In this document: in pieces, positions 1 to 55,574 of the stretch
Layout: each line of letters opens with the position of its first letter
How positions within the stretch are numbered: position 1 is the stretch's first letter
Origin: a virus
Virus record (IMG/VR): IMGVR_UViG_3300002053_000020
Span: 1 to 55,574 of that record
DNA length: 55,574 bases
Direction: 5' to 3' (one strand)
Translations under genes and position numbers: made by a program
The notes under the pieces: model-generated
What the model was told of the DNA's origin: nothing
Databases searched by the model: none
What the model saw: only the letters and a program-made list of their open reading frames with translations

Positions 1-40
1 CAATTATGTTCTGAACTTCTTCACTCTGAATGGCCCATAA
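1..40 (+). other. probable 3' tail of the repeat-rich tail protein gene
   Basis: In frame 2 this stretch reads NYVLNFFTLNGP and then a stop at 38-40. That looks like a natural protein C-terminus, and it sits directly before a Shine-Dalgarno (GGAGA, 41-45) and the ATG at 52. It is probably the end of the open gene that runs off the right edge of the window, seen across the circular cut. The frame does not continue exactly from position 55574: the direct join would be off by one base. Sequence may therefore be missing or collapsed at the junction. Confidence 0.4.
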
Positions 41-51
41 GGAGATACCTA

Positions 52-495
52 ATGTTAACTGAGAACTTCAAGCTGAAAGGCGATGTCCTCATTGAAGTAT
101 TTGACCCCGTAACTGGAGAAGTCAAAGATAAGCGCGAGATCCATAACCTAGTTGTTGATACCGGATTGGCATATATTGCTAGTCGCATGGTTGGAACAGC
201 GTCAAGTGTTATGTCTCACATGGCTGTTGGCACTAACGGCACTAGCCCAGCAGCAGGTAATACAACCCTAGGCGCTGAGGTTGCGCGTCAATCATTGACA
301 TCAGGATCAGCAGCATCTAATGTTGTTACCTATGTTGCATCATTTGGCGCTGGCGTAGGCACTGGTGCTTTGCAAGAAGCTGGCATGTTCAACGCTGGTT
401 CTAGTGGCACAATGCTTTGCCGCACAACCTTTGCTGTTGTGAACAAGGGCGCGTCTGATGCTATGACCATTACTTGGACTGTAACCGCGGCTTAA
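52..495 (+). CDS. phage tail-associated structural protein (147 aa)
   Basis: This is a small conserved tail-region protein. The N-terminal 30 residues are charged. The rest is Gly/Ala/Thr/Ser-rich and beta-prone, with the pattern HMAVGTNGTSPAAGNT, then ALQEAGMFNA, then TMLCRTTF and TWTVTA at the end. From memory, this pattern recurs in short tail-fibre or baseplate-like proteins of many tailed phages. The start follows GGAGATACCTAATG with good spacing. It lies between the long repeat-rich tail gene and the Gly-rich fibre gene, so a role in tail-tip or fibre assembly is inferred. No catalytic motif is visible. Confidence 0.75.
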   Translation: MLTENFKLKGDVLIEVFDPVTGEVKDKREIHNLVVDTGLAYIASRMVGTASSVMSHMAVGTNGTSPAAGNTTLGAEVARQSLTSGSAASNVVTYVASFGAGVGTGALQEAGMFNAGSSGTMLCRTTFAVVNKGASDAMTITWTVTAA

Positions 496-509
496 TAGGA
501 GCATAACGA

Positions 510-1784
510 ATGGCAATCAAATGGACTAATAATGCTAGTACTACACTAGCAAGTTCCATCTCAGCCTCAACTACGACTATCACGGTTGCCTCCAGCGGTG
601 GTGCTTTGTTCCCCACATTGGGAGCTGGCGATTACTTCTATGCAACTCTTGTTGATTCATCAAACAATCTTGAGATTGTAAAAGTTACCGCTCGTGTTGG
701 CGACGTGATGACTGTGGTTCGCGGTCAAGAAGGAACATCTGCTCACTCTTATGTTGGTGGCGACAAGTTTGAACTGCGCCCAACTGCGGCTGGTTTTGCT
801 TCTGCTGCGGCTGGCGAGAATATTGTTGCACTGCCAATATCGCAGGGCGGAACCGGCGCGGGAAATGCTGCAGATGCTAGAGCAAATCTTGATGTGGTGC
901 AAGATCCGGGTGCCAACGGCATTATGGTTCGCACCGCAGATGGGGCGTCAACTGCTCGTTCTATTGCCGCCGGTTCTGGAATCAGCGTTTCTAACGGAAG
1001 CGGTGTTTCTGCAGACCCTACAGTTACAAATACTGGTGTTCTTGCTCTAACAGCTGGATCAGGTATAAGTATAAGCGGCGGTCAGGATAATAAGACAATT
1101 ACAAATGCAGGGGTAAAAAGCTTTAATGGCGCTACTGGTGATGTTACATTTACAGCAGACCCTCCGGTAGTTCAAGTATTCACATCAAGCGGCACTTGGA
1201 CAAAGCAATCAGGGTTAAAAGCTGTTCTGGTGGAGGTTGTTGGTGGTGGCGGTGGTGGTGGAGCAAGGTATGTTTCTGGCAAAACTACTAACGTAGGCGG
1301 GAATGGTGGTGGCGGAGGTTACTCTCGCAAGGTAATCACTGCGGCATCCCTTGGCTCCACTGAAACAGTCACAGTTGGAGCTGGCGGTACTGCGCAAACA
1401 TCAGGCACGGCTACCACCAACGGAGGCGCTGGGGGCACATCTTCGTTTGGGTCTCATGTTACTGCTACTGGTGGAGCCGGCGGTGTTGCTGGTAAATCTT
1501 CTGGGTCTGGCTCAAGTGGCGCAGGAGGTACTGGTACGTCAACATTCTCTAATACTCCGCCGGAAGGAGTTAATTTTGATGGACAAGATGGTAATTATAG
1601 TGGCGGCGGGCCTGCTGGTGAGTCTGCACGTGCGTTCGGGCTAGGCGGCACAGCACAAGCGGCAACAGTTGCAAGTCACACTGGCGGATTGTATGGTGGC
1701 GGCGGATATAGCAGTTCTAGCGCAACTGCTCAAAATGCTGGCCCGGGTGCTGCTGGAATTGTAATTGTTACAAACTTTTTCTAA
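510..1784 (+). CDS. glycine-rich tail fibre / receptor-binding protein
   Basis: A 424-residue tail fibre. Residues 1-105 resemble the N-terminal attachment part of phage fibres (MAIKWTNNAS..., DYFYATLVD..., VTVVRGQEGT-type turn). A linker follows with the fibre hallmark ISQGGTGAGNA near residue 112. From about residue 240 the protein has long glycine runs (VEVVGGGGGGG, GGNGGGGGYSR, YGGGGYSSS). These resemble the polyglycine C-terminal domains of adhesins such as T2-type gp38 and related fibre tips. The C-terminus GPGAAGIVIVTNFF is the usual hydrophobic end of that domain. It probably contacts the host surface. RBS GGAG is 8-10 nt upstream. Confidence 0.85.
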   Translation: MAIKWTNNASTTLASSISASTTTITVASSGGALFPTLGAGDYFYATLVDSSNNLEIVKVTARVGDVMTVVRGQEGTSAHSYVGGDKFELRPTAAGFASAAAGENIVALPISQGGTGAGNAADARANLDVVQDPGANGIMVRTADGASTARSIAAGSGISVSNGSGVSADPTVTNTGVLALTAGSGISISGGQDNKTITNAGVKSFNGATGDVTFTADPPVVQVFTSSGTWTKQSGLKAVLVEVVGGGGGGGARYVSGKTTNVGGNGGGGGYSRKVITAASLGSTETVTVGAGGTAQTSGTATTNGGAGGTSSFGSHVTATGGAGGVAGKSSGSGSSGAGGTGTSTFSNTPPEGVNFDGQDGNYSGGGPAGESARAFGLGGTAQAATVASHTGGLYGGGGYSSSSATAQNAGPGAAGIVIVTNFF

Positions 1785-1793
1785 GGCAAAATT

Positions 1794-2009
1794 ATGAAAG
1801 CTTTAATTTCACCATCGGAGAAGTCTAGCAACGGTCAGCGCATAGCTTATGTCGGTGAAGAGTTCCCTGTTACTGATCCTATGTTCTGGGTTGATTGTCC
1901 TGATTCAGTTGTGGCTGATTCTTGGTATTACCATGATGGCATGTTTGTTAATAAGTTTGCTGATCAAGAACAAGAAGAAGCAAAAGATCAAGAAATAGAG
2001 GTGATCTAA
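1794..2009 (+). CDS. small protein following the tail fibre (71 aa)
   Basis: The product is acidic, rich in aromatic residues in the middle (FWVDCPDSV, SWYYHDGMF) and ends in a Glu/Gln-rich helix. Genes of this size and position commonly follow fibre genes, but I cannot assign a family. Its last base overlaps the first base of the next ORF's ATG, so the two are translationally coupled. It could be a fibre-assembly factor or a minor tail component (inference from position only). Confidence 0.65.
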   Translation: MKALISPSEKSSNGQRIAYVGEEFPVTDPMFWVDCPDSVVADSWYYHDGMFVNKFADQEQEEAKDQEIEVI

Positions 2010-2521
2010 TGGAAATGAAAAGTTACCCATGCCACGGGTGGATCATCGACCGAACCAAGGTTGAAAAGGGCGAAAGCATCAATGACAAAGTAATGTCAAG
2101 CAATTACTTTACTATTGATGCAAACGGAGACGTGGCAGGTGTCGGCAAATATCTTTGGTTCATTCAATCTGGCAAGCATAAGCATGAAAACTTGGATACC
2201 GGATCTATAACAAATTGTGTCCGAGGTTGGAACACATTGGATACTCCGCATAATGCAGGAGAGTATCGGATGATTCCAATGGAAGACACTGTTGTTTGGT
2301 GTTTCAATGAAGTATCCAATGAACAAGGGCTTCCAAACTGCTCTTTTATCAATGCTCCAGTTGGCAGTCAAGTTTCCTTTGGCGCTGGCGATAAGCTATT
2401 TATAATGGACGGGCGGTTATCAACAGGCACCAAAGATATCTCCGGCCCTCGGCAAGTTGTCTTGCAAAACGCAACAGTCCTAACCGCAATAGAAGATTCG
2501 TTAATTCTTAAAGTGGCATAA
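2009..2521 (+). CDS. hypothetical tail-region protein, cupin-like tail (170 aa)
   Basis: The function is not recognised. The C-terminal half alternates beta-prone segments and turns (GEYRMIPMEDTVVWCFN, GSQVSFGAGDKLFIMDG), which is compatible with a small beta-sandwich or cupin-type fold. No metal-ligand set is convincing. It overlaps the preceding gene by one base. It lies between the fibre and two oxygenase-like genes, so it is probably a tail or fibre accessory protein or part of the same modification cassette. Confidence 0.6.
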   Translation: MEMKSYPCHGWIIDRTKVEKGESINDKVMSSNYFTIDANGDVAGVGKYLWFIQSGKHKHENLDTGSITNCVRGWNTLDTPHNAGEYRMIPMEDTVVWCFNEVSNEQGLPNCSFINAPVGSQVSFGAGDKLFIMDGRLSTGTKDISGPRQVVLQNATVLTAIEDSLILKVA

Positions 2522-2523
2522 CA

Positions 2524-3069
2524 GTGGAATGCAAAGGTTACTTCCGTAAACTAGACATCAAGTTCGATACAGATGGGTACACCCTCGACTGTGCTGGGCT
2601 TGATGTCATTCATGTATACGACAAGACTACAAAGTATGCTCAACGCGCCATGCGTCAATACAAAGACTATGGCGATGTTCCTGTTACGACTTATAGGCCG
2701 TTACAAGAAGATGAAAGCAGATTGCTCCAGTACTTGCCAAAGGATTTGCTTGACATAGAGGTTCCTGAGTTGTGGGCTATGAACATAACCCCTGTCGATG
2801 ACAAGAGTTATCTTCCGGCTCACAAGGATGGCACCAGACTATGCTCGATAAATTTTTACTTCGATACGCATGGTGAAGTAACTTCCTACTACCGCACGAA
2901 TGCTAACATACTTGAAAGGGTGGGGTCGTTCTGCGCTAACCACGGCGAAGCTTGGTTATTGAATAGTGATGAGATCCATGATGTCAAGTTAAGCAATCCG
3001 CACATCCGAAAGTCTCTTGGCTTCTCATTTAAAAACACTCCATACGAAGTTGTGTCGAGGTACTTATGA
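2524..3069 (+). CDS. 2OG-Fe(II) oxygenase-like protein 1
   Basis: A 181-residue protein with a GTG start. The C-terminal half carries the double-stranded beta-helix pattern of 2-oxoglutarate/Fe(II) dioxygenases: an HxD pair (AHKDG, about residues 99-101), a distal His in DEIHDV (about 152), and an Arg about ten residues further on (RKSLGFSF) positioned to bind 2-oxoglutarate. These enzymes hydroxylate or otherwise oxidise protein, nucleic acid or small-molecule substrates. The substrate is unknown here. It overlaps its paralogue downstream by ATGA, so the two are co-translated. No standard Shine-Dalgarno is visible before the GTG. Confidence 0.7.
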   Translation: MECKGYFRKLDIKFDTDGYTLDCAGLDVIHVYDKTTKYAQRAMRQYKDYGDVPVTTYRPLQEDESRLLQYLPKDLLDIEVPELWAMNITPVDDKSYLPAHKDGTRLCSINFYFDTHGEVTSYYRTNANILERVGSFCANHGEAWLLNSDEIHDVKLSNPHIRKSLGFSFKNTPYEVVSRYL

Positions 3070-3620
3070 AAGAGGCTTGCAAATTAGATATTAACTTGGA
3101 CATTAGTTGCTTGGATGGTATCGCACTGCCACTGTTCCGCAGAATAACTAGGCACCAGAAGTACTCTAAGCAGCAAGCCGATAAGTACGACCTGCTACCT
3201 GTTGACGTAATGTTAATGCCGGGGAGCAGGGCCAGAGATTATGTGCTTGCACAGCTTCCAAAAAGTGTGTTACAACATGAGGTGCCAGAGCTTTCTATTC
3301 TTGAGGTAGCAGCGCCCAAAGACAGGGATTCCGTATTGGCGATCCATGTTGATCTTGCAAGAGTTGCGGCAATCAACTATTACATAGACGGGGCCGACGA
3401 TGAGGTTACATCATTCTTTGATTGGGATGATGATAAAAAGATAGCAACAGAGAAAAGCAACTTCACGGCTAAGACGGGTGAGACTTGGATACTAAATGTT
3501 TCTGAGCCGCACTCAGTAAGAATGAAGGCTGGGCATACTCGTAGGGTATTGACAATGAGCTTTACCCACACCGACTATGAGACCCTGCGGAGGATCTGTG
3601 CATCTAAGATTTGTAAATGA
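3066..3620 (+). CDS. 2OG-Fe(II) oxygenase-like protein 2
   Basis: A 184-residue paralogue of the preceding gene with the same motif order: HVD (AIHVDLARVAAINYYI), a distal His in SEPHSVRM, then the Arg pair in RRVLTMSF. The shared layout ...PELS/PELW...INxYxD...GExWxLN...H... supports tandem duplication followed by divergence. It is probably an Fe(II)-dependent hydroxylase acting on a virion or cell-surface component, which is inferred from its place beside the fibre genes. It overlaps the next gene, whose probable GTG start is at 3598. Confidence 0.7.
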   Translation: MKEACKLDINLDISCLDGIALPLFRRITRHQKYSKQQADKYDLLPVDVMLMPGSRARDYVLAQLPKSVLQHEVPELSILEVAAPKDRDSVLAIHVDLARVAAINYYIDGADDEVTSFFDWDDDKKIATEKSNFTAKTGETWILNVSEPHSVRMKAGHTRRVLTMSFTHTDYETLRRICASKICK

Positions 3621-4317
3621 ACAAGAAAATGTAGCGCAACTATTCCCTATGGAGATGGCTAAAAACATCTCTTATGGGTGGATGGATAGGATGCGCCAAG
3701 ATTACGCAAGTAAAGCCAAGAGCCAAGATTACAAATTACAAAGGAACAGCCATGTAGCTAGGTGCCCCGGAATATTTGGGTTGCTTAGGCACGGCTGGGT
3801 GATGAGAACTTGGAGTGATATTGTTATTTCAACAATAGGAGATGGTGTTTCTTTTGAATGGAGAACTCCGCAATCATTATCCCCTCCGGCTATTGAGTTC
3901 GTTGAAGAAGATCATTTTGTTAGGTTTCATGAGCATTGGCCTAAGGATTCCCTGAAGCATGCGCTGAAGTACAACAGTGGTTGGAGAGTAGAAGTGCCCA
4001 AGGGGTTCTACTTATTGGAGATGCCGATCCCATATCAAGATGATTCGCGCTTCGATGTGTTGCCCGGAGTGTTTCACCGAGATTATGGATGGGCCTCTAT
4101 GAACCCGTTCTTCCGATGGAATGTTAAAGATGGGTCTGAATTGATTCCTGCTGGCACGCCTATCGCACAATACATACTGGTTCCCAAAGAGGAGCATAGT
4201 TTTTCTTGTGAGACATACGATCCTAAGGTTCATGATAAAACGCAGTGGGTTGATTGGCTAAAGAAAAACAAATTCGTGAATGACATAGGGATGCTGAAGA
4301 AAATCTTCGGAGACTAA
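3598..4317 (+). CDS. conserved hypothetical protein, DUF6065-like (239 aa)
   Basis: I chose the GTG at 3598 because GGAGG (3589-3593) lies five bases upstream. An ATG at 3577 would extend it by seven residues without a ribosome site. Features are CPGIFGLLRHGWVMRTWSD near residue 50, FEWRTPQSLSP, then DVLPGVFHRDYG and several Trp. I associate this arrangement with the DUF6065-type proteins that accompany oxygenases and fibres in other phages; that assignment is from memory and not verified. No signal peptide. It follows the two oxygenase-like genes and probably works with them. Confidence 0.65.
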   Translation: MHLRFVNEQENVAQLFPMEMAKNISYGWMDRMRQDYASKAKSQDYKLQRNSHVARCPGIFGLLRHGWVMRTWSDIVISTIGDGVSFEWRTPQSLSPPAIEFVEEDHFVRFHEHWPKDSLKHALKYNSGWRVEVPKGFYLLEMPIPYQDDSRFDVLPGVFHRDYGWASMNPFFRWNVKDGSELIPAGTPIAQYILVPKEEHSFSCETYDPKVHDKTQWVDWLKKNKFVNDIGMLKKIFGD

Positions 4318-4319
4318 CA

Positions 4320-4424
4320 ATGTCAAGCAAAACTTTACAGACCGCATCGGCAATCGCCCTTGCGGTTTTTTTATCTCTTGCAAGTTTTTATGGTGTGCTC
4401 TGGTTGTTCTTAAGCGGGAAATAG
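4320..4424 (+). CDS. small single-span membrane protein (34 aa)
   Basis: The ORF begins at an ATG seven bases after GGAG (4309-4312) and ends at TAG, immediately followed by the ATG of the holin at 4425. After a short polar N-terminus (MSSKTLQT) there is one hydrophobic helix (SAIALAVFLSLASFYGVLWLF) and a short basic tail. Position at the head of the lysis cassette suggests a holin accessory or antiholin, but this is inference. The tight packing between two genes supports it being real. Confidence 0.55.
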   Translation: MSSKTLQTASAIALAVFLSLASFYGVLWLFLSGK

Positions 4425-4709
4425 ATGAAGAAACTTTTTGGCGATGATTGGATGCGCACACAGTGGCGACCTATGATGGCGATTGTCTATATGATAATCA
4501 ACCTGTGTGACTTCATTATCTTCCCTATTTTCTGGACATGGATGCAAATGAAGGATGCTGACGGCATGATAGCCCAACAGTGGGTGCCTATGACCCTTGG
4601 TAGTGGGGGTTTCTTTCACATGGCTTTCGGAGCAATCCTTGGAGTAGCCGCTTGGACTAGAGGGCAAGAAAAGGTTGAGGAGGCCAAGAAGAATGTTAAA
4701 ACTAATTGA
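4425..4709 (+). CDS. holin, multi-TM type (94 aa)
   Basis: There are two or three hydrophobic helices (MMAIVYMIINLCDFIIFPIFW near 17-37; the GGFFHMAFGAILGVAAW segment near 60-76). The conserved flanks WRPMMA, QWVPMTLG and AWTRGQEKVEE are as in the phage three-TM holin group. It would form inner-membrane lesions that release the endolysin. It abuts the preceding micro-gene and overlaps the spanin gene by 17 bases. The neighbours (spanin pair, endolysin, second holin-like gene) make the lysis role secure. Confidence 0.82.
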   Translation: MKKLFGDDWMRTQWRPMMAIVYMIINLCDFIIFPIFWTWMQMKDADGMIAQQWVPMTLGSGGFFHMAFGAILGVAAWTRGQEKVEEAKKNVKTN

Positions 4710-5211
4710 GGGATACGCATGGGTGATCAAGATAATTCTTCTGGGTGCCCTGTTTGCCGGGGGCTGGTGGTTAGGGGATACTCTGAAGCAGGGCGAGTGG
4801 GATGCGGTTCGTGCCACCCAAGCAGAGGAGGCGGCAAAGCAGATCAAGGCGGCAAGGGATCGTGCAGATGCGGCGGAAATTGCTCTTGCCAAAAAGCTAA
4901 ACAAAGCATCGGCTCAGTACCAAAAGAAACTACAGGAGAAGAATCGTGAAAAGGATGATGCTATTGCTCGCGCTAAGTCTGACGGGCTGTGGGTCAATGC
5001 AACCTGTGACGGTGGTGGACAAGTGCCCGACTCTCCCTCCTCCTCCGGCGGACATAATGGTGAAACGAGAGCCCGACTTTCTGAAGGAACTGGAGCGGAT
5101 CTTATCGCCCTCGCCCACAGAGCAAACGAAGTAGTCGAACAGTTAACTGCCTGTCAAAAAGTTCTCAAAGACCAAGAAAGATTAGTAAATGACCAACAGC
5201 CGAAGGATTGA
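4693..5211 (+). CDS. Rz: Rz-like inner-membrane spanin (i-spanin)
   Basis: A 172-residue protein with one N-terminal membrane anchor (WVIKIILLGALFAGGWWLG) followed by a long Ala/Lys/Gln-rich periplasmic coiled coil (about residues 30-90) and a polar tail. This is the classic Rz architecture. I prefer the ATG at 4693, which has GGAGG at 4679-4683, over an upstream TTG at 4675. The o-spanin gene is embedded in another frame inside it (4946-5134). Together they would span the periplasm and fuse the inner and outer membranes after endolysin action. It overlaps the endolysin gene by 23 bases. Confidence 0.85.
   Translation: MLKLIEGYAWVIKIILLGALFAGGWWLGDTLKQGEWDAVRATQAEEAAKQIKAARDRADAAEIALAKKLNKASAQYQKKLQEKNREKDDAIARAKSDGLWVNATCDGGGQVPDSPSSSGGHNGETRARLSEGTGADLIALAHRANEVVEQLTACQKVLKDQERLVNDQQPKD
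4946..5134 (+). CDS. Rz1: Rz1-like outer-membrane lipoprotein spanin (o-spanin)
   Basis: Entirely nested in the Rz gene in a different frame. The 62-residue product has a lipoprotein signal (MKRMMLLLALSLTGC) with a lipobox LTGC. The predicted mature protein starts at Cys15 and is proline-rich (CPTLPPPPAD). This is the expected Rz1 form, a short outer-membrane lipoprotein that pairs with the Rz C-terminus. The combination of lipobox, Pro-rich body and nested position leaves little doubt. It implies a Gram-negative host. Confidence 0.85.
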   Translation: MKRMMLLLALSLTGCGSMQPVTVVDKCPTLPPPPADIMVKREPDFLKELERILSPSPTEQTK

Positions 5212-5608
5212 TGACCTGTTGCCAGCAGTGCAAGATAAGGTTCGTAAGTTCTTAGAACTATGTCATGAGAATGATATAGACATCTTGATAACTTCTACGT
5301 ACCGGGACGCAGAAAGCCAGAACGCACTATACGCACAAGGCAGAACGCAACCCGGCAAGATTGTAACTAATGCAAAAGCCGGAGAAAGTTGGCATAATCA
5401 CAGGTGCGCCGTTGATATAGTACCGATAATTAACGGCAAGCCGTGCTGGGATGTGAAGAATCCTATATGGAAAGAAGTTGGTAGGCTGGGTAAAGAGGCC
5501 GGGTTGGAGTGGGCAGGAGATTGGAAGCGGTTCAAAGAATTCCCGCACTTTCAATACACAGGTGGTAAGACACTAGCTCAACTCCGCAATGGGGAAAGGA
5601 TTGCGTAA
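5189..5608 (+). CDS. endolysin, M15-family L-alanyl-D-glutamate peptidase
   Basis: A 139-residue Zn peptidase of the VanY/Ply500/T5-endolysin type. Motifs in order are STYRDAESQ (residues 36-44), the zinc/catalytic segment SWHNHRCAVDIV near residue 70, and the distal zinc His in FPHFQY near residue 124. It would cut the peptide stem of host peptidoglycan. No signal peptide is present, so export depends on the holin. It overlaps the spanin gene upstream and its last base touches the next ATG (TAATG). Confidence 0.9.
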   Translation: MTNSRRIDDLLPAVQDKVRKFLELCHENDIDILITSTYRDAESQNALYAQGRTQPGKIVTNAKAGESWHNHRCAVDIVPIINGKPCWDVKNPIWKEVGRLGKEAGLEWAGDWKRFKEFPHFQYTGGKTLAQLRNGERIA

Positions 5609-5853
5609 TGGACATCGAGGTTCACCGCGACTTAGGTCGTCATGAGGCGGAGATCGAGGCCCTTCAGCGAGAGCTGATCGCAGTCCATGCAGAACTCCGT
5701 GAAGTAAAAGAATGTCTACAGTCGATTAGAGAAACTCTCTCTGAAGCAAAAGGCGGCTGGAAGACATTGATGTGGTTGTCAGGCGTATCGGCAACTGCTG
5801 GCGCTCTAATATTTAAACTGCTGAGCATGGCAATGACTATGTTCCCAAAATAA
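5608..5853 (+). CDS. coiled-coil plus C-terminal TM protein, holin-like (81 aa)
   Basis: Residues 1-50 are a charged heptad-rich coiled coil (EAEIEALQRELIAVHAEL...). Then comes a hydrophobic stretch (TLMWLSGVSATAGALIFKLL) and a short tail. The layout resembles haemolysin XhlA-type or class III-like holin accessory proteins that sit next to endolysins. It is translationally coupled to the endolysin by TAATG. It is probably a second membrane component of the lysis cassette, although a holin function is inferred from position and topology. Confidence 0.65.
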   Translation: MDIEVHRDLGRHEAEIEALQRELIAVHAELREVKECLQSIRETLSEAKGGWKTLMWLSGVSATAGALIFKLLSMAMTMFPK

Positions 5854-5862
5854 GGGTGCTGT

Positions 5863-6798
5863 ATGAAGGTATCTGAACAAGAGTTTATTGATAGCTGGAA
5901 TAGAAACGGATCTGCCGCAAAGGTTGCTGAAGAGACGGGGCTAGGACTACGCGCTGTGTATCGCAGACGTAAGAGAATAGAGGCGAAGCATGACACAATT
6001 CTTAAATCCGATCACCCGAGTTCCCCTACGTTCACGTTTAGAGAGCATTCGCCACGCGTTGATTGTGAATTATGGAACGGCACAATACTTGTTGCATCAG
6101 ACGCCCATTACTGGCCCGGCGTTGTCAGTCCTGCACATGAGGCTTTTGTATCATTAACAGAAGAACTACGACCACAGATGATCGTCATGAATGGCGACCT
6201 GTTCGATGGTTCATCAATAAGCAGATTCCCCAAGACTGGATGGGGCTCGACACCAAACGTGAAGCAAGAGCTTGATGCCGTTCAAGAGCGTCTGGCAGAA
6301 ATCAAAGAGGCATCTCCTAGAGGGTGCGCTCTGCGGTGGACGCTTGGCAATCACGACATGCGTTTCGAATCTAGGCTTGCACAGAATGTCCCAGAGTTCG
6401 AGGGAGTTGGCGGGTTCACACTCAAGGATCACTTCCCTGATTGGAACATGTCGATGAGTCTGCTTGTCAATGAAGAAATAATGATCAAGCATCGTTTCCG
6501 TAACGGAGTCCATGCAACATGGAACAACACTCTGTACGGCGGCTTGACAATGGTTACTGGTCATCTACACAGGCTACAAGCCACATTGCTAACTGATTAC
6601 CGCGGTACTCGGTGGGGCGTGGACACTGGCACCCTAGCTGAAATAGATGGCGATCACATGCACTACGGCGAAGACAACCCAACGAATCACTGTTCTGGGT
6701 TTGCTGTGCTGACAATCATAGACGGACAATTAACATATCCAGAGTTCTGCTCTGTCCACGACGGTAAAGCGTACTTCCGTGGGGAGCGAATTGTGTAA
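5863..6798 (+). CDS. calcineurin-like metallophosphoesterase with N-terminal HTH
   Basis: A 311-residue protein. Residues 1-45 form a helix-turn-helix-like segment (AAKVAEETGLGLRAVYRRRKR). The phosphoesterase core shows all metal motifs: DxH (D80-H82, ASDAHYW), GDxxD (111-115, NGDLFDG), GNHD (162-165) and GHLH (233-236). The family hydrolyses phosphodiesters or phosphomonoesters with two metal ions. In phages these enzymes appear near structural genes and their substrate is usually unknown. It lies between the lysis cassette and virion genes. A role in DNA processing or nucleotide metabolism is possible. Confidence 0.85.
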   Translation: MKVSEQEFIDSWNRNGSAAKVAEETGLGLRAVYRRRKRIEAKHDTILKSDHPSSPTFTFREHSPRVDCELWNGTILVASDAHYWPGVVSPAHEAFVSLTEELRPQMIVMNGDLFDGSSISRFPKTGWGSTPNVKQELDAVQERLAEIKEASPRGCALRWTLGNHDMRFESRLAQNVPEFEGVGGFTLKDHFPDWNMSMSLLVNEEIMIKHRFRNGVHATWNNTLYGGLTMVTGHLHRLQATLLTDYRGTRWGVDTGTLAEIDGDHMHYGEDNPTNHCSGFAVLTIIDGQLTYPEFCSVHDGKAYFRGERIV

Positions 6799-6807
6799 GG
6801 GGGAAAA

Positions 6808-8646
6808 ATGGCAGGTCTGAAGCTAATGACGCAGGGCGGTTATGTACCACGGGTGGCCGCCCACTTGCTTCAAGACAATGAGGCTCAACGCGCCATCAAT
6901 ACAAAACTGTATGCCGGAGATCTCAGGGGTTGGTACAAGTCAGCCCCCGCGACTCCGGCTTTTCAATGTATTGAATTTGGCGAAACCCTCTACAAGATAA
7001 AAGATCCTGATCAAGATAATCGCTGGCTAGTCTGGGATTCCGTTGTGACGGTTGCCCTGAACCCGGTTATCGACGACACGAATCCTTCCTCGATCTACTA
7101 CACAGAAAACGCAGAGTTGAAAAAAACCAATTCAGATCTTGCGGGATCTGACAGTGGCAACCCTCCTGATGATTGGTTGTATGGGAAAGTTCCAGAACCG
7201 ACCTCAGCTCTTACTGCAACTAAGGTAGGTAGCGGCAGTGGGTCTTCTGAGGATAGAATCTACGTCTACACTTTCATTCAAGAGTTTGGCGGCATTGAAG
7301 AAGAGAGTGCGCCTTCTGTTGCTTCGAATGTAGTAACTGTTAAGGCAACTGGCGAAACTGTTAACCTTACTAACTTTCAAAATGCAACAGGTCTTTCTCA
7401 CCAGAACGTAACAAAGATTCGCATCTACCGATCTGTTTCTTCTGCTGGTGTAACGCCGACATTTTTGTTTGTTGATGAGATCCCTGCAAGTAACGCAGCA
7501 ACTCCGGGCTATACCTACAACGACAACAAGACAGCAACTCAGCTTGGCGAACAGCTTCAAACTGTAGAGCGAATTCCTCCCGGGCCGTTGACTGGTATTG
7601 TTGGTCATCCATCTGGGTTCTTGGCTGGATTCCACTTGCGAGAGGTATTGTTCTCTGAGATTGGATACCCGCAAGCTTGGCCTATTGCTTATCGCTACAC
7701 TGTAGATGCTGACATCGTTGCTATTGCAGTGTACGGTCAAAGCGTTGTTGTTCTGACGAAAGGATATCCGGTCGTATTCTCTGGCTCAGATCCAGCGGCT
7801 ATGACTCCAGAGAAGTTGACTGAGCTTGAGCCTTGCATCTCTGCTCGATCGGTAGCGTCTGATGCAAACGGCGTGATGTACGCAAGCCCTAACGGGATCT
7901 GTCTTGTCGGCCCCGCCGGAACTGGCTTGGCAACTGGCAACATCATGCTGCGCGACAACTTCGAGAAGTTCAACCCGGCTACGATTCGAGGCGCTGTTTA
8001 TAGTGGCAAGTACTTCGGCTTCTATCAACAGGGAACCGAGTATCTGACCAGCGGCGGATTGATTCTTGACCGGACGATGCAAAGCTCTCCGTTCTCGATG
8101 ACTAACATCAAAGCAAGAGCAACATTTGTAGACCCAGAAACAGCTGATCTTTACTACCTCTGGGATACAACGGTCTACAAGTGGGAGGGCGATAAGCTAA
8201 ACAACTGGCCTTTCGAGTGGTTGTCTAAGAAGTTCATCTTCTCTGACCCTGTTAACTTGGGTGCCATAGAGCTTGATGCCGACTTCTTGAGCGCCGAGGC
8301 AGAAGCCCAATGGGAAGCTTACGTTCAGTCTATTAAGGATGCTAACCAGATTCTTTTTGATACTGGCGATCCACTAGAGGGCGACCTTAACGACACACCA
8401 CTGAACCACTTTGCTCTTGGTGGCTCTATCCTTCAACCAATCCCGGAAGCACTTGATGATCGCTTCATCCAGTTTACTTTGTATGTCGATGGCGTAGAAA
8501 AGTACAACACTGTGTATGTTGAGAGTGGTACTTATCGGTTGCCATCTGGTTACAAAGGGCAGATCTTTGAGATCAAGCTAGCTGGTAATGTTGAGTTCCG
8601 CTATATCAAGATGGCCGAGACCATGAAGGAGCTTAAGTCACTATGA
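6808..8646 (+). CDS. large virion structural protein, tail/neck type (612 aa)
   Basis: The start follows AAGGGGGAAAAATG. The protein opens with GLKLMTQGGYVPRVAAHLLQ..., a sequence type I associate with a conserved podovirus-like structural protein. The body is beta-rich with repeated Gly-x-Tyr/Phe turns, an Ig-like segment (PTSALTATKV...YTFIQEFGGIEEESAPS near 130-175) and a propeller-like middle (VVLTKGYPVVFSG, GVMYASPNGICLVGP). There is no enzymatic motif. It is followed by small genes and the internal virion proteins, so it is probably part of the tail tube, nozzle or neck. Confidence 0.75.
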   Translation: MAGLKLMTQGGYVPRVAAHLLQDNEAQRAINTKLYAGDLRGWYKSAPATPAFQCIEFGETLYKIKDPDQDNRWLVWDSVVTVALNPVIDDTNPSSIYYTENAELKKTNSDLAGSDSGNPPDDWLYGKVPEPTSALTATKVGSGSGSSEDRIYVYTFIQEFGGIEEESAPSVASNVVTVKATGETVNLTNFQNATGLSHQNVTKIRIYRSVSSAGVTPTFLFVDEIPASNAATPGYTYNDNKTATQLGEQLQTVERIPPGPLTGIVGHPSGFLAGFHLREVLFSEIGYPQAWPIAYRYTVDADIVAIAVYGQSVVVLTKGYPVVFSGSDPAAMTPEKLTELEPCISARSVASDANGVMYASPNGICLVGPAGTGLATGNIMLRDNFEKFNPATIRGAVYSGKYFGFYQQGTEYLTSGGLILDRTMQSSPFSMTNIKARATFVDPETADLYYLWDTTVYKWEGDKLNNWPFEWLSKKFIFSDPVNLGAIELDADFLSAEAEAQWEAYVQSIKDANQILFDTGDPLEGDLNDTPLNHFALGGSILQPIPEALDDRFIQFTLYVDGVEKYNTVYVESGTYRLPSGYKGQIFEIKLAGNVEFRYIKMAETMKELKSL

Positions 8647-8843
8647 CCAGAATAAGGAAACCAGCAATCCCAGCGGTTGTTGTTCCTGATAGGCGGCTAT
8701 CAACCCTCCTGAATCCCATGAAGCAAAATATTGAAATTTTGACAGGGGTTCGTGGAGGGGAGATCAAGTACCTAGAAGAGACAGCAACAGTGGATGAGGC
8801 AGTCGCAAAGATCAACGAGATCATTGACCGACTTAACCAATAA
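8643..8843 (+). CDS. small conserved phage protein (66 aa)
   Basis: The start overlaps the preceding stop as ATGA. The N-terminus is basic and Pro-rich (TRIRKPAIPAVVVPD). The C-terminus is a helix with a heptad-like pattern (TVDEAVAKINEIIDRLN). Small proteins with such a tail often trimerise next to a large structural protein. No specific function is recognised. The coupling and position suggest a virion accessory protein. Confidence 0.65.
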   Translation: MTRIRKPAIPAVVVPDRRLSTLLNPMKQNIEILTGVRGGEIKYLEETATVDEAVAKINEIIDRLNQ

Positions 8844-8846
8844 TTT

Positions 8847-9260
8847 ATGGAACGACTAATCAACGATCCAGACCGTGTGTGGCACTTCCTGAAAGATCTC
8901 GGAGTCCCGGTGATGTATACCGCCGGGATGCAAGGGATCGCTCGGGAAGTGGACGGTGGTCTGATGGGTGCGGTGTTGTATGATGGTTACACAAATAACA
9001 ACATTTTTATGCACTGTGCAGGTAGAGGGAAACGGTGGGTAAGCAAAAGCCTGTTGAAGGCAGCTTTCGCATACCCATTCCAGCAGATGAATTGCAAGAG
9101 GATCACAGCTTGGGTAGATGAATCCAATGTGGACTCTCGTCGCTTTGTAGAAAACGTCGGCTTCGAGGTTGAGGCTACGCTCAAGGGCGCGGCTCACGAT
9201 GGCGGTGATGTCATCCTGTACGTTTTGTGGAAAGAAAATTGTCGATTTATAAAGGACTGA
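8847..9260 (+). CDS. GNAT-family N-acetyltransferase-like protein
   Basis: A 137-residue protein with the GNAT fold order: a beta strand pair (GLMGAVLYDGY), a helix after GKRWVSKSLLKAAFAYPF that corresponds to the acetyl-CoA site region, then RITAWVDESNVDSRRFVENVGFEVE, the typical Asn-containing strand followed by the GF[E/K] turn, and VILYVLW at the end. The canonical Q/RxxGxG/A loop is degenerate (AGRGKRW). Phage GNATs beside virion genes may modify virion or host proteins; the substrate is unknown here. It begins three bases after the previous stop. Confidence 0.7.
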   Translation: MERLINDPDRVWHFLKDLGVPVMYTAGMQGIAREVDGGLMGAVLYDGYTNNNIFMHCAGRGKRWVSKSLLKAAFAYPFQQMNCKRITAWVDESNVDSRRFVENVGFEVEATLKGAAHDGGDVILYVLWKENCRFIKD

Positions 9261-9262
9261 GA

Positions 9263-10462
9263 ATGTTCGACAAATACAACAGCTTCACTGAGTTCTATGG
9301 GGAAGTAAACCCTAGAGACCGTGTTGAGCAGAAGCTAGCCGTTTGGGAAAAGCGGAACATTTGCTTTGGCGGCGGCAAGGGAAGTGCTCCAGATCCAAAC
9401 CCCGGCATGGTTGCTAGTGCTGAAGCAGCTAAGACCGCGGCAGAAGCCCAGAAGGAAATTGCCAGAGAGAACTTAGCGTTCTATAAAAAGCAATACGAAG
9501 AGTTCAAGCCGATCATCACTGAGGTTCTTCAGGGCGAGGTCAAGACCCAGCAGGAATCTATGCGGCAAGCTGCTGAGTACGAAGACTACATGAAGGGCAC
9601 CTTCCGTCCGCTTGAGAAGAAGCTGACTGACGAGGCCATGCAGTTTAGTACTGAGGCTGAGCAGGAGAAAATGGCTCGCGCTGCTGTCGGTGACATCGGT
9701 CAAGCGTTTGCCAATGTGCGCGGTCAAGCCCAGCGTCAGTCCCGTGCTTCCGGCATTAACACTAACACCGGTAGGTTTGCAGCTCTGAACCAGCAGCTCA
9801 ACCTGCAAGAAGCTTTGGCTCGTGCTGGCGCTGCTACTGGCGCTAGGGAGACTGCTGTTGATAAAGGCCGTGCTCTGACGTATGACGCTGCTGCCCTTGG
9901 TCGTGGACTGCCTTCAAATGTTTCCGCGTCTTTTGGAACTGGCCTGCAAGCTGCTGCTGGTGCCCGTCAGTCTGCGATGGCTCCGGGTCAGATCATGCAG
10001 CCCGGTTATCAAGGCTACTCACAGCAGATGGCTGGCGTTCAGCAGGGTTACGGAAATGCTGGCGGCATCTACGGTCAAGAGTTTGGCGCTCGTATGCAGG
10101 GCTATAATGCTCAGCAACAAGCCGATGCTGCGCTCTGGGGTGGGGTTGGTCAAGCTGGCGGTATGTTGTTTGGCGGTGGCACGAAGCCTTGGTTCCTTGC
10201 TGCTGACGGTGGTGAGGCTGATGTCTCTACCCCATTCAACCGCAAGGCAATCGGCATGATGCACGAAGGCCCCGGCCCCGTGCGTGGCCCCGGTGGGCCG
10301 GTGGATGACAAAGTCCCAGCCATGCTATCGAACGGCGAGTACGTCATCCCGGCTGACACGGTGAAGCGTATAGGCAAATCAAACCTAGACAAACTGGTGA
10401 AGCAGACCCACACACCGGCTGCAACCCAGCGTCGTAGAAAAGCATTGAAAGGTAAAAAATAA
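9263..10462 (+). CDS. internal virion protein with ADGG / SNGEYV motifs (399 aa)
   Basis: I prefer the ATG at 9263 (AAGGACTGAGAATG) over an upstream GTG at 9227. Residues 50-180 are Ala/Gln/Glu-rich and helical. The middle is Gly/Ala/Gln-rich (GYGNAGGIYGQEFGARMQGYN). The C-terminal region holds AADGGEAD and then GPGGPVDDKVPAMLSNGEYV, a motif seen in several virion proteins of related phages (from memory). Size, helical make-up and position just before two longer helical proteins suggest a T7 gp14-type ejection protein. The last A of its TAA is the first A of the next ATG. Confidence 0.7.
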   Translation: MFDKYNSFTEFYGEVNPRDRVEQKLAVWEKRNICFGGGKGSAPDPNPGMVASAEAAKTAAEAQKEIARENLAFYKKQYEEFKPIITEVLQGEVKTQQESMRQAAEYEDYMKGTFRPLEKKLTDEAMQFSTEAEQEKMARAAVGDIGQAFANVRGQAQRQSRASGINTNTGRFAALNQQLNLQEALARAGAATGARETAVDKGRALTYDAAALGRGLPSNVSASFGTGLQAAAGARQSAMAPGQIMQPGYQGYSQQMAGVQQGYGNAGGIYGQEFGARMQGYNAQQQADAALWGGVGQAGGMLFGGGTKPWFLAADGGEADVSTPFNRKAIGMMHEGPGPVRGPGGPVDDKVPAMLSNGEYVIPADTVKRIGKSNLDKLVKQTHTPAATQRRRKALKGKK

Positions 10463-11646
10463 TGGCTACTGGACTTGGCGCATTTGTTGGAGGTTTCGCT
10501 AAGGGCATGAGCGACGTGCAAGATATGGAAGCACGGAAGCAAGCCATTGAGCGGGACAAAGAGCGCATGGCTATGGATCGAGATCGTTTTGCCTTGGAGA
10601 AAGCCCGGGCAGAGCGTGATGCTCAGATGGGTGAGATCGCTCGTCAAGAGGCTCAACTTAAGCTCGACCAAGCTAAGCGTGACGAAGCTATGGCTACTGA
10701 TATGAGGGCAAGCCTAGATCAGTTTATGACCGAAACCAAGGCTGGCTATGAGGCGGAAGAGATCTCACCTGATGGCAAGACCGTTGGGTTCCGCCGCTTC
10801 CAAGATGGCCCTTCCGCTATCGCTGATGTCAAGGCTCGCGGCAATCAGTTCCGTCCCGGAAGCCTGAAGCGCGTTGGCGAGATGGATGAGATCGAGAAGC
10901 AGCTATTGTTTGCTGACCGATTCAATGCTGTTCTGGCTAAGCACGGGAGACTCACCCCGGAGCAGATGGACGCTGCTCGCACTCGACGCAAAGAGATTTC
11001 GTCCGAGGGTGCGCTGGAATCAATGCGTTACTTTTTGGCAACTGGCGATGTCGCTGGAACCAAAGATATGTTCGCCAAGAAAGGCAAGATCAAGATTGGC
11101 GATGATGTGATGTTGAAGGTCGTTCCTGACGAGTTCACCGGCTCACGTGTCATTGGCACCCGTATGGTTAATGGCAAGGAACAACAGGTCTTTGACGCAT
11201 TTCAGGATGTTATACTTCCGTCAATGTCTCCGAAAGCATACGCCGAGATTATGGGCGAGATGAAGAAGACCGGCGCTATTCAGAAAGCAGAGACAGATCG
11301 CGCCAAAATGCGTGAGGCTGGAGAAACTACCCGTAGTCGCGAGTCTAATGCGGCGGCTATGGATCGTGAAGTCTATCGTGCTCGCAAAGACATCGAAATT
11401 GCTAGCATGAAAGACAAGGGCGAGAAAGACACTGTCGGGAAACAACTGCGGGAGATTATGTTCCCGTTGGCAGAAAAGCAAGCATCGCAACCGGGCTTCG
11501 TTTTCAACGCCGACTACTATCGCAAGAATACTATTGAGCAACTGGATCGTGCGCGATACCTCTACGAGACAGGGAAAGTCAAATCCCTAGAAGAGGCCGC
11601 ATCAGCAGCGATCAAAGAAATACCTTATAACCCTCCGAAAAGGTAA
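10462..11646 (+). CDS. internal virion protein, coiled-coil rich (394 aa)
   Basis: It is coupled to the previous gene by TAATG. A short Gly/hydrophobic N-terminus (ATGLGAFVGGFAKGMSDV) is followed by a long charged coiled coil (about residues 20-95). A mixed domain comes next, then another basic/acidic helix (residues 265-325). No enzyme motif is visible. The gene order gp14-like, coiled-coil protein, giant protein mirrors the T7 gp14-15-16 ejectosome order. The sequence itself shows only the architecture, so the role is inferred. Confidence 0.65.
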   Translation: MATGLGAFVGGFAKGMSDVQDMEARKQAIERDKERMAMDRDRFALEKARAERDAQMGEIARQEAQLKLDQAKRDEAMATDMRASLDQFMTETKAGYEAEEISPDGKTVGFRRFQDGPSAIADVKARGNQFRPGSLKRVGEMDEIEKQLLFADRFNAVLAKHGRLTPEQMDAARTRRKEISSEGALESMRYFLATGDVAGTKDMFAKKGKIKIGDDVMLKVVPDEFTGSRVIGTRMVNGKEQQVFDAFQDVILPSMSPKAYAEIMGEMKKTGAIQKAETDRAKMREAGETTRSRESNAAAMDREVYRARKDIEIASMKDKGEKDTVGKQLREIMFPLAEKQASQPGFVFNADYYRKNTIEQLDRARYLYETGKVKSLEEAASAAIKEIPYNPPKR

Positions 11647-11653
11647 TTGAAAG

Positions 11654-14600
11654 ATGGCAACTTCCCTCTACAAAACTTCCAACCAAGCCGGTTCTGAAGT
11701 TCGACGTAGGGGGAAGGGGATCTCCACTGGTGAATACAAACCGGGCGACTTTGTTCAGAAAGTAACTGGACAAGAGTACGTCCCGGGGCGTATTGCTAGT
11801 GAGGCAATAGGTGAAGACTACCGTCCGGGTGTGCTCGCTGATCGTGCTCTGCAAGAACCCCTTCCTTCCGCTACTCGCCGCCGTGGTATCACACCACCCC
11901 CTTCAGGCGAAGCTCCGACCACCACTTCCAGATATCAAACCGACGCAGAAGAACTAGCTGCGTGGAAAAAATCCCGAGGCATTACCGACACTCCCCCTGC
12001 TCAGGATTCGTCACGTCCATTGGAAGGCGATTTCTTTGGCGATGCGGCTAAAGACTTGGCTGCTGGCGGAGTTCAGCTTGTCAAGGGCGTGTATGAGATC
12101 GGCAACTTGGTTAGTGGAGGGGCGCTGGATGAGGCAATCAAAGCCCGCACCGGAAGCACAGGAACCGAGAATCTTGCCGAAGGCGTTCAGCAGATCAGGG
12201 AGAGTCAATCCCCTGCGCTACAGGCTCAGCGTAAAGAACTGGAAGATACCAAGGGATTCGTGGACAGCTTCAGTACCGTCCTAGCCAACCCTCGTCTTGC
12301 CGGTTCTATGCTGGTTGAGATGGTTCCGCAGCTTGCTACCGTTGGTCTTGCTGCCCGTGCCGCCGCTGTCCGGACAATCGAGTACGCGCTAAGCCGTGGG
12401 CTGTCGATGGAAGCCGCATCAGCTATGGCTACGACCAATGCTACCCGGGTGGCGATCGGTGCTAACGCTGTCATGGAGGGCACCGCTGCTGGCTCCGACG
12501 CTCGTCAGTCAATCTTGTCAATGAAACAAGAAGAGCTGGACAAGTCTCCCCAATATCAGAAGCTCCTGAAGGAGTTGGGCGATCCAGGTCTGGCGCGGCT
12601 GAAGCTGGCTAACGATGCGTCCGTGGTTTCTACCGCCTTGGCTGGCTCGATCTCCGCTCTGCTGGGCAAGGTCACTGGTGCCGGTAAGCTGGAAGCTCAG
12701 GTCTTGGGCCGAGTCACTGATGTCTCAGAGAAGGCTGTGGCTGACGCTGCCAAGAAGGGAGTCGTTCGCCGCACTGGTGAAGGCTTCCTGAAAGAGGCTG
12801 CGCAAGAGTCCGGGGAAGAGGGTGGATCTACCTTCTCCTCAAACGTGGGCGCATTCGCGTCAGGAGCCCGCCCAGAGCAAGATCTCCTTGAGGGTGTACC
12901 GGAAGCTGCCGGAGCTGCTGCTGCCGTTGGCGGCGTTTCTGGTGGCTTTATGGGGGCTATTGGTGGGCCTAAAGGAAAGCCGGGAGATACGGAATCAAAG
13001 CCCGGAGAATCCGGAACGACCCCTCCTACGCCCGGAAAAGAGTTCCGTCCTAGAACCCTAGCGGCTGTAGAGATGGTATCCGCGGTCAGGGATCAGGGCC
13101 TCATGGCGTACATGTACTCTGTTGGAGACGACGCTACCAAGGCACAACTCCGCGCTGCCAACCCCGGTCTGGACTTGGATCAACTTTCTAAGGATGTGGA
13201 TCTGGTCAACGCCGGTAAGCGCATTGCTACCCAAGCTCCGGGATTTGTCGGTCAGGTTGCCGCGCAGCTTGAGGGTTTTGATCTTGAGGCTGCAACCCTA
13301 GAAGCTGCTGAGACTAAGACTGCCGGTGGGATCTCTGGCATTATCCGGGCGAGCGAACTGGCAAAGACTATTGCCGAAGAGCGTGCCCAAGGCATTACTG
13401 ACGAGAAGATCCAGCAAGCCGAGACAGGTGAGACTGCTGTTGTTGCCCCTCGTCGTGAGCCTCTGAGCCAAGAAGATCAGGATATCCGCATCCGTGGCTA
13501 TGAGCGTCTGGTTCGTAACCTGTCGGTCTATCCAGAGAACTACCGCGTCACCCGTGCTGAGCAGATCATCCGGGACATGACAGATCAGGGCTACCCACCG
13601 GAACTTATAAGTGCCACTGTTGCCCCGATTTTGGAACCTACAGCTCTCGATATTGGTACTCAGTGGGAGCAGAACATTCCTGATGGTATCGAAGACCCAG
13701 ACCTTGACGCACTTGATGCTGAGATGGCTGATGTCGAATCCCAGCTTGGGACTAACGAGGTAGGCCTGCCGCCGGTTCCTAATGAGCCAGCCATTGTCGA
13801 AGGCCCGACCTCGGCTGAAGCTGACATGGCTCAGATGGAAGCTCCTGTTGCCACAGATCAGACCCTTGAACAGCCAATGTCTTTCGACGAGGTTCGCGCC
13901 GGGATGTCTCGTTATGATTACGGCAAGACAAATGACCCTGAGAATTTAGACGAAAGCCTGTACGTTCAGACTGAGGTGCCGCCAGCGTTCCAAGCTATTG
14001 CCAAAGCATTCGGCATGAAGATCTATGGCGTGAAGTACATGGGTTCGAACGAGCGCACACGGAATCGTCAGGGCCTGTCGCTTGGCCGTAATACAATTGT
14101 TTTGAACTTTGCTCAGGCCAAGAGGCGTAATCAGCTGCACATCTTGGGGCATGAGCTGTATCACGAACTTCGCCGCCGCAACCCAGAAGCAGCGCTGAAG
14201 CTTGAGCAAGAAGTCAAAGCTTTCTTAGATAGCAATAAGTCAAGAGAGTTCCGCAAGAAGTTGTCATCTGTAGGGTATGCCCCGTCGGATATAGACAACG
14301 AGATGACTGCTGACATTATGGGCTTTCTGTTTACTGACAAAGCCTTCTGGGAGCAGGTTGGTCAGAACAATCCATCCCTGCTACAGCGCATCATCCGTGT
14401 CTTGGATGACCTGATTGCACGATACAACGAGCTTGGTCTTCGTGAGCAGATGGCTAAGGATATGGTGGCAGACCTTGATGGCCTCAGGACTTTGCTCGTC
14501 AAGTTTGTTGATCAGCATAAGATCGAAGCTGCCGGCAATCTAGAAATCGCACAGAGCGTTGACTTCGACCCAGATCAGAACGAAGCCCTCATTAAGATCC

Positions 14601-17600
14601 GCTCCCTTATCCGGGATGGCAAGACTCTTGAGGCATCGAAGATCTTCAAGGAGCAGGGTTTCTTCCGCGAGTACGGCCTGAAGTTCAACGAGATTGTGGC
14701 CGACGAAGAAGCAAAAGCCGCTCAGGGTGACACTCGTGCTGATGCTGAGGTTATAGCTGAGAACGAGGCGTACATCAAACGTCAGCGTAAATTATGGAGT
14801 GAAGATCCTAATATTACGCCGCCCGCACAAGAGGAGCAAGAGGTACAGCTCCGTCGCCCACAGGAGGAGATTGACGCTGAGAATGCCTACGCTGCAACTC
14901 AGCAGATCTTTGACTTGTTGCGTCGCGAACAAGTTGCCCAAGCCGCCAAGGTATTCCGCGAGTCCAACCTTGCCGCCTTCGGGGAGAACTTCGTCGATCT
15001 GCAAAAGATCATCCAAGACGAGCGCACCAAGCGGGTATCCGAAGCTCAGTTCAAGACTGACGAGCAGAAGAGACTTGCCCTGACATCGAAGAGACGCGGC
15101 TACGATAAGCGCGTTGACAAATTGATGAGCGGGATCTCCAAGAAGATTGAGGAGCAAATCGCCCAGAGAAAAGCAACTGCAATAGCCGAGGCCAAAGAAG
15201 CAAAACGCAGGGCAGCAGACAAGAAAGCTGCTGAAATTGGCGGCATGGAAGAAGAGCGCGGCATACTGGATAACGACGTTGGTGGCGTGTTTACCCAGAT
15301 GGCTGTGGCTGGCATGTATGGCGGAGAAGAAGCCCAGATACAGGCGCAAGCAAAGCTAGATGCAATGCAAGGGGAGCGTCAGGTTGATGAGCGTGGACAA
15401 GAGCAGGGGTACAAAACAAAGTCAGATATGCTTGTTGAAGAACAGGCTGCAATCATGTCTGGTCGCGTCCGCACTCTGGTCTACACCGCAGATCGGAACC
15501 TAGCAGAGCTAGCCAAGATCCGAGAAGAGATGGCCAAAGAGGGTTATGAGCCATACCTGATCGAGCAGACCGTTGCTAAGGCAGAGCGCCAACTGCGTGA
15601 GCTTCGTGACGCTGAGCTTGCTGATCTGGTTCGTGCCCAACTGAAGGACACGGCGCAGCAAGTTGACGCAATGAAGGTCTCGAAGGTTGAGCCAGAGATT
15701 TACCCTGCACTTGAGGGTATTCAGGCTGAGCTTGACCTCAATGATGAACAGCGCACTGATGCTCGTCGCTTGGCTGAAGCAATGGCTGGGAAGGACGAGA
15801 TAGACGAGGAGACCGGCGAAGTCAAGAAGCGCGAGAAGATGACATTCGCTGAGGCTATCAGGGCTATCCGTGAGAATGACATTGGCCTGAAGCACCTTTA
15901 CGATCAGATGCGTAGCCTTGGCATGGAGATCAAGAAGGAATACATCGACATGTCAGGCAACGTGTCGGCCAACCACAAGCTGAACGATTGGGTAAAGAAG
16001 TTCCCATCCTCCGCTATGTGGGCGCGTCACGCTTGGTTCAAGTCGTATGAAGCATTGCCTGTCAAAGGTATGGTGCAGCTCACCGCTGGAGAGAAAGTCT
16101 CTTACGACAACTGGCAAAAGAAGATGCGCGAACTACGCACTCGTCGGTTTGAGCAAGAACCGGGCAGAGGGCTTTCGTTCATGAGTCTTGAGCAAGCATT
16201 CCCTAACGCTCTGTTCATGAACTACACCCTGAACGAGATGCGCAATCCTGACCGCATGAATCCTGAAGATGCTGTATTTATCAGGGAGATCTCAGAAGAT
16301 CCAGTACGTTCGTGGATGTTGGATATCAAGTCTGCTATTCAGGCACGTCCAGATCTTGAGCCTCAACTGTCTCAATACCTGACTGCTGACGAGATGACTG
16401 CATGGAAAGAGTTCCGCGCCCGTGAATTCCGCGAGGCTCAGCGCAACATCGAGATGAAGATGCGCTCTCCGGTTTACAGTCAACTTGACAGTCTGCGCTA
16501 CCTGTCTCCTGAGGTATACATGAATTACCGCAAGGAGATTGCAACCGCGGAGGAGGCTCAGCTCGCCAAGATCTTGCAGAATGCGTTCGAAGTTAACGAA
16601 TTAGCAAGAGAGGCTATTGAGTCAGGATATGATGTTGGTCAGACCATTGGCGAACTGATGGACGAAAGGGCTCAGGAGGACGAGCGTGCCTCTGTGTCTG
16701 CTGACGTTATGGATCTCGAAGCCAAGTACGATACAGATGGCAACGAGATTGTGCCAGATGAGAGCATCACCTTTGAGCGCATTGAGAATTCTGGCGCGAT
16801 GCCCGGTATGAACATCAATGAGGCACTAGAAACTGCGTTCGCTAAGTGGGATGTGCCGCCTCAGTACACGGTGGTACAAAACCTGAACCAGTTGCCTGAC
16901 GATGTTCGTGCTCGGTTGACCCAGCGTTTCGGTGCTACAGGATTCCAAGGTGCACTTGATCCAAAGACGGGACATATCTACATCCTGTCAGACTTCCACA
17001 CGAATCCGGAAGATGCCAAGTTCACAATGTTCCACGAATTGTACGGACATTGGGGGCTTCGTGCGTTCTTGGGTGACAAGCTGGACGACTTCCTGAACAC
17101 TCAGTACAGACTGAACCAGAAAGTACGCAAGGCTACTGATGCACTCAAGGCCAAGGCTGATGAGATGGGGCAACCTATGTCTCAGTCGGAAGCTATCGAA
17201 GAAGCAATCGCGGATATGGCTGCGGCTGGTGACACTGGCGCATTCCATACCTTGATCGGTAAGCTGATTCGCTGGCTCAAGGCACATGGGTTTGAGAACG
17301 TAGCTAAGTGGCTGGATGGTTCTGGTGATGTCGAACTAGCAACAGTACTGCAAGGTGCCCGTGACGCTGCTCGCAATCAGGGGATCTCTCCGCTTGCTGG
17401 CGCACCGATGGAGGTGATGTATAACCGTGCAAAGGATCAGCCGGTTGAAGCCTACGCTTACCGTGATGGCAACATTACTGCGTACGCTCGGATGAATCCT
17501 GTGACCGGACGCTGGACTGTGTTCACGATTAACCCGGGCGCAACCAGCATCATTGACGGTGACTACAACATCACCGATGCCGACACCCTGCAAGTGGCTC

Positions 17601-20600
17601 ATGACATCCTGAAGCAGAAGGGAACTGTCAAGGTAGCCAAGGCACGGGAGACGCTGGCTTACATCGGCCCAGATCAGGTTGTCAAGATTGCATCTCCTTT
17701 GCAAGACAATCCTTCTACTTGGAACCGCTTCAAGCGTTGGGTGGTTACTGGTGCTCAGAACCAGTTCCTCCCAATCTTCGAGGTGGCATCTCAGTTGGCT
17801 CGGGCTGGCAAGGACATTACCGTAATCGATGATCTGATCAAGTACGAGGCTCGCACTGGTTACTTCATTCAGGACTATCAGCGCCGTATCCTCAACCCGA
17901 TCATGAAGAGCCTGAGAAAGCTCGGTGAGATGGACTTGTCGATCGAGGACGTTGACCTGTACCTGATGGCTCGTCATGCAGAAGAGCGCAACGATATGAT
18001 CAAGGCTGTCACTTCTGGCAAGAACAAGAAGGGCTCAGGCATGACATCAGCCGAAGCTAAAGCAGCCCTGAAAAAGTTTGAAGCTAATCCAGAAGCATTG
18101 GCTGAGCTAAGAAAGATTGCTGCGCTGACTGATCAACTGAGCAAAGACAAGCTGGCGTACATGTTGCAGAACGGCATGATCACCAAGTTCCAGTTCGAGT
18201 CGCTGCGCAATGGTTACAAGCACTACGTCAATCTGTCTGGCAACAAGGAGACTGATCTCGACAAGTACGATGGTTCTCAGTTGGGCGGTCGTGCCTTCAA
18301 TGTCCGCGGCTCCGATGTGATTCGCTCAACAGGTCGTGGCACACAGGCTGTGGATGTTCTCGAAAACACCCTGAATGCCTACGTTGCTACATTGATCCGA
18401 GGCCAGAAGAACCGTGTGCTGAACGCAATCCTCAGTATGTTCGAGCAAAACCCTGACAAGACATACGTCGAGGTGAACCCGATCGATACCATGAAGCGCA
18501 TCGACGTGGATCGATTTAACTTTGACAACAAAGTGCTTGCTGCTCTGGGTACGGACAAGCCTACGCAACAGGCTGGTCGCAACTTCTTGGTTGGCCTAAA
18601 GCAGATGATGGAGCGTGGCGAGATTAGTTCGGATGACGCATTGGCTGCTGTGGTTGAGCGCATCCGTCTTGCCGAAGAGCGTCGTGATCTTCAGCCTGAT
18701 GAGGCGGCACGGGCTATCCGCAACCTGAATGAGGAAGTTGTCTTTGAGTCAAGGCTAAACCCTGATGGATACGTCACCACAGTTGAGACGCAAGCTCGTA
18801 ATCCTCAGTCCGTCACCGTCAAGGTAAACGGCAGAAGCGTCGAGATGGTGTTCAACAACCGTTCGGGCGACTTCTTCCAAGCAATCACCGGCATGAACGT
18901 GCAGAAGTCAAGCGCGATGTTCGAGGCTCTTGGCGCATGGAGTAGGTTCTTCAGCCAGATGGTGACTACTTGGAACCCTGCTTGGATTCCGATCAACATG
19001 CTGCGAGACATTCAGACAGCTATCGCTAACATGGCGGCTGATCCAGAGGTTGGCGCTGTATTGGCTGGGAAGATGCTGAAGGAGTATAGAAAGTCTACCG
19101 CTCTGGCGTTCCGCTACATGGTGAAAGACTACGCTGGCGCTAAGGACGGTCGCTTCCGTGATTGGCTTGACAGGATCACAACTAAGTACCCATTGTCCTA
19201 TGAGGATGCCAAGTTGATCGAAGAGTTCTATCAGGATGGTGGCGCCACGTTCTTCCTCGATCGTGACAATATAGATCTAAGCCTAGAGAAATTGAATCGG
19301 GCTATGAAGAAGGACACCGGAACGGTCGCATGGACTAAGGACAAGTTGGATTCCTTCGCCGCCACGATGGACTTGCTTTCTATGCCGACTGAGATTGCTC
19401 CACGACTAGCTGTATACAAGGCTCTTCGTGAGGCAGGTAAGTCCCGCGAGTTTGCGGCTCGGTACGCCAAAGAGCTGACCGTCAACTTCAACATGAAGGG
19501 CAGCAGCAGGGAACTGAGAGCAGCGTATGTGTTCTTCAACCCCGCTGTCCAAGGCACGGTGCGTTTGTTCAAGGATTTCCAAGCTGGCAACTACGGTCGG
19601 TTCGCTTCGGTGGCTGGATTCTGGATGGGCATGGGGTACTTGGCAACTTTGGCTGCCCGCGCATTTGGAGACGACGACGAGGAAGAGCGTCCGGGTGTAG
19701 ATAGCATTGACATGATCGCACCCTACAAGCGCAACACCACGTTGACTTGGTTGCCCGGTGTAACTGGCGGCAGTATTCCGATTGCCTATGGCTGGAACGT
19801 CTTTGCCGCGGCTGGTAGCTACATGTACGATGTGATAACTGGTCGCATGCCAGCTGGTCACGCCGCTATGGAAACTATGAAGGCTGCGTTCGATGCGTTC
19901 TCTCCGATCGGATCTGGCGCTGAGTCCAAGACGGTAAGCGGCACAATCCTGAAAACCATCACTCCTAGTGCTGTTGTTCCAATTGTTGAACTAGCAATGA
20001 ACGAGAACAGGTTCGGTGCCCCGATCTTCAAGGAGCAGAGCCCATACTCCAACGTCGAAGAGGCGAATGCGTACATGCACTTCAACTCTGTAAACCCGAT
20101 GTCGAAGTGGGCAATGCAGCGTCTTGCTGAGGTAGGTGCCGGCGGTAAGAATGCTCGGTACTCGCCCGGTCTGCTGGACGTTAACCCCGGCGCTGTCGAT
20201 CACATGATCAATAGCTATCTGCCCGGTGTGTTCTCTGAAGTCTACAAGGCAACAGGTCTGGCAATCACGAAGGCACAGGGGTATGAAGTGTCTAGGGAGC
20301 AGCCGGTACCATTGTTGGGTAGGTTCAAGGCAGAGGTGCAGGAAGATAAGTTCGACCAAGCCGCTGACCGCAGACTGCGAGCCAAGATTGATACGCTATG
20401 GAAAGCTTGGGAAGCCCCCGATACAACTGATGCTGAAAGAGATCAGATGATCAAGGACTATCCAGACTTCCCGAGCATCAAGGGATTGATACAGGGTCAC
20501 GAGAATCAAATCAAGTCTATGCGCCAGACACTCTCAGCTTTCGAAAGAGACCCGAAAATGTCTGACGAAGCCAAGGTTGATTTCCGTAACCATGTCAATG

Positions 20601-20683
20601 CAATGGAGAAGCAGTATCGGAAGGAAGCTGTTCAAGCCGCCCTCCGAAGCAACCTCCGCAACGTCATTGTTGGGAACGAGTAG
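11654..20683 (+). CDS. giant polyvalent internal virion protein with two zinc-peptidase-like motifs (3009 aa)
   Basis: Single uninterrupted frame of 9 kb. The first 120 residues are low-complexity and carry repeats such as GEYKPGDF and GEDYRPGVL. Residues 130-280 and 400-440 contain hydrophobic or Gly-rich stretches. A zincin-like segment follows with HELYH (H833-H837) preceded by hydrophobic strands. Residues 1000-1400 are charged coiled coil. A second site is FHELYGHWG (H1794, H1799; HExxxH) in a large-polyvalent-protein-like domain. Near the C-terminus WNPAWIPINMLRD (about 2440) and VNFNMKGS (2610) resemble the LPD38-type polyvalent-associated domain, followed by hydrophobic helices (about 2650-2740). 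It is probably ejected with the DNA and may process host or virion proteins on entry. It converges on the - strand gene with a 20-bp overlap. Confidence 0.8.
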   Translation: MATSLYKTSNQAGSEVRRRGKGISTGEYKPGDFVQKVTGQEYVPGRIASEAIGEDYRPGVLADRALQEPLPSATRRRGITPPPSGEAPTTTSRYQTDAEELAAWKKSRGITDTPPAQDSSRPLEGDFFGDAAKDLAAGGVQLVKGVYEIGNLVSGGALDEAIKARTGSTGTENLAEGVQQIRESQSPALQAQRKELEDTKGFVDSFSTVLANPRLAGSMLVEMVPQLATVGLAARAAAVRTIEYALSRGLSMEAASAMATTNATRVAIGANAVMEGTAAGSDARQSILSMKQEELDKSPQYQKLLKELGDPGLARLKLANDASVVSTALAGSISALLGKVTGAGKLEAQVLGRVTDVSEKAVADAAKKGVVRRTGEGFLKEAAQESGEEGGSTFSSNVGAFASGARPEQDLLEGVPEAAGAAAAVGGVSGGFMGAIGGPKGKPGDTESKPGESGTTPPTPGKEFRPRTLAAVEMVSAVRDQGLMAYMYSVGDDATKAQLRAANPGLDLDQLSKDVDLVNAGKRIATQAPGFVGQVAAQLEGFDLEAATLEAAETKTAGGISGIIRASELAKTIAEERAQGITDEKIQQAETGETAVVAPRREPLSQEDQDIRIRGYERLVRNLSVYPENYRVTRAEQIIRDMTDQGYPPELISATVAPILEPTALDIGTQWEQNIPDGIEDPDLDALDAEMADVESQLGTNEVGLPPVPNEPAIVEGPTSAEADMAQMEAPVATDQTLEQPMSFDEVRAGMSRYDYGKTNDPENLDESLYVQTEVPPAFQAIAKAFGMKIYGVKYMGSNERTRNRQGLSLGRNTIVLNFAQAKRRNQLHILGHELYHELRRRNPEAALKLEQEVKAFLDSNKSREFRKKLSSVGYAPSDIDNEMTADIMGFLFTDKAFWEQVGQNNPSLLQRIIRVLDDLIARYNELGLREQMAKDMVADLDGLRTLLVKFVDQHKIEAAGNLEIAQSVDFDPDQNEALIKIRSLIRDGKTLEASKIFKEQGFFREYGLKFNEIVADEEAKAAQGDTRADAEVIAENEAYIKRQRKLWSEDPNITPPAQEEQEVQLRRPQEEIDAENAYAATQQIFDLLRREQVAQAAKVFRESNLAAFGENFVDLQKIIQDERTKRVSEAQFKTDEQKRLALTSKRRGYDKRVDKLMSGISKKIEEQIAQRKATAIAEAKEAKRRAADKKAAEIGGMEEERGILDNDVGGVFTQMAVAGMYGGEEAQIQAQAKLDAMQGERQVDERGQEQGYKTKSDMLVEEQAAIMSGRVRTLVYTADRNLAELAKIREEMAKEGYEPYLIEQTVAKAERQLRELRDAELADLVRAQLKDTAQQVDAMKVSKVEPEIYPALEGIQAELDLNDEQRTDARRLAEAMAGKDEIDEETGEVKKREKMTFAEAIRAIRENDIGLKHLYDQMRSLGMEIKKEYIDMSGNVSANHKLNDWVKKFPSSAMWARHAWFKSYEALPVKGMVQLTAGEKVSYDNWQKKMRELRTRRFEQEPGRGLSFMSLEQAFPNALFMNYTLNEMRNPDRMNPEDAVFIREISEDPVRSWMLDIKSAIQARPDLEPQLSQYLTADEMTAWKEFRAREFREAQRNIEMKMRSPVYSQLDSLRYLSPEVYMNYRKEIATAEEAQLAKILQNAFEVNELAREAIESGYDVGQTIGELMDERAQEDERASVSADVMDLEAKYDTDGNEIVPDESITFERIENSGAMPGMNINEALETAFAKWDVPPQYTVVQNLNQLPDDVRARLTQRFGATGFQGALDPKTGHIYILSDFHTNPEDAKFTMFHELYGHWGLRAFLGDKLDDFLNTQYRLNQKVRKATDALKAKADEMGQPMSQSEAIEEAIADMAAAGDTGAFHTLIGKLIRWLKAHGFENVAKWLDGSGDVELATVLQGARDAARNQGISPLAGAPMEVMYNRAKDQPVEAYAYRDGNITAYARMNPVTGRWTVFTINPGATSIIDGDYNITDADTLQVAHDILKQKGTVKVAKARETLAYIGPDQVVKIASPLQDNPSTWNRFKRWVVTGAQNQFLPIFEVASQLARAGKDITVIDDLIKYEARTGYFIQDYQRRILNPIMKSLRKLGEMDLSIEDVDLYLMARHAEERNDMIKAVTSGKNKKGSGMTSAEAKAALKKFEANPEALAELRKIAALTDQLSKDKLAYMLQNGMITKFQFESLRNGYKHYVNLSGNKETDLDKYDGSQLGGRAFNVRGSDVIRSTGRGTQAVDVLENTLNAYVATLIRGQKNRVLNAILSMFEQNPDKTYVEVNPIDTMKRIDVDRFNFDNKVLAALGTDKPTQQAGRNFLVGLKQMMERGEISSDDALAAVVERIRLAEERRDLQPDEAARAIRNLNEEVVFESRLNPDGYVTTVETQARNPQSVTVKVNGRSVEMVFNNRSGDFFQAITGMNVQKSSAMFEALGAWSRFFSQMVTTWNPAWIPINMLRDIQTAIANMAADPEVGAVLAGKMLKEYRKSTALAFRYMVKDYAGAKDGRFRDWLDRITTKYPLSYEDAKLIEEFYQDGGATFFLDRDNIDLSLEKLNRAMKKDTGTVAWTKDKLDSFAATMDLLSMPTEIAPRLAVYKALREAGKSREFAARYAKELTVNFNMKGSSRELRAAYVFFNPAVQGTVRLFKDFQAGNYGRFASVAGFWMGMGYLATLAARAFGDDDEEERPGVDSIDMIAPYKRNTTLTWLPGVTGGSIPIAYGWNVFAAAGSYMYDVITGRMPAGHAAMETMKAAFDAFSPIGSGAESKTVSGTILKTITPSAVVPIVELAMNENRFGAPIFKEQSPYSNVEEANAYMHFNSVNPMSKWAMQRLAEVGAGGKNARYSPGLLDVNPGAVDHMINSYLPGVFSEVYKATGLAITKAQGYEVSREQPVPLLGRFKAEVQEDKFDQAADRRLRAKIDTLWKAWEAPDTTDAERDQMIKDYPDFPSIKGLIQGHENQIKSMRQTLSAFERDPKMSDEAKVDFRNHVNAMEKQYRKEAVQAALRSNLRNVIVGNE

Positions 20684-21029
20684 GCATAAGTATCATTAGC
20701 CTACCAAGCAAGTCGAGAAGGGGACGGGTTGGAACCATGCAGTTCCGGTTCAACTCGATCCCCTGATCCTCCGCATCCTCAGCTTGTCGCAGTATAGTCT
20801 CAGCCTTCATTTCTTTAAGGCATCTGCGAATCGCGTCGAAATGTAATCTAGGATTAGAGCTAGTCTTACGCTGCATCGTTGAATAATACTCAACGAGCGC
20901 GATTGATTCTGCGTATGCGACTTGTAACTCTGGAACGGACATGTTTGCCGCTTCCTCCAGAGCGACACGAAATGCTTTTTCACCTTGATCCCCCGCCTCT
21001 TGTATAAACTCTATATCAACTAATTGCAT
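20664..21029 (-). CDS. hypothetical protein (121 aa)
   Basis: Mostly helical and mixed-charge (EFIQEAGDQGEKAFRVALEEA..., RRCLKEMKAETILRQAEDAEDQ). It starts at a TAATG shared with the stop of the MazG-like gene, after AAGGAAGAATA. It is the last gene of the leftward early operon and its 3' end overlaps the end of the giant virion gene by 20 bp. There is no recognisable family. Helical content is compatible with a nucleic-acid-associated or regulatory role, but nothing specific can be said. Confidence 0.6.
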   Translation of the reverse strand: MQLVDIEFIQEAGDQGEKAFRVALEEAANMSVPELQVAYAESIALVEYYSTMQRKTSSNPRLHFDAIRRCLKEMKAETILRQAEDAEDQGIELNRNCMVPTRPLLDLLGRLMILMPTRSQQ

Positions 21030-21340
21030 TATTCTTCCTTAATGAAGACACCCTCCTTGGTGAGATATCCCTTGCGGTCTTTTATCTCTTGGTAAGAAGA
21101 CTCCAAGCATTGCACGATATCAAGATCCAAGATAGCTGCCATGTTGATAAGACATACCAGCACATCGCCAATAGAGTCGATCGTTAATTCTCGGTCGCCC
21201 TTGTTCACACCATCTGCCAACTCCCCCATCTCCGATACTGCCTTGAGTAGTTGAGTCTTAGCGTCAGAGTTTTGAATGATGCCGCGAGCCTCCGCCCAAC
21301 GGATCACATCCATCTGCACTATTTCATACGACCGCTTCAC
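21029..21340 (-). CDS. MazG-like nucleotide pyrophosphohydrolase
   Basis: A 103-residue all-alpha NTP-PPase of the MazG-like group. The metal-binding pattern is present: KAVSEMGELADGV (ExxE), then DSIGDVLVCLINMA (ExxD-equivalent DxxGD), and the typical ending SSYQEIKDRKGYL. These enzymes hydrolyse dNTPs or (p)ppGpp-like nucleotides; phage versions are proposed to tune host nucleotide or alarmone pools. The start is GTG overlapping the previous TGA (GTGA), with AGGAG nine bases upstream. Confidence 0.82.
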   Translation of the reverse strand: MKRSYEIVQMDVIRWAEARGIIQNSDAKTQLLKAVSEMGELADGVNKGDRELTIDSIGDVLVCLINMAAILDLDIVQCLESSYQEIKDRKGYLTKEGVFIKEE

Positions 21341-21780
21341 TGTTGCGTCTCCTGTATTTTCAGATGATGATACAAGCCATCTACTTGATCATAAGCGTCA
21401 CCATTTTTCGATGGTGAAACAATTTGCTCTTTTTCTTTCAGTAGCGACTTTGGAATGTGCTGCGCGAAAGGATCTTTGAACTCAGGGTTTGGCATCTCCG
21501 CCCTTGGGAAAACGTCGCCCCAGATATTTACGCGGTTCGCATGGTTCTTCAGGTTGTTTGCCTCAGTGAATTCAACCAGACGATTGAGATACCACTGTGA
21601 TTTTTGGCACGACTCAAGCCCGGCCTTCAGACGTTCCCGCCAAATGTACTTAATGATGTTGCCCTTCAGGTATCCTCGATATTCTTCCGGCGTTAGAGCA
21701 GACTCGATTGCTTGGATGCACTCGATGCCGCCTTGCCGGTAGTGTTCTGGACTGTTGACGTTGTCAGGTTTTGAAACCAT
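21337..21780 (-). CDS. DUF3310 domain protein
   Basis: A 147-residue protein with the DUF3310 signature SPEHYRQGGIECIQAIE near residues 9-25, then YLKGNIIKYIWRERLKAG and QWYLNRLVEF. These proteins are frequent in phage nucleotide-metabolism and replication clusters and are sometimes annotated as nucleotide kinase-like; no biochemical role is established that I know of. The C-terminal 60 residues are a variable tail. It lies directly upstream of the MazG-like gene and the two are translationally coupled. Confidence 0.85.
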   Translation of the reverse strand: MVSKPDNVNSPEHYRQGGIECIQAIESALTPEEYRGYLKGNIIKYIWRERLKAGLESCQKSQWYLNRLVEFTEANNLKNHANRVNIWGDVFPRAEMPNPEFKDPFAQHIPKSLLKEKEQIVSPSKNGDAYDQVDGLYHHLKIQETQQ

Positions 21781-22001
21781 TTTGGCCTCTCCATAGTTTT
21801 TGGGTTGTCGCCACGCTTGAATGACTCTACATACATGGCTACTTCTCTTGCAGCAGTATCTCCGATCTCCATTCGCCAGCGTTTGTAAAGAATCTTACGA
21901 TCCTTTGCATTGAGTTTTACTGCTTCCTCGAAGCGTTGTTGAAACTTCAGCCTCGATTCCGCTAGTTGCTGGTTGATCACATCGTAGTTCAGTTGGTTCA
22001 C
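21693..22001 (-). CDS. hypothetical protein (102 aa)
   Basis: The GTG start has GGAGAAAATCAAAG upstream. It is helical and basic in the first 70 residues (RFEEAVKLNAKDRKILYKRWRME) with a Ser/Thr-rich tail. Its 3' end overlaps the DUF3310 gene by 88 bp and its 5' end overlaps the small membrane gene, which is unusually dense packing. It has no known family. The ribosome site and the helical body support it being coding. Confidence 0.5.
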   Translation of the reverse strand: MNQLNYDVINQQLAESRLKFQQRFEEAVKLNAKDRKILYKRWRMEIGDTAAREVAMYVESFKRGDNPKTMERPKWFQNLTTSTVQNTTGKAASSASKQSSLL

Positions 22002-22083
22002 CTTTGATTTTCTCCACTGTCCAGTTGGCCCCCATCCACCCCAAGGCAGAGAAGAACCCCCACGCGATCATATCAAGAATCAT
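21895..22083 (-). CDS. small membrane protein (62 aa)
   Basis: I chose the ATG at 22083 (GGAG nine bases upstream) over a longer ORF opening at 22176 inside the upstream gene. One hydrophobic helix (MILDMIAWGFFSALGWMGANW) leads into a charged and Thr/Ser-rich tail. It overlaps the following gene by 107 bp in another frame, so the tail may not be fully constrained. A single-TM early phage protein is plausible; function unknown. Confidence 0.5.
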   Translation of the reverse strand: MILDMIAWGFFSALGWMGANWTVEKIKGEPTELRCDQPATSGIEAEVSTTLRGSSKTQCKGS

Positions 22084-22273
22084 TCGGATCTCCAAGTACA
22101 AGTTCTTTCCAAGATCCGCGCACGATAACCTCATCATCAAAAAAACCGAACCAATCCCAAGGATACCTGTATACATATACAGTATCCTTGCGCATCATAA
22201 AAACTGGATTGGCTCGATCTTGCACATTAACAAAGTCGATATCTTCTGTTATGTATTTTTTGATAAGCTTCAT
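22073..22273 (-). CDS. hypothetical protein (66 aa)
   Basis: It starts at a TAATG overlapping the stop of the upstream coiled-coil gene. The product is rich in Tyr/Trp/Phe/Asp (VYVYRYPWDWFGFFDDEV) and has basic N-terminal helices. There are no Cys or metal motifs. Position within a run of overlapping early genes is the main support. Function unknown. Confidence 0.55.
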   Translation of the reverse strand: MKLIKKYITEDIDFVNVQDRANPVFMMRKDTVYVYRYPWDWFGFFDDEVIVRGSWKELVLGDPNDS

Positions 22274-22476
22274 TAGCAACCAATCTTATCGTACTCAAGG
22301 TCTTCGATGCGTTGCCTGAGTTCATCGATAATCTTATCGCGTTCTGCCAACTTCTGCACAAGGGAGTGTGCCAATGATATCAACGTGGCAACCTCCCTTT
22401 CAGATTTATCAAAGTCCCTAAGCCACTCGAACTTGCGATCCATCTCCTCTACTAATCGGTCTAATTGTGGTGTCAT
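22273..22476 (-). CDS. small coiled-coil protein (67 aa)
   Basis: The entire product is predicted helical with heptad spacing of hydrophobics (LDRLVEEMDRKFEWLRDF, LAERDKIIDELRQRIEDLEY). The start overlaps the previous stop (ATGA). Such proteins usually oligomerise or act as adaptors. Nothing more specific is visible. Confidence 0.6.
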   Translation of the reverse strand: MTPQLDRLVEEMDRKFEWLRDFDKSEREVATLISLAHSLVQKLAERDKIIDELRQRIEDLEYDKIGC

Positions 22477-22946
22477 AAGCTGAACCCATCCTGCAATCTA
22501 AACGGCCTACGGAAGTTGTTTTCTGATCTAATAGGAGGTGGAACAGTTACGCCACCACCCACGACAAGCTCAGTCTCGATCTCACGAACAAACTCATCTA
22601 AGTTGATGTTGTATCGTTTCTTTTTTGCGCCCTGCTCTGCGATTCTAAAGAACTCTCGCTGATCAAGAACCATGCCGGTAAATCTTGTGGTGCGAATGTC
22701 GTTATCGAAGTGAGTCTCAATCTGCCACAGAGAATCATCATCCACGATTCTCTTAAGCAAGGGGGCAAGGGCGCTTCGACGAAGGTTCTTCATAATTCGC
22801 TCGCTATTCTCAGTGCCCATATCCATCATGTGGGCACTGAACGTAGCTTTGCATTCTTTGCTGGAGGCGTCCCACATTCGACGAGCATCAAGATCATCTT
22901 CTATTAGATCTTCCTCCAGAATATCGTTGTCTAGTCCTCGGTTCAT
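22473..22946 (-). CDS. hypothetical protein (157 aa)
   Basis: The start follows GGAGAGATAGA. The N-terminus is acidic (DNDILEEDLIEDDLDARRMWD), the central region is mixed and helical, and the tail is Val/Gly/Pro-rich (LVVGGGVTVPPPIRSEN). It overlaps both neighbours by four bases, as is typical for this operon. No recognised domain. Confidence 0.6.
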   Translation of the reverse strand: MNRGLDNDILEEDLIEDDLDARRMWDASSKECKATFSAHMMDMGTENSERIMKNLRRSALAPLLKRIVDDDSLWQIETHFDNDIRTTRFTGMVLDQREFFRIAEQGAKKKRYNINLDEFVREIETELVVGGGVTVPPPIRSENNFRRPFRLQDGFSL

Positions 22947-23293
22947 TCTATCTCTCCACTGTTCCCAAACACTCCACGAACAAAATCCATCTCGTCCGCT
23001 GTGTATGTGTAGTCTTCTTCATAATCATCATCAGTCATCAACCTAGCTGGCTTCTTGCTGCCGCCTTGAATCTTAGGTTGTGGCTTCCCTTTTTGCTCAG
23101 ACTTTTTCTTTTGCTTTGGCGGCGAAGGTTCCCTCGGGCCAGCAAACGGAATGTCAATGTCATCTAGCATCTCGATGGTTGCATGACGAGCCCCGCACTT
23201 AGGGCACTTCCGCTTGCGCCTGAGGTCTCCGTTCTCCGTCAAGCGAGAGTCATAGACCTGAGTCTTTGTCCCACACTTGAGGCAGTTCTGCAT
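22943..23293 (-). CDS. NrdR-like zinc-ribbon protein (116 aa)
   Basis: I start it at the ATG at 23293, just after the upstream stop (TGATATG), rather than at the longer open frame. The N-terminal ribbon CLKCGTKTQVYDSR...RKRKCPKCG has two Cys pairs and the spacing and flanks of the NrdR-type ribbon (CxxC...VxDSR...RRRxC). The rest is a Lys/Pro-rich linker and an acidic C-terminus (DDDYEEDYTYTADEMDFV). There is no ATP-cone, so it is not a full NrdR. Likely a nucleic-acid-binding or transcription-associated protein. Confidence 0.7.
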   Translation of the reverse strand: MQNCLKCGTKTQVYDSRLTENGDLRRKRKCPKCGARHATIEMLDDIDIPFAGPREPSPPKQKKKSEQKGKPQPKIQGGSKKPARLMTDDDYEEDYTYTADEMDFVRGVFGNSGEIE

Positions 23294-23294
23294 A

Positions 23295-23576
23295 TCACTG
23301 AAGCGTTGCCGCTTGGATGTGACCTCCCAAGTCTGCGTACACAACCTTGAACAGGTCGGCCAGTTGAAGGCTAGCCTCTTCCAGATTCTCGTCGCCCAGA
23401 TCGCACATCCGCGCAGCGATTGCAGATGATATTGCATAGGCACGAAGCTGGGTGCCAAGCATTACATCGGGGTTCTTGTGAGCGTAATCAACAACCAACT
23501 GAACAATCGTGTTGCAATGTTGAAATTGCTCAGGGGTATTCATTACCTTGTCAACGTCTTGAATTTGGGTATCCAT
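23295..23576 (-). CDS. hypothetical protein (93 aa)
   Basis: Helical throughout, with a central Ala-rich segment (AYAISSAIAARMCDLGDENLEEASLQLADLF). It begins at a TAATG coupled to the HTH gene upstream and ends two bases before the zinc-ribbon start. No motif suggests function. The tight coupling implies co-expression with the DNA-binding neighbours. Confidence 0.6.
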   Translation of the reverse strand: MDTQIQDVDKVMNTPEQFQHCNTIVQLVVDYAHKNPDVMLGTQLRAYAISSAIAARMCDLGDENLEEASLQLADLFKVVYADLGGHIQAATLQ

Positions 23577-23767
23577 TATTCCGCCTCCGATGTCATGGTT
23601 CTGTACTGCTCTCTCAAGTACGAATCAATATCATCGCGCTTGAACCTATAAGCCCGACCGATTTTTGCGGCTGGGATCTTTCCCTCTCTTGCGAGCTTGC
23701 GGATTGTGAACGGTGTCAGCCCGACGTACTGAGACACCGCATCAACATCCATCAGTTTTGATTCCAT
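23576..23767 (-). CDS. excisionase/MerR-type helix-turn-helix protein (63 aa)
   Basis: The product is a compact winged HTH of the HTH_17/excisionase type: MDVDAVSQYVGLTPFTIRKLAREGKIPAAKIGRAYRFKRDDIDSYL. The first helix-turn-helix is followed by the wing Gly-Arg-x-Tyr/Trp-Arg-Phe and the conserved [D/E]-[D/E]-[I/L]-[D/E] segment. With no integrase in the window it is more likely a transcriptional regulator than a recombination directionality factor. It overlaps its neighbour by 16 bases. Confidence 0.8.
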   Translation of the reverse strand: MESKLMDVDAVSQYVGLTPFTIRKLAREGKIPAAKIGRAYRFKRDDIDSYLREQYRTMTSEAE

Positions 23768-23922
23768 TTGATCTCCTGTCCGTACTTGACCAGAAATTCT
23801 GTAGTCAATTCAATCTTACGCGAGTCATACATTTGCTGCTTGTTGGAGTTCAGCATCTCCGTACTGCTCATTGGAGGGGCATCGTACATGCAATACCATG
23901 TGCCCCTACCAGTTGTCTCCAT
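23752..23922 (-). CDS. small hypothetical protein (56 aa)
   Basis: A longer frame opens at 24117 but lies 212 bp inside the nuclease gene. The ATG at 23922 limits the overlap to 17 bp and is my choice, although no strong ribosome site precedes it. The product has GRGTWYCMYDAPP and a Lys/Glu-rich helical tail. Function unknown; the coordinates of the start are uncertain. Confidence 0.45.
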   Translation of the reverse strand: METTGRGTWYCMYDAPPMSSTEMLNSNKQQMYDSRKIELTTEFLVKYGQEIKWNQN

Positions 23923-24799
23923 CACCGCTACCGTCCGACCCGATGGCAGCAGCAGAATCTTTCCCGACAGATCTCCACTGTTCGCAGAAGTTTGCGACTT
24001 CACAGTATTCTGCGCAGCGGCGATAGACCCCTTTCCTTTCTTCGACGAAGTATCCATCAGCGAGTCCTTGTTCTGCATCCTCTCTCCTTTCGTATATCTT
24101 GATGGCTCGCTTGCCACCTTGCTTCATAACTGCGAAGCTGTCGCCCGTGTACCAAGTTTCTTCTGGCGTACACATCATTGGAATGTCGCCATTCTCTGTG
24201 TTCTTGTGCAGCCATATCCTGTTCCTGATGTACTCGTAAGTCTCACCAAGATCCCACACAGGAATATTAATCACATGCACTGGCATCGGCGGGTACCCGG
24301 GCTTGCGCAGCACATCAGCCTTGCGGTAGTCACGAAGGATGGCAACGATGCGCAGCTTGTCAACCTTGTATCCGTTCTTTATTGCTAGCCAACGCAGACA
24401 GTTTAGTTGCCGCTCCCACTCGATGTGACTATCCATCATCACCTTGTACGAACTGGTGACTTTGTAATCATCGAGGGTGTTGTTGTGTAGGTCGCAGCGA
24501 TCGAACTGACCTGATAGTTTCCATCCGTCAACGTCAGCGTACAGTCGATCCTCGGCAATTACATTCTCGCCTTGGTCTGCACGTTCTAGGATGGTGTGTA
24601 CCGCCTGACCCAGCAATGACCAGATGCGCTCGGTTACATCCTCAACGATTGCATTGGCATGGCGCTTACGCAGCACACGCAACTGAGGTGAATCGATCAG
24701 CTTGGTTACGCTGATGTCGCTATTGCCAGCAGAGTAAGGATCATTCTTTACTGCGTTGACAATAGCTTCGGGTAGATTGTGTAGGTTTGTAATGTTCAC
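23906..24799 (-). CDS. PD-(D/E)XK nuclease with probable Fe-S cysteines, Cas4/RecB-like
   Basis: A 297-residue protein. The nuclease core has SGQFDRCD (D100) and LDDYKVTS (D111-K113), matching motifs II and III of the PD-(D/E)XK fold, with QLNCLRWLAI as the following motif-IV-like helix. Four cysteines are placed as in 4Fe-4S exonucleases of the Cas4/AddB type (C210, then C262, C266, C272). With the ERF annealing protein in the same operon it probably supplies the exonuclease for single-strand annealing recombination or end processing. GTG start overlapping the Gp49-like stop. Confidence 0.8.
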   Translation of the reverse strand: MNITNLHNLPEAIVNAVKNDPYSAGNSDISVTKLIDSPQLRVLRKRHANAIVEDVTERIWSLLGQAVHTILERADQGENVIAEDRLYADVDGWKLSGQFDRCDLHNNTLDDYKVTSSYKVMMDSHIEWERQLNCLRWLAIKNGYKVDKLRIVAILRDYRKADVLRKPGYPPMPVHVINIPVWDLGETYEYIRNRIWLHKNTENGDIPMMCTPEETWYTGDSFAVMKQGGKRAIKIYERREDAEQGLADGYFVEERKGVYRRCAEYCEVANFCEQWRSVGKDSAAAIGSDGSGDGDNW

Positions 24800-25089
24800 A
24801 GGAGTGTCTTTGCGTTGTAAAGTTCTTCTGCGAGCAAGTATCCCTCAAGAGGCCATAGCTTGTCAACAGCATCTTTATAAGCAATCTGTTCGCCCATAGC
24901 TTGATTGAAGTTCTTTGGATCTACGCATGCGCTTTGACCCCATACCTTGTAGCCATTCTTCATGTGAAGGCAACAGAATGTTGTTCTTCCATCACCCATG
25001 TCATGATAGGTAGTCTTTTCTACTTTGGCAAGCATGTCTGTTAGGTTAACTTTGTTGCGCTGCTTTATTTCATTCCTGTCAATCAGCAT
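24796..25089 (-). CDS. Gp49-like (N4 Gp49 / Sf6 gene 66 family) protein
   Basis: I start it at 25089 (GGAGACTGT ATG); the open frame runs back into tRNA-Tyr and that part is not coding. The family pattern is clear: VEKTTYHDMGDGRTTFCCLHMKNGYKV, then SACVDPKNFN, then the conserved tail WPLEGYLLAEEL. The family is common in phages and its function is unknown. It is the first gene after the tRNA and is coupled to the nuclease gene. Confidence 0.8.
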   Translation of the reverse strand: MLIDRNEIKQRNKVNLTDMLAKVEKTTYHDMGDGRTTFCCLHMKNGYKVWGQSACVDPKNFNQAMGEQIAYKDAVDKLWPLEGYLLAEELYNAKTLL

Positions 25090-25107
25090 ACAGTCTCCAT
25101 ATGTAAG

Positions 25108-25194
25108 TGGTGGAGGGGGCAGGATTCGAACCTGCACGGAACTAGCCGACCACGGAGTTACAGTCCGGTGCCCTTCCTACGAGGCGTCCCCTCC
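25108..25194 (-). tRNA. tRNA-Tyr (GTA)
   Basis: An 87-nt class II tRNA on the - strand. Acceptor stem GGAGGGG pairs with CCCCTCC, with discriminator A and an encoded CCA. The anticodon loop CTGTAAC gives GTA. There is a long variable arm, as expected for bacterial tRNA-Tyr. The T arm is GCAGG-TTCGAAT-CCTGC. It is embedded between the structured leader stretch (25195-25449) and the Gp49-like gene, so it is presumably excised from the early leftward transcript. Confidence 0.95.
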
Positions 25195-25449
25195 ATTGCA
25201 GTCTCTCCTGCTGTCACGCCGAAGCACATTACCCTGACGTTACGGGCTGTGACTAGGGTTGCCCCTAGTAGGAAGTCTTACCCCTCCCACTTAACAACGT
25301 GATGGGCTTGATGTTTTGCAGTCGGGCCGACTTGTCCGTATTCTTTCAACGGTGAGCCGATAGCTGTTACTCGTTACCCATCTCCACGGGCGGTCGGGAA
25401 GGCTCCATGTGCTATGGGATGAGCCCCCGCCCGAGGTAAGCAAACAAGA
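25195..25449 (-). ncRNA. structured non-coding segment upstream of tRNA-Tyr
   Basis: These 255 bases carry no gene but fold readily when read on the - strand. There is a GGGCGG/CCGCCC stem (25388-25393 with 25427-25432) with an inner GGCTC/GAGCC helix, and an AGTCG/CGACT hairpin. There is also a perfect 7-bp stem ACTAGGG/CCCTAGT closed by a GCAA (GNRA) tetraloop (25252-25269), a GTCAC/GTGAC outer stem, and a GCAG/CTGC hairpin just before the tRNA. No tRNA T-loop is present here. It could be an undescribed phage RNA, an RNA-processing element or a degenerate tRNA array. Boundaries are approximate. Confidence 0.45.
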
Positions 25450-25806
25450 CTAGAATAGCAGTCTCATTGCAGCATCTTTCTGTTTCTTTGTCGGCGGTTT
25501 GCCAGACTTTTGCCTCAGTTTGTATCTTCGGTGAATCTCATCCCTAGACATTGGCTTGCGCGGCGCATCTTCTCCCTGCCCCCATGCGTATGCTGGTGTG
25601 CAGTTGCGCCCCTTAGCGTCGGGAGCCCAATCAACTATCCGTACAACTTTCTTTGCACGGAAGATCTTCATCATTCTCTGTGCCGTGTAGTGACTACAGT
25701 TAGCCAACTCACCAAGCTGGAAACAGGTGATGCCTTTGTCGCCAGCCCGGTGAAGGTGGAGAACAATGTCACAAAACTTGGCAACATTGATCTTCGTGCT
25801 ATCCAT
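25450..25806 (-). CDS. winged-helix DNA-binding protein (118 aa)
   Basis: The start ATG at 25806 overlaps the upstream stop (TAATG). Residues 5-70 form a wHTH: VAKFCDIVLHLHRAG...TCFQLGELANCSHYTAQRMMKIFRAKKVVRI, with helix 3 SHYTAQRMMKIF as the recognition helix. The C-terminus is strongly basic (KLRQKSGKPPTKKQKDA). It is probably an early transcriptional regulator or DNA-organising protein. It is followed by the structured non-coding segment. Confidence 0.7.
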   Translation of the reverse strand: MDSTKINVAKFCDIVLHLHRAGDKGITCFQLGELANCSHYTAQRMMKIFRAKKVVRIVDWAPDAKGRNCTPAYAWGQGEDAPRKPMSRDEIHRRYKLRQKSGKPPTKKQKDAAMRLLF

Positions 25807-26045
25807 TACCAATCAACGAGATCGTCGTCCTGTTGACGCGCTGCATGCTGGGCACCACCCGCGCCATTGTCAGCCTCAAGATTACCCGACAGATATTGCA
25901 TGCCGTTCTTAGAGGTTCGAGGCCACAGACCACCCTTCCACTTGGTGCCATCTGCAAACTCGATGACAACATTGTGTGACGGTGCCTTGGGGTTGTCGCT
26001 AGCCTTCATGTTCTTGAAGATTGCGATGTTGTTGTACTGAGGCAT
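25806..26045 (-). CDS. DUF736-like small protein (79 aa)
   Basis: A short beta protein: NNIAIFKN at the N-terminus, then the run VVIEFADGTKWKGGLWPRT and MQYLSGNLE. This resembles DUF736-type proteins (ITIFKN...G...W...YLSGxL), which are common next to phage recombination genes. The Ala/Gln/Asp-rich acidic C-terminus (QQDDDLVDW) looks like the protein-interaction tail of single-stranded DNA-binding proteins, an inference worth testing because no SSB is otherwise seen. Confidence 0.65.
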   Translation of the reverse strand: MPQYNNIAIFKNMKASDNPKAPSHNVVIEFADGTKWKGGLWPRTSKNGMQYLSGNLEADNGAGGAQHAARQQDDDLVDW

Positions 26046-26048
26046 AGA

Positions 26049-26690
26049 TTATCCCTTCTCTGAAATTTTGGTTTGTAGTTTCTTGGCGATACCTGCGAAC
26101 TTACTGCGAGGAATCTCTTCCCATGTCAGAACTTTCATGGCGTTGAGAATTGTATTCTCATCTACGCTAGCTTGCTCGACCATAACTTTTAGGATTCTGA
26201 TATCCTCTTCGGTTAGCTTCGCGTCTACTTCCACTTCCGCGAACTTCTCAACCTTGGCAAGCGTGTGTGTTTCCTTGTCTGGGTCTTCGTCGATCGGGAT
26301 TGCAAACAATTGGAAAGCCATATACTTGTACGCAATAGACAGTGCCTTGTTGGTCGCCTTATCGCCGGAGTCCATAGCCTCACCCGGAACTACGCAGACA
26401 ACCTCGCTGCCATCTAGCACGGAGCGAACGGTGTACGACATAGTCAGGGTGACGTAGAACAGTGGGTTGCCCCGGCTGTTGACGCGCTCTGATACATCAC
26501 GGCTTAACATCTGTGGAATAATGACGAGGCCAGCTTCGGTCAGGTGGTGCGACATACGGTTGAGAACATCATCGATGCCGCGGAACTTGAAACCTTGTGA
26601 CTCGTTCTTACTATTCTTTGCGATGCCCTTCTCTGCGAAGGATTGCATCACTTGTTGGATACCCTTCAATACTTCTGGTGTTGTGTTCAC
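26049..26690 (-). CDS. ERF-family single-strand annealing recombinase
   Basis: The start is GTG at 26690, four bases after AGGAGG; an in-frame ATG at 26717 lacks a ribosome site. The 213-residue product has the ERF core: FKFRGIDDVLNRMSHHL...GLVIIPQ, then FYVTLTMSYTV, and PGEAMDSGDKATNKALSIAYKY followed by QLFAIP. ERF proteins anneal complementary ssDNA during phage recombination and genome circularisation. It is the first gene of the leftward operon, driven from the divergent region, and works with the Cas4-like nuclease. Confidence 0.88.
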   Translation of the reverse strand: MNTTPEVLKGIQQVMQSFAEKGIAKNSKNESQGFKFRGIDDVLNRMSHHLTEAGLVIIPQMLSRDVSERVNSRGNPLFYVTLTMSYTVRSVLDGSEVVCVVPGEAMDSGDKATNKALSIAYKYMAFQLFAIPIDEDPDKETHTLAKVEKFAEVEVDAKLTEEDIRILKVMVEQASVDENTILNAMKVLTWEEIPRSKFAGIAKKLQTKISEKG

Positions 26691-26805
26691 ATAGCCTCCT
26701 GTTGAACGGAACTGCATTGTGCCATAGATCTAGTCTGGCGTGTCAAGATATCTTCATTGTATTTTTTAATCGATGTACGATAATTGATAGTTGCCATAAA
26801 GATAT

Positions 26806-26835
26806 TGTCCGAAGTTTGTATATGTTTATCGGACA
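26806..26835. promoter_or_regulatory. inverted repeat, operator-like
   Basis: Perfect 7-bp arms TGTCCGA and TCGGACA are separated by 16 AT-rich bases. The site lies about 60 bp upstream of the TTGACA of the leftward promoter. It may bind one of the phage HTH proteins, or form a cruciform in the origin region. Confidence 0.4.
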
Positions 26836-26898
26836 GAGACCGGTTGCAAGTTTTCAAAACTAGGTGTAGCATCCGTCGTTATAATGGTTTTGACCTTA

Positions 26899-27003
26899 TA
26901 GTTCCTAGTAAGTAACTAAGTTAAAATAAAAACAACTTATGCTTAGTAGTTAAGAAAATAATATAGTTGAATTAGTTCTTAGTAGTTATTAGTTCCTAGT
27001 AAG
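26899..27003. repeat. iteron-like repeat array
   Basis: TAGTTCCTAGTAAG occurs perfectly at 26899-26912 and 26990-27003. CTTAGTAGTTA occurs perfectly at 26942-26952 and 26978-26988. Similar AGTAACTAAG-type words lie between them. All share the core CTAGTA/TTAGTA. Repeats of this kind are typical of initiator- or repressor-binding arrays. Confidence 0.6.
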
Positions 27004-27020
27004 ATAGTTAACTATTTGCC

Positions 27021-27058
27021 AGAGGTACGCCTACAGTTAGGCTACCTCTTTTTTTTTG
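27021..27058 (+). terminator. rho-independent terminator ahead of the primase-helicase promoter
   Basis: AGAGGTA (27021-27027) pairs with TACCTCT (27043-27049) and GCCTA (27029-27033) with TAGGC (27038-27042), with a CAGT loop and one bulged C. A run of nine T follows. It lies only seven bases before the -35 of the next promoter, so it would end any rightward transcript made in the AT-rich repeat region and insulate the operon. Confidence 0.8.
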
Positions 27059-27064
27059 TACCGC

Positions 27065-27093
27065 TTGACAAGAAATTTTTCTCATCCTACATT
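27065..27093 (+). promoter_or_regulatory. sigma70-like promoter of the primase-helicase operon
   Basis: TTGACA (27065-27070), a 17-bp spacer, and TACATT (27088-27093). The expected transcription start is close to 27100, which is also the A of the predicted ATG. No ribosome site precedes that ATG, so a leaderless message is possible. Confidence 0.65.
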
Positions 27094-27099
27094 TCGCCT

Positions 27100-28794
27100 A
27101 TGAACTTTTCTGACGTAGGTATCCATATCAGAGCAGGGGCGCACGGACAGGTGAAGACGACCTGCCCACAGTGTAGCCCTACTCGCAAGAAGAAGAATTA
27201 CCCATGCCTCAATGTCAACGTCGATGATGGTGTCTGGAATTGTTGGCACTGTGGCTGGAGTGGTAAGTTGAAAAACCCTGACCCTGTTAGAAGGAAGCCG
27301 ATGGAAGCAAAGCCTAAGGTAGCACCAAACTTCAAGCCTCAACTGCTGGATGAAGAGGCACTCAAGTATCTCGAAGCGCGTGGCATTACCCCCGAGGTAG
27401 CAGCGCGTAACCAAATATCCCTCGCAACAAAGTGGATGCCGCAGCGCGAAGCTGAAGTCAAGTGCATCGCGTTCCCTTACCTGAGAGATGGCAAGGTAGT
27501 CAATGTCAAGTATCGGGATAAACACAAGTACTTTACTCAAGAGTCGGGTGCAGAAAGGACGTGGTTCAAGTATGACGATATCAACCCAAAGGAAACGATT
27601 ATCACAGAAGGCGAGTTCGATGCTCTCGCTCTTGAGGTTGCGGGTTTTCGTAATGGAATATCTGTCCCTGATGGGGCACCGACATCCACGGCGAAGAATC
27701 TCACACAGAAGTTCTCGTTCCTCGATGTGGAGGATGAGAGGATTGATGCGGTGGAGAAGTTCATCATCGCTGTTGATGCCGATGGCCCGGGGAGGAAACT
27801 CGAAGAGGAATTGGCACGTCGCTTGGGCAAGGAGCGGTGCTATACGGTTAGGTGGCCCGAGGGTTGCAAGGATGCTAATGACGTACTTGTAGAACATGGG
27901 TCTGAAGCTCTTGCCAAAATAATAAAAGAGGCACAACCCTATCCGGTTGACGGTATCTTCGAACTGGCTGACATGTCGGTTGACCTTGACGAGATATACG
28001 AGAAGGGATTGCCTGCTGGCCTGACAACAGGGTGGGCAAACGTCGATGACTTCTACCGTCCAATGGAGGGGCAATGGACTCTGGTGACAGGGGTGCCCGG
28101 GATGGGTAAGTCGGAGTGGCTCGATGCCTTAGTCATGAACATGTCGCAAGAACACTTCTGGGTTACAGGCGTATGCTCACCAGAGAACCAGCCCATTAGC
28201 TTCCATGCTAGTAAGTTGATGGAGAAGTATGCTGGAAAGCGGTTGCATAAAATGACAAGAGAAGAGTATGATGCGGCGAAAGAGTGGGTTAATACGTTCT
28301 TTAAGTTCATCTTGCCTGAGGATCGTACACTTGAATCATTGTTGTCAAAAGCGAAACTCTTAGTCAAGAGGTACGGCATGAAGGGTTTGATCATCGACCC
28401 TTACAATGAGATCACCCATACCCATAGGAAGGAAGGCATCAGTGAGACTGAGTATATCTCCGAGTTCTTGGCGCAACTTCGTGGGTTCTGCCGGAGCATG
28501 GGAGTCCATATCTGGCTGGTCGCGCACCCTACGAAACTTCAAAAGGGTATTGACGGTAGGTACCCTGTTCCCACAGGATATGACGTTGCAGGTTCAGCGC
28601 ACTTCTTCAACAAGGCAGACAACATCATCGCAGTACACAGAGACAAAAGTAATCCTGACGCCCCGAGTGAGATCCATATCCAGAAGATTCGATCGAGGTG
28701 GTTAGGTCAGTTAGGTCAGACTAACCTGACTTGGGAGAGAACGAGCGGCAAGTACAACACTCCGATCAATTATGTCGGTGACTTCATGAGGTGA
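27100..28794 (+). CDS. DNA primase-helicase (T7 gp4 / Twinkle type)
   Basis: I start it at ATG 27100, as an upstream TTG would include the terminator. The 564-residue protein has an N-terminal zinc ribbon (C22PQC25, C48WHC51) and a TOPRIM domain (TIITEGEFDALAL near 165-178; AVDADGPGRKLE near 224-235). The RecA-like helicase follows, with Walker A GVPGMGKS (about 331-338), Walker B GLIIDPYNEI (about 429-438) and WLVAHPTKL. It primes and unwinds DNA at the fork. With no phage DNA polymerase visible, it presumably serves the host replicase. First gene of the rightward early operon. Confidence 0.93.
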   Translation: MNFSDVGIHIRAGAHGQVKTTCPQCSPTRKKKNYPCLNVNVDDGVWNCWHCGWSGKLKNPDPVRRKPMEAKPKVAPNFKPQLLDEEALKYLEARGITPEVAARNQISLATKWMPQREAEVKCIAFPYLRDGKVVNVKYRDKHKYFTQESGAERTWFKYDDINPKETIITEGEFDALALEVAGFRNGISVPDGAPTSTAKNLTQKFSFLDVEDERIDAVEKFIIAVDADGPGRKLEEELARRLGKERCYTVRWPEGCKDANDVLVEHGSEALAKIIKEAQPYPVDGIFELADMSVDLDEIYEKGLPAGLTTGWANVDDFYRPMEGQWTLVTGVPGMGKSEWLDALVMNMSQEHFWVTGVCSPENQPISFHASKLMEKYAGKRLHKMTREEYDAAKEWVNTFFKFILPEDRTLESLLSKAKLLVKRYGMKGLIIDPYNEITHTHRKEGISETEYISEFLAQLRGFCRSMGVHIWLVAHPTKLQKGIDGRYPVPTGYDVAGSAHFFNKADNIIAVHRDKSNPDAPSEIHIQKIRSRWLGQLGQTNLTWERTSGKYNTPINYVGDFMR

Positions 28795-28797
28795 CAA

Positions 28798-29037
28798 ATG
28801 GTAGAGCAAAAGGTAATGGTTCCACAGCCAGATGGAACTGAGCAAGAGATGACTGTAGTCTTTATGGATGGATGCTTCGATGGCATGCTGGAAGATGGTG
28901 TTACCCCAGAAGAGCTAGAGAGTATACGTCAAGAGATTTTGCATGCGATTCAGTCTGGTAAGTTCTTTGAAGAGAGTGAGCCCGTGGAGGATGAGGAGTG
29001 GGAACAGATAACGCAGAAGATAAACCAAAGACAGTAG
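28798..29037 (+). CDS. hypothetical acidic protein (79 aa)
   Basis: It begins three bases after the helicase stop with GAGGTGA upstream. It is acidic throughout (EPVEDEEWEQITQ) with a hydrophobic central strand MTVVFMDGCFDGML. No family recognised. It is coupled to the next gene, which starts by GTG inside its 3' end. Confidence 0.65.
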   Translation: MVEQKVMVPQPDGTEQEMTVVFMDGCFDGMLEDGVTPEELESIRQEILHAIQSGKFFEESEPVEDEEWEQITQKINQRQ

Positions 29038-29267
29038 TCCCTCTGCATAAGACCGACCTTCGCAAAGAGAGGACAGATGAATGCAATGAGGTTCTTGATG
29101 ATGTGAAGGAATGGATTGCAGAAAACGGTGGCGCTGACGAGGTTCTTGTGTGGGTTAGGTATGGCACGAACTTCAGAAGATTCAATTCACCTGTTGATGA
29201 TGTCGTCAATTTGATAGGCAGGATAGAGATGCACAAGGATGATCTCATGCAATGGATGAAGTCCTAA
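28998..29267 (+). CDS. hypothetical protein (89 aa)
   Basis: GTG start within the preceding gene, preceded by GAGGATGAGG. A charged N-terminus is followed by a mixed domain (DDVKEWIAENGG, EVLVWVRYGTNFRRF, VVNLIGRIEMHKDDLMQWM). No known motif. It ends at the TAATG that starts the HNH gene. Confidence 0.6.
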   Translation: MGTDNAEDKPKTVVPLHKTDLRKERTDECNEVLDDVKEWIAENGGADEVLVWVRYGTNFRRFNSPVDDVVNLIGRIEMHKDDLMQWMKS

Positions 29268-29554
29268 TGTTCAGAAACAAAAAGCTTTTAGCCTTAGCCG
29301 AGGGTATGCCGTGCGTCATGTGCGGGAATCATGATGGCACAGTAGTAGCGGCGCACAGTAACCTGCTGGAACATGGTAAGGGCAGAGGGCTCAAGGCACA
29401 CGATGGTATGGCTGCATGGCTGTGCTATCGGTGCCACACTGAATACGATCAAGGTTCGCAGATGACCAAGGCAGAGAGACGAGAGTACATCCTGACAGCA
29501 ATCTGCAAAACCTACATGGAACTATGGAATAGAGAGTTGATAGAGGTGAAGTGA
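29267..29554 (+). CDS. HNH-type nuclease, YbcO/DUF1364-like (95 aa)
   Basis: I choose the ATG at 29267 because it shares its A with the previous stop (TAATG); an ATG at 29252 adds five residues. The zinc and catalytic pattern is CVMCG, VVAAHSN, HGKGRGLKAHDG, WLCYRCHTEYDQG. This matches the treble-clef HNH arrangement of YbcO/DUF1364-type phage nucleases. It is probably used in recombination or DNA maturation in the replication operon. Confidence 0.8.
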   Translation: MFRNKKLLALAEGMPCVMCGNHDGTVVAAHSNLLEHGKGRGLKAHDGMAAWLCYRCHTEYDQGSQMTKAERREYILTAICKTYMELWNRELIEVK

Positions 29555-29775
29555 TGTTCTACCTACCGCCGGCACTAAAGAAGGATGATGCTATCAGGAT
29601 GGCAAAACAAATCTTGCTTGAGATGAACGGCGGAAAAGAACACTCAATGATGGAACAGGCTATCCAGTCCTTTGCAACAATGATCGAAGGGATAGAGCGT
29701 TACGAGTGTATAAAGATATTAACAAAGCACAATGATATTCAGGGTGCGCTTGACGAGATTAAGAGGAGAGGATAG
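29551..29775 (+). CDS. hypothetical protein (74 aa)
   Basis: It overlaps the HNH gene by four bases (ATGA). The product is helical with alternating charge (KKDDAIRMAKQILLEMNGGKEHSMMEQ), and the C-terminus has KHNDIQGALDEIKRRG. Unknown function. The ribosome site GAGGTGAAGTG precedes the start. Confidence 0.6.
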   Translation: MMFYLPPALKKDDAIRMAKQILLEMNGGKEHSMMEQAIQSFATMIEGIERYECIKILTKHNDIQGALDEIKRRG

Positions 29776-29776
29776 T

Positions 29777-29911
29777 ATGAAACATGAAGAGATCAGAACA
29801 GAGACGGATGTCCCGCTTGCAGAGAAAGCGCGTTGCTTCGTTGATGATGTACTGCGAATCTTATGGCTGCTGGTTTTGATTGGCTGGCTTTATCACGGGT
29901 GGAACCTATGA
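29777..29911 (+). CDS. small single-span membrane protein (44 aa)
   Basis: A micro-gene found between two larger ORFs. GGAGAGGATAGT precedes the ATG, and its TGA overlaps the next ATG (ATGA). A polar N-terminus (MKHEEIRTETDVPLAEKARC) leads into one helix (VLRILWLLVLIGWLYHGW). It is probably a C-tail-anchored inner-membrane peptide; function unknown. Confidence 0.55.
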   Translation: MKHEEIRTETDVPLAEKARCFVDDVLRILWLLVLIGWLYHGWNL

Positions 29912-30153
29912 CCGCAGAGCTTTGGAATGAAGAAGAACACGGCGTAAGCTACGAGGATTTATCTGCTGCGTGTGCTGAATACATGTCGCTCATCACGATG
30001 CTGTGTACTCTGCTCAGGGCATATCGCGCTACGCAGGATGAAAACTTAATACATATCATGGATCATCTTTTGTATGACTACGATGTGAACGACCCAGATT
30101 ATTTTGATGACGAGCCACAGGCCGATGGGGATGATGATGGCAATAGACATTGA
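29908..30153 (+). CDS. hypothetical acidic protein (81 aa)
   Basis: I choose the ATG at 29908, coupled to the preceding micro-gene, over an ORF opening at 29863. The product is helical in the middle (AACAEYMSLITMLCTLLRAYRA) and very acidic at the end (YDYDVNDPDYFDDEPQAD). No family recognised. Confidence 0.6.
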   Translation: MTAELWNEEEHGVSYEDLSAACAEYMSLITMLCTLLRAYRATQDENLIHIMDHLLYDYDVNDPDYFDDEPQADGDDDGNRH

Positions 30154-30478
30154 AAGCTTAATGCACGAATACCGGCAGACGATCAAGGATTATTCTGCTG
30201 CCAAGGCTAGGCGAACCTACATTGAGGAGTTCCGCAAGAGTAAGTTTGCTTTGCTTATGAAGGAAGCTGATCGTCAAGGGTTCAAGACCGCGGCTGCTCA
30301 GGAGCGAGAGGCTTATTCTGCTGATGAGTACATCGAGTTCCTTGATGGGCTACAGGCAGCGGTTGAAGCGGAAGAAAGATTGCGATATGATCTTCGTGCA
30401 ATAGAGATGCAAGCTGAGGTATGGCGTACGCATCGTGCCGATGAACGATTTGAAAAGAAAGCTTATGCCAGCAGTTAA
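30137..30478 (+). CDS. conserved phage protein, helical (113 aa)
   Basis: Three in-frame ATGs sit at 30131-30139 (in two frames); I use 30137 with GGGG seven bases upstream. The product is helical: SLMHEYRQTIKDYSAAKARRTYIEEFRKSKFALLMKEA, then QEREAYSADEYIEFLDGLQAA and an RHADERF-like tail. I recall proteins of this pattern in other phage replication operons, without a defined function. It overlaps the previous gene by 17 bp. Confidence 0.65.
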   Translation: MAIDIESLMHEYRQTIKDYSAAKARRTYIEEFRKSKFALLMKEADRQGFKTAAAQEREAYSADEYIEFLDGLQAAVEAEERLRYDLRAIEMQAEVWRTHRADERFEKKAYASS

Positions 30479-30890
30479 AGGAACTGCCCAACCTAGACGT
30501 ACGCGGAATGTGGCAAACCGAGACCCATCTACAACAGAGAAGCGTGGTTATGGGTGGAAGCCAATGTGCTTCAAGACTTACGATCAATACAAAGACTACA
30601 TCCACCTGATGCGTCAGGCGTCGAACCCTAAGGATAACGGCGTGTGCATAGACTGTACGCCGGAGTTCAAGGCAGAGATGATGGAGTGCGGCAAGTGCGA
30701 GCACCCAGAGACACGGTTTGTTCTGTGGAAGAATGAAATCGAGGGCGAGGTCGAGATGGTTGGAATTAGTTCCGAGAGCCGATACTGGCGCAGGATTCAG
30801 CGTGGCGTGACCATCTTGAATTGGGGGCAGGACGAGGATGACACAGTGCCACTTGATGTGGAGGGAATGATAGGTGCCAATAAACAGTAG
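30465..30890 (+). CDS. hypothetical protein with Cys residues (141 aa)
   Basis: Candidate starts are GTG 30435, ATG 30441 and ATG 30465; I use 30465 for the shortest overlap. The N-terminus is basic. The middle reads GYGWKPMCFKTYDQYKDYI and then CIDCTPEFKAEMMECGKCEHPETRF, which has four Cys and a His in a likely zinc site. It may be a DNA- or RNA-binding accessory protein; not assigned. Confidence 0.6.
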   Translation: MPAVKGTAQPRRTRNVANRDPSTTEKRGYGWKPMCFKTYDQYKDYIHLMRQASNPKDNGVCIDCTPEFKAEMMECGKCEHPETRFVLWKNEIEGEVEMVGISSESRYWRRIQRGVTILNWGQDEDDTVPLDVEGMIGANKQ

Positions 30891-31275
30891 AGCTAAGGGC
30901 AAGTCAGCAGAGAGGGAAGTTATCAATCTGCTACAACCATTGCTTCCTCATCTGAAGCTGGAAAGAAACCTAGACCAAACTCGGGACGGTGGGTATGACA
31001 TTAAAGGAATGGGCAGATGGGCAGCGGAAGTCAAGAGATACGCGGAGGTTGCGCCGGGGGACTTCAAGAGATTCTGGAAGCAAACCCTTGAGCAAGCGCA
31101 CGGAGTCGGCAAGTGGCCTGTCCTATTTATTAGAGAGGATAGGAGAGATTGGGTGGTATATGTTCGGCTCGAAGATATCTGTGATGGTAGACTTGATAAT
31201 GATGATTGGTGTGTTGTTGGTCTTAGTATGGATGGGTTTGTCAAAGTTTTTAAACTGACGGATTGGGAGATATAG
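30874..31275 (+). CDS. Holliday-junction-resolvase-like PD-(D/E)XK nuclease
   Basis: GTG start with GGAGG upstream. A 133-residue protein with RAKGKSAEREVINLLQ at the N-terminus (motif I Glu), then RNLDQTRDGGYDIKG (Asp) and WAAEVKRYAE (E-x-K), the order found in RecU/Hjc-type phage resolvases. It probably resolves branched replication or recombination intermediates before packaging. It is the penultimate gene of the rightward operon. Confidence 0.75.
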   Translation: MPINSRAKGKSAEREVINLLQPLLPHLKLERNLDQTRDGGYDIKGMGRWAAEVKRYAEVAPGDFKRFWKQTLEQAHGVGKWPVLFIREDRRDWVVYVRLEDICDGRLDNDDWCVVGLSMDGFVKVFKLTDWEI

Positions 31276-31276
31276 T

Positions 31277-31309
31277 ATGCGATACGACGAAATCTTAGAA
31301 GGCGAATAA
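31277..31309 (+). CDS. possible 10-codon leader ORF
   Basis: It encodes MRYDEILEGE and ends in TAATG shared with the next gene. Position after the resolvase and direct coupling suggest a translational coupler rather than a functional protein. It may simply be chance. Confidence 0.25.
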   Translation: MRYDEILEGE

Positions 31310-31794
31310 TGTTTCGATCACCCGATCAGGCGCTAGCCTTTGCCTTTCGCATGAGGAATAGTTCTGTCATCAGCATACCTAGTGCAACATACATTGCCAA
31401 TAAGACTGACAATGAAAGCACAAGTGATAGGCTGACGCAGTACGATCTTCATGCGCAGGTCGGTATGATCTTTAATTTCATAGAGCGACGACCAGAGATG
31501 GAGCAACTCGTCGCTTTTTATTTGCACGGAGCGATCGAGGAGCAAGTCGCAGCCGCAAAAAAAATAACGGCGAAGTTGGGAGATCACTTCCGGAAGTATG
31601 GGTTGACAGATGAACAACTTGTAACTGCTATGTTGGGGAAGACTGTACGAGACGTACGAGACAAGTGCGGACTTACTCAGCACAAGGCGTGGAAGTTCAA
31701 GCGGGAGCTGGCCGATGTGATCCAGCCCCACCTGAATAGCTTGATGGACTCGCTGTGGGATTGGTTGCGAGTATCCGAAGATGATGTAATATAG
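31309..31794 (+). CDS. hypothetical protein, possible HTH / antiterminator-like (161 aa)
   Basis: The last gene of the rightward operon, directly before a strong terminator. It is helical. The segment LTDEQLVTAMLGKTVRDVRDKCGLTQHKAWKFKRELADV looks like a helix-turn-helix, with GLTQHKAWKFKREL as the recognition helix. Size and end-of-early-operon position recall Q-type late regulators, but no zinc or signature motif confirms it. It may control late genes (inference). Confidence 0.55.
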   Translation: MFRSPDQALAFAFRMRNSSVISIPSATYIANKTDNESTSDRLTQYDLHAQVGMIFNFIERRPEMEQLVAFYLHGAIEEQVAAAKKITAKLGDHFRKYGLTDEQLVTAMLGKTVRDVRDKCGLTQHKAWKFKRELADVIQPHLNSLMDSLWDWLRVSEDDVI

Positions 31795-31841
31795 ATACGC
31801 AGTCCTCACGACTGCACCCTTCTATCCTTCACAGGGACTTA

Positions 31842-31884
31842 GCCCCGGGAACTCCATGACAGGAACCCCCGGGGCATCTTTTTA
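31842..31884 (+). terminator. strong rho-independent terminator
   Basis: GCCCCGGG (31842-31849) pairs with CCCGGGGC (31868-31875), followed by ATCTTTTTTT. It ends the rightward early operon exactly where the leftward accessory block also ends. The T run overlaps the stop codon of the opposing gene. Confidence 0.85.
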
Positions 31885-32202
31885 AGAAGACAACTGCTCG
31901 ATCTTCTTTTTCAATTGCCTAGCTGATTGCCACTTAGCATTAGCAACTCTGATGTTATGTGTTGCTTCTGGCGATCGCTTCGTGCCAAAGTCTGATCGAC
32001 GCTTCTTCCGAGGCGAGATCACACGACCAAGCTTATCCTCTCGCCTAGTCTCTTTGGTCATCACCACCTTTTGCTCGATGCTGACAGGCGCTTTGGCTTT
32101 GCGAGGATTGCGCTTTGCCTTAGTCTGAAGGTTCATCTTCTCAAGCTCTTCCTTGATTACCTGCACCATGAGTTTCTTGAATGCTATGTCAAGTGTAGTC
32201 AC
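31882..32202 (-). CDS. lysine/arginine-rich hypothetical protein (106 aa)
   Basis: GTG start coupled to the upstream stop (GTGA) with GGAGAAAGTGTC. The product is strongly basic (KAKRNPRKAKAP, SPRKKRRSDFGTKRSPE, RQLKKKIEQL). It probably binds nucleic acid non-specifically. No family seen. It is the last gene of the accessory operon. Confidence 0.6.
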   Translation of the reverse strand: MTTLDIAFKKLMVQVIKEELEKMNLQTKAKRNPRKAKAPVSIEQKVVMTKETRREDKLGRVISPRKKRRSDFGTKRSPEATHNIRVANAKWQSARQLKKKIEQLSS

Positions 32203-32612
32203 GACACTTTCTCCATGAAGATTGAATTTGAACGCCCAGTTTCCGCGATTACTTTACGGATTCTTGGTACTAGGCCACGTTTACGAGCAATGTTAGCAAG
32301 CAGACAAGCTCGCCAGTTATTGCTCGACAAAGAGTTTGATACACGGACTCGGATGGCTTCCCACTGAACCATAGTCATCATGATGAGAAGCTCGGATGGT
32401 TTGGGAGCGCTCAGGTGGTCATTGGCAAATACGCCAACCAAACGCTTACTATCATTGCGGCTTTGACCTATCGACCATCCAGCCTCAGCACTCTCGTCCG
32501 TCATGCACTCGGCTACTCTTACGCCGTTGGTAAGCCAGTACTCTATGTTTCGCTTATTTAAAACTACCTCCGAAGCATATCGGTCTAAGTGCCTAGTCAT
32601 CTTATTGCACAT
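32199..32612 (-). CDS. hypothetical protein (137 aa)
   Basis: I start it at ATG 32612 (AAAGGAG nine bases upstream) rather than inside the amidotransferase gene. The first part is basic (CNKMTRHLDRYASEVVLNKRN) and a central stretch has hydrophobic pairs (SELLIMMTMVQWEAIRVRV). It is immediately downstream of the amidotransferase-like gene and overlaps it by 11 bp, so it may be part of the same pathway. No domain recognised. Confidence 0.6.
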   Translation of the reverse strand: MCNKMTRHLDRYASEVVLNKRNIEYWLTNGVRVAECMTDESAEAGWSIGQSRNDSKRLVGVFANDHLSAPKPSELLIMMTMVQWEAIRVRVSNSLSSNNWRACLLANIARKRGLVPRIRKVIAETGRSNSIFMEKVS

Positions 32613-33891
32613 AGCTATGGACTCCTTTCGATGTATTAGGTTTAGTAATATCTGCCATCTCAAGCAGCAGCTCTTCGTTCTCTTCCCACATGTCAACGAT
32701 AGCGTCGGCACCCCACTCAGCATCGGTGGCAACACGGTCGCTGATAACTTCTGAAGACCACTTGCTATTCGGGCCTTCATCACCATACAGTTCGTATAGC
32801 AAAGCAGCGCACTTCATTGGGTTCTCGCTGACCCAGCGCACGACACCGTGATAATCTTCGGTCATCATTGCGTTGTAGCAAGAACGGATGATGCGAGCAA
32901 GAACTTCCGTGGATACAAACGGAGAAGCCACTTGACCAGCGTTTGCTTTTGCCTTGGCAACCTTCTGCGCTTCGGTCATGGTGCGGGCTTGGCGAGCAGC
33001 ATTGCCTTTGCCTTTTGCGTTTGGCCTCTTCTTGTTGCGCTTGGTCTTGTTTCTTTGGCTAGCTGATTTACGATCATATTCCAAGGCTTGTTGATACCGC
33101 TGATAAGAGTCCTTGGTTTTCTCATCAGCCAGCGTAGAGGGGGAAACATATCCATCAGCTTCCCAAGCACCGACATCATCATCCACGTCATTCCACAGTT
33201 GCCATGATTTGCTCGAACCGTAGTGATGCTTCTTGCTTGGCGATGTGCTGGCAATCGTCGCCGTGCTAGTAGGATACAGGCTGTGACCTGTGCCAGAGTA
33301 GTAAGACTTCGGAGCACCCCCATAGCCAAACTTCCAAGGAGTCCAAGCATAAGTGTTGGAATACCAGATGCCATCGTACACAACGCCAGCATGCTTGTTC
33401 ACGATAAAGACATTACCCTTGGAATCCATCAAGCCGAACTTGTTTGATGAGCCGATGTGCGAGCCAATGTAGCCGCGTATATATGGATTTGCCAGAGCGT
33501 CTGGTGTTTGCTCCAGCATAGGCTTGATGAAGTCTTTGATGTAGTGCCAAGTGTCAGACATCTTGGGGTTCTCTTTGTTGCCGTAGCTCAGGATACCGTT
33601 GTGAGCCAGCCAAACTTCATCCTTGATAACTTCGTAAGGATGGCAGTTCTCCATGTCGATGTCGCCGTGAGTCTTCATGCGGAAGTGGATGATCGCCTCA
33701 TAGCAAGCAACCTTGTCGTAGTACAGGTCTTCGATTTCTCCCAGTGTGCCAACAGCTTTGTAGACTACGACACCGCGCTCGTCACCATGATTGACGATTG
33801 CGCCGAAACCGTCTGAGTTCTTGGAGTAGAAGTCCTTGAGTTGCTCGGAGGAAAAGCACGCGTCCTTTGGATGATGGATTAAGATGCACAT
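32602..33891 (-). CDS. class II glutamine amidotransferase-like (Ntn hydrolase) protein
   Basis: A 429-residue protein beginning Met-Cys, so Met removal would expose a catalytic N-terminal Cys. The class II set is complete: NSDGFGAIV (25-33), HFRMKTHG (Arg71), ENCHPYEV (His84), WLAHNGIL (Asn98-Gly99) and KMSDTWHY (Asp113). These match the positions of the GlmS/PurF glutaminase domain. The C-terminal half (after about 190) is low-complexity, basic, then a helical domain. Such domains release ammonia from glutamine or act on gamma-glutamyl bonds. The amidoligase gene lies 50 bp upstream. AAAGGAA precedes the start. Confidence 0.82.
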   Translation of the reverse strand: MCILIHHPKDACFSSEQLKDFYSKNSDGFGAIVNHGDERGVVVYKAVGTLGEIEDLYYDKVACYEAIIHFRMKTHGDIDMENCHPYEVIKDEVWLAHNGILSYGNKENPKMSDTWHYIKDFIKPMLEQTPDALANPYIRGYIGSHIGSSNKFGLMDSKGNVFIVNKHAGVVYDGIWYSNTYAWTPWKFGYGGAPKSYYSGTGHSLYPTSTATIASTSPSKKHHYGSSKSWQLWNDVDDDVGAWEADGYVSPSTLADEKTKDSYQRYQQALEYDRKSASQRNKTKRNKKRPNAKGKGNAARQARTMTEAQKVAKAKANAGQVASPFVSTEVLARIIRSCYNAMMTEDYHGVVRWVSENPMKCAALLYELYGDEGPNSKWSSEVISDRVATDAEWGADAIVDMWEENEELLLEMADITKPNTSKGVHSYVQ

Positions 33892-33941
33892 TAGTTAGTT
33901 CCTTTCTGATTGGTTTGTAATTAAATTTTTCAAACTGAAGA

Positions 33942-35528
33942 CTAAGCTGCTTCGCGTTCGTTCGCTGCATGATCGCCTCCGATTGCTAGATAGCTACGAA
34001 GGTTCTTTGTGTCTACTCGATTAGGTGGTAGCTGAATCCATGACTTGTAGCCGTCAGCGTGGAAGTTACTGAGTGACACCGAGCCGGGAGTGCAGAACGT
34101 CATGAGTGAGTTAACAAACTCTAACGCTGCCATCACTGATTCGTAGCGTAATGAACCACGGAATATCCTGAACTCTACCGTTTCTACATTGGTAATATTC
34201 AGGGCCTCGTAACGGTCGGTGCTATGTTTATTGATGACAGTAAACTTAGCAAGCTCTCGTTTGATGCGGGAGTAACCGTTGTCGTAGCGCCGAGCGATCG
34301 AACGAATCAGTTGCTCATTGCGGGAGTCATTGAGGAATGCTTGCATCCGGTAGATCTGAGCCTGTGTAAGGAACTCTCTGCCGACATGAATATGCAAACC
34401 GCAAGCTCCGCCCTCATGTGAACGCAAGCCTTTCTTCAGCGCAGGATTCAGAAGGAACTTGCCCATCCTCTCCCTGTGTATGTCAAGGCCTGCTGGTTGG
34501 GTAACTATCTCGAAGCCTTCGCCAATAGAACCGTCGCGCTCGAAGAAGCAATACTCGCCAAGCTCAAAAGTATTATGATTCAAAGCCTCATGAACAGTGG
34601 CAAGCTTCTTCTGAGTAGTATCGGTATTAGATCTGCACTGAACCTCTAGCTCCATGCCAAAAGCTCTGCGGTTCTGCTTGAACCATGGGCTAGTGATAAT
34701 GTCAAAGCCACGCTGACGTGAGCTATGATAGTTGCCAAGAAGATCGCCGTATGGTTGCCAGTGAATATCTGTGTAGATCTCACGACCACGATGAGTGCGC
34801 TGCGTAAAGTGCGGGTTACGTCGATCGCCAATGTACCTACGTTCTGCGTAGCCATAAATATCTACTGCGAATTCGTAAAGAATCAATGAACTATCAGCGG
34901 CTTGTATACGTTGGAGCTCTCCCGGGGCATTCATAGCAGCTTGGGCACACTCACGGCACACATACTCAGTATGGTCGTAAGTTCTTGCGTTACCTTGGAA
35001 TCGTACACGGCGTGAGCTTTCTTCCCAATGACCGCAAGACTGAAGGGCTAGACCATAAGACTCAGCGAACTTCTCAACGTAGATAAGATTCTGCTGACGT
35101 GAGTCAACTCGTTCGTCATTGTCTCCGTTCTTGATCTTCTCATGCCAGATACTTACAGTCAGGCCAAGATGAGGATTGCCATTGCGTGTGTTGACATTGA
35201 TGCCAGACTTGATTATGTCCATCATGAACCGGAATCGAGGCAAGCCAAGCGATGATGCTCTGCCAAAATCGCATGCCATTTTGATAAATTCATCTGCAAA
35301 TTTATCGGCATAGACTCTATCTATGATTGCTTCATATGTTAGCTGAATGATAAAGAACCACTTGTTCTTTGGTAGATTGCCGCCAGTGCTGCGGCACAAA
35401 GAGTTAAAGGCTTTCGCCGCGTACTTCTTGAATACGATACGGTCAATGTCATCGTACTCATCTTTATCTGCATGCTTAAGCAGATGCAGATGCAGGTTGT
35501 GAACCGTTTGCATTGATGTTGTTGTCAT
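33942..35528 (-). CDS. amidoligase (Amidoligase_2, COOH-NH2 ligase fold) with N-terminal Zn finger
   Basis: A 528-residue protein. Residues 1-160 are a helical region. C165GHW...C191REC194 forms a probable zinc finger. From 285 the amidoligase core is clear: FGMELEVQ (E293, E295), ERDGSI (330-335) with GFEIVTQP, GLHIHVGREF (377-386), and VEFRIFRGSL (451-460). This is the glutamine-synthetase/GCS-like ATP-dependent ligase pattern. The family forms amide or isopeptide bonds on peptides or small molecules. Adjacent to the amidotransferase-like gene, as reported for other amidoligase neighbourhoods (Iyer, Aravind and co-workers). Substrate unknown. Confidence 0.85.
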   Translation of the reverse strand: MTTTSMQTVHNLHLHLLKHADKDEYDDIDRIVFKKYAAKAFNSLCRSTGGNLPKNKWFFIIQLTYEAIIDRVYADKFADEFIKMACDFGRASSLGLPRFRFMMDIIKSGINVNTRNGNPHLGLTVSIWHEKIKNGDNDERVDSRQQNLIYVEKFAESYGLALQSCGHWEESSRRVRFQGNARTYDHTEYVCRECAQAAMNAPGELQRIQAADSSLILYEFAVDIYGYAERRYIGDRRNPHFTQRTHRGREIYTDIHWQPYGDLLGNYHSSRQRGFDIITSPWFKQNRRAFGMELEVQCRSNTDTTQKKLATVHEALNHNTFELGEYCFFERDGSIGEGFEIVTQPAGLDIHRERMGKFLLNPALKKGLRSHEGGACGLHIHVGREFLTQAQIYRMQAFLNDSRNEQLIRSIARRYDNGYSRIKRELAKFTVINKHSTDRYEALNITNVETVEFRIFRGSLRYESVMAALEFVNSLMTFCTPGSVSLSNFHADGYKSWIQLPPNRVDTKNLRSYLAIGGDHAANEREAA

Positions 35529-35886
35529 GCTTCTTCTCCTTCGGGAATGGGATCTTGGTATACGAACCTATCGAGCTGCTCTTCGACATGAACTTCTGAT
35601 CCAGTGCTCGGATAGTTGCGTGATTGAAAACAATGTTCATTAGGGTGCGGACAACTACATCGACCGAGCCCCAATCATCTTGCAAGTCTTCCGATTCAAC
35701 GTCGTCGTAGTAACTGTAGTAACCACGACTTGTCTCGACGCTACAGATGTACACTTCCTCATCATCATAGCTGCACTGAACGCCAAGCTCGTTACGCAGG
35801 AAGTCTCGTACTCGACGTGCATGCTGACTACTTCCGTTAGGCATGAACGCTTGAGCCCAATGCCTAGCTCTAGTTACTGTCGTCAT
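35476..35886 (-). CDS. hypothetical protein upstream of the amidoligase (136 aa)
   Basis: Ribosome site AAGGAG. The product has a helical basic start (ARHWAQAFMPNGSSQHARRVRDFLRNEL), an acidic Tyr-rich middle (SRGYYSYYDDVESEDLQDDW) and a Lys/Asn/Ser-rich tail. It overlaps the amidoligase start by 53 bp, so the two are co-translated. It could be the peptide substrate or an adaptor of the amidoligase; that is speculation from position. No family recognised. Confidence 0.6.
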   Translation of the reverse strand: MTTVTRARHWAQAFMPNGSSQHARRVRDFLRNELGVQCSYDDEEVYICSVETSRGYYSYYDDVESEDLQDDWGSVDVVVRTLMNIVFNHATIRALDQKFMSKSSSIGSYTKIPFPKEKKHDNNINANGSQPASASA

Positions 35887-36259
35887 CTTTGATGCTCCTT
35901 ACTTTGTTGTGAACAGATTCCAAGGTCTCGTCTATCGAATCACTGATAGTGTCAGACCACTTTATCATCTCGTCTGCTTCCTCTTTGCTTAGCTTCAAGA
36001 GGTGGCAGATAAGAGAACTACCAATCGCACAAGAGGAGGCGAACTGCATACCCACCGCTTCACGAACTATCTCTGGCGCTTCTTTCGTTGCGGCAGATAT
36101 CATCTTGCCTGCATGACAAACGCCAGACAGAAAGCGAACTGCCTCTGCGTACTCATGACCTTTGATCTTTTGTATGCTGCCGATGTAATCATTGATCCTC
36201 TCTTCTAAGAACTGCTTCTGCTCAGACAGAATCTTTTTGATCTCTTCATCTTTTGACAT
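35870..36259 (-). CDS. hypothetical helical protein (129 aa)
   Basis: I choose ATG 36259 (AAGGAGATCCTT) over an ATG at 36277. The product is predicted all-helical with a coiled-coil start (DEEIKKILSEQKQFLEERINDYIGSI) and an Ala/Ser/Cys-rich hydrophobic middle (MQFASSCAIGSSLICHLL). No known family. It overlaps both neighbours. Confidence 0.6.
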   Translation of the reverse strand: MSKDEEIKKILSEQKQFLEERINDYIGSIQKIKGHEYAEAVRFLSGVCHAGKMISAATKEAPEIVREAVGMQFASSCAIGSSLICHLLKLSKEEADEMIKWSDTISDSIDETLESVHNKVRSIKDDDSN

Positions 36260-36446
36260 AAGGATCTCCTTGCTCATAATCTAAACCCATGAGTCTGATG
36301 TTTTCTTCAAACTCTGCTTGTGCTTCTTGTGCTGCTTTTGCTGCTGCCTTCTTACGCTGCTCTTCTCTGATACGTTTGAATCTCTTGCGTAAGTCTGTCG
36401 ATTCCGATCTTGTGTACTTGAAAGAAGGATCGAAACATGTAGTCAT
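36246..36446 (-). CDS. small basic coiled-coil protein (66 aa)
   Basis: GGAGG six bases before the ATG. The helix KRFKRIREEQRKKAAAKAAQ dominates, followed by an acidic end. Its leader carries a hairpin (36483-36509) very similar to one ahead of the gene at 42269. It may be the first gene of a separately controlled transcript. Confidence 0.6.
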   Translation of the reverse strand: MTTCFDPSFKYTRSESTDLRKRFKRIREEQRKKAAAKAAQEAQAEFEENIRLMGLDYEQGDPYVKR

Positions 36447-36482
36447 ACGAACCTCCGAAGGTTGAAGGATGTGAAAGGGGAG

Positions 36483-36509
36483 CGCCCCTCCCGTAAGGGA
36501 AGAGGGGCG
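36483..36509 (-). promoter_or_regulatory. TTAC-loop leader hairpin 1
   Basis: CGCCCCTC (36483-36490) pairs with GAGGGGCG (36502-36509). The inner CCC/GGG closes a GTAA (+ strand) or TTAC (- strand) loop. It lies 36 bases before the start at 36446. On the - strand it is followed by a pyrimidine-rich run, so it could act as an attenuator, a terminator for upstream - strand transcripts or a processing site. Confidence 0.6.
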
Positions 36510-36536
36510 TGACCCGGTGGTTGAAGGGGGGAAGAG

Positions 36537-36818
36537 TTAGAACTTGCGGCGGGAAGGGTATTGCAGATTGGGAGTAAAGTGATCGACTTGCCAATCGTCC
36601 CTCCCCGTTTCACGCTTGACCTTTGCCAAAGCTTTAGTGCATGCGTCGGAGAACGTGCTAGCTTCTACTTCAAACTCGGCTTGATCTTGACGTGATAGAT
36701 AGATCTTCCATGTGCGGTTGATCTTTGCTTCCTGTGGTGAGCAAGCTGTCTTATCCTTGACGAACTCACTCTTTGCTACTGGATTGACAAACAACTGACT
36801 AAAAGGGTTAGCGCTCAT
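36537..36818 (-). CDS. hypothetical protein (93 aa)
   Basis: I use ATG 36818 (AAGGAGAATTAC) instead of the longer frame opening at 36875. Residues 35-80 read as a small alpha/beta domain (RTWKIYLSRQDQAEFEVEASTFSDACTKALAKVKRETG). The C-terminus is basic. Function unknown. It ends just before the leader hairpin. Confidence 0.65.
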   Translation of the reverse strand: MSANPFSQLFVNPVAKSEFVKDKTACSPQEAKINRTWKIYLSRQDQAEFEVEASTFSDACTKALAKVKRETGRDDWQVDHFTPNLQYPSRRKF

Positions 36819-36832
36819 GTAATTCTCCTTGG

Positions 36833-37084
36833 TTATGAAAACACTGCGGGTACATCTTTCATACGCTCCATGCAAGCACGGAACTCATCTGTAAATAATT
36901 CCTCGGCGGCTCCGTTATTAGTTGTTCCCAGCTGTCTTAACACTTGTTCCGTCGCCGCCTGACTGCACAGGCTTTGCTTTAGAATCTCCAGCGTTTCTTC
37001 GCTTGCGTTTGCTTGGCTGGCTAGTAAATGCAGCAGGAGCACTGCAGCCATCGTCAACAATACTAGGCGTAATCCAATGTTCAT
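36833..37084 (-). CDS. small secreted protein with signal peptide (83 aa)
   Basis: GGAGAAACGTA precedes the ATG. A typical Sec signal (MNIGLRLVLLTMAAVLLLHLL) with a likely cut after ANA-SEE gives a roughly 55-residue mature helical protein with two Cys. It overlaps the membrane-protein gene by 167 bp in another frame. Probably periplasmic; function unknown. Confidence 0.55.
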   Translation of the reverse strand: MNIGLRLVLLTMAAVLLLHLLASQANASEETLEILKQSLCSQAATEQVLRQLGTTNNGAAEELFTDEFRACMERMKDVPAVFS

Positions 37085-37280
37085 TACGTTTCTCCATAGG
37101 TTTTGCTGTCTCTTCCCTGATGAATATGATGACTGGTATGAGAGAGTAGATCAGTGATACAAAGAAAGCCCCAACCTGTGGGACACCTACGGCACCCGTC
37201 ACCATCCAAGATATGACAAATGTAACCAGCATACATAGGACAGTGAATGTGCCTACTGTTAAATTGATAAGACTAACCAC
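36918..37280 (-). CDS. two-TM membrane protein with basic tail (120 aa)
   Basis: I choose GTG 37280 because GGAGGAAGC precedes it and it overlaps the upstream stop; an ATG at 37319 extends it. Two hydrophobic helices (LINLTVGTFTVLCMLVTFVI and VGAFFVSLIYSLIPVIIFI) are followed by a long basic, Ser/Pro-rich cytoplasmic tail. It may be an inner-membrane effector of the accessory cluster. Function unknown. Confidence 0.55.
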   Translation of the reverse strand: MVSLINLTVGTFTVLCMLVTFVISWMVTGAVGVPQVGAFFVSLIYSLIPVIIFIREETAKPMEKRNEHWITPSIVDDGCSAPAAFTSQPSKRKRRNAGDSKAKPVQSGGDGTSVKTAGNN

Positions 37281-37599
37281 GCTTCCTCCATACACAGTCC
37301 ATGCGGTATTCAAATTCATCTATGCTGATACGACCAAGAGTTTCACTGTTAACAGGATGATAATAAAAATGTCTTGTGCCTCGATCGTATACTCCGCACA
37401 GATGCTTGACCTCCTTGCCCATCTCTATGTACCCAAGATTGCCTTCGCTTCCACCCATGAATGGACAAGGCTTATTCAGATGGAACTGGAAGATGCCACT
37501 GTCATTCTTGTAGCGCCAGCAATGCTCCGTATCTGCGGCATCTGATACTGAACAATAGGCTAGAGCTATTAGTGATGCTATTCCGATAGTTTTAATCAT
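37273..37599 (-). CDS. secreted cysteine-containing protein (108 aa)
   Basis: I choose ATG 37599 (GGAGATGAACG) over 37617. A signal peptide (MIKTIGIASLIALAYCSVSDA) precedes a mature domain with CWRYKNDSGIFQFHL, CPFMGG, HLCGVYDRG and MDCVW. The four mature cysteines would suit disulfides in the periplasm. There is no known family. It is part of a cluster of exported proteins. Confidence 0.65.
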   Translation of the reverse strand: MIKTIGIASLIALAYCSVSDAADTEHCWRYKNDSGIFQFHLNKPCPFMGGSEGNLGYIEMGKEVKHLCGVYDRGTRHFYYHPVNSETLGRISIDEFEYRMDCVWRKRG

Positions 37600-37796
37600 T
37601 CGTTCATCTCCTTCCATGCCTCTATGGTTTTGCGGATCTTGGTTAGGATCATGACATCCTCAACTGAACTAGCCGGGAGCGCATCACACAGGCTTTCAAT
37701 TAAATCTATTGAGTTGGCTGTGATCATAGTCATGTTCGATGTATGTCCTGATGGATGGATCACATTGAGGTGACACTTGATGTGGTAGTTTTCCAT
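37596..37796 (-). CDS. hypothetical protein (66 aa)
   Basis: AGGAGACCAC precedes the ATG, and the stop overlaps the next start by four bases. A beta-prone first half (MENYHIKCHLNVIHPSGHTSNMTM) and a helical second half are seen. Function unknown. Confidence 0.6.
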   Translation of the reverse strand: MENYHIKCHLNVIHPSGHTSNMTMITANSIDLIESLCDALPASSVEDVMILTKIRKTIEAWKEMNE

Positions 37797-37804
37797 GTGG
37801 TCTC

Positions 37805-37876
37805 CTATGTTGGTGTTAGTATTATGATAAAAACAGCAGCGATGAAGTACACCAAGAAATAACTTAGTCTAGGCAT
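37805..37876 (-). CDS. possible 23-residue membrane peptide
   Basis: AAAGGAATCTGATC precedes an ATG. The product is one hydrophobic helix (LSYFLVYFIAAVFIIIL) with a short polar end. It fills the gap between two genes of the operon. Size makes it uncertain, but the ribosome site and pure TM content favour a real small membrane peptide. Confidence 0.4.
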   Translation of the reverse strand: MPRLSYFLVYFIAAVFIIILTPT

Positions 37877-37878
37877 GA

Positions 37879-38298
37879 TCAGATTCCTTTCAGAGAACAG
37901 ACATACTCAGCAGCCTTAGCCGCGGGAGATCCTTGGGGGATGCGCATGAAGTCTGCTTTGCTATTGTCTATACGATTGACCACCTTGCCAGAGGCAAACC
38001 AATCTGCGTACCAGATTTGCTCGGTGACTTTATATAGACCTCGGATGCAATCGTATGTGGTGATGTTGGCGTACGATAGAGAATCTCTGCGAGCCGTGTT
38101 GAAGTTGACGACCTCTGTGGTATGGCGCATCTCTCCGACCTTGCCGCTTACTGCGAAGCTTGTGTGTTGCCAGAAAGTTAAGCCTCGACTAGGCATCATG
38201 GATACCATATTCCACTGGTTGCCAGCTGGAGTAAGTGATGCCGCGTGTGCCGTTCCAATTAGTAGGAAAATGCTGATAAGTACCGACAGTTTCTTCAT
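37879..38298 (-). CDS. secreted protein, surface-adhesin-E-like (139 aa)
   Basis: GGAGAAATCATC precedes the ATG. Signal peptide MKKLSVLISIFLLIGTAHA with a clear AHA cleavage site. The mature part is beta-rich (SGKVGEMRHTTEVVNFNTARRD, SYANITTYDCIRGLYKVTEQIWYADWFASGKVV) with two Cys. It resembles small periplasmic/outer-membrane adhesin-E-type proteins of beta-proteobacteria (memory-based). It could remodel the host envelope or mask receptors (inference). Confidence 0.65.
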   Translation of the reverse strand: MKKLSVLISIFLLIGTAHAASLTPAGNQWNMVSMMPSRGLTFWQHTSFAVSGKVGEMRHTTEVVNFNTARRDSLSYANITTYDCIRGLYKVTEQIWYADWFASGKVVNRIDNSKADFMRIPQGSPAAKAAEYVCSLKGI

Positions 38299-38591
38299 GA
38301 TGATTTCTCCTTGAGCTTAACTGCTGTTAGATATATAGCATCCCATATGTTCCTTGCCATGTCAGCTATATCCATGATCTCATCAGGGCTGAGAGGTGTC
38401 AAGTACGAATTTTGTATCAGATCCTCCTCTGAGCCTGGCCTCTCCCTCAATAAATAGGCGTTCGAGATCCTCTGGTGACAGATCTCCGCTGACACCGGTC
38501 GGCTGTCGTGAGTGTACGATCGCTCCCTTTCGGTCTCGTTCGGGATTAATGGGATGTCGATCCGAACGTGCCGTGGAATAAATACTGGCAT
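38295..38591 (-). CDS. hypothetical protein (98 aa)
   Basis: AGGAGGGCAGCCA directly precedes the ATG, the strongest ribosome site in this stretch. The product has PRHVRIDIPLIPNETERER and a helical C-terminus (SPDEIMDIADMARNIWDAIY). It overlaps another plausible ORF (38383-38655) in a different frame over more than 200 bp, so one of the two may be spurious; this one has the better translation signal. Confidence 0.6.
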   Translation of the reverse strand: MPVFIPRHVRIDIPLIPNETERERSYTHDSRPVSAEICHQRISNAYLLRERPGSEEDLIQNSYLTPLSPDEIMDIADMARNIWDAIYLTAVKLKEKSS

Positions 38592-38655
38592 TGGCTGCCC
38601 TCCTAAGAATATGTACGTCCCACCAGAGCTTAAGTCCTGTCTGGTCTATTACCAT
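38383..38655 (-). CDS. hypothetical protein overlapping in another frame (90 aa)
   Basis: The ATG overlaps the stop of the zinc-finger micro-gene (ATGGTAA), suggesting coupling, but the ribosome site is weak. The C-terminus SPEDLERLFIEGEARLRGG looks like a natural helix. It shares most of its length with the 38295-38591 gene in another frame. True status unclear. Confidence 0.4.
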   Translation of the reverse strand: MVIDQTGLKLWWDVHILRRAANASIYSTARSDRHPINPERDRKGAIVHSRQPTGVSGDLSPEDLERLFIEGEARLRGGSDTKFVLDTSQP

Positions 38656-38813
38656 CGTGCCCCCTGCTGGCTGTCGTACTTCTGGTTGCGATGGATGATG
38701 GCGCATTCTGCATGCTGGACTCTCCACTTGTGGCCTTGGCGTTCGAAGTGCCCTGCTCCCTTGGCGCACCACTTGCCACATCGATAACATATACCTGCGT
38801 ATTTATTTCTCAT
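38649..38813 (-). CDS. small zinc-finger-like protein (54 aa)
   Basis: A micro-gene with GGAGGAAGACA before the ATG, overlapping the upstream stop. The product has YAGICYRCGKWCAKGAGHF and then KWRVQHAECAI: CxxCGxxC...H...C, a compact metal-binding arrangement seen in small phage proteins. Translation signals and the Cys/His pattern make it credible. Function unknown. Confidence 0.65.
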   Translation of the reverse strand: MRNKYAGICYRCGKWCAKGAGHFERQGHKWRVQHAECAIIHRNQKYDSQQGARW

Positions 38814-39075
38814 TGTCTTCCTCCTCGAATTGTGTTTGAACTGGATAGATCAAGCCGCCGCAATGAGGGCAGTGCCACCACTTGCTTTCCCCGGGCGTGC
38901 GCTCTGGCAGCTCGAACTTTGTGCCGCACTCTGTGTGCCATAGATGGGGGAAGATATGGCCTTGCGTCCACTCGCAGTCAAGCGGGGCAATCTCATCTCC
39001 GAACATGCTATGGCGCTCGTAGTTGCCAGCCTCGAACTTGTCGTAGGGTACCTCAGTAGTATGCGTCGCAGTCAC
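38803..39075 (-). CDS. hypothetical Cys-containing protein (90 aa)
   Basis: GTG start with AAGGAGAGAACCC. The product holds C34, HTECG and then WWHCPHCGGLIYPVQ near residues 66-80, which together suit a zinc ribbon. The rest is acidic. Function unknown. Its stop overlaps the start of the micro-gene that follows. Confidence 0.65.
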   Translation of the reverse strand: MTATHTTEVPYDKFEAGNYERHSMFGDEIAPLDCEWTQGHIFPHLWHTECGTKFELPERTPGESKWWHCPHCGGLIYPVQTQFEEEDNEK

Positions 39076-39337
39076 GGGTTCTCTCCTTGTCTGATTCGAT
39101 CATGTTGATAGCAGCCTCGATCTTGAATGGGTAATCTCCGGAGGCTATGCTGTTGACGTTGTCGGCGGTGAATGCGATGGCTGTCTCAAGCGTGTCCATC
39201 TCATCCGTCTCGTACATTGAGGGAGGAACGATCCAATCCCACTCCTTGCGCTGGTTAGTCTGGTCGTATCGGTAGTGCCAGCTAATGACAAACCGACCGA
39301 CTTGCATCTCAACCTTAGTTCCTACTGGCATCTTCAT
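39053..39337 (-). CDS. hypothetical protein (94 aa)
   Basis: AAGGAGGAAATACA before the ATG. A beta-rich first half (KVEMQVGRFVISWHYRYDQ, EWDWIVPPS) and a helical second half (TLETAIAFTADNVNSIA). No family. It overlaps the next gene by 23 bp and the preceding one by four. Confidence 0.65.
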   Translation of the reverse strand: MKMPVGTKVEMQVGRFVISWHYRYDQTNQRKEWDWIVPPSMYETDEMDTLETAIAFTADNVNSIASGDYPFKIEAAINMIESDKERTRDCDAYY

Positions 39338-39510
39338 TGTATTTCCTCCTTGATATTAACTTCTGTCCATGCAGAAAGGTGAACTACGTTACCTTCGATA
39401 TCAGTACAGTATGAATACATACCATCTATGTGATAAAACATTAGCTCATAGTCCACGCCCTTGATGGGCACGACTATCTTTGTATCGTTGGGCACCTCGT
39501 ATAGTTTCAT
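39334..39510 (-). CDS. small hypothetical protein (58 aa)
   Basis: A micro-gene with AAGGAGAAGAACAC before the ATG and an ATGA overlap with the following gene. The product is beta-prone (MKLYEVPNDTKIVVPIKGVDYELM, YSYCTDIEGNVVHLSAWTEVNI). Its neat fit between two overlapping genes supports it. Function unknown. Confidence 0.65.
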   Translation of the reverse strand: MKLYEVPNDTKIVVPIKGVDYELMFYHIDGMYSYCTDIEGNVVHLSAWTEVNIKEEIQ

Positions 39511-39833
39511 GTGTTCTTCTCCTTCAGCTTTTTAGTAGCCCACGCTACACCTCTGGCAAAGTTCGTCGGGTCGTACTCGGCGTTAGCTCGTTCGACTACT
39601 TCCTCATCCGCCAGTTCCTGCCATTCGTGCTGTACGGTGACGGTGTCCTCTGGTGAAAAATAAGCCTCATACAACTTGAACATTCCGTTGCGTTCGCCAC
39701 AAAGCCACTCAACTGTTTCGTCCGGTTCTTCACCCACTTGTAGCGCAAGACGCTCGACAGCCTTGTAAAGACGCATTGCCTGTGTAACTTGTTCTGATTC
39801 TCGTTGTGCTTCCTCGCGTGTTAGTGTCACCAT
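39507..39833 (-). CDS. hypothetical protein starting MVTLTREEAQ (108 aa)
   Basis: The N-terminus is nearly the same as that of the upstream gene (MTITLTREEAQ) and the DNA there is also related, so the two share a duplicated start module. The body is helical and acidic (WQELADEEVVERANAEYD). Function unknown. Part of a modular, repeat-sharing run of genes. Confidence 0.6.
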   Translation of the reverse strand: MVTLTREEAQRESEQVTQAMRLYKAVERLALQVGEEPDETVEWLCGERNGMFKLYEAYFSPEDTVTVQHEWQELADEEVVERANAEYDPTNFARGVAWATKKLKEKNT

Positions 39834-40363
39834 CCTTCGTCACTCCTTGCCCAAGGCGTTGTATCTCCATCAATCGGCGGCACGACAAACTCTTTCTTTG
39901 ATGCCACCGGCTCCGGTTCAGTCTGTGGTAGGGCGGTGTACAAGGCTATCGGATCAACCTTCACAGTTACAGGCGCATCTATTTTTGTTGGTTTAGCCCA
40001 ATAGAATCCGCGTTCCTGAGGATCAAAGTACGCCACCGGCTCCGGTTCAGGCTGCGCGAGTCCTTTGACTGACATTGTTTCCGCAGTCTCTTGCTCAGTC
40101 AGTCCGTTAATCATTACGTCAGGCGCGATTAGTCTGGTGCGGAAGAATGTAAGAAGCGGCTTCAACTTTTCTGGTTTTGTAGCGTTTAGATATAGTGCTT
40201 GCTGCAAAGGATCAGTTGAATCATCAAACCACAAAGCCACGTGTTCTTTACCTTCTGAAATTGCTTTGCCTACACGCACATGGGTTGTTGGGGTTTCATT
40301 TGCCAATTTTTCCAACGCATCCAGCACCTGCTGCGCTTCCTCGCGGGTTAGTGTGATGGTCAT
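39827..40363 (-). CDS. hypothetical protein with repeated PEPEPVA module (178 aa)
   Basis: GGGAGCAAGCA precedes the ATG. The N-terminal helix is TLTREEAQQVLDALEKLAN. Later the motif EPEPVA appears twice (QPEPEPVAYFDP and TEPEPVASKK), encoded by a perfect 19-bp direct repeat (39903-39921 and 40032-40050). No enzymatic motif. It looks assembled from short interchangeable segments. Confidence 0.6.
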   Translation of the reverse strand: MTITLTREEAQQVLDALEKLANETPTTHVRVGKAISEGKEHVALWFDDSTDPLQQALYLNATKPEKLKPLLTFFRTRLIAPDVMINGLTEQETAETMSVKGLAQPEPEPVAYFDPQERGFYWAKPTKIDAPVTVKVDPIALYTALPQTEPEPVASKKEFVVPPIDGDTTPWARSDEGW

Positions 40364-40626
40364 TGCTTGCTCCCGAAAACACCCTGTGGTCGGTAGTCAT
40401 AGAGTGACGCCTTGAGATTGCCCAGTGTTGTTGAGCCACACATCAGTCCTACCAGTGCTGGTTTTTGTTGGATCAGCGAATCAAGCGCAGCACGACATTC
40501 ACGCAGTAGTGCCGCCTGTTCTTCGATCAGAACCCCATTACCTGCTGCGATAGCGTCATCCATCGTTGGAATGTAGGTTTCTGGCATATTGATTCCTGCG
40601 CGTTCTGCGGTTTCTTTGATGGTCAT
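40360..40626 (-). CDS. hypothetical protein (88 aa)
   Basis: GGAGAACAACG precedes the ATG. It is helical at first (TIKETAERAGINMPE, an HTH-like start) and in the middle (LIEEQAALLRECRAALDSLI). The C-terminus YDYRPQGVFGSKQ is basic. Function unknown; overlaps both neighbours by four bases. Confidence 0.6.
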   Translation of the reverse strand: MTIKETAERAGINMPETYIPTMDDAIAAGNGVLIEEQAALLRECRAALDSLIQQKPALVGLMCGSTTLGNLKASLYDYRPQGVFGSKQ

Positions 40627-40985
40627 CGTTGTTCTCCTGTAGCTTTGGCGATGGCGGTGCGGGCTAGAAATATCGCTGTCGCCATCCTTCTGTTTGTGTA
40701 AGGGCAGTCATGTAGCGCAAACTCTGCTTCTTTCAACGCCTCCAACAACTTAGCATTCACCTCATGCAAGCGGCGTAGTTCATCAGTCAACCGCTTATTC
40801 TTACTGCGCTGTTGTTCTAACTTCTCTGCTAAGTCGCGTTTAAATCCACCAATTGACTCGTGGTATTTTGTTTCTACCTCATGCAAGCGGCGTAGTTCGG
40901 CGGCGGTTCCTTTCCAAACATCGTTTGCGTTGTTTTTCTCAATGTAATCAGCCAGCCGCAGGGCTTCGGGTTGTTTTTTATTCAT
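40623..40985 (-). CDS. coiled-coil protein with repeated ELRRLHEV (120 aa)
   Basis: I use ATG 40985, which overlaps the stop of the upstream micro-gene (ATGA). The product is a continuous helix with ELRRLHEV repeated (about residues 38 and 77), encoded by a perfect 23-bp direct repeat (40759-40781 and 40876-40898). Similar repeat-bearing phage proteins are known to vary in repeat number. Function unknown. Confidence 0.6.
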   Translation of the reverse strand: MNKKQPEALRLADYIEKNNANDVWKGTAAELRRLHEVETKYHESIGGFKRDLAEKLEQQRSKNKRLTDELRRLHEVNAKLLEALKEAEFALHDCPYTNRRMATAIFLARTAIAKATGEQR

Positions 40986-41152
40986 AGCTTGTGCCCCCTT
41001 ATCATCTGGCATTTCCTACGTTCTTCTGGCGTTACGTCTGGACTTATCTCCGAGACATTGCATATGTTCATTCTGTTTGGTGGTACTGGTATTAGCCATG
41101 CCATTGCACAGAATCCAACAACGATTAGCAACATAAAGATAATGTATCTCAT
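40982..41152 (-). CDS. small membrane-anchored protein (56 aa)
   Basis: A micro-gene with ATAGGAGTTTGTG before the ATG. It has a hydrophobic N-terminal anchor (MRYIIFMLLIVVGFCAMAWL) and a polar tail with two Cys (MNICNVSE, RKCQMIRG). Either a signal-anchor or exported peptide. Tight overlap with the next gene supports it. Confidence 0.6.
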   Translation of the reverse strand: MRYIIFMLLIVVGFCAMAWLIPVPPNRMNICNVSEISPDVTPEERRKCQMIRGHKL

Positions 41153-41217
41153 CACAAACTCCTATTAAATTTCGCACGGAGCGATCGCACGATTGGGGAA
41201 TAGACCAGCGAACATGC

Positions 41218-41262
41218 GGGAAAAGCGGGAGTCCGGAAACCCCCGAACCCACCGCTTTGTTA
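41218..41262 (-). terminator. hairpin following the 41260 gene
   Basis: On the - strand AAAGCGG...CCCGCTTTT can form a stem with an interior GGGGG/CCGG region, ending in TTTT. It begins at the stop codon of the 41260-41493 gene. It is probably a weak terminator or processing site. Confidence 0.4.
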
Positions 41263-41493
41263 GATAGGCTGGTAACGTCCGGCATCGTATTCAGCCAATA
41301 CCGCACGGCCAATTCTATCGTCTGCCATATCGAAACCGAAAACCCATACTTGGCCACCTATGTGACGCACAAGGTCAACAAAATTAACCGACACCCACTC
41401 AAGATCATCAGGCGATACCGTGTCTTCATGCCAAATTTCCAGAACCTGCGGCTCTCCATAATCTCTGCCGGTTTTGTATTGAATCGTTTTCAT
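41260..41493 (-). CDS. hypothetical protein (77 aa)
   Basis: AAGGAGAGTATGAG precedes ATG 41493; an ORF opening upstream at 41646 is in the way of a better-supported micro-gene. The product has MKTIQYKTGRDYGEPQVLEIWH, then VNFVDLVRHIGGQVWVFGF. Mixed alpha/beta, no known family. Confidence 0.6.
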   Translation of the reverse strand: MKTIQYKTGRDYGEPQVLEIWHEDTVSPDDLEWVSVNFVDLVRHIGGQVWVFGFDMADDRIGRAVLAEYDAGRYQPI

Positions 41494-41494
41494 C

Positions 41495-41650
41495 TCATAC
41501 TCTCCTTGGAACGTGCTCTCCTTGCGGAGTGTAGGTGAAGTCAAGTCCAGCCTCCCAGAGTTTCCGGTAGGTGTTCCATTTGATCGGCTGGAATCCGAAG
41601 TACTGCGCACGTTGGCAGTATCGGTAGTAAGCCAGAGCCATCTCACTCAT
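41495..41650 (-). CDS. small hypothetical protein (51 aa)
   Basis: A micro-gene in a frame different from the longer spurious ORF. The ATG overlaps the end of the membrane gene, and the stop falls just before the next ATG. The product is aromatic-rich (LAYYRYCQRAQYFGFQPIKW, TYRKLWEAGLDFTYTP). Function unknown. Confidence 0.55.
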   Translation of the reverse strand: MSEMALAYYRYCQRAQYFGFQPIKWNTYRKLWEAGLDFTYTPQGEHVPRRV

Positions 41651-41843
41651 GATCTTTCAGCCTCTCGCAATGACGTTTGAATTCAGCGAACTCCTCAGCT
41701 TCAACGAAGACTTCCATGAGCAGGACTCCGGTCACGATGCCACCTAAGAAGATGCCAACTGACAGGAAACCTGCGAAGATCCAGATGAGAGCTGCTATGC
41801 ACAGAACTAATCCCATAGCAACGTAATTAGTATGATTAAACAT
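41643..41843 (-). CDS. small two-TM membrane protein (66 aa)
   Basis: GGAGACTTACC precedes the ATG. The hydrophobic segment MGLVLCIAALIWIFAGFLSVG continues into IFLGGIVTGVLLMEVF, followed by a charged helix (EEFAEFKRHCERLKD). Probably an inner-membrane hairpin with a cytoplasmic tail. Function unknown. Confidence 0.65.
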   Translation of the reverse strand: MFNHTNYVAMGLVLCIAALIWIFAGFLSVGIFLGGIVTGVLLMEVFVEAEEFAEFKRHCERLKDHE

Positions 41844-41927
41844 GGTAAGTCTCCATAAGTCAAGGGTTAATCGCGGGAAGCACCTGCTAGAGGCACCTCC
41901 CGTCGATACAAGAGAGAGTAATAAAGG

Positions 41928-42269
41928 TTAAGAGTTAGTAGCCTTGGCACAGAACATCTGACGAAGGATAATCTCTGCTTCAATAACGAGTTCATCCTTA
42001 GAGTCACAACGTCCCAGCTTATCCAAAGCTGACAGAACCTTACGAGTCATCTCCATCTCTGAAGAAGTCATACGAGCCAATACCCGACCACCAATGTTCT
42101 TCAGTTCCTCCTTGTCACGCTTGGATGCAGGAGAAGTACGAATTGCCCAGCTCGCCTCCCACGAAGTCGTAGGAATCGGGCCAGAGTAGATACCGCGAGC
42201 AGCCATTGCTTCAAGACGCTGCTTCTGTGCAGGAGAGATAGGACGAACTGCGTTGGTGTTTGTAGTCAT
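41928..42269 (-). CDS. hypothetical protein, first gene of the leftward accessory block (113 aa)
   Basis: AGGAGTACATC precedes the ATG. The product is helical with a basic middle (ASKRDKEELKNIGGRVLARM) and ends in a helix with a Cys pair. Its leader carries the TTAC-loop hairpin 2. As the promoter-proximal gene of the accessory block it may be highly expressed early. No family recognised. Confidence 0.65.
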   Translation of the reverse strand: MTTNTNAVRPISPAQKQRLEAMAARGIYSGPIPTTSWEASWAIRTSPASKRDKEELKNIGGRVLARMTSSEMEMTRKVLSALDKLGRCDSKDELVIEAEIILRQMFCAKATNS

Positions 42270-42318
42270 GATGTACTCCTAAGTTAAGGTAGAAAGAAAG
42301 AAAAGAAGAAAAGGCGAA

Positions 42319-42344
42319 GCCCCTCTTCGTAAGAAGAGAGGGGC
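42319..42344 (-). promoter_or_regulatory. TTAC-loop leader hairpin 2
   Basis: GCCCCTCTTC (42319-42328) pairs with GAAGAG..AGGGGC with a two-base bulge and a GTAA (+ strand) or TTAC (- strand) loop, 49 bases before the start at 42269. It matches hairpin 1 in loop, GCCCCTC/GAGGGGC arms and following pyrimidine run. Confidence 0.6.
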
Positions 42345-42615
42345 AGAGCCGTACCCCAAAGAAAGACGAAGGTTTAGGGGGAGTCAGTTCAAAAAAAGTC
42401 TTATGAATCTACAAGGGATTACGCACGCGACCACAATTGTTGCAGAATTGACACCAATTCCCCTTGGATTGTCGCTGGAAAGCCTAAGAATAGACAGGCA
42501 AAACCACATAAGGTGCCTATTACTGGTGAGAGAGACTGTTCTCCTACATGTATAGCCCCCCTACCGGCACGGGCCTAACCATCACAGACCGGTGGGTGGT
42601 ATGGAACCAGCAGTA

Positions 42616-42644
42616 CCGTCTCACATACAGGCCGTCTCACATAC
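42616..42644. repeat. tandem 13-bp repeat, operator-like
   Basis: CCGTCTCACATAC occurs twice with a 16-bp period immediately upstream of TAAAAT (42648-42653). Placed where an activator or repressor of the 42693 gene would bind. Confidence 0.5.
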
Positions 42645-42692
42645 GCGTAAAATAGATTGTCAGAAAGAAACTATATCTAGGAGACTATATGA

Positions 42693-43433
42693 ATGGAGAT
42701 TCTTAGTGAGGGCGAACGCTGGATCAGGTTGAATGAGCGGGACTATCGTTTGAAAAAACTGCAACAGTTATTGCCTGAGGTTGAAAACTGGGCAATAGAT
42801 CAAGACCCGCGGGTACGTGGCAGTAACTACTGGGGGATATGTCGGGATGCGCCCGGCGAGAACGTGGTGGTGAACCTGTCGTATGAGGGAGGTAAGCAGG
42901 GCGGGTATGAAGGCGAGGATCTGTTAATAGATTATTATGATGTGATGAGGGCATTCCCTGAGTTGAAGGAGTTGTTCAGGGAGTTGGAGTTGCAGCCTTA
43001 CCTTGGCAGGAACAGTATTGGGAATTGGGGGATACACCGGCATTGTTATAACCCGTTATCCCGGTGGAACCTAGTCTTGCTTGGGGAGGGGAATGATGGC
43101 GGCGAGGGAATTTTTTTTAGGAACCACCCGGAGTGCCCAGAAGACCCGGACTTCGACTATGTCGTGGACTACTTGGCGGAGGGGGAGTCGGTCGAGGAGA
43201 TTGAGAGATGCGCCTTGGCGGAGAGACAAGCCTACTCCATAGACACTTGGACTTGGCACTCGCACCTGAGCCCTCATGAGAAGGCGGTAGCTTGGTTGAT
43301 GCACTTCAAGTACGCAGACAGGAAGGAAAGCGTCAAGGATGTGTTGAGGCACCTAGAGACTTGGGGACTGAGGCGGATACAGTGGAGGCTATCAAAGCAA
43401 CATAAGTACCGGCATGGGACACATGAAGTTTAA
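42693..43433 (+). CDS. hypothetical protein, orphan rightward gene (246 aa)
   Basis: AGGAGACTATATGA precedes the ATG. The product is Trp/Glu-rich. WGIHRHCYNPLSRWNLVLLGEG near residue 113 and SIDTWTWHSHLSPHEKAVAWLMHF near 190 give paired His residues in beta-prone context. This could be a cupin or aspartyl-beta-hydroxylase-like fold, but the match is weak. It stands alone between the divergent region and the tRNA cluster. Function unknown. Confidence 0.65.
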   Translation: MEILSEGERWIRLNERDYRLKKLQQLLPEVENWAIDQDPRVRGSNYWGICRDAPGENVVVNLSYEGGKQGGYEGEDLLIDYYDVMRAFPELKELFRELELQPYLGRNSIGNWGIHRHCYNPLSRWNLVLLGEGNDGGEGIFFRNHPECPEDPDFDYVVDYLAEGESVEEIERCALAERQAYSIDTWTWHSHLSPHEKAVAWLMHFKYADRKESVKDVLRHLETWGLRRIQWRLSKQHKYRHGTHEV

Positions 43434-43501
43434 CAAAGGGGTGTCAAATCAAACAACATATGTTATTATTCTGCAAAATCAAATTCGTGTGCATATATAG
43501 T

Positions 43502-43576
43502 GGCGGGATAGCTCAGGGGTAGAGCAGAGGGCTCATAATTCTCAGGTCACTGGTTCAAATCCAGTTCCCGCAACCA
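43502..43576 (+). tRNA. tRNA with CAT anticodon (Met or Ile2)
   Basis: 75 nt with encoded CCA. The anticodon loop is CTCATAA. T arm ACTGG-TTCAAAT-CCAGT. Acceptor GGCGGGA pairs with TCCCGCA except the first pair (G1-A72), an unpaired end that resembles initiator tRNAs. The D stem is elongator-like (GCTC/GAGC). It may be tRNA-Met, or tRNA-Ile if C34 is changed to lysidine. Confidence 0.9.
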
Positions 43577-43829
43577 GTCACAGAGTCAAGCTAAGGCAAC
43601 GCAGACATACTGACATCCAGCCTATCGAAGAAGCTCACTACAGATGTCGAGGTCGGGATTCCCGGGGAGAGTCATTGATACTCCATGATCCGGAAATAAA
43701 CCTTGGAAACCCGTGCGGCTAGGATCTAGAGCCTAGTGCCTTAGCCCCTTTACTATGGCCAGCGCCGTGCGGTAATGAAGATGACTAAGGGATCACGGAC
43801 TCCCAGATTCTAAGCCATAGACCTTTTAT
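43577..43829 (+). other. non-coding segment between tRNAs, foldable
   Basis: About 250 bases without a gene. Visible helices include GACAT/ATGTC, GAGT/ACTC, GGC-TAGG/CCTA-GCC (region 43718-43742) and GGGA/TCCC. No T-loop sequence is present, so I do not see another tRNA. It may be an unknown RNA co-transcribed with the tRNAs. Confidence 0.4.
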
Positions 43830-43880
43830 GCCCCCTGCTCCACCTACTTTGAGATTGGTGTGACCGGGGGGCTTTTCTTT
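43830..43880 (+). terminator. terminator-like hairpin within the tRNA cluster
   Basis: GCCCCC (43830-43835) pairs with GGGGGC (43867-43872), with an inner CACC/GGTG helix, followed by TTTTCTTT. It would end the tRNA-CAT transcript before tRNA-Trp. Confidence 0.6.
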
Positions 43881-43884
43881 CTAC

Positions 43885-43958
43885 TACTCATTGGTGTAAC
43901 AGCAGCATTGCAGTCTCCAAAACTGTTGGCGGGGGTGCAAATCCCTCATGAGTAGCCA
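43885..43958 (+). tRNA. tRNA-Trp (CCA), atypical
   Basis: 74 nt with encoded CCA. Acceptor TACTCAT/ATGAGTA is perfect. Anticodon stem GCAGT/ACTGT closes loop CTCCAAA. Deviations: the T loop reads TGCAAAT (G at position 55 instead of U), and the short D loop AACAGCA lacks the usual GG. It could be a degenerate but functional tRNA. Confidence 0.75.
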
Positions 43959-43959
43959 T

Positions 43960-44035
43960 TGCAAGGTAGCTCAGTTGGCAGAGCAACTCCCTGTTAAGGA
44001 GAAGTGCGTAGGTTCGAAGCCTGCCCTTGCAGCCA
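43960..44035 (+). tRNA. tRNA-Asn (GTT)
   Basis: 76 nt with encoded CCA. Acceptor TGCAAGG/CCTTGCA, D stem GCTC/GAGC, anticodon loop CTGTTAA, T arm with TTCGAAG. Canonical. It starts two bases after the end of tRNA-Trp. Confidence 0.95.
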
Positions 44036-44043
44036 TTTTCAAT

Positions 44044-44122
44044 GCGGGTCAACAAGCGCAAGGGGCGCGCAGCAGCCTTCCAAGCTGACGACCGCGGAGT
44101 TCGACTCTCCTGATCCGCTCCA
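44044..44122 (+). tRNA. tRNA-Gly (TCC), atypical D arm
   Basis: 79 nt with encoded CCA. Acceptor GCGGGTC/GATCCGC. Anticodon loop CTTCCAA gives TCC. T loop TTCGACT. The D region AACAAGCGCAAGGGGCGCG pairs only in a shifted GCGC register and the variable loop is long, so the fold is non-canonical. Confidence 0.75.
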
Positions 44123-44134
44123 CTTATTATTTTT

Positions 44135-44395
44135 ATGATCACGATCCGTGAAATTCAGAACTTCCTGAACAGCTTCGAAGCCCTGCGCGGGATCGAGGTG
44201 ACGCATGAGAACGATATCAAGAAGGCAATAGCTCCCCACGTTGTCATCCTGACAGGGATGGTCAACATACATGGCACCCCTCATTTGTTTGAGGCTGAGC
44301 TGAACCTGATGGAGTTCCACAACCGAGACGACTTGATCCTCTTGGGCGGCACCATCCTCAAGGCTTTTGAAAAGGCCGGGGTTCAAAAACTATAG
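44135..44395 (+). CDS. hypothetical protein (86 aa)
   Basis: The first gene after the tRNA cluster and before the packaging genes. Mixed alpha/beta with MITIREIQNFLNSFEALRGIEV and HLFEAELNLMEFHNRDDLILLGG. No family recognised. The ribosome site is poor. Possibly co-transcribed with the terminase genes. Confidence 0.55.
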   Translation: MITIREIQNFLNSFEALRGIEVTHENDIKKAIAPHVVILTGMVNIHGTPHLFEAELNLMEFHNRDDLILLGGTILKAFEKAGVQKL

Positions 44396-44403
44396 GACAA
44401 CCA

Positions 44404-44655
44404 ATGGCAGCGCGAATCAAGAAAATCCGACATGACGAGAATACTCGACTGAAGATCCAAGCGGCTCAGTTGATCAATCGTCTGACTGCACACGCCCAAG
44501 GCGAGGTGGAGTTGACGAGCACTCAAGTCCGTTCGATCGAGATCCTGCTGAAGAAGATCCTCCCCGACCTGTCAGACATCAAGATGGATGTCAATGCGGC
44601 ACCCGTCACCTTCAACCTGAACATGACAAACCCGGAGGAAGGCAATGGGGAATAA
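44404..44655 (+). CDS. putative small terminase subunit (83 aa)
   Basis: Helical and basic: RIKKIRHDENTRLKIQAAQLINRLTAHAQGEVELTSTQVRSIEILLKKILPDLSDI, with an HTH-compatible helix pair (TSTQVRSIEILLKK). Proteins of this form precede the large terminase in related phages and are taken as TerS or a DNA-packaging accessory. It would bind the packaging site. It overlaps the next gene by 11 bp. The assignment rests on position and helix pattern. Confidence 0.6.
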   Translation: MAARIKKIRHDENTRLKIQAAQLINRLTAHAQGEVELTSTQVRSIEILLKKILPDLSDIKMDVNAAPVTFNLNMTNPEEGNGE

Positions 44656-45055
44656 GCCTGATTGGGTAGGCAAGAGCTATAAGAAGGGAGAGATCCTGAA
44701 GATGGCTGATGGCGGAGACGTTCAAGAGGCAGGAGAAGTAAACCTGAACCCGTATGGATTCCGTCACGCAGAACGGGTGAGTGACCCGATAGAAGTCAAG
44801 GGCAAAGGATACTTCGGTGTCATGCCTTCCAGCGAGGGAATCTCAACCGAGATCTCTGCTGACAACGGCGAGTTCAGCTACCCGATGATGGTGCCGGGCA
44901 TGTCCGAAGCAGAGCTTAACATTTTACTAAAAGGCGGGAAGCCGACCGATGCTATGTACGACAAAGCGGAAGCTCATGCCCGTAAGCGTATAGCAGAAGG
45001 CAAGTCCCCGTTTGCCGGCAAGACCGAACTAAGGATGCCGCCACCTAAGGATTAA
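44645..45055 (+). CDS. conserved phage protein with ADGG motif (136 aa)
   Basis: Contains KMADGGDVQEAG near residue 20, then a mixed domain (FRHAERVSDPIEVKGKGYFG, SYPMMVPGMSEAELNILL) and a basic tail. The M-A-D-G-G word recurs in other virion proteins of this genome. Function unknown; between the small and large terminase genes, so head or packaging accessory is likely. Confidence 0.6.
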   Translation: MGNKPDWVGKSYKKGEILKMADGGDVQEAGEVNLNPYGFRHAERVSDPIEVKGKGYFGVMPSSEGISTEISADNGEFSYPMMVPGMSEAELNILLKGGKPTDAMYDKAEAHARKRIAEGKSPFAGKTELRMPPPKD

Positions 45056-45059
45056 CCCC

Positions 45060-46490
45060 GTGTCTGAAATCGTAAACTATCGCCCCCCGGGAAAGAATGC
45101 AGCAAAGTTCCACTCCGCCGATCATTTCGTACGCGGCCTTATGGGGCCAGTTGGCTCAGGCAAGTCCTCAAGTTGCTGCGTTGAAATCGTATCTCGCGCT
45201 CTGCGACAGCGTCCGGGCCGCGATGGGATTCGCCGTTCTCGATGGCTTATTATTCGTAACACATATCCTGAACTCAAGTCCACGACCATCAAGACATGGG
45301 AGACTTGGTTCCCAGCCGACATAGCCCCGATCAAGTGGGACACGCCTATCACCTCGACGATGAAGATCGCTAACATTGGCGACGGCACCGGCATGGAACT
45401 TGAAGTCATGTTTATGGCTTTGGACAAACCTACTGAGACCGGCAAGCTTCGCTCATTGGAGTTGACAGGCGGCTGGATCAATGAGGCTTCAGAAGTACCG
45501 AAGGAAATCTTCGACATGCTCACGCAGCGTGTTGGACGTTACCCCTCCAAGTTGCACGGTGGGCCTAGCTGGTGCGGGATTATCCTTGACACCAACCCGC
45601 CGGACGACGATCACTGGTATTACAAAGTTGCCGAAGAGGAAAGGCCAGAGGCATGGGCGTTCTTCAGGCAACCCGGCGCATTGCTGCTGGTAGATGGCGA
45701 GTATGTCCCGAACCCGGAAGCCGAGAACATCCGGAACATCCCGAACGGTTACGACTACTACACCCAGCAGCTTGCAAGCAAACCCTCGGATTGGATCAAC
45801 GTATTCATCCTTGGGAACTACGGCAGCACGATGGATGGCAAGCCTGTGTACCCAGAGTACAACGACAAGATCCACTGTCTGCCTAACAACGTAGAAGCAT
45901 CCAGTGGGCTTCCGATCATTCTTGGTTGGGACTTTGGTTTGACTCCTGCATGCGTAATCATGCAAGTGTCTGGGGCTGGCAGGTTGACGATCCTAGATGA
46001 ACTCGTTTCAGAGGACATGGGTATCCGTCAGTTTGCCAACGATATCGTAAAACCTTTCCTGAGTAACAACTATGGGCACTACCAAATCGTATCTGCCGGC
46101 GATCCTGCTGGGAACATTCGCGCTCAGACTGACGAACGAACCTGCCTCCAAGAGTTGCTTGAAGCCGGAATATATACGGAACCTGCACCAACTAACGACT
46201 TTATACCGCGAAGAGAGGCGGTGGCTTTTTTCATGACCAAGATGAGCGATGGCAAACCAGCCTTCGCAATTAACCCTCGCTGCACAAATCTGCGCAAGGG
46301 TTTCCTCGGTCGATACAAATACGAACGACTGAAGACCTCCGGGCTAGCACGGTACAAAGACAGACCACTGAAGGACGGGTACTCACACATCCAAGATGCT
46401 TTGCAGTATGGATGCTTGAAAGTCCGCAGCGGCACGACACCAGCTAGAGCGAGGTCGATTCAGAAAGTTTCCTCTAGGGGATGGACATAA
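45060..46490 (+). CDS. terL: terminase large subunit (TerL)
   Basis: GTG start; 476 residues. The ATPase domain has Walker A GPVGSGKS (29-36), then LIIRNTYPEL and the acidic Walker B region ELTGGWINEASEV (about 134-146). Nuclease domain: GWDFGLTPACVIM with Asp291, then SAGDPAG (about 346) and a C-terminal helix region. It cuts concatemeric DNA and pumps it into the prohead through the portal. The portal gene follows immediately. Confidence 0.95.
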   Translation: MSEIVNYRPPGKNAAKFHSADHFVRGLMGPVGSGKSSSCCVEIVSRALRQRPGRDGIRRSRWLIIRNTYPELKSTTIKTWETWFPADIAPIKWDTPITSTMKIANIGDGTGMELEVMFMALDKPTETGKLRSLELTGGWINEASEVPKEIFDMLTQRVGRYPSKLHGGPSWCGIILDTNPPDDDHWYYKVAEEERPEAWAFFRQPGALLLVDGEYVPNPEAENIRNIPNGYDYYTQQLASKPSDWINVFILGNYGSTMDGKPVYPEYNDKIHCLPNNVEASSGLPIILGWDFGLTPACVIMQVSGAGRLTILDELVSEDMGIRQFANDIVKPFLSNNYGHYQIVSAGDPAGNIRAQTDERTCLQELLEAGIYTEPAPTNDFIPRREAVAFFMTKMSDGKPAFAINPRCTNLRKGFLGRYKYERLKTSGLARYKDRPLKDGYSHIQDALQYGCLKVRSGTTPARARSIQKVSSRGWT

Positions 46491-48593
46491 ATGGGATACG
46501 CAATCAACAGGCCAGAAATCGAAGTTCGCGTTGAGGGTCAGGACGACCTTCAGGAAAATGCGCGTTTCGAATCCAACCTGTCATCCTACGTTCGCAAGTG
46601 CTGGGACGAGGCAAAGACAGCTAAGGCTGTGGTGGTAGAGCGCCTGTTGAAATGTGAGCGTCAGCGCCGGGGTGAGTATGACCCTGATCGCATGATGGAG
46701 ATTCAGCGAGTCGGCGGTTCAGATATCTTTATGATGCTGACCGATGTCAAGTGCCGAGCCGCGGAGTCTTGGATCACTGACGTTATGTTGAACCAGCAGG
46801 ATCGTGTATTCGACCTGAAGGTTTCCAACAGCCCAATGATGCCCCCTGAGATGCGGCAAGCGATTGTCGATCTGGTGCGCACCGAGGCCGAGCAGTTTAT
46901 CGCTGAAGGTGGCGAGCTTCACCCAGAGACCTTCCGTGCTCGCATGGAGGAAGTACACGATGCAATCACCACCCGCCTAAAGACTGAGGCAGAAGATGCT
47001 GCTCGTCGGATGGGTGACAAGATCGAAGACCAGTTGGATCAAGGGCACTTTGGCAAAGAGCTGAAGAACTTCATCACTGACTTCACGACGTTCCCGACCG
47101 CTATCTTGAAGGGCCCGAACATCAAGAGGCGCAAGTCGATGGCGTGGGGCCCGGACTTTGCTCCGATCGTCATGGAAGCATTCAAGGAAGAGTTCGAGCG
47201 CGTGTCGCCTTACGATATCTTCCCTGCCCCTGCATCGACGGGGGTGAACGACCAATACCTGATTCACCGTCACCGCCTAAACCTGAATAGCCTACAAGCT
47301 ATGCGTGGCACCCCCGGGGTGAACAACGACGAGCTTGAGACGGTTATCCAGAAGTACGGCATGAGCGGATACCGCACTTGGATTCAAGGCGACAACGAAG
47401 AGCGCGTGCTGGCTGGCAAGCCGTTCCGCTATCCGTTGCTGTCTGGCGAGATCGAGACCATTGAGTTCTGGGGTTCGGTCACTGGGCAGTACTTGCTTGA
47501 GTGGGGAATGACTGATATTGACCCCGAGCAGATCTATGAGATCAATGCTTGGTGGACTGACGGAAACCTGTGGAAAGTGGTGCTGAACCCAGATCCATTA
47601 GGTGAGCGTCCTTACAACATAGCATCTTGGGAAGATGTGCCGCACTCCTTCTGGGGCGTGGCTCTGCCTGAGATCATGCGCGACAACCAGATCATGTGTA
47701 ACGCAGCCGCCCGTGCGATTGCGAACAACATGGCGGTAGCCTCTGGCCCACAGGTTGAGGTTACGGTTGACCGACTGCCTGATGGCGAGCAGATCACTGA
47801 GGTCTATCCTTGGAAGATCTGGCAAGCAACGTCTGACCGCACTGGTGGTGGACAACCTGCTGTGCGCTTCTTCCAGCCAAACATGAATGCCCAAGAGCTA
47901 CTGACTGTGTTCCAGCAGTTCTCCAAGCAAGCTGACGAAGTGACCGGCATCCCGAACTATGTGTACGGTTCGTCTGCTGTGTCTGGCGCTGGGCGTACGG
48001 CATCCGGTTTGTCGATGCTGATGGACAACGCGAGCAAAGGTATCAAGCAAGCAATCGCCTCGATCGACGTGGTGGTGGCTGGCGTGGTGCAGCGGCTCTA
48101 TGTCCACAACATGATGTTCGACAACGACCCGTATATCAAGGGCGACTTCAAGGTTGTTGCCAAAGGTGCAATCGGTCTGCTGCATAAAGAGACCTTGCAG
48201 ATGCGTCGCAACGAGTTCCTCATGGCAACGGCTAATCCGATTGACTCCCAGATCACCGGGGTTGAAGGCAGGGCCTACCTGTTGCGTGAAGCTGCGCGTG
48301 GCCTGCAGATGGATACCAATAAGATCGTGCCAAATCAAGACTCACTTGAGGAGCAGAAGATTCAAGCACGGGCGCAAATGCTTGCACAGCAAATGTTGCA
48401 AGACATGGCAAACCAGATGGCTCCGCAGCCGCAACAACTTCCCGCCCCACAGCAAGCAGCACCGGGCGGTATGCCGATGCAAGGCACCACAGTTCCACAG
48501 ATGGCAGATGGTGGGATGACGGGTGACTACGCAGAGGATGACTCGACAGCATCAAGAGTACTTGCGAGTCTTGCAACAAACAATATGATCTGA
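46491..48593 (+). CDS. portal protein (700 aa)
   Basis: It starts at the first base after the terL stop. The large size and sequence (WDEAKTAKAVVVERLLKCERQRRGEYD, then PYDIFPAPASTG, GVALPEIMRDNQIMCNA, and the C-terminal barrel region TGIPNYVYGSSAVSGAGRTASGL) fit the P22-type portal group of podoviruses. The C-terminus is Gln/Pro-rich and ends with QMADGGMTGDYAEDD. It forms the dodecameric DNA channel and the connector platform. Confidence 0.92.
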   Translation: MGYAINRPEIEVRVEGQDDLQENARFESNLSSYVRKCWDEAKTAKAVVVERLLKCERQRRGEYDPDRMMEIQRVGGSDIFMMLTDVKCRAAESWITDVMLNQQDRVFDLKVSNSPMMPPEMRQAIVDLVRTEAEQFIAEGGELHPETFRARMEEVHDAITTRLKTEAEDAARRMGDKIEDQLDQGHFGKELKNFITDFTTFPTAILKGPNIKRRKSMAWGPDFAPIVMEAFKEEFERVSPYDIFPAPASTGVNDQYLIHRHRLNLNSLQAMRGTPGVNNDELETVIQKYGMSGYRTWIQGDNEERVLAGKPFRYPLLSGEIETIEFWGSVTGQYLLEWGMTDIDPEQIYEINAWWTDGNLWKVVLNPDPLGERPYNIASWEDVPHSFWGVALPEIMRDNQIMCNAAARAIANNMAVASGPQVEVTVDRLPDGEQITEVYPWKIWQATSDRTGGGQPAVRFFQPNMNAQELLTVFQQFSKQADEVTGIPNYVYGSSAVSGAGRTASGLSMLMDNASKGIKQAIASIDVVVAGVVQRLYVHNMMFDNDPYIKGDFKVVAKGAIGLLHKETLQMRRNEFLMATANPIDSQITGVEGRAYLLREAARGLQMDTNKIVPNQDSLEEQKIQARAQMLAQQMLQDMANQMAPQPQQLPAPQQAAPGGMPMQGTTVPQMADGGMTGDYAEDDSTASRVLASLATNNMI

Positions 48594-48601
48594 GGCTAAC
48601 T

Positions 48602-48886
48602 ATGAAGGACAAAGACGCGATGAAAATGTTCAAAGGCAAAGACACCAAGGCTGAGGAAATGAAAGAAGCCAAGGCGCTCAAGAGCGGGAAGATCACCCCT
48701 AAGCAGTACATGAAGGGTGAGAAGTCTGAAGGCGAGAAGGGCAAGGATATGACTATGGCAAAGAAAGCTGCTAAGGCCATCCCTGCTGGCAAGATGACAC
48801 CGAAGCAGTATGCCGACATGCAGAAGAAAGAAGGCATGAAGAAGATGGCAAACGGCGGCATGGCAAAGAAAAAAGGAAAATGCTGA
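48602..48886 (+). CDS. lysine-rich small virion-associated protein (94 aa)
   Basis: Nearly a third Lys. Two copies of the segment SGKITPKQYMKGEKSEG / AGKMTPKQYADMQKKEG show an internal duplication. It ends with KKMANGGMAKKKGKC. Such basic proteins after the portal may be DNA-binding or head-associated. Function unknown. Confidence 0.6.
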   Translation: MKDKDAMKMFKGKDTKAEEMKEAKALKSGKITPKQYMKGEKSEGEKGKDMTMAKKAAKAIPAGKMTPKQYADMQKKEGMKKMANGGMAKKKGKC

Positions 48887-48887
48887 G

Positions 48888-49949
48888 ATGGCAGTTCCAA
48901 AGTGGGCGAGAGAAAATATGGCAAAGTCCGGAGGCCAGCCCACCTTCGGAGTCGTCAGCAAGCCAAGTCCGTTCCATTCCCAAGAGGTTAAACATCTCGC
49001 AGACGGTACACCATCTGAAGATGAGTTCAAACGTATGGGTATTGAGGCTTCTAATCGCTACCGCGAAATTGAAAAGTCACAGGAAACTGGTGTCTTAGAC
49101 AAAATTTCAGGAGCGCTTGGTCGCACATGGGATCGCATCAAAGCAGGCAACATTGATGCACCCGGTAGCAGGGCTTACGAACAGTATGGCGCTGGTCTTG
49201 GGAAAAAAGAGTACGAAGCAGAACAAGATAGAAAGCAATCTGTTGTCGATTCAGAGAGAGCCAGAAAAGAATACGTTCCAGAAACAGGAGAGTCAATTGC
49301 TCGACGTATGGGTAGAGTTTCTCCTGTTGGATCTGCGGTAGATAGTCCAGCTCCAGCAACATCGTCGCCAACCACAGAAGTCAAGAAAACCGATTCTGAG
49401 TGGGATACTCTTCAGAGGTCTTCTGATAAAAGCACCCCTCCTTCTGAAGGCACGAAGCCTAATGGTATCTTCTCCAATCCGAACTACGGTGGCACTACTG
49501 CTGCTGAACCAAAGGCTGAGGATAAGAAGCCAGCGCCTCGTCGCGTTCCAAGGAAAGCTGCTACGAATAAAACTGCAGCTAGCACAAGCAATGTGTCAAT
49601 GCCTGACAACCAACGTCCTCCAGTAGATAACGCTACTCGGAAAGAAAAGCCCGGAGCTAGAGGTGGCGATAACGAAACTAGACCGTCGAAGGAAACGCCT
49701 ACGAAGAGTGTCCCGAACGACCAACGCCCTTCTAAACCATATCCCGCAGATGCAAAACCGAAGGGTAAGTCTTCGGATTCCTCTAGCGAGAGTGAAGTAC
49801 AGAAGGCGGGGGCCCGGTACGCAGCGACTAAGAGAGCACTTGATAATGCTCCTAAAGAGACTTCGCCTACCGCTCGCAAAGCTCTTGAGGCCGCTGTCGA
49901 AGCTGCCCTTCGTGATTACGAAGCCAAGGCTAAATCGATTAAGAGGTAA
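48888..49949 (+). CDS. disordered virion-associated protein (353 aa)
   Basis: It starts two bases after the previous stop. The N-terminus has GQPTFGVVSKPSPFHSQEVKHLADGTPS. The rest is low-complexity Pro/Ser/Lys/Thr-rich with a repeated word NQRPP...DQRPSKP, and the C-terminus is an Ala-rich helix. It is probably intrinsically disordered and could be a scaffold-like or head-internal protein. No catalytic motif. Confidence 0.6.
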   Translation: MAVPKWARENMAKSGGQPTFGVVSKPSPFHSQEVKHLADGTPSEDEFKRMGIEASNRYREIEKSQETGVLDKISGALGRTWDRIKAGNIDAPGSRAYEQYGAGLGKKEYEAEQDRKQSVVDSERARKEYVPETGESIARRMGRVSPVGSAVDSPAPATSSPTTEVKKTDSEWDTLQRSSDKSTPPSEGTKPNGIFSNPNYGGTTAAEPKAEDKKPAPRRVPRKAATNKTAASTSNVSMPDNQRPPVDNATRKEKPGARGGDNETRPSKETPTKSVPNDQRPSKPYPADAKPKGKSSDSSSESEVQKAGARYAATKRALDNAPKETSPTARKALEAAVEAALRDYEAKAKSIKR

Positions 49950-49952
49950 TGT

Positions 49953-50192
49953 GTGTTAACAAAACCAGATCACCCTACCGTTCAAGCTCTAGCTAGTTTG
50001 AAAGGTAATCAACAATTTGAGACCGTGTGCCAATGGCTTCGGAATACTCTCGAAGAAATCGACCGCGATTCTTGCGTTACCAAGGACGAAGTTCAACTTC
50101 GCTGGAACCAAGGCGCGGCTCAGATCATACGAGACTTCCTTGGTCGTAGCGACGAAGCACAAGCCACGATCCGCAAGTTTCAAGGGCGCTAA
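49953..50192 (+). CDS. small hypothetical protein (79 aa)
   Basis: GTG start. Helical: PTVQALASLKGNQQFETVCQWL...DRDSCVTKDEVQLRWNQGAAQIIRDFL. Similar small helical proteins before the scaffold in other phages are of unknown function; possibly a head-completion component. Confidence 0.6.
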   Translation: MLTKPDHPTVQALASLKGNQQFETVCQWLRNTLEEIDRDSCVTKDEVQLRWNQGAAQIIRDFLGRSDEAQATIRKFQGR

Positions 50193-50282
50193 GCTCTGAT
50201 ACCTCGAAGCTGACCGAGGATTACGTCAGCACTAATGAAGACCGAGGATGACAATTGCATCCGAAGCTCATGGAGAAAATTT

Positions 50283-51200
50283 ATGGCACTCCCCCGTAAG
50301 GTACGCGAAGCTGCTGATAAGGCAGACGCACTTCACAAGCAGGTTTATGAGGCCCAGCTTGTGATTGACCCCGCACCACCTACTGACCCGGCACTTGATC
50401 CGGCTCCCAATGATCCTCCGATTGATTCGGTGGCACCACCTCCTATCGAGCAGCCAGACCCGCCGAAGGATGAGCCTTGGGAACAGCGTTATCGAGTCAT
50501 TGAGGGAAAGTACCGTGCAGAGGTTCCGCGACTCGCGTCCGAGAACAAAGAACTGAAAACACAAATTCAGAACTTGTATCAGGAGATTGAGGGTCTGAAG
50601 AGTCAGGCTGTTCAAGCCCAAGCATCGACACTCATCAGCGATGCCGACAGAGAGAAGTATGGAGATGATTTGCTGGATGTTATCAAACGAGCAACCCAGC
50701 AAGCCAACGCAGGCAAGGACATGGAGATTGCGGAACTGAAGCGCCGCTTGGATGCTGTCAATGAGACAACAGTCAAGACGGTCGAGGTTTCGTTCTATGA
50801 CCAACTGAATACGTTGGCACCCGATTGGGTAGACATCAACTCCGACGAGAACTTCCTTCGTTGGCTGGATGAATATGACGAGCTGAGTGGCATGACACGC
50901 CAAGACCTCCTCTCGAACGCTGAACAAAACCGGGATGCCAAACTGGTAGCTCGCTTCTTTAACAAATACAAGAGCGAGGTAGCAGCAAGAAACAACCAAC
51001 GCCACAATCCCGCGGTGCAGCAACATCAAGTCCCAGATGACAACAAGCGTGTTAATGCACCACCCGGCAAGCGATACTTTACCCGCAAGCAGGTTGCAGA
51101 TTTTTATGCAGCATGTCGAGCAGGTCGTATCCCTGCCAAGGAGCAAGTGGCGCTGGAAGCTGAAATCCACGCCGCATCATTGGAGGGTCGTATTCGATAA
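50283..51200 (+). CDS. scaffolding protein (305 aa)
   Basis: I choose ATG 50283 (GGAGAAAATTT) over an ATG at 50235. Acidic Pro-rich N-terminus (DPAPPTDPALDPAPNDPP), a central coiled coil (ASENKELKTQIQNLYQEIEGLK...) and a basic C-terminal helix-turn-helix (KRYFTRKQVADFYAACRAGRIPA). This is the standard layout of phage scaffolds whose basic C-terminus binds the coat protein. The capsid gene follows at once. Confidence 0.85.
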   Translation: MALPRKVREAADKADALHKQVYEAQLVIDPAPPTDPALDPAPNDPPIDSVAPPPIEQPDPPKDEPWEQRYRVIEGKYRAEVPRLASENKELKTQIQNLYQEIEGLKSQAVQAQASTLISDADREKYGDDLLDVIKRATQQANAGKDMEIAELKRRLDAVNETTVKTVEVSFYDQLNTLAPDWVDINSDENFLRWLDEYDELSGMTRQDLLSNAEQNRDAKLVARFFNKYKSEVAARNNQRHNPAVQQHQVPDDNKRVNAPPGKRYFTRKQVADFYAACRAGRIPAKEQVALEAEIHAASLEGRIR

Positions 51201-51249
51201 CCTCTAGTGCTGCGGATATAAATCTATTTTTTATGAAGGAGAACGCCAA

Positions 51250-51648
51250 ATGGCAGTTCCAGTAGATACCGGTTATCCGCAGTATTCCTACAACGCTGAT
51301 CCTAACGGTTCGGCATTTATCCCAGAGATTTGGAGCGGCAAGCTTCAGGTCAAGTTCTATAAGTCCACCGTTCTTGGCGAAATCACCAACAACGACTGGG
51401 AAGGCGAGATCAAGAACCAAGGCGACACCGTTCATATCCGTTCCATTCCGACGATCACTATTTCGTCGTATGAGAAAGGTCAGAACCTGTCGAACCAAGT
51501 TCCGACTTCGACTCCGATCGAACTGACGATCGACTACGGCAAGTACTTCTCTGTTATCGTTGACGACGTTGACGCTGTTCAGGCTGATGTTAAGCTGATG
51601 GACATCTTCACCAACGACGCTGGCGAGCAGATGCTGGCGAGCAGATGA
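51250..51648 (+). CDS. major capsid protein, N-terminal part (frameshifted)
   Basis: AAGGAGAACGCCAA precedes the ATG. The reading frame is intact to NDAGEQMLASR and then stops because of a 14-bp tandem duplication. The matching C-terminal part begins at 51645 in another frame. Deleting one repeat unit joins them as NDAGEQMKISIDND, giving 313 residues of a P22-type/HK97-like coat protein (VDTGYPQYSYNADPNGSAFIPEIWSGKLQ..., then VPTSTPIELTIDYGKYFSVIVDD). It would be the main shell protein. Confidence 0.85.
   Translation: MAVPVDTGYPQYSYNADPNGSAFIPEIWSGKLQVKFYKSTVLGEITNNDWEGEIKNQGDTVHIRSIPTITISSYEKGQNLSNQVPTSTPIELTIDYGKYFSVIVDDVDAVQADVKLMDIFTNDAGEQMLASR
51619..51646 (+). repeat. 14-bp tandem duplication disrupting the capsid gene
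   Basis: GCTGGCGAGCAGAT is present twice in direct succession (51619-51632 and 51633-51646). Fourteen is not a multiple of three, so the coat frame is broken here. It may be a sequencing or assembly artefact or a real recent mutation. Confidence 0.95.
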
Positions 51649-52205
51649 AGATCTCCATCGATAACGACGTTCTGAACAACGTCGCCCCCGATGCTGCTGC
51701 CGCCAACCAAGGCGCAACCGCTGGCGCAATCTCCGGCGACATCGATCTGGGTACCACTGGTGCTTCGGTCGCTCTCGACAAAGACAACATTCTGGATAAC
51801 ATCCTGAAGTGCGGTCAAGTTCTCGACGAGCAGAATGTCCCTGAAGATGGTCGCTGGATGGTTATCCCTGCTTGGATGTCCGCTATGCTCAAGACCTCTG
51901 ACCTGCGTCAAGCTTACCTGACCGGCGATGCAGAGTCTCCGCTGCGTAACGGCAAGATCGGCATGATCGACCGCTTCACGCTGTACGTTTCTAACAACCT
52001 CGACGTTGTTAGCGATGGCGGCACGAACTGCTGGCACGTCCTGTCTGGTACCCGCGATGCAATTTCGTTTGCTTCGCAGATCACCAACGTCGAAACCCTC
52101 CGCGCTCAAACTACGTTCGGCAACATCGTTCGTGGTCTGAACGTCTACGGTTTCAAGGTCGTCAAGCCCGAAGCTCTGGTTGACCTGTATGTTTCGAAAG
52201 CCTAA
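51645..52205 (+). CDS. major capsid protein, C-terminal part (frameshifted)
   Basis: It continues the coat protein after the duplication: MKISIDNDVLNNVAPDAAAANQG..., PAWMSAMLKTSDLRQAYLTGD, then GMIDRFTLYVSNNLDV and GLNVYGFKVVKPEALVDLYVSK. These are core motifs of the capsid fold (spine-helix and P-domain regions). No ribosome site precedes this ATG, so it is not an independent gene in the repaired sequence. Confidence 0.85.
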   Translation: MKISIDNDVLNNVAPDAAAANQGATAGAISGDIDLGTTGASVALDKDNILDNILKCGQVLDEQNVPEDGRWMVIPAWMSAMLKTSDLRQAYLTGDAESPLRNGKIGMIDRFTLYVSNNLDVVSDGGTNCWHVLSGTRDAISFASQITNVETLRAQTTFGNIVRGLNVYGFKVVKPEALVDLYVSKA

Positions 52206-52221
52206 TCTAGGCTAACGGGAC

Positions 52222-52262
52222 GGGAGGGGGCTCTATCACGGGAGCCTCTTCCCATTTTTTTT
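52222..52262 (+). terminator. rho-independent terminator after the capsid gene
   Basis: GGGAGGGGGCTC (52222-52233) folds against GGAGCCTCTTCCC (52241-52253), followed by ATTTTTTTT. It would limit expression downstream of the highly expressed coat gene. Confidence 0.85.
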
Positions 52263-52273
52263 ACTGAGGATTT

Positions 52274-52519
52274 ATGAAATCTAAATTCAACAAACTGATC
52301 CACATCCCAACTGGTCGCCTGTTTGCATGGCATGAGAAGTTGGCAAAGCGGCAAGACATGAAGCCGTATGTGGAGCCAGAGAAACCCAAGAAGACTCAGA
52401 AAGAGCTTCCTCCCGTTGAGGCTGAGGCTGAGGCTGTTGAGGCAGAACAAGTTGCCGAACCCGATATGGCTTCTATGGCTGGTGCCGTGTTCGGACGCAA
52501 GAAGGCATCCAAAGAGTAA
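52274..52519 (+). CDS. hypothetical acidic-tailed protein (81 aa)
   Basis: A basic start (MKSKFNKLIHIPTGRLFAWHEKL) and a low-complexity acidic tail (EAEAEAVEAEQVAEPD). It lies between the capsid terminator and a secreted protein. Similar acidic-tailed small proteins occur next to capsid genes; function unknown. Confidence 0.6.
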   Translation: MKSKFNKLIHIPTGRLFAWHEKLAKRQDMKPYVEPEKPKKTQKELPPVEAEAEAVEAEQVAEPDMASMAGAVFGRKKASKE

Positions 52520-52526
52520 TTAACTC

Positions 52527-52560
52527 AGAGGGTGCTGCATGCCCTCTATACCCGAGGGTA
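52527..52560 (+). promoter_or_regulatory. two hairpins covering the ribosome site of the 52566 gene
   Basis: AGAGGG/CCCTCT (52527-52532 with 52542-52547) and TACCC/GGGTA (52549-52553 with 52556-52560). The second stem includes the GAGGG that would serve as ribosome site seven bases before ATG 52566, so translation may be occluded until the hairpin opens. Confidence 0.5.
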
Positions 52561-52565
52561 CAGCA

Positions 52566-52913
52566 ATGAAAAAGATACTGGTTGCAGCACTGATGGCGCT
52601 TAGCGCATTTGCTTGGGCACATGAATGCCCCGAGTGTGATGACCCCGGTAGGACGCACTACCACGCAATGTTCTTTGCGAACAACGTGGGCGGCTTAACC
52701 GTTATCACTAGCGACACAAAGCATTGTGGTGATCACCAAATGTTTGATGGCTATGCTTACGGAACGGACGGGGCTGACTTCGTCCGGTTCTGTTGGGTTC
52801 CAAGGGGAAACGCTGTTATGGTTCAGTTCCCCGGACAGCCCACAGGCATCTGGCCTTTCTCGGCATTCGAGCCGATGTATGAACAGCCTGACATTTCTAA
52901 ATTTGAAAAGTAA
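52566..52913 (+). CDS. secreted protein encoded within the head module (115 aa)
   Basis: I choose ATG 52566 over an ORF opening at 52539. A clear signal peptide (MKKILVAALMALSAFAWA) precedes a mature domain with HECPECDDPGRTHYH and KHCGDHQMF (Cys/His-rich start, possibly metal-binding), then WVPRGNAVMVQFP. Its presence between capsid and connector genes is unusual. It could be a periplasmic late protein that affects infection or lysis. Function unknown. Confidence 0.65.
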   Translation: MKKILVAALMALSAFAWAHECPECDDPGRTHYHAMFFANNVGGLTVITSDTKHCGDHQMFDGYAYGTDGADFVRFCWVPRGNAVMVQFPGQPTGIWPFSAFEPMYEQPDISKFEK

Positions 52914-52922
52914 GGAGCAGTA

Positions 52923-53105
52923 ATGGCTAAGAAGGAAAAGTGGATTCAAGACGCTATCAAGAAGCCGGGCGCTCTTCGTAAGCAACTAGGCGTGAAAGAG
53001 GGCGAGAAGATCCCTGAGAAAAAATTAGCCAAAGCTGCTAAGGCTCCGGGCAAGCTGGGTCAACGCGCTCGACTTGCCCAGACCTTGAAAGGTTTTAAGA
53101 AATGA
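52923..53105 (+). CDS. basic small protein (60 aa)
   Basis: AAGGAGCAGTA precedes the ATG. Very basic: MAKKEKWIQDAIKKPGALRKQLGVKEG...RARLAQTLKGFKK. Similar proteins are frequent near phage head genes and probably bind DNA or decorate the head; function unknown. It overlaps the next gene by four bases. Confidence 0.7.
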   Translation: MAKKEKWIQDAIKKPGALRKQLGVKEGEKIPEKKLAKAAKAPGKLGQRARLAQTLKGFKK

Positions 53106-53380
53106 AGAAAGACCCAAGGCTTGAAAGAGCTGGTGTTGAAGGGTACAACAAACCAAAGCGCACCCCCAATCATCCAACCAAGTCTCACGTTGTTGTTGCC
53201 AAGGAAGGCGATCAAGTGAAGACGATTAGGTTCGGGCAGCAAGGTGTGAGTGGCGCTGGGGCGAACCCTAAGACAGCTAGCGAGAAGGCAAGACAAAAGT
53301 CCTTCAAAGCTCGGCACGCTAAAGACATAGCCAAAGGGAAAATGTCGGCGGCGTATTGGGCAGACAAGGTTAAATGGTGA
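53102..53380 (+). CDS. DUF6321-like conserved phage protein (92 aa)
   Basis: Sequence features: KKDPRLERAGVEGYNKPKRTPNHPTKSHVVVAKEGDQVKTIRFGQQGVSGAG, then basic helices and GKMSAAYWADKVKW at the end. I recall this as a widely conserved phage family (DUF6321 in Pfam; from memory). It is found beside head or connector genes. Function unknown. Confidence 0.7.
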   Translation: MKKDPRLERAGVEGYNKPKRTPNHPTKSHVVVAKEGDQVKTIRFGQQGVSGAGANPKTASEKARQKSFKARHAKDIAKGKMSAAYWADKVKW

Positions 53381-53388
53381 GGAAATAA

Positions 53389-53724
53389 ATGGCACACACT
53401 TTCCAAATGGTAGTCGATGATGTCCGCGTCACACTGAATGACGAAGACGGAGTGCGATATACCGACCCTCAGTTGATGGGGTACTGCAACGATGGGGTTC
53501 AGGAAATGTGGCGCATCCGTCCTGACCTTCGTCTTGGTATGGGGTGGATGAATGGTTATACGGAATACGAACTGCCTGATGAAGTTCCATTACCACACAA
53601 TGTTTCCCATTTGCTATCCTACTATGTAGTGTTCCGGGCTGAGTTGCGGGATGATGAATATTCCGAAGGTACTCGTGCCTCCAACCTACGCGCACTGTGG
53701 GAGAAGGAGCTTAAGCGAGGATGA
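53389..53724 (+). CDS. head-tail connector/adaptor-like protein (111 aa)
   Basis: Conserved connector-like pattern: MVVDDVRVTLNDEDGVRYTDPQLMGYCNDGVQEMWRIRPDL, then YELPDEVPLPHNVSHLLSYYVVFRAELRDDEYSEGTRASNLRALW. Probably one ring of the neck between portal and tail (DUF6682-type, memory-based). It overlaps the next gene by four bases. Confidence 0.7.
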   Translation: MAHTFQMVVDDVRVTLNDEDGVRYTDPQLMGYCNDGVQEMWRIRPDLRLGMGWMNGYTEYELPDEVPLPHNVSHLLSYYVVFRAELRDDEYSEGTRASNLRALWEKELKRG

Positions 53725-54371
53725 AAAACCACACCGACTTCCTAGACTATGTGATGCCGCAAGTCCCGGGGGCGAATCCAGATATGGCACTTCTCGAAGT
53801 CAAGAACACTATCATTGATTTCTGCGAGAAGTCTTTCATCCTACAGGAAACGCTAGACCCGGTCACAGCTATTGATGGATTGGCAGACTACGACCTAGAA
53901 CCTCCAAGCAATCGCAGGGTTACAAAGATCCTGAAGGCTTGGTACAAAGGGCGAGAGCTTGTGCCAGTGTCTTTCGACGAAATCAATACACCAGCGGCTT
54001 ACAACCCCAATGCACCAGAAGCACCCGTCCGCAGGGAAGATCCAAGAAATGTCTTCCAGAAGGGCCCGGATGTGTTCAGTGTGTATCCAATTCCAAATGA
54101 AACTGTAGCCAACGCAATGACGCTGGTTGTTGCGCTCAAGCCTACTCGTAGTGTGGACACCATTGATGATGTCATCTTCGAGGACTATGCTGAGATCATC
54201 GGCCACGGAACAATTGCTAGAATGGCAATCTCTCCAACCAAGCCGTACTACGATCCCAAGCTGGCTGTTGCGCGTGAAGCTTTGTACCGCGCTGGCTTGA
54301 ATGTAGCTCGCGATCGCGCACTGAAGAACTATGTGCGGGTCAGCAAGCATGTGAAAATTCGGAGAATCTAA
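53721..54371 (+). CDS. tail adaptor / neck protein (216 aa)
   Basis: It follows the 111-residue connector with an ATGA overlap. Pattern LLEVKNTIIDFCEKSFILQETLDPVTAIDGLADYDLEPP...VTKILKAWYKGRELVPVS, then VYPIPNETVANAMTLVVALKPTR. This fits the phage adaptor/tail tubular A-like group that joins the connector to the tail. It is one base from the next ATG. Confidence 0.7.
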   Translation: MKNHTDFLDYVMPQVPGANPDMALLEVKNTIIDFCEKSFILQETLDPVTAIDGLADYDLEPPSNRRVTKILKAWYKGRELVPVSFDEINTPAAYNPNAPEAPVRREDPRNVFQKGPDVFSVYPIPNETVANAMTLVVALKPTRSVDTIDDVIFEDYAEIIGHGTIARMAISPTKPYYDPKLAVAREALYRAGLNVARDRALKNYVRVSKHVKIRRI

Positions 54372-54703
54372 TGACGGACAAGATCAAGCTAGTGCAAGGA
54401 GATACTAAGCCGACCTTGGTCTGCACTCTGAGTGACGAGACTACCGGAGATGCAATCAACATCACTGGCGCTACCGTCCTTCTGAAGTTCCGACAGGTAG
54501 GCTCCACCACCCTGACAGCTACGATTACTGGTGTAGTAACCAACGGCGCTGCCGGCATCGTTGCTTTCTACTGGACTAGCCAGCCTACTGCGCTGGATGG
54601 CCCACCCGGTGAGTACGAGGGTGAGATTGAAATTACGTTCAGCGACGGTTCGATTCAGACTGTCTACGATCTACTAAAGTTCAAACTACGTTCGGAGTTC
54701 TAA
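54371..54703 (+). CDS. BppU-N-like / DUF2479-like beta-sandwich protein (110 aa)
   Basis: Ig-like beta strands: IKLVQGDTKPTLVCTLSDETTGDAINITGATVLLKFR, VVTNGAAGIVAFYW, then GEYEGEIEITFSDGSIQTV. This resembles N-terminal domains of baseplate or fibre proteins (BppU_N type). It probably anchors a tail appendage. It overlaps neighbours by a base or two. Confidence 0.65.
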   Translation: MTDKIKLVQGDTKPTLVCTLSDETTGDAINITGATVLLKFRQVGSTTLTATITGVVTNGAAGIVAFYWTSQPTALDGPPGEYEGEIEITFSDGSIQTVYDLLKFKLRSEF

Positions 54704-54704
54704 G

Positions 54705-55574
54705 ATGGGAGCGACGGTATCTTCCGTCCTCGCCTCAGCCATAGTCTCAGAAGTAAGGGTAGCAAGCAGTATTAGTGTCCAAGCGGTGAATGTAGTCATC
54801 GAACGGGCACAGGCTTCGGCCTCTCTGTTTGCTGCTGTCGGAACCGCAACGGTATCAATAGAGTTACCGCAAACGGCGATTCAAGCTGCTTTGATAGAAG
54901 CCACATCCTATCTCGACGAGGCTGGATGGTATAAGCTCTACCAAGACGTAGTATCGGCAAACGATAGCATCTCCCTTTCTATAGAAAAACTAAGGGTTGA
55001 TTCTTTCTCTAGTAACGATGCGGCGGCTAAAGCTGTTGAGAAACCATTTAGTGATTCCTATGGAGTTACTGATGTTATCGTAGTAACAATTGTTATACTA
55101 CGAAGCTTCTCTGATAGCGTTGCGATATCTGATGCCAACATCATTGATGTAGATAAATTACTATCTGATGCGGTTGTTGCTACTGAGAGTTTGGCTAAGG
55201 ACGTGGGCAAATCAATGTCCGACGCGTCCGTACTCAATGATAAGTTATCAAAGAGTATAGCCAAGCCTGCGTCAGACACATTTGCTGTTAGTGATAGTGA
55301 GAGACGAAACGTATCCAAGTTGGTTGTTGACACAATAACAACATCCGACTCTGCTACGAAAAATGTATCCAAGCAAATACAGGATACGTCAACTATCTCT
55401 GATGCATCTGTAAAAGATATGGCAAAGGCTTTGACTGAAGGCTTTGTTTCATCAGATGTATTCACTAGGTTAGTACAATTCAATCGTAGCTTCAATGATA
55501 CGAGCATCGTAACTGAGGCACTGAGTAAGCAGTTCAGTAGACCTCTGGCAGACTCGGCAACAATAACGGATGCC
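54705..55574 (+). CDS. repeat-rich tail protein, 3' end outside the window
   Basis: Open to the right edge: 290 codons without a stop. From residue 90 onwards the product repeats a unit of about 18-20 residues with [S/D]-D-x-x-x-x-x-D/S-x-x-K (for example DSVAISDANIIDVDK, DAVVATESLAKDVGK, DASVLNDKLSKSIAK, DTFAVSDSERRNVSK, DTITTSDSATKNVSK). Such arrays form long, flexible tail or fibre proteins. The missing C-terminus is probably the fragment at 1-40. Confidence 0.75.
   Translation, partial: MGATVSSVLASAIVSEVRVASSISVQAVNVVIERAQASASLFAAVGTATVSIELPQTAIQAALIEATSYLDEAGWYKLYQDVVSANDSISLSIEKLRVDSFSSNDAAAKAVEKPFSDSYGVTDVIVVTIVILRSFSDSVAISDANIIDVDKLLSDAVVATESLAKDVGKSMSDASVLNDKLSKSIAKPASDTFAVSDSERRNVSKLVVDTITTSDSATKNVSKQIQDTSTISDASVKDMAKALTEGFVSSDVFTRLVQFNRSFNDTSIVTEALSKQFSRPLADSATITDA

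Follow-up and report, generated by a model that had tools for sequence, protein, structure and literature searches.

The window, by which we mean the whole stretch of DNA that was analysed, is a virus record of 55,574 bases. Towards the 3' end of an operon on the minus strand, it carries a gene for an Amidoligase_2 protein (AL) and, directly after it, a gene for a class II (Ntn) glutamine amidotransferase (GAT), and this operon is convergent with a plus-strand operon that contains primase and helicase genes. GAT begins 50 nt downstream of AL, in agreement with the spacing given in the original prediction, and small genes lie on either side of the pair (Table 1).

Table 1. Features at the AL-GAT locus of the window
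Feature	Length	Position	Strand	Basis or remark
Small basic downstream ORF	106 aa	31882-32202	-	Last operon gene before the convergent replication genes
Small downstream ORF	137 aa	32199-32612	-	Overlaps the end of GAT
GAT, class II (Ntn) glutamine amidotransferase	429 aa	32602-33891	-	ORF call and Pfam profile
AL-GAT spacer	50 nt	33892-33941	-	Likely GAT ribosome-binding site (AGAAAGGAAC)
AL, Amidoligase_2 protein	528 aa	33942-35528	-	ORF call and Pfam profile
Upstream small gene, cluster c22	136 aa	35476-35886	-	AL start overlapped by ~50 nt
Tail motif IGSYTKIPFPK of the c22 protein		35539-35571	-	
Small upstream protein, cluster c12	135 aa	35870-36277	-	Same operon; 16 loci of the lineage
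Upstream gene, cluster c20	66 aa	36246-36446	-	Same operon; 12 loci of the lineage

The best match of the window's portal protein is that of Rhizobium phage RHph_TM3_14A (36%), followed by Roseobacter CRP and Pelagibacter phages, with Puniceispirillum phages also among the matches, and the same AL-GAT pair is present on larger related contigs of 52-59 kb. Phages of the HMO-2011 type are recognised by portal similarity and a genome of about 53-61 kb; the window has both. It is a podovirus of this type, and its amidoligase-GAT module is of a minimal form, with two genes.

The window also contains four tRNA genes (Met, Trp, Asn and Tyr; 43502-44035 on the plus strand and 25108-25194 on the minus strand) and a protein of 3009 aa (11654-20683, plus strand) that bears an LPD38 ("large polyvalent protein") domain close to its C-terminus and whose first 982 aa have no match among 50,697 phage records. 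Other window proteins match MazG, an NrdR-like Zn ribbon, a D-alanyl-D-alanine carboxypeptidase-type protein and Surface-adhesin protein E. Promoter and terminator scans returned signals at chance level only, and a PADLOC search for known defence systems returned two weak, chance-level matches (E 0.015), neither of them to AL.

Predicted folds and active sites

Both family assignments of the original prediction hold, since each protein scores above its Pfam cut-off: AL reaches 27.8 bits against Amidoligase_2 (PF12224; cut-off 22), its best-matching stretch covering positions 161-244 of the 245 in the model, and GAT lies just above the cut-off for GATase_4 (23.1 bits against 23). The PHROGs found on AL are phrog_16683 and phrog_2443 ("amidoligase enzyme").

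AL is laid out as an all-helical N-terminal region (~1-157), a Zn-binding motif with the putative ligands C165, H167, C191 and C194, and a ligase domain (~285-515) which is predicted from the structure model to have the glutamine synthetase (GS) fold. The model has a pLDDT of 84, and its top match in the PDB is the glutamine synthetase 5dm3, followed by Dop and the Pup ligase PafA; the probability of the top match is 1.00 but TM-scores are low (0.2-0.3), in part owing to the additional N-terminal domains of the query. The conserved residues of AL (ExE, E, HxH and ExR) we take to correspond to GS catalytic positions. A sequence search of the PDB with AL gave a single match, to a ribosomal entry, which was dismissed as chance.

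The original prediction had treated the zinc finger as an extra N-terminal fusion, a view that comparison with relatives contradicts. The motif was found in 100/100 viral amidoligases, in 73/77 bacterial ones and in 4/5 named ones, counting those with a recognisable core, or about 97% of the family, and it is kept in Marvin, MEP402, ctgrD200, AciJM_313 and the Clostridial amidoligases. C165, C191 and C194 are conserved at 96%, and distant relatives have CxxC...CxxC. As judged from these alignments, the putative Zn-binding motif is a trait of the whole amidoligase family.

GAT consists of a glutaminase (Ntn) domain (1-185), which is predicted with confidence, a disordered linker (~192-305) and a helical domain (~326-415) that is conserved among close relatives. 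The low-complexity C-terminus described in the original prediction therefore exists as the linker, but the protein then continues into this conserved domain. A cysteine follows the start methionine and becomes N-terminal once the methionine is removed, an arginine and an aspartate are in place for glutamine, and an Asn-Gly pair for the oxyanion hole; by these features GAT is a predicted class II glutamine amidotransferase whose active site is intact. The structure model of GAT matches GlmS (1xff, E 3e-6) ahead of EgtC, and the GlmS glutaminase domain also ranks best when the sequence profile of GAT is compared with the PDB, where matches to amyloid entries were set aside as falling over the low-complexity linker. 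Structure prediction of each enzyme, which had been proposed as a check, thus gives a GS-like AL and a GlmS-like GAT.

Linkage and shared inheritance of the pair

When viral contigs and bacterial genomes were scanned, more than 180 related loci came to light, a set in which some overlap. By alignment scan and GAT profile, GAT lies directly downstream of AL on the same strand in all 76 of the usable viral loci, and by GAT profile it does so in at least 57 of 75 bacterial loci, mostly from Clostridia; the bacterial count is a lower bound because the two loci scanned among the 18 misses (L041 and L036) have a GATase beside AL that the profile overlooked. The median gap between the genes is 27 nt in viruses and 1 nt in bacteria. 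No third gene is shared as widely as AL and GAT among the loci compared, and a Clostridial candidate (~190 aa, +2.2 kb), considered as a gamma-glutamyl cyclotransferase, was rejected when its representatives proved to be resolvases.

Dereplication at 10% distance left 85 AL-GAT pairs, in which ten positions of GAT and fourteen of AL were checked. GAT C2, H69, R71, T74, G76, H84, N98, G99 and D113 are invariant in 85/85 pairs, H75 being the only position checked that is not, and so are the GxExE, D332, S334, E340, HxH, R414, N444, T450 and ExR residues of AL. The catalytic set named for GAT in the original prediction (N-terminal Cys, Arg71, His84, Asn98-Gly99 and Asp113) is included here in full; that prediction had staked itself on the retention of catalytic residues and on co-occurrence of the two genes in relatives, and both are found.

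The distance matrices of AL and GAT are correlated (r = 0.91 overall, 0.88 within viruses and 0.92 within bacteria), and the correlation exceeds that of all 2000 shuffles, although it is no proof of a physical complex, because operons inherited whole also correlate.

The pair is common in gut Clostridia, and 40 of the 80 loci L030-L109 (Clostridia and others) have a resolvase-type cluster gene nearby, which suggests that the pair rides on mobile elements. A locus from Brachyspira (L091) has two amidoligases beside two GATase-like genes.

Possible reactions and substrates

Our preferred reading, to which we give a tentative probability of roughly 0.4, is that AL and GAT make up a glutamine-dependent, amide-forming module of two enzymes, probably co-transcribed, in which GAT supplies ammonia to the GS-fold AL. 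The N-terminal cysteine of GAT would hydrolyse glutamine to give ammonia, and AL would convert a carboxylate to its activated acyl phosphate at the cost of ATP, then form an amide with the ammonia from GAT (or with another amine). The N-terminal part of AL, with its helices and putative Zn site, and the C-terminal helical domain of GAT may serve in docking of the two enzymes or in binding of the target. The pair probably modifies some host molecule, most likely a small molecule or a peptide; an existing proposal is that the target could be a cell-envelope peptide, with protection from competing phages as the result, and if this is true the pair would exclude superinfecting phages by enzymatic means. 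The literature searched names no substrate for phage amidoligase-GAT modules. Where a class II GAT domain feeds a synthase, the two are as a rule parts of one protein with a tunnel, and AL would not require a dedicated ammonia supplier, since glutamine synthetases use free ammonia. Physical coupling of AL and GAT, ammonia as their shared intermediate and any choice of substrate are what we infer.

The intact glutamine pocket of GAT equally fits the cleavage of a gamma-glutamyl amide, as in EgtC. AL could join the gamma-carboxyl of glutamate to an amine, as EgtA and PuuA do, and GAT could later cut the gamma-glutamyl amide, so that the glutamyl group would serve as a protecting or carrier group with no free ammonia involved. 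We regard such a cycle, the leading alternative to amidation, as possible, at odds well short of even; if it is true, the phage bears a glutamyl-conjugation pathway. EgtC hydrolyses a gamma-glutamyl amide and has a GS-fold ligase as its partner, and both ergothioneine synthesis (EgtA/EgtC) and polyamine metabolism (PuuA/PuuD) combine a GS-fold ligase with a hydrolase of the glutamine amidotransferase type. EgtC is among the closest folds to GAT, which it resembles, R71 and D113, the residues that hold the glutamyl part, are kept, and the larger phage modules of phiM6, StenR_269 and UFV-P2 carry a gamma-glutamyl cyclotransferase, which also acts on gamma-glutamyl amides. However, a search for such a cyclotransferase (PF06094) came up empty in the window and in 8 relatives, while control genomes were positive, and by sequence profile GAT lies closer to GlmS, which is a true glutaminase, than it does to EgtC. 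The two-gene form also shows no amine-processing enzyme that would act between ligation and hydrolysis, and the ligase family of EgtA and PuuA differs from that of AL; the gamma-glutamyl chemistry is theirs, and only a candidate for the pair in the window.

The small flanking genes had been put forward as possible peptide substrates. The overlapping genes exist as described, and the c22 and c12 genes upstream are conserved in relatives, but the 137-aa downstream ORF is only weakly so, with a 26% identical ORF in one relative; the C-terminal half of the 106-aa ORF is similar in two relatives. Cluster c22 recurs in 12 loci of the window's phage lineage, and the 12 aligned members share the C-terminal tail [VI]GxxTxxPFPK despite a variable body. 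Proteins with the PFPK tail are found at L002, L003, L012-L017 and L019-L021, and L006:4911 has a similar tail, on an ORF that lies 1.1 kb upstream of AL there. In several relatives the tail motif begins ~120 nt ahead of the AL start, and since motif and AL start do not overlap in these members, overlap alone does not explain the conservation. Among the neighbours, the tail is the single oddity in which substrate or docking information might lie.

That AL conjugates or amidates the c22 protein, or recognises its tail in the manner of PafA, is nevertheless very unlikely, even with PafA and Dop among the nearest folds to AL. The c22 gene is missing at most loci that have the AL-GAT pair, including the named phages and the bacterial loci checked; its protein has no match among 50,697 phage records, no match was found for either of the two upstream small proteins tested against phage records, and none of the c20, c12 and c22 proteins clusters with genes of the bacterial loci. 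Since the flanking small proteins are limited to the window's phage lineage, they are unpromising as a general substrate and were rejected in that role. Pupylation involves a conserved C-terminal Gly-Gly-Glu/Gln, whereas the upstream protein ends in the PFPK tail and variable last residues, with no conserved terminal Glu or Gln. A full tagging system, evolutionarily separate from pupylation, in which AL would conjugate or amidate the VGxxTxxPFPK-tailed protein and GAT would act as nitrogen source or reverser, seems highly improbable.

It is very unlikely that the target of the Zn-binding AL is phage DNA or tRNA, modified with nitrogen from GAT to withstand restriction or cleavage. The Zn-binding motif is present in nearly all AL proteins, the convergent operon has replication genes, and the modules of MEP402 and phiM6 adjoin primase or helicase genes; class II GAT domains also occur in phage 7-deazaguanine pathways. 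The Pfam families listed for 81 window proteins (25 of the 29 families matched), however, include no QueC, FolE, QueD or other base-modification enzyme, and a 7-deazaguanine pathway was rejected, none of its genes appearing among these families. A Zn motif fits protein or ligand binding equally well, and the pair is found in phages and bacterial loci whose gene content otherwise differs.

Lastly, AL and GAT might be neighbours by shared inheritance only and catalyse separate reactions, as vertical inheritance of an operon alone yields correlated trees and the divergent AL of Clostridioides phage AR1086-1 adjoins a nucleotidyltransferase-like gene and not GAT, but this is highly improbable given an adjacency that spans mycobacteriophages, OM43 phages, an Acinetobacter phage, HMO-2011-type phages and Clostridia, with different surrounding genes.

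Comparison with known modules

The pair had been proposed as an undescribed system, which it is not: it is annotated in Marvin-like mycobacteriophages, in MEP402 and in Acinetobacter phage AciJM_313, and larger versions, with a proposed cell-wall role, are described in phiM6 and LUZ24-like phages. A further case is MurT/GatD, in which MurT belongs to the Mur ligases and GatD to the class I GATs. This system of peptidoglycan amidation (PMC3267633) likewise combines a ligase with a glutaminase and makes amides on cell-wall peptides, but it is an analogue only.

Modules of this kind in phages have been on record since at least 2009. As cited in PMC10580990, Iyer et al. 2009 described such a module in phiEco32 and proposed a cell-wall modification against superinfection; their module is also cited in PMC6256558. 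The adjacent amidoligase and class II GAT that define it in these secondary accounts are both present in the window. PMC10580990 reports an amidoligase (PF12224) and a GATase (PF13522) in MEP401, MEP402 and more than 30 other genomes, where they are discussed as auxiliary metabolic genes, and also cites the Marvin paper.

In Marvin (gp105-gp106) and Marvin-like phages, an amidoligase with the Zn motif is likewise followed by an adjacent class II GAT in the same order, although identity to the window proteins is only 26-30%, the phage type is different and there is no PFPK-tail protein upstream. The OM43 (Methylophilales) phages MEP401 and MEP402 and the podovirus ctgrD200 also have AL and GAT adjacent, close to primase and helicase genes in MEP402; their proteins are 30-40% identical to those of the window, with a shorter GAT that lacks the long linker, and their flanking genes are different.

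The modules of phiM6, PA11, phiRIO-1, the LUZ24-like phages (UFV-P2 and tf) and StenR_269 likewise combine Amidoligase_2 with a class II GAT. In UFV-P2, ORF23 is the amidoligase and ORF25 the glutamine amidotransferase (PMC3890496). The HMO-2011-related podovirus phiM6 has a peptide-bond module of 7 ORFs, proposed to modify host peptidoglycan (PMC6256558). These modules also include an ATP-grasp protein, a gamma-glutamyl cyclotransferase and sometimes a COOH-NH2 ligase and a second GAT, and they have other genes between AL and GAT, which are adjacent in the window. In tblastn searches the ATP-grasp proteins of phiM6 and StenR_269 had no match in the window, and the two also miss each other; the COOH-NH2 ligase profile (PF14395) matched nothing anywhere, the controls, phiM6 among them, being silent as well. 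The amidoligase-GAT module is therefore of a kind already described, and the window is a new, minimal two-gene example of it. With active sites that are invariant in 85 pairs from phages and Clostridia, this natural two-gene form is the simplest version in which the reaction could be measured.
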